Positions 1 through 24,081 of a DNA stretch of 24,081 bases are shown here, in pieces. The translations under genes were made by a program, and so were the position numbers. Origin of the DNA: a virus. How positions within the stretch are numbered: the stretch's first letter is position 1; every line of letters starts with the position of its first letter. The notes under the pieces were generated by a model. That model ran no database searches. It was not told the origin of the DNA and saw only the letters and a list, made by a program, of their open reading frames with translations. Location of the stretch: the IMG/VR virus record IMGVR_UViG_3300017758_000138, positions 1 to 24,081 of that record; one strand, written 5' to 3'.

Positions 1-245
1 ATAACGCTGCTGTCCTCCTTCTTTTTTTTGCCCAGTTTGCCGAGTGCTGGCGAATAAGAAGCCGCCGTACCCGTAAGCAAAGACGCCGGGAAAGTTGGAT
101 CGACAGATTGGGAAAAGATGCCCAAGTAGTTCGCAGTCAGTATTCCCATGGACCACAGCAAAATGGTTACGCGGACAACATCGCCCAGCCAGGAATGACC
201 CTGATCCTCTTGTTCTTCTGACTTGGCCTGCGGTGTTTCTGCCAT
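1..245 (-). CDS. Holin-like small membrane protein (partial, runs off the window)
   Basis: The frame opens with ATG at 245-243 and stays open for 81 codons to the window edge, so the C-terminus is missing. The N-terminus (about residues 1-20) is charged and soluble. Residues about 23-45 (VVRVTILLWSMGILTANYLG) form a clear membrane segment, a second weaker hydrophobic stretch follows near residues 52-68, and the visible tail is lysine-rich (GKKKKEDSS). Small size, one or two membrane segments and a basic tail are typical of phage holins. It also resembles a small membrane protein I recall from marine cyanophages, and its neighbours include a likely lysis peptidase. It diverges from the gene at 260 with only 14 bases between the two starts, so at least one promoter must lie inside coding sequence. 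The holin role is inferred. Confidence 0.6.
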   Translation of the reverse strand, partial: MAETPQAKSEEQEDQGHSWLGDVVRVTILLWSMGILTANYLGIFSQSVDPTFPASLLTGTAASYSPALGKLGKKKKEDSSV

Positions 246-259
246 GATGAACTCAAGCT

Positions 260-523
260 ATGGGTCGAATGGTGGTGGAAATCTGGGCCGCTGTGGCGGG
301 TGCTAGTGCGGGGGTTGTTGCCTCCAGCTTTAAAACAGCCAACCGCGAAACCCAGCATGGGAGGGATTCCTTGGTGCGCCTCACGAGTGCTGTCGATAAT
401 TTAGCCAACCGAATGGATGTGCTTCACGCTGATCTGAGGGTTAGAGACCAGGAGCTATTCCAACGAATATCAACGCTCGAACAAGATGTGGCGAGACTTG
501 AGGGACACGCCAACAGGAATTAG
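260..523 (+). CDS. Membrane-anchored coiled-coil protein, lysis-side, unknown role
   Basis: This 87-residue protein has an N-terminal hydrophobic segment (about residues 5-22, rich in Ala, Gly and Val) followed by a charged helix with heptad-like spacing of Leu, Val and Ile from about residue 35 to 80 (SAVDNLANRMDVLHADL and onward), so a short coiled coil on a membrane anchor is likely. Similar anchor-plus-coil proteins sit beside the holin in marine phages. Spanin, antiholin or a structural role are all possible and the sequence does not decide between them. The ATG at 260 lacks a good ribosome binding site; a second in-frame ATG at 269 would remove only three residues. Confidence 0.65.
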   Translation: MGRMVVEIWAAVAGASAGVVASSFKTANRETQHGRDSLVRLTSAVDNLANRMDVLHADLRVRDQELFQRISTLEQDVARLEGHANRN

Positions 524-547
524 AGTAAATGGACATACAGTGATCTC

Positions 548-721
548 ATGGTTTTACTACTAAAGCCAATCCTGTTCGGATTCATCAAATCAAAGGCCGT
601 AAAACAGCTAGTGCTTGATTGTCTGGTAAAGCTCAGCGAGCAAACTGACAACGAGCTAGACGATGTGGCCTGCGCCTATTTGAAAAACTTGTTGTTCCCG
701 ACCGAAAGGGTAGAAAAATAG
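548..721 (+). CDS. Conserved small phage protein, unknown function
   Basis: A 57-residue frame beginning MVLLLKPILFGFIKSKAVKQ. The N-terminal part is an amphipathic to hydrophobic helix (residues 2-13), followed by a second helix with alternating charge (VLDCLVKLSEQTDNELDDVA) and a short C-terminal helix ending in FPTERVEK. The pattern resembles a small protein I recall from the lysis neighbourhood of cyanophages. No enzymatic motif is present. It lies 24 bases after the upstream gene and 4 bases before the next start, consistent with one rightward transcript. No Shine-Dalgarno sequence is evident. Confidence 0.6.
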   Translation: MVLLLKPILFGFIKSKAVKQLVLDCLVKLSEQTDNELDDVACAYLKNLLFPTERVEK

Positions 722-725
722 CTTT

Positions 726-845
726 ATGCCATCCGTATTAGCTGTCGTGATTAGCGTCTCGATTGTCGTGTTTGGTAGCGGCGCAATGTTTCTGACCGGT
801 TTTGCAGCTAGGCACACACCATGTTCTCCGGCATTATCACGGTAG
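726..845 (+). CDS. Possible 39-residue membrane peptide overlapping the peptidase gene
   Basis: The frame MPSVLAVVISVSIVVFGSGAMFLTGF starts 4 bases after the preceding stop and is almost entirely hydrophobic for its first 27 residues, giving one membrane span. Its last 25 bases overlap the start of the peptidase frame at 821 in another frame, and its C-terminal residues (HTPCSPALSR) look like shadow translation. It may be a genuine tiny lysis peptide coupled to the peptidase, or the whole segment may only be a leader. Confidence 0.4.
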   Translation: MPSVLAVVISVSIVVFGSGAMFLTGFAARHTPCSPALSR

Positions 846-1561
846 TTTTGTTGTCGAGCGTTGCTGTGCCGTTGAGTCTGCTGCCCTTCTTCAGGTGGTT
901 TCGTGAAACACCGCACCAGATGGCAGCGATTAAAGAACTAGAAGACTCGCTTCTAGATCAAAACCTGTTGGACGAAGATGCGGGGTGGTTTCAAACTTGG
1001 AAAACCACAGGCCGTAGCCAGCAGGTTTACGGAGTTCCGTATTACAGCCAGTTAGACAGCCACACTGGTTACGGCTACAGAGAATGTTTTGATGCAGCGG
1101 CTGCAATGGTTGCTGCGTTTCATCGAGCTGTAGAGAGCCAAGGCTCTTACCGTCAACTTCGTAGAAAGCATGGCGATACGACTGAAGTTCACGCCCAGGT
1201 TTCTGCGTTGAGGGCTCTTGGTTTAGACGCTGAGTTTCGCAAGAACATAAGAGTGGAGGACATTGAGATTGAGATTGACGCCGGAAGACCGTTGATGGTT
1301 GGTTGGCTTCATCGCGGAGATTTCACCGAAGGCAAACCTGCCGTTTGTGACAGCAACGGATGTGGTCATTGGAGCGTAATTGTTGGGTATAACAAAGACG
1401 AATTTATTGCGATGGATCCAATGGGCAGACCCGACATGCATCGTGGCGGACATGACATCCGAAAATCAGGAGAGCTAGTGAGGATGTCGCGGCCCGCGTT
1501 CTATCAACGATTTTTGATCGAGGGTGAAGCGTCTGGGTGGGGCATTTTTGTCGACCGATGA
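821..1561 (+). CDS. C39-like papain-fold cysteine peptidase with N-terminal signal anchor (probable lysis enzyme)
   Basis: The 246-residue product has a hydrophobic N-terminus (residues about 4-24) followed by a peptidase C39-like domain. The probable catalytic residues are Cys89 in the RECFDAAAAM motif, which begins the central helix, His183 in GHWSVIVGY, and Asp199 in MDPMG. Spacing and order (Cys, then His, then Asp, with the conserved VPYYSQLDS strand at residues 72-80) match the C39/papain-like fold. Next to a holin-like gene it is the best candidate for the cell-wall-cutting enzyme, although the substrate bond cannot be read from sequence. The start is uncertain: ATG at 821 adds the membrane anchor, as in signal-anchor endolysins, whereas ATG at 920 (MAAIKELEDS) would give a cytoplasmic 213-residue enzyme. 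Neither has a strong ribosome binding site. Confidence 0.8.
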   Translation: MFSGIITVVLLSSVAVPLSLLPFFRWFRETPHQMAAIKELEDSLLDQNLLDEDAGWFQTWKTTGRSQQVYGVPYYSQLDSHTGYGYRECFDAAAAMVAAFHRAVESQGSYRQLRRKHGDTTEVHAQVSALRALGLDAEFRKNIRVEDIEIEIDAGRPLMVGWLHRGDFTEGKPAVCDSNGCGHWSVIVGYNKDEFIAMDPMGRPDMHRGGHDIRKSGELVRMSRPAFYQRFLIEGEASGWGIFVDR

Positions 1562-1755
1562 GCTGGACTTATGTCAGCGCGTTTTGGACGACAGTCGTGA
1601 TGAACTGTGTTCAACCCGTAAATTGGCAGGCTTGTTTGCCAGTGCAGAACTGGTTAGTTCCCGCTATTGGTGATTACATACGATTTAAGACAGAGGAGCC
1701 GTATGCCTACGAAAAACGGGCCTTACGATCCATCAATGCAGTGGATGGTCATTGA
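1558..1755 (+). CDS. Small protein of unknown function, coupled by ATGA
   Basis: The ATG at 1558 overlaps the TGA of the peptidase gene (ATGA), the usual coupling in this genome. The 65-residue product starts MSWTYVSAFWTTVVMNC and is moderately hydrophobic and rich in Trp, with three Cys; no domain is recognised. It overlaps the next gene, which has a far better ribosome binding site, by 53 bases, and its last 20 residues may be shadow translation. It could be a real short membrane-associated protein or a spurious frame. Confidence 0.4.
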   Translation: MSWTYVSAFWTTVVMNCVQPVNWQACLPVQNWLVPAIGDYIRFKTEEPYAYEKRALRSINAVDGH

Positions 1756-1927
1756 GCAAAGTCTTGAAGAAGAGTTGACCCTCGAGCGCAGTATTAGAGA
1801 GATCGAGGATTGCGAAAACATTGACGTGCTATCGCAGTTATCTGTCGCCATGGCCCGACAGCTGTGGCATCAGGGCAAGTTGCTGAAACAGGCTGTAGAG
1901 CACATTGCGTTCATCGAGCGGGTTTAA
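1703..1927 (+). CDS. Conserved small helical phage protein, unknown function
   Basis: The start at 1703 is fixed by a strong Shine-Dalgarno sequence AGAGGAG at 1692-1698, four bases upstream; an earlier GTG/ATG choice near 1667 lacks this. The 74-residue product is predicted all-helical and acidic in the middle (SLEEELTLERSIREIEDCENIDVLSQLSVAMARQ), with a C-terminal WHQGKLLKQAVEHIAFIE segment. The arrangement of two acidic helices and a WHQ..LL..A motif resembles a small protein I recall as widespread in cyanophages; its function is unknown to me. It is the last rightward gene before a convergent junction with the leftward operon. Confidence 0.75.
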   Translation: MPTKNGPYDPSMQWMVIEQSLEEELTLERSIREIEDCENIDVLSQLSVAMARQLWHQGKLLKQAVEHIAFIERV

Positions 1928-2005
1928 AGGACTTACACGAAGCGCGTCAAAGGGATCCCAACCCCCGCAGTCGTTTCCGATCCTGCACGCTTGATGCCCC
2001 GCTGA

Positions 2006-2332
2006 TCAGAAGTCGATGTCGATGCTGCTTGGAGCAGCAACAGCGGCCGGTTTGTTCTCGGGCTTATAGGGGCCGCTGAGCTTGCCTTTTAGCATCGGGC
2101 GAAACTCGCCGTTTCGGTTTTTGAACGTGCCGTTCCAGCCGGCGAGGCGTAGCCGAACAACAGTTTCATCCCGGTAGTTGGTCTCGCGGTCTGCGGTCTG
2201 CAGGTGATTAATCAGATCCGCGACATCCTCCTCCAAGACCTCGATTGATCCGGTGACGTCTGGGCTTTTCTCGGTGCGTTTTTCCTCCTCGAGAGTAGTG
2301 AACTGAGCAAATCCAATCGAAAAATCAGGCAT
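2006..2332 (-). CDS. Early protein with SSB-like acidic C-terminal tip (possible ssDNA-binding protein)
   Basis: This 108-residue protein has a compact N-terminal region (residues about 1-85: MPDFSIGFAQF, then SIEVLEEDVADLINHL and RLAGWNGTFKNRNGEFRPMLKGKLSG), a low-complexity Pro/Ala linker and the C-terminal tip SSIDIDF. A disordered linker ending in Asp residues and a final Phe is the hallmark of bacterial SSB and of T7 gp2.5 proteins, where the tip recruits partner proteins. It is the last gene of the leftward recombination operon, after Erf and RusA, which fits an ssDNA-binding role. I cannot recognise the fold by eye, so this is inference. The start overlaps the previous gene by 8 bases. 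Confidence 0.6.
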   Translation of the reverse strand: MPDFSIGFAQFTTLEEEKRTEKSPDVTGSIEVLEEDVADLINHLQTADRETNYRDETVVRLRLAGWNGTFKNRNGEFRPMLKGKLSGPYKPENKPAAVAAPSSIDIDF

Positions 2333-2510
2333 TGGTGTGTCCTTTAAAAAAGAGAGTAACGATGATCTTTAGCGCCTCATTGGCGCTGTAACTTCTGCTT
2401 TCCATGAAGTGATGGAGCATGGCGGCTGTATCGGAATCCAGCCGCACAGAGAACTGGTTGTTTCGCCGTTTGTCGTCGGAGAGCGCTTGCGGGGTCTTCT
2501 CACTGGTCAT
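2325..2510 (-). CDS. Ribbon-helix-helix-like DNA-binding protein (candidate regulator)
   Basis: The 61-residue product has a basic N-terminus (DDKRRNN) followed by a predicted strand QFSVRLD at about residues 19-25 and two helices (SDTAAMLHHFMESR and SANEALKIIVTLFFKG). Strand, helix, turn with a Ser-rich cap, helix is the Arc/MetJ-type ribbon-helix-helix layout, a dimeric fold that reads the major groove of short palindromes. The start overlaps the Erf stop as ATGA. It is a plausible binder of the repeated GGCGCGCC palindrome found in this region, but nothing in the sequence proves the pairing. Confidence 0.65.
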   Translation of the reverse strand: MTSEKTPQALSDDKRRNNQFSVRLDSDTAAMLHHFMESRSYSANEALKIIVTLFFKGHTNA

Positions 2511-3217
2511 TTCTTAGCTTGTTTTTTGATGAACTCGTTTTCGATCAGTTTCACCTGTTCCTCAATCCAATCTTTGTGCTTTTGCTTTTGGATGCCATCA
2601 GAAACTTTGACTGCGGTGATCTTGAACTGAGAGCGGAAAGACTCGCAGAGTTCTTTCTGAGCAGCTTTGTCGCCCATCCCGCCGTCTGCGGTGGCTTTTG
2701 CGATCTGCGCGATCATGCCGATGCACAGATCCTTTTCTTTTTGGGTGAGATCCTCTGAGACTTTGGCCGCGGTTGGCTCAGATTTGCCACTTCGAACTGG
2801 CGGGGCGGAGGGCTCCAGATCAGCATCGTTGTCTTCGATGCCAACGCAGAGGCCGAGCACAGCCTGCAAGGCGTAACGCCGGGTGTAAGTCATGGCTTTG
2901 CCCCACTCTTGGGTGCCGTTTTTTCCAGCGTTGATCGAGAGCGGCGTAACAGACGAGATCTGCTGACCGCTGACGTGCATCAACGTGGTGCGAAGCCCAG
3001 GGTCGCCGTCGATCTGCTCTGGAAGCTGCGAAACGGCGAGGCCGTTCGCCCGGAGAGCAGGGCCGATGGTGGAGAGGATGCCGGGCAGGTTGGCGAAACT
3101 GCCGTGATAGCTGTTGTCGTTGTCGTGGATAGTAGGGACAGCTTTCTGAAACTCAATGAGAGCAGCAGCGAGATCACTCAAGGGCTGTGACGGTGATAAT
3201 TGCACAGGGTCGTTCAT
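2507..3217 (-). CDS. erf: ERF-family single-strand annealing recombinase
   Basis: The product matches the ERF superfamily, which pairs complementary single strands during phage recombination and replication-fork repair. Residues 13-60 (LSDLAAALIEFQKAVPTIHDN..SYHGSFANLPGILSTIGPALRANGLAVSQ) and 101-123 (GTQEWGKAMTYTRRYALQAVLGL) are the two classic conserved blocks. The C-terminal third is a charged, mostly helical extension ending in KKQAKK. I chose ATG at 3217 (236 residues) because it limits the overlap with rusA to 44 bases; a start at 3274 would add 19 residues. Neighbours RusA and the SSB-like protein make a recombination module. Confidence 0.9.
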   Translation of the reverse strand: MNDPVQLSPSQPLSDLAAALIEFQKAVPTIHDNDNSYHGSFANLPGILSTIGPALRANGLAVSQLPEQIDGDPGLRTTLMHVSGQQISSVTPLSINAGKNGTQEWGKAMTYTRRYALQAVLGLCVGIEDNDADLEPSAPPVRSGKSEPTAAKVSEDLTQKEKDLCIGMIAQIAKATADGGMGDKAAQKELCESFRSQFKITAVKVSDGIQKQKHKDWIEEQVKLIENEFIKKQAKK

Positions 3218-3614
3218 CAGGGTTTGAGTAGCGGCGGTGGGCGATAAGGCTGACAACCTGAGAGTCGTCGTCATAGGCCACCCCAGTCAGCGCGTCGCAG
3301 ATCGCTCGACAGAGTTTGTCGAGGTCTCCGATGCGCTTGACCGAGTATTTGGGTGCGTTTGCTTTCAGCTCGCGGGCGGGATCGCCTGCGACGTGATGGC
3401 TGTTTGGGCGCCTGAAAACAAAGGTGGCTTCCACCTGCATTGGCATTATGGCGCGCCATGGCAGGGTATGCAATGCCTCCTCAGCGGCGAACTTTACGTC
3501 TGATCGCCATGGTTTTGTCCGAGAGCTGGCCTCGAGCATGACGCCGCGGCCCTTGTAGGTTTTGCTGCCTTGAGGAGCCGGGACGCCGGGAACGATAAAC
3601 GTGAAGCTATTCAT
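3174..3614 (-). CDS. rusA: RusA-like Holliday-junction resolvase
   Basis: The 146-residue protein has the RusA layout: an N-terminal strand with PGVPAPQGSK (residues 9-18), a central metal-binding stretch with GDLDKLCRAICDALTG (residues 96-111, Asp97 and Asp99) and a final acidic cluster YDDDSQVVSL (residues 114-123, Asp115-117). These correspond to the aspartates that bind magnesium in E. coli RusA, which cuts four-way junctions symmetrically. It is an ATGA-coupled member of the leftward operon. An operator-like palindrome lies inside its coding sequence at 3448-3459 and encodes part of the WRAIMPM segment. Confidence 0.92.
   Translation of the reverse strand: MNSFTFIVPGVPAPQGSKTYKGRGVMLEASSRTKPWRSDVKFAAEEALHTLPWRAIMPMQVEATFVFRRPNSHHVAGDPARELKANAPKYSVKRIGDLDKLCRAICDALTGVAYDDDSQVVSLIAHRRYSNPDERPCAIITVTALE
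3448..3459. promoter_or_regulatory. Operator-like palindrome ATGGCGCGCCAT, copy 1 (inside rusA)
   Basis: This is a perfect 12-bp palindrome. On the minus strand it shares a 17-base stretch (GCCATGGCGCGCCATAA) with copy 2 at 4651. A weak minus-strand promoter can be drawn with CTGCCA at 3464-3459, 17 bases, then AATGCA at 3441-3436; this would feed erf and the genes after it. The -10 box is poor, so promoter activity is uncertain. Confidence 0.6.
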
Positions 3615-4105
3615 TCAGGCTGACTTTCCTTTTTGGGGCGGCCGGGGCCGCGTTTGACTGGCTCCAGAGATGCGCGGTAGCGCTTTTCCGCTTCCTCTCG
3701 CGCAGCGGTGAGACTGTTGCAATGAGAGGAGGCTTCCTTCTGCAGCTTTTCCGCGAGGTGGACTTGCATCAGAACAGCCTTGCACTGCTCAACGCCCTGA
3801 TTCTTTATTAAATCGGCCGCGGCGTTGTACTGGCCGAACCAAACCTCACTGCTGTCAGGCGTGAGTCGTCTCAGCTGTTTGTCCAGCTCTCCGTCTTCTT
3901 CAACATCTTCGTGCTCCCATGCTTTTTCGACGCATAAGTCGAAAGCTAAAAGCAGGTGATTGATTTTACGCAGCTCATGCAGCACCTCCATTTTTGCGGA
4001 CCAAGCCGCTGAGTGCATTTTGTTATGACGCTCTTGGACGAGCTTGTAGCCGTCGTCGTTTTCAACGAACTCGCGCTGCAGTTTGTGATCGAGGGGCTGT
4101 GTCAT
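3611..4105 (-). CDS. Helical protein with C-terminal AT-hook motif, unknown function
   Basis: The 164-residue protein is highly charged and predicted mostly helical, with an acidic patch EHEDVEEDGE at about residues 64-73. The C-terminus carries KRGPGRPKKE at residues 151-160, containing the GRP core of an AT-hook, which binds the minor groove of AT-rich DNA. It therefore probably contacts DNA, perhaps as an accessory of replication or recombination, but I recognise no enzymatic domain. It is coupled at both ends: its start overlaps the stop of the upstream HTH gene, and its stop overlaps the start of rusA as ATGA. Confidence 0.75.
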   Translation of the reverse strand: MTQPLDHKLQREFVENDDGYKLVQERHNKMHSAAWSAKMEVLHELRKINHLLLAFDLCVEKAWEHEDVEEDGELDKQLRRLTPDSSEVWFGQYNAAADLIKNQGVEQCKAVLMQVHLAEKLQKEASSHCNSLTAAREEAEKRYRASLEPVKRGPGRPKKESQPE

Positions 4106-4434
4106 TTGGCGAAATAGATACGGGCAGTTCGACCGGATGAATTGACGCGCCGCTGGGGCTTGCCAGTTTTTTCATCTAGTCGAAACTCGAGAGGAGACGG
4201 GTGCATCTCCATCAGATCGCGGAGTCGAGCGCTTGCGGTCTGATGTTTCATTTCCAACAGTTGCTCGATTTGTTCGCACGTGAGCCCTAAACGGCACTCG
4301 CGGATTATTTCGAGAACATCTCGGCACATGCCGTTGATCTGAAAGCGGATGCTTTCAGCAGCGTCGCGACTGGTGTCGGTGCCGTTATGGGGTGCCGTTG
4401 GATGATTGAACAACGGCAGGTCGGCGTGATCCAT
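4102..4434 (-). CDS. Winged-helix/HTH-like DNA-binding protein
   Basis: The 110-residue product contains a recognisable helix-turn-helix region, LTCEQIEQLLEMKHQTASARLRDLME at about residues 50-75, followed by a wing-like segment with basic residues (GKPQRRVNSSGRTARIYF). This arrangement occurs in many small phage proteins near replication genes, where it serves in regulation or origin binding. An N-terminal stretch DTSRDAAESI resembles the start of other small phage HTH proteins. It is ATGA-coupled to the next gene and three bases downstream of the 54-residue gene. It is a second candidate reader of the GGCGCGCC palindromes. Confidence 0.7.
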   Translation of the reverse strand: MDHADLPLFNHPTAPHNGTDTSRDAAESIRFQINGMCRDVLEIIRECRLGLTCEQIEQLLEMKHQTASARLRDLMEMHPSPLEFRLDEKTGKPQRRVNSSGRTARIYFAK

Positions 4435-4437
4435 GAG

Positions 4438-4602
4438 TTACAAAGGTGAGATGTTGTCCTCAATGTCGTGGGTGATGTCGCGGATGAAATCATCGAGGTG
4501 CTCGTAGATTCCGCCGTGGCTGTCGGCCTCCTCAACCGTCATCAGCTCATGTAGAGCTTTGCGGATGCGGATGGCTTGATACAGCCTTTCGGATGCAGTC
4601 AT
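4438..4602 (-). CDS. Small acidic helical protein, first gene behind the operator-promoter
   Basis: A 54-residue frame, MTASERLYQAIRIRKALHEL then MTVEEADSHGGIYEHLDDFIRDITHDIEDN. It is predicted to be two helices with an acidic C-terminal half. No family is recognised. It fills the otherwise empty stretch between two real genes, ends three bases before the next start, and begins 37 bases downstream of the -10 box of a good minus-strand promoter at 4667-4639, all of which support it. Confidence 0.6.
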   Translation of the reverse strand: MTASERLYQAIRIRKALHELMTVEEADSHGGIYEHLDDFIRDITHDIEDNISPL

Positions 4603-4638
4603 TTGATTCAGGCAAACAGTGCCGTCGCCGGCAATCGG

Positions 4639-4667
4639 ACATTAGCTCTTATGGCGCGCCATGGCAA
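4639..4667 (-). promoter_or_regulatory. Sigma70-type promoter with embedded operator, leftward
   Basis: Read on the minus strand there is TTGCCA (4667-4662), a 17-base spacer and TAATGT (4644-4639). The spacer is filled by most of a perfect ATGGCGCGCCAT palindrome (4651-4662), so a protein bound there would block or remodel RNA polymerase. It drives the 54-residue gene and the recombination operon below it. The promoter is read by eye; the match of both boxes at ideal spacing is the evidence. Confidence 0.65.
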
Positions 4668-4906
4668 GCGAAGGAGGGGCGGTACATTCCCGCCGTTGCC
4701 TCCAGCTCATCCACTAGCTCGTCACGGACCTTGAATGATCCCCAGTGCCTGCCTGCCACTGATGCGATGGGAGGGCAGGTGATTTCAGCTGTAGGCCATT
4801 TATAACCGCATATTTTGCATTGACGCTTGCGGCTAATGACGTTTTTGCCTGTATGGCGCGACTCAAGGACGCAGATCAGCGTGGCGTTGCAGCTTGGGCA
4901 GTTCAT
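4649..4906 (-). CDS. NrdR-like zinc-ribbon protein, ATP-cone absent
   Basis: The 85-residue protein begins MNCPSCNATLICVLESRHTG and continues ISRKRQCKICGYKWPTAEI, giving Cys3, Cys6, Cys30 and Cys33 as a zinc ribbon. The spacing and the SR....ISRKRQC..CG.KW.T pattern closely follow the N-terminal zinc ribbon of the bacterial NrdR repressor, which binds DNA boxes upstream of ribonucleotide reductase genes. The ATP-cone domain that gives NrdR its nucleotide sensing is missing; instead there is a short helical C-terminus (DELVDELEATAGMYR). It may be a phage transcription factor, possibly acting on host or phage nucleotide genes. Its start overlaps the stop of the upstream nuclease gene (TAATG). 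Confidence 0.75.
   Translation of the reverse strand: MNCPSCNATLICVLESRHTGKNVISRKRQCKICGYKWPTAEITCPPIASVAGRHWGSFKVRDELVDELEATAGMYRPSFACHGAP
4651..4662. promoter_or_regulatory. Operator-like palindrome ATGGCGCGCCAT, copy 2
   Basis: Perfect 12-bp palindrome overlapping the end of the zinc-ribbon gene: its last codons and TAA stop (GAP and stop) are written in operator sequence. It abuts the -35 box TTGCCA on the minus strand. Confidence 0.75.
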
Positions 4907-5553
4907 TAGAAATCAGGTTGGTCGAGTTCATAGCGAGCCCACACGTCTTCCCATGCGGCTAGGCAATCTGTGGGATCCTCTCGGATTACGCGGCAGCCAT
5001 CCGGGCCAGAAACCACTGTGACGCATTGATCGACGCGCAGATCAGGGTGGTGCTGTTGCAGCATCCCTAGATACGCACCGAGTTGGGCAGTGGCCGGCTT
5101 GCGTCTTTTTAGCGCTTGGGTTGATGAAACAGTTTTGAGATCTCCTAAAACCATCAGTCCTTTACCTCTCGGCACTCCCTGCTCCTGCTGTTCAACTAAA
5201 AAATCAAAGCTGCCGCCCATCGAGCGATCCTCGTCTACCAGCCTGTACTCGCAGGCATGGAGCCACATTCGGCTGAACAGCGCCTCCTCCAATAATGGGG
5301 TGATCCATGGCTCCCACATTTCGTCATGCACGCATGGTTCATCACGAAGATGATGCTCGAGGACTTTGTGAATGGCTTGGCCTCGTGCCGCCCAGCCCTT
5401 GGGGCCGTTTTTGTAACGCTCCATCCCTGCGCGCTGGATGTCCGTCAGCTGATAGCCGACGACCTCCGAAACAGAACGGGCGAGGAGATTACCTCGAAGG
5501 CTGTAGCGGTGATGCACCTCGTCGAGGTTCAGTTCAGGAATCGGGTCGAGCAA
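4906..5553 (-). CDS. PD-(D/E)XK superfamily nuclease (RecB/Cas4-like exonuclease)
   Basis: The 215-residue product shows the motifs of phage PD-(D/E)XK exonucleases: a GQAIHKVLEHHL helix with His62, the strand EYRLVDE (residues 102-108), GSFDFLVE with Asp117, DLKT (Asp138, Lys140) as the D-X-K end of the active site, and the QLGAYL helix (Gln157). Such enzymes resect duplex ends and work with annealing proteins, here ERF. The frame has no upstream ATG; the best start is the TTG at 5553, giving MLDPIPELNLDEVHHRY, where the strand-turn-strand start typical of the family begins at once. Other rare starts cannot be excluded. It is probably the first gene of the leftward operon. Confidence 0.85.
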   Translation of the reverse strand: MLDPIPELNLDEVHHRYSLRGNLLARSVSEVVGYQLTDIQRAGMERYKNGPKGWAARGQAIHKVLEHHLRDEPCVHDEMWEPWITPLLEEALFSRMWLHACEYRLVDEDRSMGGSFDFLVEQQEQGVPRGKGLMVLGDLKTVSSTQALKRRKPATAQLGAYLGMLQQHHPDLRVDQCVTVVSGPDGCRVIREDPTDCLAAWEDVWARYELDQPDF

Positions 5554-5612
5554 TTTGGGGTTGCATGTCCGGCTAACAATGGCAGAGTCAGGGCCTGAAT
5601 CAACCCCTGCTA

Positions 5613-5810
5613 ATGCCCATCACAGGCCCCGCTCATGCCCAGCCAGGAGAAATTATTGACCCGCACGGCGAATATCGCGTTGTGATTGACCCGCGCGTTT
5701 TGCAGGAGCTGCATCGGAAAAAGCCAATCGGTCAAACCAGGGTTTCATGGGTGAACTTCCTGCTGCAACGAGCTATTGCTCAGGAGCCCGAGCCGATTGA
5801 TCGTGACTAA
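5613..5810 (+). CDS. Small protein, possible ribbon-helix-helix fold
   Basis: A 65-residue product with a predicted strand EYRVVID at about residues 20-26, then helices VLQELHRKK and VSWVNFLLQRAIAQE. This strand-helix-helix order could be a ribbon-helix-helix DNA-binding protein but the match is weak. It is the first rightward gene opposite the nuclease gene, a usual place for an early regulator. The next gene's GTG start overlaps its stop (GTGACTAA). Confidence 0.5.
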   Translation: MPITGPAHAQPGEIIDPHGEYRVVIDPRVLQELHRKKPIGQTRVSWVNFLLQRAIAQEPEPIDRD

Positions 5811-6171
5811 AGATGACATTGAGCGGCGAGCCTACGAGCTGCTTCAGTGGGTGCCCTACGGGCTCCAATCCGAGTTTGATGACGAGCTAGCTCAGGCCGG
5901 CTACTACTCAAAAATGCAGCGGCAGCGTTCTAATGAAGCGCTCGACGCGTTTGATGCAGCCCATCCCTACCGGTCAAGCGACGAGCTGGCTGCGTTTCGG
6001 GAGTTAGAGCGCCTTCGCATCTATACCAATCACACCCTGTTTTCTCCCTCAAAAGCGAAGGATGGTTTTTACACCCGACGACTCAAAGAGCTACGTGCGC
6101 CCGGAGGCGCTCAACGATCACAGAGCCCTCCTCCGCGACGTTCAGCAGGCCGCCACCGCAGTCATCTCTGA
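5803..6171 (+). CDS. Protein of unknown function overlapping the replication ATPase gene
   Basis: The GTG at 5803 overlaps the previous stop and gives MTKDDIERRAYELLQWVPYGL; a TTG at 5776 would add nine residues. Residues about 1-85 look like real helical protein (DELAQAGYYSKMQRQRSNEALDAFDAAHPYR), but after about residue 86 the translation turns into Pro/Arg/Ser-rich shadow text (QRSQSPPPRRSAGRHRSHL) while the +1 frame becomes clearly coding. The 110-base overlap with the ATPase gene is unusual here. Either the two reading frames are separate genes with a long overlap, or they are joined by a +1 frameshift or an indel near 6055. Confidence 0.5.
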   Translation: MTKDDIERRAYELLQWVPYGLQSEFDDELAQAGYYSKMQRQRSNEALDAFDAAHPYRSSDELAAFRELERLRIYTNHTLFSPSKAKDGFYTRRLKELRAPGGAQRSQSPPPRRSAGRHRSHL

Positions 6172-7711
6172 TGAGCCTGATCAGTTTCTCCAAAGCCAGC
6201 GGCTGCGGCTCATGGCTGAGGAGCTGGGCTGTCCGATCAGTGAGCGAACTGCGGCGATATACCTAGCTCGCGCACGCGGCGAGATAAGCGGCGTGACTAT
6301 TCCTCGCATGAAAGGCGAGCGGATGGACACCACTCCTACGCCTTGGGCATGGGAGGGCGTAATCATGGCCGGGACATTCAATCTGCTGGTGGCCCCGCCA
6401 AAGGTTGGTAAATCTGCGCTGATGGTTGGCATGATCGGAGCTTGGTGGCGAGGCGATGCGACATACCTAGGCCAACCGCTACATGGTCCATGCCCCAAGG
6501 TTTTCATCGTTGGGACTGACCAACCAGAGAACGATTGGCACACGCTGTTTGAGCGGGAGGGCCTCGTGGCTGCGGATGGCGGGCTCGGCGGTCCGGTTGA
6601 GATGCTCTGGCATACCGGCGCGCCGCTTCATCTGACGGCCGAGGGCATCGCGCACCTCGGCTCCATCGCTGAGCAGCACCCCCGATCGCTGTTCCTCGTC
6701 GATAGCTACCACGCTTGCATCAGCCCGCTCGGAGTTGATGAGGCTACAAGTGCATTTGATGGCCCGGCCCGCGATCTCGCTCATGCCCTAGCGCCTCATC
6801 AAGCCACGCTGGCGATGATCCATCACACCAACAAATCAGTGGCGGGCGGCAACGCAACCAACGCCTCTCGAGGATCAAACGCCCTCCCGGCCGCGGCGAG
6901 CCTGACGATTCTGATGAACTGGTTCCGGCAGCCAGCCGAGGGCCAGACTCAGCAGGATCACCGCGTCATCTTAAAAACGCAGGGGCGGGCCAAAGGCTCG
7001 ACGCTGCTGATTGAGCTGCACGATGATGGCTGGATCCATCACGGCGATGGTGAGGCTGTGCTTCAGGGCGAGGCGCTGCAGGAGGCGGCGGACGATCTGC
7101 AGGGCCGATCGGCTGATGTTTTTGATTACATCAACGAGCGGTGGATGATTGGTCAGTTTCCTTGCACCGTTGCTGAGCTGGCGCGCCGATTCAACCTCGA
7201 GGCCAACAAAATGCACCGATGCCTCAGAACGCTCAATAGAAAGGGGCTGGTGCATCAGGTCGGGCAAGCAGATACCGGAGCAGAGGGTGGCCGCCCAGCG
7301 GCCTTGTTTGCGCCAATCAACCCCCTCCCCGCTGAAGGGCAGATAAACGTGATAAAGGTGAAAAACCCTGACGATGCTCTCACTCTCACGCACGCGCGCA
7401 CCCAGGAACTAAGAGGTTTATCACCTTTATCACGTTCTTATCGGGGTTCTGGGGGAGGGGAGGTTAATCACCCTGCCTCTGAGGGTTTATCACCTCTGTC
7501 TGATGGCGACCCTGTAGAGCGTTTTTGCGGCGGCGAGTGGAGCAACGGTTGGGTTGTACATGACGCCAGCAATCCGTTGTCGATCACGATCTCAAAGCTG
7601 GGCACGCCCACGATCCAGTTCAGGAATCAGCGGCCTGATCTGGACATCCGTTCCTGCCGGGGCTCTGCATTTCCGGCTCACCTAGATGGGGTGGATCCGT
7701 TCGATTTCTAG
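6062..7711 (+). CDS. RecA-like replication ATPase (RepA/AAA_25 type helicase) with C-terminal winged helix
   Basis: In this 549-residue protein the ATPase core shows Walker A APPKVGKSA (residues 111-119), a TDQPENDW segment (152-159), Walker B SLFLVDSYHA with Asp214, and a sensor-like MIHHTNKS (252-259). This pattern fits the RepA/AAA_25 branch of RecA-fold helicases, used by phages and plasmids as replicative helicase or loader. An N-terminal HTH-like stretch (LMAEELGCPISERTAAIYLARARG) precedes it, and a winged helix follows (CTVAELARRFNLEANKMHRCLRTLNRKGLV, about 368-397). Residues 429-478 form a low-complexity linker encoded by nested inverted repeats and iterons; a small C-terminal domain ends the chain. 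The ATG at 6062 has GAAGG immediately next to it, too close to be ideal, so the start is not secure. Confidence 0.82.
   Translation: MVFTPDDSKSYVRPEALNDHRALLRDVQQAATAVISDEPDQFLQSQRLRLMAEELGCPISERTAAIYLARARGEISGVTIPRMKGERMDTTPTPWAWEGVIMAGTFNLLVAPPKVGKSALMVGMIGAWWRGDATYLGQPLHGPCPKVFIVGTDQPENDWHTLFEREGLVAADGGLGGPVEMLWHTGAPLHLTAEGIAHLGSIAEQHPRSLFLVDSYHACISPLGVDEATSAFDGPARDLAHALAPHQATLAMIHHTNKSVAGGNATNASRGSNALPAAASLTILMNWFRQPAEGQTQQDHRVILKTQGRAKGSTLLIELHDDGWIHHGDGEAVLQGEALQEAADDLQGRSADVFDYINERWMIGQFPCTVAELARRFNLEANKMHRCLRTLNRKGLVHQVGQADTGAEGGRPAALFAPINPLPAEGQINVIKVKNPDDALTLTHARTQELRGLSPLSRSYRGSGGGEVNHPASEGLSPLSDGDPVERFCGGEWSNGWVVHDASNPLSITISKLGTPTIQFRNQRPDLDIRSCRGSAFPAHLDGVDPFDF
7322..7494. repeat. 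Nested inverted repeats and iteron-like repeats inside the replication gene (candidate origin)
   Basis: A 22-base arm at 7346-7367 pairs with 7415-7436 with one mismatch. An outer 9-base pair, CCCCTCCCC at 7322-7330 and GGGGAGGGG at 7452-7460, has exactly the same axis (7391). The unit TTTATCACC recurs: 7417-7425, 7426-7434 (last base G), 7464-7472 (TTAATCACC) and 7486-7494 on the plus strand, plus inverted copies around 7348-7363. A G-rich run (7443-7463) lies among them. Iterons inside a replication-protein gene recall the lambda O gene, whose linker encodes the origin. Origin function is inferred. Confidence 0.6.
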
Positions 7712-7714
7712 GGC

Positions 7715-7743
7715 TTGCCATCTGGCGCGCCATGCTTTAGATT
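7715..7743 (+). promoter_or_regulatory. Promoter with embedded operator palindrome, copy 3
   Basis: TTGCCA (7715-7720), a 17-base spacer and TAGATT (7738-7743) form a plausible sigma70-type promoter. The palindrome TGGCGCGCCA occupies 7723-7732 in the spacer, two bases after the -35 box. The same geometry (TTGC box, two bases, palindrome) recurs at 8033-8050, which supports both. Confidence 0.6.
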
Positions 7744-7754
7744 CGTGGTGCCCA

Positions 7755-7775
7755 TAGCTGGAGACAGCTCTGTTC
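7755..7775 (+). promoter_or_regulatory. Leader hairpin carrying the ribosome binding site, copy A
   Basis: AGCTG-GAGA-CAGCT (7756-7769) is a 5-bp stem with a GAGA tetraloop of the stable GNRA class. The Shine-Dalgarno sequence GGAG spans the stem-loop border, and CTGTTC leads directly into the ATG at 7776. The 20 bases before the start codon are identical to those before the gene at 8117. Confidence 0.75.
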
Positions 7776-8009
7776 ATGATCAAATTTCAAAAAACAGGCG
7801 TGTTTTACGCGCCAGAGCTGCCCCGAGGCCCGTTCGCCGATGGCTGCAACGACGCCAGCTTTTCCTCGCCTGAGGAGGCCGCCGATCGTTACCCCGGCTG
7901 GAGGATTCGTGAATTCACCTGTTGGGGCACGCAGCCAGGCGATATCCACAACATCGAGCTATCAGGATTGGTGACCGTTTATAGCCCGGCCCCTGCCTAC
8001 ACACTCTGA
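7776..8009 (+). CDS. Small protein of unknown function behind operator-promoter 3
   Basis: The 77-residue product MIKFQKTGVFYAPELPRGPF has no recognised domain. It is a mixed alpha/beta composition with several aromatic residues (YPGWRIREFTCWG, then LSGLVTVYSPAPAY), suggesting a small folded beta-rich protein. It has its own promoter with an embedded palindrome and the duplicated leader hairpin, and it is followed by a strong GC hairpin, so it looks like a single-gene unit under regulated early expression, perhaps a host-takeover or anti-defence protein; that role is speculation. Confidence 0.65.
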   Translation: MIKFQKTGVFYAPELPRGPFADGCNDASFSSPEEAADRYPGWRIREFTCWGTQPGDIHNIELSGLVTVYSPAPAYTL

Positions 8010-8015
8010 TAAATC

Positions 8016-8034
8016 GGGCCCCTTCGGGGGCCTT
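8016..8034 (+). terminator. GC-rich UUCG hairpin after the 7776 gene (terminator-like)
   Basis: GGCCCC-TTCG-GGGGCC (8017-8032) is a perfect 6-bp stem with an extra-stable C(UUCG)G tetraloop, seven bases after the stop codon. Only two T residues follow, so it may be a weak terminator, a transcript-stabilising end, or an insulator upstream of the next promoter, whose -35 box begins at its last bases. Confidence 0.55.
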
Positions 8035-8061
8035 GCGCTATGGCGCGCCATATGCCAATAT
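8033..8061 (+). promoter_or_regulatory. Promoter with embedded operator palindrome, copy 4
   Basis: TTGCGC (8033-8038), a 17-base spacer and CAATAT (8056-8061) form a candidate promoter. The spacer contains the palindrome at 8040-8051 (ATGGCGCGCCAT), with its TGGCGCGCCA core starting two bases after the -35 box as in copy 3. The boxes are weak, which would suit an activated or tightly controlled promoter. Confidence 0.55.
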
Positions 8062-8095
8062 TCAATCACGGAGGCGATCCCCGACGCCCCCCCTA

Positions 8096-8116
8096 CAGCT
8101 GGAGACAGCTCTGTTC
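8096..8116 (+). promoter_or_regulatory. Leader hairpin carrying the ribosome binding site, copy B
   Basis: The same AGCTG-GAGA-CAGCT hairpin (8097-8110) plus CTGTTC that precedes the gene at 7776 is found directly before the ATG at 8117. This fixes the start at 8117 rather than at the upstream in-frame ATG at 8033, which would read through the promoter. Confidence 0.75.
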
Positions 8117-8350
8117 ATGGATTATCACCACGCCTCACTCGCTCTCCAAGAATGGCTTGAGGAGCAACAGCCCCAAGACCAACAGCCTGAGCTGGCCTAC
8201 TACTGCGAAGCCATCAACCCCGCTACCAACGAGGTGATCTGGGACGACTTGCTCTACACCGATGAGCAGCGCACCAAACGCCTCGAAGAGGCTGCTGCTG
8301 CTGGACTCACCCTGACCATCGAGGCAACCCCCGACGAGATCTGGGCATGA
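8117..8350 (+). CDS. Small acidic protein of unknown function, first gene of an accessory operon
   Basis: The 77-residue product MDYHHASLALQEWLEEQQPQDQQPELAYYCEA is acidic and rich in Gln and Glu, with no domain recognised. The start is set by the duplicated leader hairpin immediately upstream. It is coupled to the next gene by ATGA at 8347, and the following genes through 9393 are close-packed, suggesting one operon controlled by the palindrome at 8040. Confidence 0.65.
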   Translation: MDYHHASLALQEWLEEQQPQDQQPELAYYCEAINPATNEVIWDDLLYTDEQRTKRLEEAAAAGLTLTIEATPDEIWA

Positions 8351-8532
8351 ACATCGACAGCATGGACACCATTCAGCTCTGTTCCCTCATGCGGCAACGC
8401 CTCGAGCGCGCCGCCCGCACTGAATATCTCGAGATCCCCCTCGACATCCTCGCCAGCATCGAAGACGACGTCCTCCCTGCTCTCGAGTTCATCCTGACCA
8501 CCTACGAAAACCTGCCGGAATCCAACTCATGA
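8347..8532 (+). CDS. Small acidic helical protein, unknown function
   Basis: The 61-residue product is all-helical by eye (LCSLMRQRLERAARTEYLEI, then DILASIEDDVLPALEFILTTYE) and acidic. Its ATG overlaps the preceding stop as ATGA, and its stop overlaps the next start in the same way. An internal segment at 8374-8384 (CAGCTCTGTTC) repeats the end of the leader found before 7776 and 8117 and is followed four bases later by an in-frame ATG, so a shorter form starting MRQRLERAAR is possible. Confidence 0.55.
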   Translation: MNIDSMDTIQLCSLMRQRLERAARTEYLEIPLDILASIEDDVLPALEFILTTYENLPESNS

Positions 8533-8867
8533 CCGCCTGCCCCTCCATCCACCAGACCAAACAGTTCGAGATCGGACAGATCGTTTGCTCGAGCTATGGC
8601 TACAACATGACCATCGTCGAGTTTTACCTCGTCGATCGAATGACCAAATCAAACGTCTGGCTCCGCCCTATCGGCCGCCATGTCAAAAACGACGACGGCA
8701 AAGGAGACGGCACCGCTGAGCCCAGCCTCGACTTTAAAGCAGCCGACAGCATGGTCTTTCGTAAAAAGATCCAGCACAGTTGCGATGGCTGTCAGTTCAT
8801 CTCTGACAACATCAAGTCCTACTCAATCTGGAATGGACGCCCTCAGTATCACAACACTTGGGACTGA
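8529..8867 (+). CDS. Protein of unknown function, beta-rich N-terminus
   Basis: The 112-residue product begins MTACPSIHQTKQFEIGQIVCSSYGYNMTIVEFYLVDRMTKSNVWLRPIG, a pattern of alternating beta strands that resembles small barrel domains. A pair CDGC (about residues 86-89) and other Cys residues might bind metal but no full motif is present. The start overlaps the previous stop as ATGA. No homologue is recognised. Confidence 0.6.
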   Translation: MTACPSIHQTKQFEIGQIVCSSYGYNMTIVEFYLVDRMTKSNVWLRPIGRHVKNDDGKGDGTAEPSLDFKAADSMVFRKKIQHSCDGCQFISDNIKSYSIWNGRPQYHNTWD

Positions 8868-8868
8868 A

Positions 8869-9393
8869 ATGAAACCGTACGAAAAAGTCACCCTCTATCG
8901 CTACCGGCTCGAGCTTCAACAGGTCGTAATCGATCGTGAAGAGTTTGAAACCATCAACCAAAACCTCAAGGCACTTAAAACAGAAAACTACGAAGACTAT
9001 TGGTCTGGCTACCACGCCTTTAACAACCTCCCTTGGCAAGAGTTTTCTTGGGGGTATAACTACAACGGTTCAGTAGTGCCTGACGGCTATGGACAAGTAG
9101 CTTTTGCCGGCGATATGGACATGTACAGCCCTTGGCTTGTTGATTTAGAAGAGGGCGCAGATCCTCCGTGGGTCGAGTCCCTAGATGAGTTGCAAGTCAA
9201 CGATGCTCGCCAATCAAAGGTTGTCCTCGATAAACAAGAAGAATATCGACAACAAGAGTTGGAGCAACAACGTGAAGAGGCTATTGCAACTGGAAGTTAT
9301 CCCGCATGGTTTACAACACCAAACGTAGAGCGCGATTTTTTGATTGACGGGCAAATTGTCCATGTCAAACCTGCCCCTAAATCGGATGATTAA
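8869..9393 (+). CDS. Acidic, Glu/Gln-rich protein of unknown function
   Basis: The true start is the ATG at 8869, one base after the previous stop; longer readings in this frame run through the preceding gene and look like shadow text. The 174-residue product starts MKPYEKVTLYRYRLELQQVVIDREEFETINQNL and has a Tyr/Trp-rich middle (YEDYWSGYHAFNNLPWQEFSWGYNY), then a Gln/Glu-rich helix (DKQEEYRQQELEQQREEA) and a basic C-terminal segment. I recognise no family. It is the last gene before a 132-base intergenic region. Confidence 0.6.
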   Translation: MKPYEKVTLYRYRLELQQVVIDREEFETINQNLKALKTENYEDYWSGYHAFNNLPWQEFSWGYNYNGSVVPDGYGQVAFAGDMDMYSPWLVDLEEGADPPWVESLDELQVNDARQSKVVLDKQEEYRQQELEQQREEAIATGSYPAWFTTPNVERDFLIDGQIVHVKPAPKSDD

Positions 9394-9525
9394 CCTGCAG
9401 CTGTCGGGGAGCCTGACGCCTTCGGGCTGAAAGCCATACAACACCCAATGTGCAAAACGGGAAAAGCAGGGCGCGATTAAAACAGCGCGATCCATCCCCC
9501 GACATCACAATTCAAATCTTTTTTT
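9394..9525 (+). other. Structured 132-base intergenic region (possible leader RNA)
   Basis: The region is bounded by an inverted repeat, TGTCGGGG (9402-9409) and CCCCGACA (9497-9504). Inside, AGCC (9410-9413), GGCT (9425-9428) and AGCC (9432-9435) can form two mutually exclusive hairpins, and GCGCGAT occurs twice (9471-9477 and 9485-9491). It ends in a run of seven T (9519-9525) directly before ATG 9526. No known riboswitch consensus is recognised. It could be a terminator plus leader, a small RNA, or a regulatory 5' UTR. Confidence 0.4.
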
Positions 9526-9885
9526 ATGACTCAAGAATCTTGGACCACCTCTGTCTCAAAAGACGGAATCTCAAAAGCTGCCCGACTGCATCCAGAAATC
9601 GCTGAGTTTGCTGTTCAGATTGTCAAACGAGACTTGAAGTTCATCAAAAAATCAGGGATCAAGATGTTTAAACGCAGGCTTTACGAGGATTTATACGAGA
9701 TCGACATGTTTTTGCAGGAGGCTGAAACACGTGGAAAAGTTCTCGACGTGCCCATCGTTGGCGTTGCTGTAATCAACTTTGGGCACGAGAGCAACGCTCG
9801 TATTCCCTTGACTGCTGAGCAGTGGGAAAAAGAGCGCGACATGCTGACCGCTCGACCCGGTCATAACAGAGGCTTTAAAGCATGA
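9526..9885 (+). CDS. Basic helical protein of unknown function
   Basis: The 119-residue product has a Lys/Arg-rich helical middle (VQIVKRDLKFIKKSGIKMFKRRLYEDLYEIDMFLQEAE) and a short beta segment VPIVGVAVINFG. No domain is recognised. Its start is preceded only by a T7 tract with no Shine-Dalgarno sequence, unlike most genes here, so translation may use a U-rich leader or depend on the structured region upstream. The next gene overlaps its stop as ATGA. Confidence 0.6.
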   Translation: MTQESWTTSVSKDGISKAARLHPEIAEFAVQIVKRDLKFIKKSGIKMFKRRLYEDLYEIDMFLQEAETRGKVLDVPIVGVAVINFGHESNARIPLTAEQWEKERDMLTARPGHNRGFKA

Positions 9886-10214
9886 CCTCAGATATTTACC
9901 ACAAACGCCTCCACGGCACAGATCTGATTGCTCAAGTCAAAATGTCAGCCAAGCTCCGAAAAGCTGCTCTTGTTATCCGCTGCGGCTATACCAAAATTGT
10001 TGGAACTCAGGGTCGCATCCTCCCGGATTACGACGCGTTCTACACATCCTTGAATGAGGCCAAACGTGAGCACGAGCAGGTTGTCAGCTTCGTACAACAA
10101 AACAGCAACGATCACAAAACTTTCCTCGACTATGAACGCCGACTTCGAGACGCCTACGCCAAATCCAAAAATCAGGGTGCTAAACACCGGCGTTATCCGT
10201 ATCCAAATCGATGA
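9882..10214 (+). CDS. Basic protein of unknown function
   Basis: The 110-residue product starts MTSDIYHKRLHGTDLIAQVK. It has a helical beginning, a short strand-rich middle (LVIRCGYTKIVGTQGRILPDYDAFYTSLNEAK) that ends in a helix, and a very basic C-terminus (RRLRDAYAKSKNQGAKHRRYPYPNR), so nucleic-acid contact is conceivable. No family is recognised. It is coupled by ATGA to the preceding gene. Confidence 0.6.
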   Translation: MTSDIYHKRLHGTDLIAQVKMSAKLRKAALVIRCGYTKIVGTQGRILPDYDAFYTSLNEAKREHEQVVSFVQQNSNDHKTFLDYERRLRDAYAKSKNQGAKHRRYPYPNR

Positions 10215-10329
10215 TCTGGTTGGCTTTGTTGACTCCCAACATCTGATAAATGCAAAAACTTTGCAGCTGCAGGTAACGTGGCGTCAGCGAAACAATCCTT
10301 GTGGATTCAATCAACAGCCTGAAGTCTGA
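10132..10329 (+). CDS. Small protein of unknown function, start uncertain
   Basis: The frame from ATG 10132 gives 65 residues (MNADFETPTPNPKIRVLNTGVIRIQIDDLVGFVD and onward). The central part looks like folded beta-rich protein, but the first 28 codons overlap the preceding gene by 83 bases; a GTG at 10177 would cut the overlap. It also overlaps the methylase gene start by 29 bases. It fills the 86-base space between two firm genes, which argues that something is encoded here. Confidence 0.45.
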   Translation: MNADFETPTPNPKIRVLNTGVIRIQIDDLVGFVDSQHLINAKTLQLQVTWRQRNNPCGFNQQPEV

Positions 10330-11869
10330 TCATAAAAATGCACGGAAACGCACAGATCGATCCTCTGAACTAATCAAAGAGTCCCTACAGCGCTACGGCG
10401 CCGCTCGCTCCATCGTTATCGACGAAGAAAATCGCATCCTTGCCGGCAACGGCACTGTCGAGGGCGCTAAGGCTGCAGGCATCAGCAACATTCGAGTTAT
10501 CGAAACAGAGGGCGACGAAATCATCGCGGTGCGCCGCACTGGTTTATCCGAGGAGCAAAAAGTCGGCCTCGCCCTCGCTGATAACCGCACGTCTGATCTC
10601 TCTACCTGGGATCAGGAGATGTTGAACCGCCTCTCTGATGAGCATGACATCAGCCCTTGGTTCTCCGATGCAGATCTAACCGGCCTCGCAGAGGCGGAAG
10701 ACCTCGCGGCGTTTGATGAGGCTATTGACGATTCGATTGAGGCAGAAACAGCCCAGCCCGGCGCAAAGCTTGCAGATCGTTTCGGCATTGCTCCGTTCTC
10801 AATCCTCAACGCTCGTGAGGGTTGGTGGCAGGAGCGCAAACGACAGTGGCTGGATCTCGGCATCCAGTCAGAGGTCGGTCGAGAGGGCAATCTCCTCGGC
10901 ATGTCCGAGACAGTGCTTCAGCCTGATGAGCAGTTGCGCCAGCTAAAGGAGGCCCTGCAGGCTGGAGGCGGCGCAGGCTACGGCGGCATCAACGCCAAAA
11001 TCCCCGGCTACTACCAAAAGAAAAACGCAGGCATGAGCGACGAGCAAATCGTCGCCGAGTTCCTCGACTCTGGCTCTCAGATCGGTGCAGGCACCTCGAT
11101 TTTCGACCCTGTCCTGGCTGAGCTGGCTTACCGCTGGTTCTCTCCCCCAGATGGCGTCATCCTCGATCCGTTCGCTGGCGGATCAGTCCGCGGCATCGTT
11201 GCCCTGAAATCAGGTCGGCAGTACATCGGCTGCGATCTTCGGGCTGAACAGGTCGAAGCCAACCGCGCCCAGGGCGCAGAGATCACCCCGGACAACCCGC
11301 CGATTTGGTACTGCAGCGACTCCCGCAACATCGACCGGGTTTGCGAGGGCCTGCAGGCCGACATGATCTTCTCCTGTCCTCCCTACGCAGATCTCGAGGT
11401 TTACAGCGACGATCCAAAGGATTTGTCCACCCTCCCCTATGACCAGTTCGTTGAGAGCTACCGGGAAATTATTGCTAAATCCTGCAGCCTCCTGAAAGAC
11501 AACGCCTTCGCCTGTTTCATCGTTGGCGACGTACGCGACAAAAAGGGCAACTATTACAACTTTGTTGGCGACACCATCAAAGCGTTCACCGATGCAGGGC
11601 TCAGCTACTACAACGAGGCGATCCTCATCACTCCCGTCGGCACCCTGCCGATCAGGGCCGGCCGCACGTTTGCTAGCACCCGCAAGCTGGGCAAAACCCA
11701 CCAGAACGTTCTCGTGTTCCTCAAAGGCGATGCCCGCAAAGCCGTGGCCGCTTGCGGCGAATGCGATTTCGCAGAGGTCGAAGAGCAGCCCGCAGAGCAC
11801 GGCCCCGTAGCTGAGAGCACTGAGTACGGCGAGAAACTGACCGCTGATTCCATCGGAGGTGAGCTTTGA
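10301..11869 (+). CDS. ParB-like domain fused to DNA methyltransferase
   Basis: The 522-residue product begins at GTG 10301 with a ParB/sulfiredoxin-like domain (about residues 20-105; the conserved core is RILAGNGTVEGAKAAG at 46-61), a fold used for DNA binding or nucleotide hydrolysis. A spacer containing ILNAREGWWQERKRQWLDLG (168-187) follows, a block typical of phage proteins of this architecture. The methylase domain shows the S-adenosylmethionine motif DPFAGGS (289-295) and the catalytic motif SCPPY (358-362), which belongs to the amino-methyltransferases that make N6-methyladenine or N4-methylcytosine. It probably modifies phage DNA to avoid host restriction. It is coupled to the next gene by a TTGA overlap. 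Confidence 0.88.
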   Translation: MDSINSLKSDHKNARKRTDRSSELIKESLQRYGAARSIVIDEENRILAGNGTVEGAKAAGISNIRVIETEGDEIIAVRRTGLSEEQKVGLALADNRTSDLSTWDQEMLNRLSDEHDISPWFSDADLTGLAEAEDLAAFDEAIDDSIEAETAQPGAKLADRFGIAPFSILNAREGWWQERKRQWLDLGIQSEVGREGNLLGMSETVLQPDEQLRQLKEALQAGGGAGYGGINAKIPGYYQKKNAGMSDEQIVAEFLDSGSQIGAGTSIFDPVLAELAYRWFSPPDGVILDPFAGGSVRGIVALKSGRQYIGCDLRAEQVEANRAQGAEITPDNPPIWYCSDSRNIDRVCEGLQADMIFSCPPYADLEVYSDDPKDLSTLPYDQFVESYREIIAKSCSLLKDNAFACFIVGDVRDKKGNYYNFVGDTIKAFTDAGLSYYNEAILITPVGTLPIRAGRTFASTRKLGKTHQNVLVFLKGDARKAVAACGECDFAEVEEQPAEHGPVAESTEYGEKLTADSIGGEL

Positions 11870-13026
11870 GCGATGCACCGGCTTGGGCGCTTGGTTACGA
11901 CCTCGCGTTCCTAAAACAGCTCGCCGTAGTTTTTGCTCGCGATTTCAAGCCGCACTGCTACGGAGCGTTCGGCCTGCCAAAAGAACGCGACATCGCTACC
12001 GCGATGAAAGAGGGTCAGTTGGCTTGGACTCGCTCACCTGACACTAACGAGATTGCAGCCGTTGCAATGTTCCGCGTCGCCAAGGTTGCCAGCTCTCAGA
12101 GCGACTTCGCTCAGCGGCCGATCAGCATCCACAAAGGTGATCTGCAGATTCGCGCCCTCGCTGGCAACCCTGCAGATCTCAGCAGGCTTGTCACCAAACT
12201 GATGGACAAAGCCGGCCCACGGCCTGTCTGGATTGAGCTGCACGAGGAGAACCGCCAGATCAGAGATGTCGCGATCAGCCTCGGTTTTAAATCAGTGGCA
12301 ACCAAGGTAACTGCATCGTCTGACATCAAAACGCTCTACATCCATGGGGTAGCCAACCCAACGGCTCGCGTTCAAGGTGGCCTCTACTCCTCAGACATTC
12401 CGGCACTGAAACTCCTGGGATGCGGGGCGATGCCTGGCGAGATTCAGGCGTGCCTCGAAGAAATCTCTGCGTTCAATCCGGCATGGGAGCAGCACTACAG
12501 CTCGTACAACAAACGCAAAAGCTGGACAGCTATCGCCCTACAGGGTTTCGATCCCTCTGATCCTGGGTTCATTATCAAACCGGGAGAGATGAGCAAAGGC
12601 TGGAAACAGGACAATCCCGAGCGGCTTAAGGCTGCCTGCGCTCCAACCATCGCTGCAATGGCACTACCTACGATTTGGCGCCTGGCAAAATCCATCCCAG
12701 GCAAACTCGAGCGGGTTCGGCTGATGCGCCTTCGTGCATCAAATGGCGAACTAACTCGTCATGCCGACATCACAGATCGAGATGCGGGCACCGCAGACGG
12801 CAGGATCGCCCGCTTGCACATCCCCCTGCGAACAGCAAAAGGCTGTGAGTTTTCAAGCTGGGAGCTGTCAGGTGATCGCACTCGTTTGCATTTCCCAGCC
12901 GGCGCATTGTTTTACCTCGATATCCGAAAGCCCCACGCGGTTAAAAACACCAGCGACTGCGATCGGATTCACCTTGTTGTTGATGTCGCCTGCAACTCTC
13001 AAGTCAGGAGGTTGATCGATGCCTGA
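11866..13026 (+). CDS. GNAT-like domain fused to Asp/Asn-hydroxylase-type 2-oxoglutarate oxygenase
   Basis: The start is a TTG at 11866 overlapping the methylase stop and backed by a near-perfect Shine-Dalgarno GGAGGTGA at 11855-11862. Residues about 10-160 resemble a GNAT acyltransferase fold, ending in IELHEENRQIRDVAISLGFKSVATKVTASSDIKTLYIH, the usual helix plus GF turn of that fold. Residues about 225-375 resemble the aspartyl/asparaginyl beta-hydroxylase family: RHADITD gives the iron ligands His299 and Asp301, KPHAVKN supplies His357, and Arg367 (DRIHLVVDV) could hold 2-oxoglutarate. The fusion is unusual. Its position between a DNA methylase and a PLP-type protein suggests modification of DNA bases or of an amino acid precursor. 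The GNAT assignment is the weaker one. Confidence 0.7.
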   Translation: MSDAPAWALGYDLAFLKQLAVVFARDFKPHCYGAFGLPKERDIATAMKEGQLAWTRSPDTNEIAAVAMFRVAKVASSQSDFAQRPISIHKGDLQIRALAGNPADLSRLVTKLMDKAGPRPVWIELHEENRQIRDVAISLGFKSVATKVTASSDIKTLYIHGVANPTARVQGGLYSSDIPALKLLGCGAMPGEIQACLEEISAFNPAWEQHYSSYNKRKSWTAIALQGFDPSDPGFIIKPGEMSKGWKQDNPERLKAACAPTIAAMALPTIWRLAKSIPGKLERVRLMRLRASNGELTRHADITDRDAGTADGRIARLHIPLRTAKGCEFSSWELSGDRTRLHFPAGALFYLDIRKPHAVKNTSDCDRIHLVVDVACNSQVRRLIDA

Positions 13027-13744
13027 CCGTTGGTGGCAGCCCACGCCAATCATCGACCGCCACGATCGTTTTCTGATCGTCCGAGATGACCAGGTGCCTG
13101 GCGGATCGAAGATGCGGTTCCTGCCTTACCTCGTGCAGGACGGCAAAGAGGTTGTGTTTGGCGGCCCGTTCTGCGGCGGGGCTCCCTATGCACTGTCTGT
13201 ATGGGGGCAGCGGACCAACAACAAAGTCACGTTGTTTTACGCCAAACGAAAAGAGCTGCACGTCCGCCAGAAAAAAGCGCTGCTCAATGGCGCAACGATT
13301 TATCAGGTGCCCTACGGCTACATGACAAACGTGCAGGCAAAGGCCAAGCGTTACGCCCGAGAACACGACGCTTTGTTCCTGCCGCTCGGCTTCGATGTTC
13401 CAGAGGCTTCGAACCCTTTTATCGAACAGATGCGCCGCGTCCGATCGATGGTTGGAAATGTGGAACAGGTGTGGGCAGCAACGGGGTCAGGGATGTTGGC
13501 CCGCTGTCTCGGCGAGGCGTTCTACCCAACTCCTGTCCATGGCGTCGTTGTCGGCCTAGCAAGTCGCAACTCAAAACAGCCGTATCCGTCCAACGTCACG
13601 CTGCACGAGTACCCCAAACAGTTCTCGTGGTCCTGTTCCTACGACGCGCCTTTCCCTACGTGCGGTAACTACGATCGGAAAGCATGGGAGCTATGTCACA
13701 AACTGTCGAAAGGAACGGTTCTGTTTTGGAATGTTTTGGGGTAA
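13019..13744 (+). CDS. Fold-type II PLP-dependent enzyme-like protein (ACC deaminase/D-cysteine desulfhydrase family)
   Basis: The start is fixed by AGGAGG at 13006-13011, seven bases before ATG 13019, overlapping the previous stop. The 241-residue product has VPGGSKMRFLPYLV (residues 26-39), where Lys31 matches the PLP-binding lysine of the GGNK.RK motif in ACC deaminase-like enzymes, and TGSGMLARCLGEAF (155-168), matching the phosphate-binding TGSGGT loop. It is about 90 residues shorter than the host enzymes (about 330), so part of the fold is trimmed and activity is uncertain. PLP enzymes occur in known phage DNA hypermodification pathways that build amino-acid-derived groups on bases, and its place behind the methylase and hydroxylase suggests the same here. 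Confidence 0.72.
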   Translation: MPDRWWQPTPIIDRHDRFLIVRDDQVPGGSKMRFLPYLVQDGKEVVFGGPFCGGAPYALSVWGQRTNNKVTLFYAKRKELHVRQKKALLNGATIYQVPYGYMTNVQAKAKRYAREHDALFLPLGFDVPEASNPFIEQMRRVRSMVGNVEQVWAATGSGMLARCLGEAFYPTPVHGVVVGLASRNSKQPYPSNVTLHEYPKQFSWSCSYDAPFPTCGNYDRKAWELCHKLSKGTVLFWNVLG

Positions 13745-13747
13745 ATC

Positions 13748-14071
13748 ATGCCGGCAAGTAACACGACCAGAGCCAAAGTTGAGATGAGGGTGAACCGGAT
13801 CGCTCGTTTGTTATCGAATGGCGCAACCAGATCTGAATGCGTGCAATACGGTTCAAATGAGTGGGGCATCGGCGCCCGGCAAATCGACAAGTACATCCAC
13901 CGTGCCCGAGAGCTGCTGAGAGCCGACTGGGAGATGGATCGGCAGACGATGGTGGCCGAGCTGTTGAGCCAATGCGCAACGCTGCAAAAGGAGGCGCGCA
14001 AGCAGGGCAACCTCAACGCTGCTCTGGGCTGCATCAACTCAGCCGCACGTCTCGCGAGGATCTTCGATTGA
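13748..14071 (+). CDS. terS: Terminase small subunit
   Basis: The 107-residue product has an N-terminal helix-turn-helix (VEMRVNRIARLLSNGATRSECVQYGSNEWGIGARQIDKYIHRARELL, about residues 11-57) followed by two helices (MVAELLSQCATLQKEARKQGNLNAALGCINSAARLARIF) suited to oligomerisation. This is the layout of phage small terminase subunits that bind the packaging site and regulate the motor. It lies directly before, and is coupled by TTGA overlap to, the large subunit gene, which confirms the assignment. Confidence 0.85.
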   Translation: MPASNTTRAKVEMRVNRIARLLSNGATRSECVQYGSNEWGIGARQIDKYIHRARELLRADWEMDRQTMVAELLSQCATLQKEARKQGNLNAALGCINSAARLARIFD

Positions 14072-15417
14072 CCATTCTCGACGCCATCCCAGCGGGCTAC
14101 GTACTAAACCGGCCCGGCGAACATGGCCGCGACCTCGACATGCAGGAGCTGTTGAATCGCGTACGGGAGGATCTGCACCCAGGACAGCGCGCTTTTGTAG
14201 ACGATTGCTCGACGCAGATTATCGGCGTATCTGCTGGCTATGGGGCGGGCAAAACGCGAGCGCTAGCAGCAAAAACCCTGTTTATGGCCGCGGCCAACCA
14301 AGGTTTCACCGGATGTGTCATGGAACCCACCGGTCCTCTTATACGTGACATATGGATGAATGACTTCGAGGAATTTCTCGAGGCGTACGAGGTGCCCTAT
14401 ACGTTTCGGGCCTCGCCCCTCCCCGAGTACATCCTGCATCTACCCCAGGCGGACACAAAAGTTTTGTGCCGGAGCTTTGAGAACTGGTCGCGGATTATCG
14501 GTCTGAACCTGGCGTACGTTCTCGCGGATGAAATCGACACTGTTAATCCAACAACCTGCCAACGAGCCTTTCCCAAAATCTTGGGCCGTCTGCGCGCTGG
14601 CAACGTGCGTCAGTTCGCTGCGGCATCAACACCTGAAGGTTTCCGTTGGATGTGGAAAACGTTCGGTTCAGAGGATGCCCAACAGCGGAGCGATCGCAGG
14701 CTAATCAAAATGCGGACGGTGGATAATCCCCATTTACCCCAAGACTTCATCGAACGGCTCGAGGCCAACTACGACCCAAGCATGTTGCAGGCGTACTTGC
14801 ACGGCGAGTTCGTCAACCTCAACACCGGACAAGTTTACGACCGATTCGATCGATCGAAACACGTAACCAGCATCATTCCCGACGTCAGCTCCGAACCTCT
14901 ACGCATCGGCGTTGACTTCAATATTGGCAACATGTCGGCCGTAATTGGTGTTCGTCTTGGTAACAAACTCGTGCTGATCGATGAAATCAGTGGTGCTCAC
15001 GATACGGACGCTTTGGGTCAAGAAATTAAACGGCGATTTCCGGACCGCCGCGTATACATCTACCCTGACGCCTCAGGTGGCTCGCGTTCTACTAACGCTT
15101 CCCGCACAGACATCCAGATACTGGAATCGTATGGGTTTAGCAATCAATCGCCGAGGGCAAATCCTCCCGTTCGTGATCGGGTGGCTGCTGTACAAGCTGT
15201 TCTGGAGAACGGCAAACGCGAGGTCCGCGTTCTAATAGCGAGCCGCTGTAAGCGAACGATTGAGTGCCTTGAGTTGCAGAGCTATACGGAAAAAGGCGAC
15301 CCAGACAAGGACGGCGGGTATGACCACATGAACGACAGCTTGGGGTACCTCGTATGGCGTGAGTTCAATCCTTTGCACGCTCGTGCTGGTCGTGGTACAG
15401 GAATCAGGCTTTACTAA
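14068..15417 (+). CDS. terL: Terminase large subunit (packaging ATPase and nuclease)
   Basis: The 449-residue protein begins at TTG 14068, overlapping the small-subunit stop, with GAGGA at 14056-14060 as ribosome binding site; an earlier ATG in this frame would read through shadow text of terS. The ATPase part has Walker A SAGYGAGKT (residues 55-63) and Walker B AYVLADEID with Asp154-Glu155. The nuclease part has the RNase H-like acidic residues in GVDFN (Asp283), LIDEISG (Asp305), YPDASGG (Asp334) and NDSLGYLVW (Asp423). Together these drive DNA into the prohead and cut the concatemer. Confidence 0.95.
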   Translation: MTILDAIPAGYVLNRPGEHGRDLDMQELLNRVREDLHPGQRAFVDDCSTQIIGVSAGYGAGKTRALAAKTLFMAAANQGFTGCVMEPTGPLIRDIWMNDFEEFLEAYEVPYTFRASPLPEYILHLPQADTKVLCRSFENWSRIIGLNLAYVLADEIDTVNPTTCQRAFPKILGRLRAGNVRQFAAASTPEGFRWMWKTFGSEDAQQRSDRRLIKMRTVDNPHLPQDFIERLEANYDPSMLQAYLHGEFVNLNTGQVYDRFDRSKHVTSIIPDVSSEPLRIGVDFNIGNMSAVIGVRLGNKLVLIDEISGAHDTDALGQEIKRRFPDRRVYIYPDASGGSRSTNASRTDIQILESYGFSNQSPRANPPVRDRVAAVQAVLENGKREVRVLIASRCKRTIECLELQSYTEKGDPDKDGGYDHMNDSLGYLVWREFNPLHARAGRGTGIRLY

Positions 15418-15444
15418 ACTGCAGACATCAGGTGGAGTTGCGCT

Positions 15445-16890
15445 GTGTATTCAGGCTTTACAAATGTTGGCCGCCAGCGCGTCGGCACTGTCACCAATGT
15501 CAACGATCCGAGTACTGCTTGGATCAACATGGAGCCGCATTGGCTCCTGATTGAGGTTCTGCTGCAAGGCACATACGGCATCAGGAAAAAACACCGTACA
15601 TATCTGCCACAGGAGCCTCGCGAGTTAGACGAGGCGTATGACAATCGACTCCTACGCAGCGTTCTTTCGCCTTATTACGTGCGACTCGAGCGGATGCTGG
15701 CGGGCATGTTGACGCGAAAGCCCGTCCGGCTAACTGATGTTTCAGATCAGGTGATAGAGCATCTGTTCAACGTTGATTTGCAGGGCAACGACCTCAACGT
15801 TTGGGCTTACGAAACAGCTCGTAAGTGCATCCGCTACGGCCACGTCGGCGTTCTAGTTGATGCTCCTGCAGCAGGGCAGAACGGTCGGCCTTATTGGGTT
15901 ACGTATACGCCACGCGACATCCTTGGATGGAGGACTGAAGTCAGGGATGGCGAGCAAAAACTGACGCAGTTGCGTCTAATGGAAAAGATCGTCGTCGCTG
16001 ACGGCGACTATGGCGAACAACATGTAGAGCAGATCCGTGTACTAACGCCCGGCACGTTCGAGATTCATCGCAAAGATGAGGCGGGCGACTTCAGGGTTGT
16101 AGAGGAAGGCACCACCAGCCTTTCGGAGATCCCGTTCGCTGTTGCTTACTCCAATCGTGCAAACATTCTCGAGTCCACACCGCCTCTGGCGGACATTGCT
16201 GAGCTGAACCTGCAGCACTACCAGGTTCAATCAGATCTTGGAAACCAACTGCACATCAGTGCCGTACCGATGCTGGCGTTTTATGGATTCCCGCAGGCAG
16301 CGGAGGAGGTCAGCGCCGGACCAGGAGAAGCGATTGCATTTCCGGCTGATGGGCGAGCCGAGTACATAGAACCCGGCGGGCGAAGCTATGACGCGCAGTT
16401 CAAACAGCTAGACCGTATCGCTGATCAGATCAACAGCCTGGGCCTCGCTGCAGTGCTTGGGCAAAAGCTCGGAGCCGAGACAGCTGAGGCCAAACGTATC
16501 GACCGGAGCCAAGGCGACAGCACCATGATGGTGATCGCCCAGCAAATGCAGGATCTGATCGACAACTGCCTGCAGTTCCACGCTGATTATCTGCGAGAGC
16601 GGGAGGCAGGCACGAGTTTTGTGAACCGCGATTTCTTGTCTACTCGACTCGATCCCCAGGAAATTCAAGCGTTGCTTGCTCTTTACACAACCGGCACGAT
16701 CACACAAAAAACGCTGCTAGATCAGCTCGAGGCCGGGGAAGTGCTGGGCGACAGTTTCAATGTTGACGAGGAGATAGAGGCAACACAAACCGGTGGATTG
16801 ATTGAGATGGATCAGCCGGATCAGCAGGAGCGAGCAGTGATGCCAGACGCCGAGCCAGAGCAGGAGCCTACCGAGAGGATTCCTAGTTAA
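15445..16890 (+). CDS. Portal protein (DUF4055 type)
   Basis: The 481-residue product begins at GTG 15445 with GGTGGAG at 15431-15437 as ribosome binding site. It has the DUF4055 portal layout: an N-terminal INMEPHWLLIEVLLQGTYGIRKKHRTYLPQEPRELDEAYDNRLLRSVLSPYY region, a central wing/stem with HVGVLVDAP and YTPRDILGW, and a C-terminal stem-crown with GQKLGAETAEAKRIDRSQGDS followed by an acidic tail (QPDQQERAVMPDAEPEQEPTE). It forms the dodecameric ring at one vertex. Position between terL and the minor head gene supports the call. The ATG of the next gene overlaps its stop. Confidence 0.92.
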   Translation: MYSGFTNVGRQRVGTVTNVNDPSTAWINMEPHWLLIEVLLQGTYGIRKKHRTYLPQEPRELDEAYDNRLLRSVLSPYYVRLERMLAGMLTRKPVRLTDVSDQVIEHLFNVDLQGNDLNVWAYETARKCIRYGHVGVLVDAPAAGQNGRPYWVTYTPRDILGWRTEVRDGEQKLTQLRLMEKIVVADGDYGEQHVEQIRVLTPGTFEIHRKDEAGDFRVVEEGTTSLSEIPFAVAYSNRANILESTPPLADIAELNLQHYQVQSDLGNQLHISAVPMLAFYGFPQAAEEVSAGPGEAIAFPADGRAEYIEPGGRSYDAQFKQLDRIADQINSLGLAAVLGQKLGAETAEAKRIDRSQGDSTMMVIAQQMQDLIDNCLQFHADYLREREAGTSFVNRDFLSTRLDPQEIQALLALYTTGTITQKTLLDQLEAGEVLGDSFNVDEEIEATQTGGLIEMDQPDQQERAVMPDAEPEQEPTERIPS

Positions 16891-17171
16891 TGAGCTGGAT
16901 AAATCGGCGTCAGAAACGAGGCAGCGATCAGCCAAAACAGTTGCTGTATTTCGCTGAACAACAGCTCGAGAGCGAGTTTTACGCGGTTATCCGAACTACC
17001 TGGTTTGAGGGTAAACAGGTCAAATCTGTTGAGGAATTGGCCTACAGCTTTTGCGACGGGATGACGCCTAACGACTTGCGAAGGCTTCTCAAAGATCTGT
17101 TGGTAAAAGGCGCGGACGTTTCTATCTGCTGCATCGTTGGCGCGGATGAGTTGGGCCTAAAAGACAAATGA
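16890..17171 (+). CDS. Small protein of unknown function between portal and minor head genes
   Basis: The 93-residue product MSWINRRQKRGSDQPKQLLYFAEQQLESEFYAVIRTTWF is basic at its start and helical afterwards, with MTPNDLRRLLKDLLVKGADVSICC near the end. No domain is recognised. It starts on the portal stop (TAATG) and is coupled by ATGA to the minor head gene, so it is expressed with head assembly proteins and may be a head-associated accessory. Confidence 0.7.
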   Translation: MSWINRRQKRGSDQPKQLLYFAEQQLESEFYAVIRTTWFEGKQVKSVEELAYSFCDGMTPNDLRRLLKDLLVKGADVSICCIVGADELGLKDK

Positions 17172-18313
17172 GCGAGCTAACAGAGCTGTTTCGCAACGCA
17201 ATCGATCTGAATCGCTACAGCAACAGCGTTTCGCTGCGGCTGGTGCGCGCTTGGAACGATGCAGTGCTTGATGTTGTTGAGCAGTTGCAGCTTTTAGATG
17301 CTCTGGATCAGTCGGCAAAAGCGACGAGACTGCGGTCAGTTTTGGCTCAGCTAAAAGAGTCGTTAGATACCTGGGCAGGGAGTAGCACCCTGGCAATGCA
17401 ACAGGAGTTGCAGGGGTTAGCAGTGCTGCAAGGGGAGTTTGCAACGAGGCAGCTACAACGAGCGCTACCAGCCGGTCGGGCCGACATTGTGCGAACGGTT
17501 GAGATCAGCCCAACGCTTGCTCAGGCGATCGTGACGGCAGAGCCTACAGCCGCTGGCGTTGTCAATCTGAGCGACAGCCTGGTCCGGATGAGCACTCAGC
17601 CGGTGACATTTCAGTTGACGCTTGGGCAGCAACTAACGCTCCCTAACGGCCAAACAATCAAACAAGCGTTCAGCAGCATGTCAGAGCGACAAGTTGACAT
17701 TTTCAGCTTGACCGTTCGAAACGGAATCATTCAGGGCGAGTCGATTGATGCGATCACGCGCAGAGTGCGCGGGCGGCTTCAAAGAGATCAGGCCGGTTCT
17801 ATTGACTCGATCATTGCCCGTGGCGGGCAAGCAACGGCTATCCCGAACAACCAGATCCGAGCGATCGTTCGCACCAGCGTCAATCAGGTGGCCTCTACAT
17901 CGGATCAGCTGATTGCGGTTCAGAACCCAGAGTTAACGAAACATTACATTTACACGGCAACGCTGGACACAAAAACAAGCGACATCTGCAGGGCCTTAGA
18001 CGGCAAAATGTTTCGGCATCAGGAAGGGCCTGTTCCGCCCCAGCATTATCAGTGTCGCTCGAGGATTCGCAACGTGCCGCGTGGCCTTGAAAAGGAGTTC
18101 TCAGAGATTAGGGAAACTTATGGGGAGTGGCTCAACGACCAGGATGACGACATCAAGCGCGATGTTTTAGGACCACAGAGGCTGCAGATGTGGAATGGTC
18201 TGGTGCGCAAATATGGCCCAACGAACGCAATCCGCAAGTTTGTTGCACAAGATGGATCAACGCTAAATTTGGATCAGCTCAAATCTCGTGGTTATGGCTC
18301 CTCTAGCGAGTAA
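17168..18313 (+). CDS. Minor head protein, Mu gpF-like
   Basis: The 381-residue protein has a helical N-terminal region and a C-terminal domain of the phage Mu F family: a long helix (ERQVDIFSLTVRNGIIQGESIDAITRRVRGRLQRDQAGS), IRTSV-like segment IVRTSVNQVAST (233-244), then YIYTATLDTKTSDICRALDGKMF (260-282) and PPQHYQCRSRIRNV (290-303). The Cys and His residues in these two motifs are the characteristic conserved set of the family. Such proteins sit near the portal in the head and take part in assembly. It starts by ATGA overlap with the preceding gene. Confidence 0.88.
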   Translation: MSELTELFRNAIDLNRYSNSVSLRLVRAWNDAVLDVVEQLQLLDALDQSAKATRLRSVLAQLKESLDTWAGSSTLAMQQELQGLAVLQGEFATRQLQRALPAGRADIVRTVEISPTLAQAIVTAEPTAAGVVNLSDSLVRMSTQPVTFQLTLGQQLTLPNGQTIKQAFSSMSERQVDIFSLTVRNGIIQGESIDAITRRVRGRLQRDQAGSIDSIIARGGQATAIPNNQIRAIVRTSVNQVASTSDQLIAVQNPELTKHYIYTATLDTKTSDICRALDGKMFRHQEGPVPPQHYQCRSRIRNVPRGLEKEFSEIRETYGEWLNDQDDDIKRDVLGPQRLQMWNGLVRKYGPTNAIRKFVAQDGSTLNLDQLKSRGYGSSSE

Positions 18314-18413
18314 ATACAAGTTCAAACCCTCTGATTCAAGCGAGGCTCCTGCTTGCCCTCCAAAAAAACCAGCGGCAAAAAAAACTAAGGCCAAAACCTC
18401 GTCAGAGGAATGA
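18294..18413 (+). CDS. Tiny lysine-rich protein 1
   Basis: The 39-residue product MAPLASKYKFKPSDSSEAPACPPKKPAAKK is very basic and overlaps the end of the minor head gene by 20 bases. It begins a run of small basic proteins. No fold is expected; it is probably disordered. Confidence 0.5.
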   Translation: MAPLASKYKFKPSDSSEAPACPPKKPAAKKTKAKTSSEE

Positions 18414-18526
18414 GGACCTACTACGATCGGCACAGCAGCGCTTGTTCCATGCCTGGTTACATGAAGGGGCCTAAAAAACCCCAGAAGCCCGCCGGTAAGC
18501 GCAAAAAAGGCAACAAGAAAAAGTAA
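18410..18526 (+). CDS. Tiny lysine-rich protein 2
   Basis: The 38-residue product MRTYYDRHSSACSMPGYMKGPKKPQKPAGK ends in a cluster of lysines (KRKKGNKKK). It starts as ATGA on the previous stop, and its own stop overlaps the next start as TAATG, so it is coupled on both sides. The conserved-looking SSACSMPGYMKG core, which I recall from small marine phage proteins, argues for a real gene. Confidence 0.6.
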   Translation: MRTYYDRHSSACSMPGYMKGPKKPQKPAGKRKKGNKKK

Positions 18527-18720
18527 TGGCCTCTCGCAACGTCCCTTCAGACAAGGCTTTGTACAGCCGCGTCAAAGCGGCAGCGAAGCGAAAGTTCGAC
18601 GTCTATCCGAGCGCTTACGCGAACGCCTGGCTCGTTCGTGAGTACAAAAAGCGCGGCGGAACCTATACGACGCAATCCTCCAAACCTCAAAGCCGTGGCC
18701 GCAAAAAAAAGAAAACCTAG
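18526..18720 (+). CDS. DUF5872-like basic protein, N-terminal half (frame broken at an A8 run)
   Basis: The 64-residue frame MASRNVPSDKALYSRVKAAAKRKFDVYPSAYANAWLVREYKKRGGTY matches the first half of DUF5872 proteins, known from cyanophages and some giant viruses. In relatives, as I recall them, this half continues directly into the GGLGRWF half encoded by the next frame. Here the frame runs through an A8 tract (18703-18710) into a quick stop. Translating as if one A were absent joins the two halves without a break. See the finding on this site. Confidence 0.75.
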   Translation: MASRNVPSDKALYSRVKAAAKRKFDVYPSAYANAWLVREYKKRGGTYTTQSSKPQSRGRKKKKT

Positions 18721-18967
18721 GGGCGGCCTCGGGCGTTGGTTCGCCGAGAAATGGGTTGACGTGAAAACGGGCAAACCCTGCGGTCGGCAGAAAGGCGAGA
18801 AGCGCGACGGATATCCAGCCTGTCGGCCATCCAAACGGGTGTCATCCAAAACGCCAAAAACAGCGGCAGAAATGACCGCTGCTGAAAAGGCCAAGTTCAA
18901 ACGGGAGAAAAAAGGACCAGCCAAGATTAAATATCAGCACCGCCGCCGCCGGAAGAAAAAGTCCTGA
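18695..18967 (+). CDS. DUF5872-like basic protein, C-terminal half (separate frame, GTG start or frameshift product)
   Basis: The frame from GTG 18695 gives 90 residues: MAAKKRKPRGGLGRWFAEKWVDVKTGKPCG, then KYPACRPSKRV-like GYPACRPSKRVSSKTPKTAAEM and a basic tail HRRRRKKKS. The GGLGRWF..KWVDV, PCGR and CRPSKRVSSKTPKT blocks are the characteristic second half of DUF5872. It overlaps the first half by 26 bases in the +1 frame. No ribosome binding site supports an independent start, so it may be made by slippage on the A8 tract. Confidence 0.7.
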   Translation: MAAKKRKPRGGLGRWFAEKWVDVKTGKPCGRQKGEKRDGYPACRPSKRVSSKTPKTAAEMTAAEKAKFKREKKGPAKIKYQHRRRRKKKS

Positions 18968-19251
18968 TGGCAAAAAAAGACCCGAGGCTCGAACGCTATG
19001 GCCTGAAAGGCGTCAACAAACCAAAGCGGACGCCAAGTCATGCGACCAAAAGCCACGTTGTCCTCGCAAAGGAAAAAGACAAAAAGAAACTGATTCGTTT
19101 CGGTCAACAGGGCGTTTCTGGATCTCCTAGACGCCCTGGCGAATCTGAAGCAGCCAAAGCTCGGCGTCTGTCCTTTCTGCGGCGTCACGCAAAAAACATT
19201 GCTAGAGGCAAAATGAGCGGAGCTTGGTGGGCAAAAAAGGTGAAATGGTGA
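18967..19251 (+). CDS. DUF6321-like basic protein
   Basis: The 94-residue product MAKKDPRLERYGLKGVNKPKRTPSHATKSHVVLAKEKDKKK, followed by IRFGQQGVSGSPRRPGESEAAKARRLSF, then RRHAKNIARGKMSGAWWAKKVKW, matches the DUF6321 family known from cyanophages and large algal viruses. Function is not known. It is strongly basic. Its ATG overlaps the previous stop (TGATG). Its place in the late head gene region suggests a virion-associated DNA-binding or internal head protein, which is inference. Confidence 0.8.
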   Translation: MAKKDPRLERYGLKGVNKPKRTPSHATKSHVVLAKEKDKKKLIRFGQQGVSGSPRRPGESEAAKARRLSFLRRHAKNIARGKMSGAWWAKKVKW

Positions 19252-19276
19252 ACTGTTGTTAGTCTTGGGCAGCAAT

Positions 19277-19294
19277 TTAGCCCGTGGCTAATTT
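19277..19294 (+). promoter_or_regulatory. Hairpin immediately before the scaffold start codon
   Basis: TTAGCC-CGT-GGCTAA (19277-19291) is a perfect 6-bp stem with a 3-base loop, followed by TTT and the ATG at 19295. No Shine-Dalgarno sequence is visible. It may be a weak terminator or attenuator that tunes expression between the basic-protein cluster and the scaffold and capsid genes. Confidence 0.4.
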
Positions 19295-20023
19295 ATGTCC
19301 GAAGAACAAAATGCTCCCGTGGAGCAGGCTGTTGACCACCAAAAGATGCAAATCGACTTGGATGCGATGCGTCGGAAAAACGCGGAGCTTCTCAAGGAAT
19401 ACAAGGATTACAAGGAGTCAGCCCAAAACCAGACGTCTGTACCTGATGGCGTTGATGTTCAAGAACTGCTTGAGTTCAAACGCAAAACAGAGCAGACAGA
19501 GCTTGAATCACAAGGCAAATACTCGGAAGCTCGACAGGCTTTGGAGCAGCAGTTCCGTGAGGCGTCGGCGGAAAAGGACCAGCGCATTGCTCAACTAGAG
19601 GCCCGCGTTCGTGAGCTGGAAGTGATCGCTCCGGCAACGCAGGAGTTGTCCCAACTGGTTCATGATCCCTCGGTGATTTTTAAGGCGGGGATGCTTGATC
19701 CGAAAAACATCGAAACAGGAACTGATGGCAAACCAGTCGTTGTTGATGGCTACGAGCGGATTTCTTTTCCGCAGTGGGTGGAGCGCAATGTTCAGCCGTA
19801 CATGCAAATCACCGCGAAACCTCAGGGCAGCGGAGCACCTGCAGGCCGGGCAAGCGATGGCAACGTTCGTTTTGATGAACAACTAATGAGCCGTTTAGTT
19901 CTAGATGGCAATGGTCGCCCTGGGTTAAACATTTCTGTGCTTTCTGAGATTCAATCAAAGCTCGGACGTGACGCCCGCATTTCATATAACGCCGAGGCCG
20001 CTCGACGTTTACAAGGGCGGTAG
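19295..20023 (+). CDS. Head scaffolding protein
   Basis: The 242-residue product is acidic and has a long coiled coil in its first half (about residues 15-115: DLDAMRRKNAELLKEYKDYK, then ALEQQFREASAEKDQRIAQLEARVRELE). The second half holds a small helical domain (DPSVIFKAGMLDPKNIE and ISFPQWVERNVQPY) with a Gly/Pro linker (KPQGSGAPAGRASDGN) and a C-terminal helix with basic ends. This is the usual plan of phage scaffolding proteins, which bind capsid protein by their C-terminus, and it lies directly before the major capsid gene. No protease motif is seen. Confidence 0.85.
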   Translation: MSEEQNAPVEQAVDHQKMQIDLDAMRRKNAELLKEYKDYKESAQNQTSVPDGVDVQELLEFKRKTEQTELESQGKYSEARQALEQQFREASAEKDQRIAQLEARVRELEVIAPATQELSQLVHDPSVIFKAGMLDPKNIETGTDGKPVVVDGYERISFPQWVERNVQPYMQITAKPQGSGAPAGRASDGNVRFDEQLMSRLVLDGNGRPGLNISVLSEIQSKLGRDARISYNAEAARRLQGR

Positions 20024-20098
20024 TATCTGTAGCAAGGCGAAGCCGTGCTGAGCTGAAGGGCCGTGCCCGACTGTAAACATCATTTCTGAGGATTTGTC

Positions 20099-21124
20099 AT
20101 GGCGACTCTTCGCTCTGACTTGATCATCCCCGAAATTTTCACGCCGTACGTCATTGAGCAAACAACACAATTGGACGCCTTTTTGGCCTCCGGTGTTGTT
20201 CAACCAATGGCTGAGCTGAATGCTTCTGAAGGGGGTGATTTCGTTCAGGTGCCGTTTTACGCGGCAAACCTGACCGGAGATTTTGAGGTGCTCTCTGATA
20301 GCTCCTCATTAACTCCGGGCAAGATCACGGCTGACAAACAGGTGGGCGTTGTGCTCCACCGTGGCCGTGCATTCGAGGCTCGCGACCTTGCTGCTCTTGC
20401 AGCTGGTTCCGATCCCATGGCCGCGATTGGTCAAAAAATCGCCGCCTACGTTGCCAACCAGCGTCAGAAAGATCTTTTGGCTTGCTTGGGTGGTGTCTTC
20501 GGTTCTGTCAACACGACTGACAGCAACGCTGCTTTCTTTGATCTAACCATCGACGGTGCCTCCGGTGACACCCCGACTGCGCTTGCTCCCCGCCACGTTG
20601 CGGAAGCCAAAGCCAAACTGGGTGACCAAGGCGAAAAGCTGACCGCAATTTGTATGCACAGCAAGGTCTATTACGACCTCGTTGAGCGCCGCGCTGTCGA
20701 TTTCGTTGTCGCGGGCGATGCAAATGGTGGTGCTGCAACTGCATCTGGCGGTTCTATCGCTGCTGCTTTTGGCAACCCCACTGTCCCAACTTTCATGGGT
20801 TTGCGGGTGATCGTCAGCGATGACGTGACCACCGTCAACAGCGGTGCTTCTACCGAATACAGCACCTTCTTCTTCACCCAAGGCGCTGTCGCCTCCGGTG
20901 AACAGCTGGCACTGCAAACTGAAACTGACCGTGACATCCTCGCGAAAAGCGACGCGATGTCGATTGATTTGCACTATTGCTATCACCCGGTCGGCTCGAA
21001 GTTCAGCACTTCGGTCACAAACCCAAACCGCACTCAGCTTGAGACGGTTGGCAACTGGACCAAAGTGTACGAAACCAAGAACCTCGGGATCGTGCGTGCC
21101 ACCAATGTATCCAACATGGATTAA
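20099..21124 (+). CDS. Major capsid protein, HK97-fold coat
   Basis: The 341-residue protein starts at ATG 20099 with GAGGA at 20088-20092. N-terminal DLIIPEIFTPYVIEQTTQLDAFLASGVV, then ASEGGDFVQVPFYAANLTGDFEVLSDSSSLTPGKITADKQVGVVLHRGRAFEARDLAALAAGSDPMAAIGQKIAAYVANQRQKDLL are typical of the phage coat family that adopts the HK97 fold, including the E-loop-like beta region and the long spine helix. The P-domain follows with APRHVAEAKAKLGDQ and ICMHSKVYYDLVERRAV. It forms the icosahedral shell. Position after the scaffold and before the connectors confirms the call. The 75-base leader upstream carries a small GGGC-CGT-GCCC hairpin (20058-20068). Confidence 0.92.
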   Translation: MATLRSDLIIPEIFTPYVIEQTTQLDAFLASGVVQPMAELNASEGGDFVQVPFYAANLTGDFEVLSDSSSLTPGKITADKQVGVVLHRGRAFEARDLAALAAGSDPMAAIGQKIAAYVANQRQKDLLACLGGVFGSVNTTDSNAAFFDLTIDGASGDTPTALAPRHVAEAKAKLGDQGEKLTAICMHSKVYYDLVERRAVDFVVAGDANGGAATASGGSIAAAFGNPTVPTFMGLRVIVSDDVTTVNSGASTEYSTFFFTQGAVASGEQLALQTETDRDILAKSDAMSIDLHYCYHPVGSKFSTSVTNPNRTQLETVGNWTKVYETKNLGIVRATNVSNMD

Positions 21125-21139
21125 CGGAGGTAACTAACC

Positions 21140-21505
21140 ATGGCATCCAAGTTTGAAGCAACAGCGGGCAAACTTATAGGCCCGACAACTGGCGGTACTG
21201 TCACCCAGGCCACCAGCAAAGCAACAGGTGTGACTCTGAACGCAGCTTCAGGTCAAATCACCCTGGACGATGCAGCCCTAGCGGCTGCTGCTGAAGTTTC
21301 CTTCGTGGTTACTAACAGCGAAATCAGCGCTACTGATGTAGTGGTGGTAAACCATGCCTCAGCCGGAACCGCTGGTTCCTACCTGGCGCAGGCGAACACT
21401 TTGGCCGCTGGATCTTTCAAGATCACTGTTGCCAATGTGTCCGCTGGTTCTTTGGGCGAGGCAATCGTCCTGAACTTCGTTGCTCTCAAGGGCGCAAGCT
21501 CCTGA
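21140..21505 (+). CDS. Small beta-rich structural protein, possible head decoration
   Basis: The 121-residue product has a strong ribosome binding site (GGAGGTAA at 21126-21133) and starts at 21140. It is rich in Ala, Val, Thr and Ser, with alternating strands (TGVTLNAASGQITLDDAALAAAAEVSFVVTNSEISATDVVVVNHAS, then GSFKITVANVSAG) like an Ig-like beta sandwich. Placement right after the major capsid gene and a strong start suggest an abundant virion protein, probably a capsid decoration or head fibre component. The function is not proven by sequence. Confidence 0.7.
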   Translation: MASKFEATAGKLIGPTTGGTVTQATSKATGVTLNAASGQITLDDAALAAAAEVSFVVTNSEISATDVVVVNHASAGTAGSYLAQANTLAAGSFKITVANVSAGSLGEAIVLNFVALKGASS

Positions 21506-21735
21506 TGGGGATGTTCGCTTTTAAGCGAATGCGGGATCGTGAGGCTGTTGCGCAAGCAGCGGCCTCCGCCCCAAAACGCAAGACTTCTACTGTGACGCCC
21601 GATGGCAGTAACAATCGACGCAACAGCGGGCGGCGCAAACGCCAACAGCTACATAACTCTGACGGAGGCGGACGCGTTCGTGGAGGCGATGATCAGCAGC
21701 ACGGACGTGAGCAAATGGTCGACGGGGACGGATGA
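21505..21735 (+). CDS. Small basic protein, real N-terminus with uncertain end
   Basis: The ATG at 21505 overlaps the preceding stop (TGATG). The first 35-40 residues (MGMFAFKRMRDREAVAQAAASAPKRKTSTV) look like a small basic head-associated protein and fill a 97-base space. From about 21602 the frame overlaps the next gene by 134 bases and reads as Gly/Asp/Gln-rich shadow text. Treat the N-terminal part as plausible and the tail as doubtful. Confidence 0.45.
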   Translation: MGMFAFKRMRDREAVAQAAASAPKRKTSTVTPDGSNNRRNSGRRKRQQLHNSDGGGRVRGGDDQQHGREQMVDGDG

Positions 21736-22162
21736 CACCCGTAATCGAGCCTTAGCAGCTGCTGCACAGCGCCTTGATCGAGAACGCTTCCTAGGGGCCA
21801 GAGCAACAGATACGCAGGCTCTGCAGTGGCCTAGAACCGGCGTCCGAAAACCAGACACTTACGTAAACACGTATTCCACGGGATTTCCGTTTCGCATCTC
21901 TGAGGACTATTTCACCGATACGGAGGTTCCAGATCAGGTGCAGCGGGCTCAGGTTGAGTTAGCGGTTTACCTAAAAAACAACGCAGACGGAATCAGCCTG
22001 AGTGGGCTTGAGGATTACAAACGAGTCAAGCTGGGCAACATTGAAGTTGAGCCTGACAAAACAGGCGCTGTGGGTGCTGATCGGGTGCCACCTATGTTTG
22101 AAAGGTATTTGACCGGCCTTAGAATCTCAGGACCGGGCAACATTGGTATCAAACGGAGTTAA
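21602..22162 (+). CDS. Head-tail connector protein (adaptor, gp6/DnaT-like phage family)
   Basis: The 186-residue product opens AVTIDATAGGANANSYITLTEADAFVEAMI, with the NANSY.TL.EAD signature of a phage family annotated as DnaT-like or head-tail adaptor proteins. Further marks are ALAAAAQRLDRERFLGARATDTQALQWPRTGV (QWPR is conserved) and EVPDQVQRAQVELAVYL. Despite the DnaT label given to some homologues, position between capsid and tail genes shows it is the adaptor ring that docks on the portal. The ATG at 21602 lacks a strong ribosome binding site. Confidence 0.82.
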   Translation: MAVTIDATAGGANANSYITLTEADAFVEAMISSTDVSKWSTGTDDTRNRALAAAAQRLDRERFLGARATDTQALQWPRTGVRKPDTYVNTYSTGFPFRISEDYFTDTEVPDQVQRAQVELAVYLKNNADGISLSGLEDYKRVKLGNIEVEPDKTGAVGADRVPPMFERYLTGLRISGPGNIGIKRS

Positions 22163-22164
22163 TC

Positions 22165-22404
22165 ATGATGGGTTACGAGCCTTCCAAGGCGAACATCATC
22201 AACAACACGGCAGCCCAGACGGGCAAGTTCGTGAAAGTTGTTGCTCTAGAGGACAGCGTGATCACGTTGGTATCTGACTTCATTACTGAGAACGGATCGT
22301 CAACCGTAAGCAGCATCAACCTCAACGCCAACTGCGCGATCGAGGGGCTGGTGATTACAAGCATTACGCTCGGCAGCGGCACCGTCATCGCCTACGCAGC
22401 CTGA
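22165..22404 (+). CDS. Small beta-rich structural protein, unknown role
   Basis: The 79-residue product starts at 22165 with GGAG at 22155-22158. It has alternating strands (GKFVKVVALEDSVITLVSDFITENGSSTVSSINLNANCAIEGLVITSITLGSGTVIAYAA). Small beta proteins of this type in other phages sit in head-tail regions and may be capsid fibre or spike parts. No closer match is recognised. The next gene starts on its stop (TGATG). Confidence 0.65.
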   Translation: MMGYEPSKANIINNTAAQTGKFVKVVALEDSVITLVSDFITENGSSTVSSINLNANCAIEGLVITSITLGSGTVIAYAA

Positions 22405-22763
22405 TGGCACTCCGAGGGCTCGATAAAGTCGCGCAGACCATCGTGGATAAACTCGGCGGAGATGTGACGATTCGTTACGTTTCTGGCGGCAGCTACAACA
22501 CGACGACGGGTGTGATTACGGAGACCACCTCGGATACGTCGATCAAAGGGCACGTCTATGACGTCAACGTCAGCGAGGCCAACGAGCTAATCCAAGCCGG
22601 CGACAAACGTTTGCTCGTTGCAGCTAAAGAACTGCCGACGGCTCCAGAGACAAAGGATCGCGTTGTTATTAGCAGCATCGTTTACCAGATCATCCGGGTC
22701 GAAACGACGTTTCAGGAAACGGCCGGTGATGCGACTCACTATGAACTAATTCTGAGGGCGTGA
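22404..22763 (+). CDS. Head closure/head-tail joining protein
   Basis: The 119-residue product has a beta-barrel-like pattern: VTIRYVSGGSYNTTTGVITETTSDTSIKGHVYDVN, a loop, then GDKRLLVAAKELPTAPETKDRVVISSIVYQIIRVETTFQETAGDATHYELILRA. The order of barrel strands with the D.V.I....Y.I..V....AG...Y.L..R ending matches the phage stopper or head-closure family (gpFII/gp16-like). It seals the DNA exit below the adaptor ring. Its location between the adaptor and neck genes agrees. Confidence 0.75.
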   Translation: MALRGLDKVAQTIVDKLGGDVTIRYVSGGSYNTTTGVITETTSDTSIKGHVYDVNVSEANELIQAGDKRLLVAAKELPTAPETKDRVVISSIVYQIIRVETTFQETAGDATHYELILRA

Positions 22764-23161
22764 TGGCTAGGGGATCTACTCGGCTGATCAAGATTGACTC
22801 CATGATTTTGGAGGTTGCCGAGCGGGTCATTAAGAAGGCAGGGATCGGACTGCACGGCAGGCTGAAAACAGCTGAGCCGCCCATCGGCACCCCGGTTGTT
22901 TCACACAACCTGATCAATAGCTGGCAACTAAACATCGACACTCCAGGAGAAGCGAGGGTGTTCACCATTGTTAAATACGCACCCGCCGTGATGTATGGCG
23001 AGAACATGCCGCGCAACTGGAACGATGAATACAAACCAGGAGGCAAAAACAAATCGACGGGGACTAAACCTGTTGTTAAGCGATACCCCGATCTGATCCT
23101 CAAGGAAGTGGCTCGGAAAGACATTCCTAAACTGATCAGGATTGAGAACCGAGGGCGCTGA
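22763..23161 (+). CDS. Neck/tail-completion protein, HK97 gp10-like
   Basis: The start is ATG 22763 within GTGATGG; the GTG at 22760 would add one residue. The 132-residue product shows an N-terminal helix (MILEVAERVIKKAGIGLHGRLKTAEPPIGTPVVSHNLINSWQL), then a strand-rich middle (RVFTIVKYAPAVMYGENMPRNW), the S..L..SW and YA..V.YG marks of HK97 gp10-like proteins. These sit between the head closure and tail terminator genes, as here. Confidence rests on both motif and order. Confidence 0.75.
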   Translation: MARGSTRLIKIDSMILEVAERVIKKAGIGLHGRLKTAEPPIGTPVVSHNLINSWQLNIDTPGEARVFTIVKYAPAVMYGENMPRNWNDEYKPGGKNKSTGTKPVVKRYPDLILKEVARKDIPKLIRIENRGR

Positions 23162-23586
23162 TGGCTGCGGCAGATCTGAATTCTGTGAGGGCAACAATTG
23201 AGGCACGTCTCGCGACGGAGCTGGCAAGCAACCCAGCGATCCCGGTTGTTTTTCACAACATGGCGTTTGAGCCTACGCCTAACTCGTCATGGGTTCAGTG
23301 CGAAACAGCGTTCGGCGCAAACGAGTACCTCAGTCAAGGACTGACAACTAACTCTCAGAATCGGATCCTTGGATTAACGGTGTTTAATATTTTTACGCCA
23401 TTAGGACAAGGCCCAGGGGGAAACTACGTGGTTGGAAAGCGCATCCGAGACCTTTACAATAGGGTCATCGTGTCGGGGGTTTTCTTCGACGCTCCTAACG
23501 GCCCCGAGGTACTGGCCTCACCAGCTCCAGAGGGTTACTTCCAAACACGGGTCTCTGTGACCTTTGAATTCATCGAGGAACTCTGA
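23161..23586 (+). CDS. Tail terminator protein (DUF4128-like)
   Basis: The 141-residue product begins LNSVRATIEARLATELASNPAIPVVFHNMAFEPTPNSSWVQCETAFG and ends VSVTFEFIEEL. The R..IEARL helix, the IPV.F.N..F.P....WV strand and the later IRDLYNRVIVSGVFFDAP segment match the DUF4128/tail terminator group that caps the tail tube and joins it to the head. The start overlaps the preceding stop (TGATG). Confidence 0.82.
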   Translation: MAAADLNSVRATIEARLATELASNPAIPVVFHNMAFEPTPNSSWVQCETAFGANEYLSQGLTTNSQNRILGLTVFNIFTPLGQGPGGNYVVGKRIRDLYNRVIVSGVFFDAPNGPEVLASPAPEGYFQTRVSVTFEFIEEL

Positions 23587-23588
23587 CC

Positions 23589-24011
23589 ATGGCCACAATC
23601 CGAGGCGAACAAGGAGCAGTCCAGTTCGACGCAGCAGGCTCAAGCAATGCCACCATCGTGGGCACCCGTAGCTGGAGCCTGTCAACTACGAAGGAAACGC
23701 TTGACACCACAAAGCAAGGTGACACTTTCCGCAGTTTTGTTGGCAGCATGGTTTCAGGGTCTGGCACTGTTGAGTTGGTTTATGACCCAGACGCAACAGG
23801 CCAAGCAGCTTTCCTTGAGGATGTGATCACGGCTGCTGACACAGCCGACGCGACCTTTGAGCTGTTTACGACTGGCACAAGTGCTGACACCGATTCAGCT
23901 AAATTCAATGGCATCATTACTGACATGGAGATCACTTCAACTGTCGGTGAATTAGTCGTTGTTTCCTGCAGCTACATTACTAGCGGCACAATCACTTTGA
24001 ACCTGCAGTGA
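23589..24011 (+). CDS. Major tail protein (tail tube subunit)
   Basis: The 140-residue product opens MATIRGEQGAVQFDAAGSSNATIVGTRSWSLSTTKETLDTTKQGDTFRSFVGSMVSGSGTVELVYDP. The order of strand, WSLSTTKE.LDTT..GD..R.FV.G...GSGT.EL..D motif is typical of the siphovirus tail tube protein family (TP901-1-like). The following regions (FELFTTGTSADTDSAKFNGIITDMEITSTVGELVVVSCSYITSGTITL) complete the barrel. It lies directly after the tail terminator. It confirms a long-tailed siphovirus architecture. Confidence 0.88.
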   Translation: MATIRGEQGAVQFDAAGSSNATIVGTRSWSLSTTKETLDTTKQGDTFRSFVGSMVSGSGTVELVYDPDATGQAAFLEDVITAADTADATFELFTTGTSADTDSAKFNGIITDMEITSTVGELVVVSCSYITSGTITLNLQ

Positions 24012-24025
24012 TCTAGGGCTATGAT
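23997..24025 (+). promoter_or_regulatory. Strong sigma70-type promoter before the last gene
   Basis: TTGAAC (23997-24002), an exact 17-base spacer and TATGAT (24020-24025) make the best-looking promoter in the window. The -35 box lies in the final codons of the tail tube gene and transcription would start near 24032, about 15 bases before ATG 24047. Unlike the early promoters it carries no GGCGCGCC palindrome. Confidence 0.65.
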
Positions 24026-24046
24026 TTAAGCGCAAGCTTTTATTTA

Positions 24047-24081
24047 ATGGCTGGAAATCGCACCGTTGATCTGCTGGTTGG
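24047..24081 (+). CDS. Start of a tail gene, probably tape measure (partial, cut by window end)
   Basis: The frame MAGNRTVDLLVG is open to the window end. Tape measure proteins often begin with a short M...R.V.LLV opening, and the gene follows the major tail protein gene. Only 11 codons are visible, so this is a weak identification; a tail assembly chaperone is the main alternative. It has its own promoter just upstream. Confidence 0.4.
   Translation, partial: MAGNRTVDLLV

Follow-up and report, generated by a model that had tools for sequence, protein, structure and literature searches.

In RSF1010 the iterons are served by a separate initiator, RepC, alongside a separate primase, and in lambda the P protein recruits the host DnaB. 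The lambda origin comprises four 19-bp direct repeats and an AT-rich arm inside gene O, whose product binds through its N-terminal half (PMC4488673), and replication specificity is exchanged along with the genes in lambda/P22 hybrids (PMC3349717). The SaPI Rep and SCCmec Cch2 proteins, both self-loading helicases, use their C-terminal domain to recognise an iteron origin adjacent to their own gene (PMC7581432). For the marine cyanophage group considered here we found no report of a replication origin in the literature searched, and our literature search on cyanophage iterons gave only a paper on the PLE satellites. Here we describe a segment of a 24,081-base IMG/VR virus record (hereafter the window, meaning this whole stretch of DNA) from a cyanosiphovirus akin to S-CBS1 and S-CBS3. 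Judged from its sequence, the segment is probably an iteron-type origin that lies inside the gene for its own initiator-helicase and is recognised by that protein's winged helix.

That gene (6062-7711, plus strand) encodes a 549-aa RepA-like initiator-helicase, identified through Pfam, PHROG and similarity to S-CBS3 gp45. The protein matches AAA_25 (E 3.2e-11, above the curated cut-off) and LexA_DNA_bind (E 8e-7) in Pfam and is assigned to PHROG_30286 (E 3e-183); its annotated relatives are S-CBS3 gp45 (51% identical, annotated 'putative hexameric replicative helicase RepA') and S-CBS1 gp41 (42% identical). The AAA_25 ATPase domain (aa 90-259; 6329-6838, plus strand; Pfam), whose Walker A motif PPKVGKS is invariant or nearly so among 35 homologues, is followed on its C-terminal side, in Pfam as in the structural model, by a winged helix (aa 345-402; 7094-7267, plus strand; Pfam, model and Foldseek) with the recognition helix EANKMHRCL, then by a disordered linker and a small C-terminal beta domain (aa 484-531; 7511-7654, plus strand; model). 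The winged helix forms half of the swappable cassette described below, and the beta domain follows the ATPase, not the cassette, in its evolution. The AlphaFold2 model of the protein is of modest to low confidence overall (mean pLDDT 63), and the linker residues that encode the repeat units (aa 423-477) fall below a pLDDT of 50 and are predicted to be disordered. Foldseek likens the winged helix to the MarR/ArsR type and gives RSF1010 RepA (1g8y) as a weak match for the ATPase (probability 0.91, E 0.05), with none at E ≤ 0.001. Elsewhere in the window, a 110-aa protein (4102-4434, minus strand) matches phrog_1123, a family with a weak match to the helicase's winged helix as well; this protein is possibly a stand-alone relative of the helicase's binding domain.

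All of the repeat units lie inside the 6062-7711 reading frame. The inverted repeat, outer repeat, shared axis, both-strand units and G-rich run that the first-pass annotation had described were all found where it had placed them, and the repeats are real and stronger than its reader could see. The inner arms (7346-7367 and 7415-7436) are complementary at 21 of 22 positions and separated by 47 nt; like them, the outer 9-mers CCCCTCCCC (7322-7330) and GGGGAGGGG (7452-7460) are centred on an axis at 7391, and on either side 15 nt separate the outer arm from the inner one. The inner repeat resolves into three tandem 9-bp units per direction, forming two opposed arrays, each delimited by sequence, unit search and homologues: a reverse array on the minus strand (7339-7365; from 7365 down, R1 TTTTTCACC, R2 TTTATCACG and R3 TTTATCTGC) and a forward array on the plus strand (7417-7443; F1 TTTATCACC, F2 TTTATCACG and F3 TTCTTATCG). 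Between them lies a spacer, 51 nt long here (7366-7416; homologues and synonymous constraint), in which an alternating purine-pyrimidine tract (CACGCACGCGCGCAC, 7387-7401; homologue comparison) spans the axis. The outer arm CCCCTCCCC is a plus-strand pyrimidine tract that is common among homologues but not universal, and its counterpart GGGGAGGGG is contained in a plus-strand G-rich run (GGGGGAGGGGAG, 7451-7462), both being read from the sequence. Two extra forward units follow on the plus strand, F4 TTAATCACC (7464-7472) and F5 TTTATCACC (7486-7494), both found by unit search and in homologues. With up to one mismatch allowed, the window holds 14 copies of TTTATCACC, where 2.97 would be expected and 100 shuffles gave at most 8; six of these matches fall at 7348-7494, whereas every other 200-bp stretch of the window holds at most one. 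Scored for 9-mer self-similarity, the linker reaches 40, vs. 17 (maximum 23) in codon-shuffled linkers.

Across 36 non-redundant homologues (IMG/VR, S-CBS1 and S-CBS3), the reverse and forward arrays stand at the same codon positions and in the same register, while the sequence of the units is lineage-specific. The layout is kept with other units in distant homologues at 51-58% identity (e.g. TTTATCACG and TTTAACACA) and persists down to 37-42% protein identity, including L308, a relative at 37%; the units cluster nowhere else in the loci tested. The spacer measures 28 nt in the majority of homologues, against 51 nt in the clade of the window, and most homologues carry an extra forward unit, usually 19-21 or 28-30 nt past F3, two distances that differ by about one helical turn. 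Within-phage unit identity exceeds between-phage identity for 15 of 15 slot pairs (z 4.5-9), reverse-versus-forward pairs included. Since the two arrays are read oppositely and encode different residues, a repeated protein motif cannot explain the units. What is conserved is the set of units and not a hairpin, with a unit sequence that is lineage-specific and not a fixed TTTATCACC.

We compared codons with an unchanged amino acid in 155 non-independent pairs of relatives (80-98.5% identical). Synonymous differences are few in the reverse array (0.061), the spacer (0.060) and the forward array (0.042), compared with 0.21 in the G-run segment and 0.26-0.32 in the remaining parts of the gene (N-terminus, ATPase, winged helix, upstream linker and C-terminus); synonymous change is suppressed about sixfold in the arrays and spacer, and in the arrays it lies below that of the ATPase in 154 of the 155 non-independent pairs. 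Amino-acid differences run the other way, at 0.17-0.34 in the arrays and spacer vs. 0.05 in the ATPase (3-7x). Both of the expectations that had been attached to these repeats are borne out: the architecture persists while the linker residues vary, and it is the DNA rather than the linker protein that is selected, with synonymous change falling from about 0.30 to 0.04-0.06 as amino-acid change rises. The alternating purine-pyrimidine tract has a mean length of 11.4 nt in homologues vs. 6.8 nt in synonymous recodings. We do not claim a Z-DNA reading of the spacer, since the tract is missing in some homologues (e.g. L021) and the Z-alpha matches returned by Foldseek are generic winged-helix matches.

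The units track the winged helix and no other folded part of the protein. Unit distance correlates with the distance between winged helices (aa 366-402) at r = 0.77 and with that of the adjoining aa 403-422 at r = 0.68, vs. r between -0.04 and 0.09 for any window of aa 1-344 and r = 0.02 for aa 486-549. Thinning to proteins below 88% identity leaves the winged helix at r = 0.76 and the flanks at -0.19 to 0.01, and the partial Mantel correlation with the ATPase controlled is r = 0.80 (P = 0.0005). Recognition-helix motifs pair consistently with units, in a few lineages rather than in many independent events: LEANK[MIV]H with TTT[AT]TCACC, LERNKTH with TTTGTCACC, LERNKTS with TTTGNCACC, CN.SK[VI]N with TTATTCCCC, CN.[ST]KVL with T[AT]TTACCCC, and [VI]DRNK[VI]N with TTTAACCCC. 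Within the CN.[ST]K group, the position after KV (385) is N with TTC/TTT units and L with TAC units; a universal one-residue code at position 385 is clear within this group but fails across groups, and we rejected it.

Because the units track the winged helix and not the ATPase or C-terminal domain, we read the winged helix and repeats as a single cassette, which by sequence comparison is exchanged between phages as a block through recombination inside the gene. In the pair L016/L041, DNA identity is 0.88-1.0 up to nt 1020, 0.38-0.47 at 1080-1380 and 0.82-0.90 beyond (overall, ~90% outside the cassette and ~43% inside); in L060/L077, the N-terminal and ATPase regions are 90-97% identical and the C-termini 100%, vs. 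38% for the winged helix. The earlier suggestion that the winged helix could bind the units gains from this covariation: a binding specificity of the winged helix for the units is strongly supported by the sequence comparisons, and we infer from it that the two probably make physical contact.

Part of the covariation could, however, be physical linkage within the exchanged block. Taken to its limit, this would mean that the winged helix and linker, which lie within ~130 codons and are exchanged together, are swapped through recombination-prone borders and involve no binding at all, and the neighbouring minus-strand genes for Erf, RusA and an exonuclease would favour such recombination. We nonetheless consider hitch-hiking of this kind highly improbable, because it leaves unexplained both the synonymous constraint and the presence of some six units in both orientations with one lineage-specific sequence per phage, and because protein segments that flank the block equally closely have r of about 0; so sharp a drop in correlation to either side speaks for function, without proving it. 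Slimmer still is the chance that the inverted repeat works at the RNA level, as a hairpin or attenuator of the helicase message, or else as a DNA cruciform. The 21/22 arms of the window do fold into a long stem (-39 kcal/mol), but folding z-scores for the window and four homologues (-0.25 to -1.7) are close to those of shuffles, Rfam gave no match, and the extra forward units are kept despite having no partner. Nor does the conservation follow pairing in register: R3 is closer to F1 (0.83) than to F3 (0.62), with which it would have to pair, and R2 is also closer to F1 than to F2. We rejected the hairpin on these four grounds.

Binding of the units by the winged helix would also be compatible with a site that is an operator, or one for copy-number or incompatibility control, through which the initiator represses itself or is titrated. 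Plasmid iterons serve both origin and copy-number/incompatibility roles, the winged helix is of the MarR/ArsR type, and covariation and constraint would look identical under such control. Against this, the array lies ~1.3 kb downstream of the gene start, the units are not clustered near the divergent promoter region, there is no good promoter at the array, and the binding domain shares a polypeptide with a replicative-type ATPase; we therefore regard a purely regulatory site as unlikely, though it is the least improbable of the three alternatives. We favour an origin at the array because the ATPase is fused, relatives are annotated as RepA and such arrays generally behave in this way; origin activity at the units is thus a prediction drawn from these three considerations. 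Cumulative GC skew, proposed in the first-pass annotation as a check for an origin near 7400, did not single out 7.4 kb: among nine related records and the window, the peak is near the repeats but in most cases lies 2-6 kb upstream of them. Gene orientation changes there as well, so that the skew is confounded and does not place the origin.

If the array is an origin, it would be one embedded in the part of the initiator-helicase gene that encodes the disordered linker, with the C-terminal winged helix of the RepA-like protein binding the 9-bp units. The two opposed three-unit arrays would then place the AAA_25 helicase head-to-head, flanking a short flexible spacer, with assistance from the outlying units 19-42 bp past the forward array; the opposed arrays suggest either two helicases set head-to-head or one hexamer reading six units. 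Unwinding may begin at or beside the spacer or the G-rich run, and the helicase may load there with no or few other loaders. Head-to-head loading, self-loading and the place of strand opening are all putative steps. There is no AT-rich unwinding element of the classical type and no AT-rich stretch: mean AT in 15-bp bins climbs to no more than 0.55-0.61, just right of the axis. The winged helix and its units would together constitute a compatibility cassette, swapped as a block among phages. Somewhat further, and tentatively, we propose that in these cyanosiphoviruses initiator and helicase are one protein, that its winged helix and the intragenic origin make up an exchangeable compatibility cassette of which at least six unit types exist, and that selection against cross-recognition (by co-infecting relatives, satellites or origin-targeting nucleases) has diversified it. 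In place of an AT-rich element, a flexible spacer of alternating purines and pyrimidines may be where this helicase loads itself, head-to-head.

We scanned IMG/VR with two-unit patterns for satellites that carry the units but not the gene; most matches look collagen-like, and the scans did yield two distant relatives (L308 and L355). The contig scan comes down to a single metagenome-assembled contig (L100). Collagen-like Gly-Asp-Lys repeat genes (L202, L365, L387 and others) carry long TTTGTCACC arrays on the opposite strand; these (Gly-Asp-Lys)n genes mimic iterons because their reverse complement reads TTTGTCACC, and are a trap for iteron searches. In a phage outside this family, clustered and partly opposed TTTGACACC-type units (L265 ~1940-2100; L181 ~680-830) lie at the 3' end of a reading frame (2052-2771, minus strand), beside a frame with the Walker A motif GPSKAGKS; this arrangement is possibly an independent case of the same organisation.

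Several other features of the window were recorded. An identical 23-nt leader, AGCTGGAGACAGCTCTGTTCATG, precedes two consecutive small genes (7756-7778 and 8097-8119); it contains a 5-bp stem with a GAGA loop, ending 6 nt upstream of the start codon. The closest relatives (L001-L005) have one or two copies of this leader and the other distinct loci have none; it is possibly a translational control element. Positions 10301-11869 encode a DNA methyltransferase fused to a ParB-like nuclease/partition domain, and 11866-13026 a 386-aa phage protein with a C-terminal aspartyl/asparaginyl beta-hydroxylase domain. An 85-aa protein (4649-4906, minus strand) has as its sole Pfam match an NrdR-type zinc ribbon, without the ATP-cone.

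Candidate origin coordinates are now precise for a large set of uncultured phages as well as for S-CBS1 and S-CBS3, and the start-site code of these cyanobacteria-infecting ocean viruses becomes directly testable. For S-CBS3, which infects Synechococcus CB0202, the candidate origin is predicted at about 31.6 kb on its record. In the homologues, recognition helices and 9-bp units form a natural set of matched protein-DNA specificity pairs, which could serve to derive a recognition code. It can also be tested whether phages swap origin specificity to escape interference from relatives or parasites, as proposed for the PLE satellites.

Lambda O, to which the first-pass annotation had likened this gene, remains a good analogue in location and logic, the iterons in both being part of the gene for the initiator protein by which they are bound or, here, predicted to be bound (PMC4488673). 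The analogy does not extend to homology, the 549-aa protein having no O-family match in Pfam or PHROGs, nor to an AT-rich arm of the lambda type: here the units are 9 bp long and set in two opposed arrays, and the DNA-binding domain is a C-terminal winged helix fused to the helicase in the same protein. SaPI Rep and Cch2 likewise carry, C-terminal to the ATPase, a DNA-binding domain of the kind predicted here to recognise iterons (PMC7581432), but their ATPase is of the DUF927 or D5-type primase-helicase kind (D5/Primase_Cterm) rather than AAA_25, and their origin lies directly downstream of the gene rather than inside it. As in the RepA of the Vibrio cholerae PLE satellites, only the DNA-binding domain covaries and swaps with the origin (PMC8263062); the PLE origin, however, is intergenic and has three roughly 30-bp semi-palindromic repeats in place of intragenic 9-bp units, PLE RepA has an N-terminal RepA_N domain with no fused helicase described there in place of a C-terminal winged helix and helicase, and the few PLE variants compare with many lineages here. 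With RSF1010 RepA this protein shares a RepA/AAA_25-type ATPase, its S-CBS3 homologue carries a RepA annotation and Foldseek gives 1g8y as a weak match, but the RSF1010 initiator is separate from the helicase and here the two are fused. As far as these sources tell, this locus is set apart from each of the systems compared by joining an AAA_25 helicase and a C-terminal winged helix to an opposed array inside the gene.
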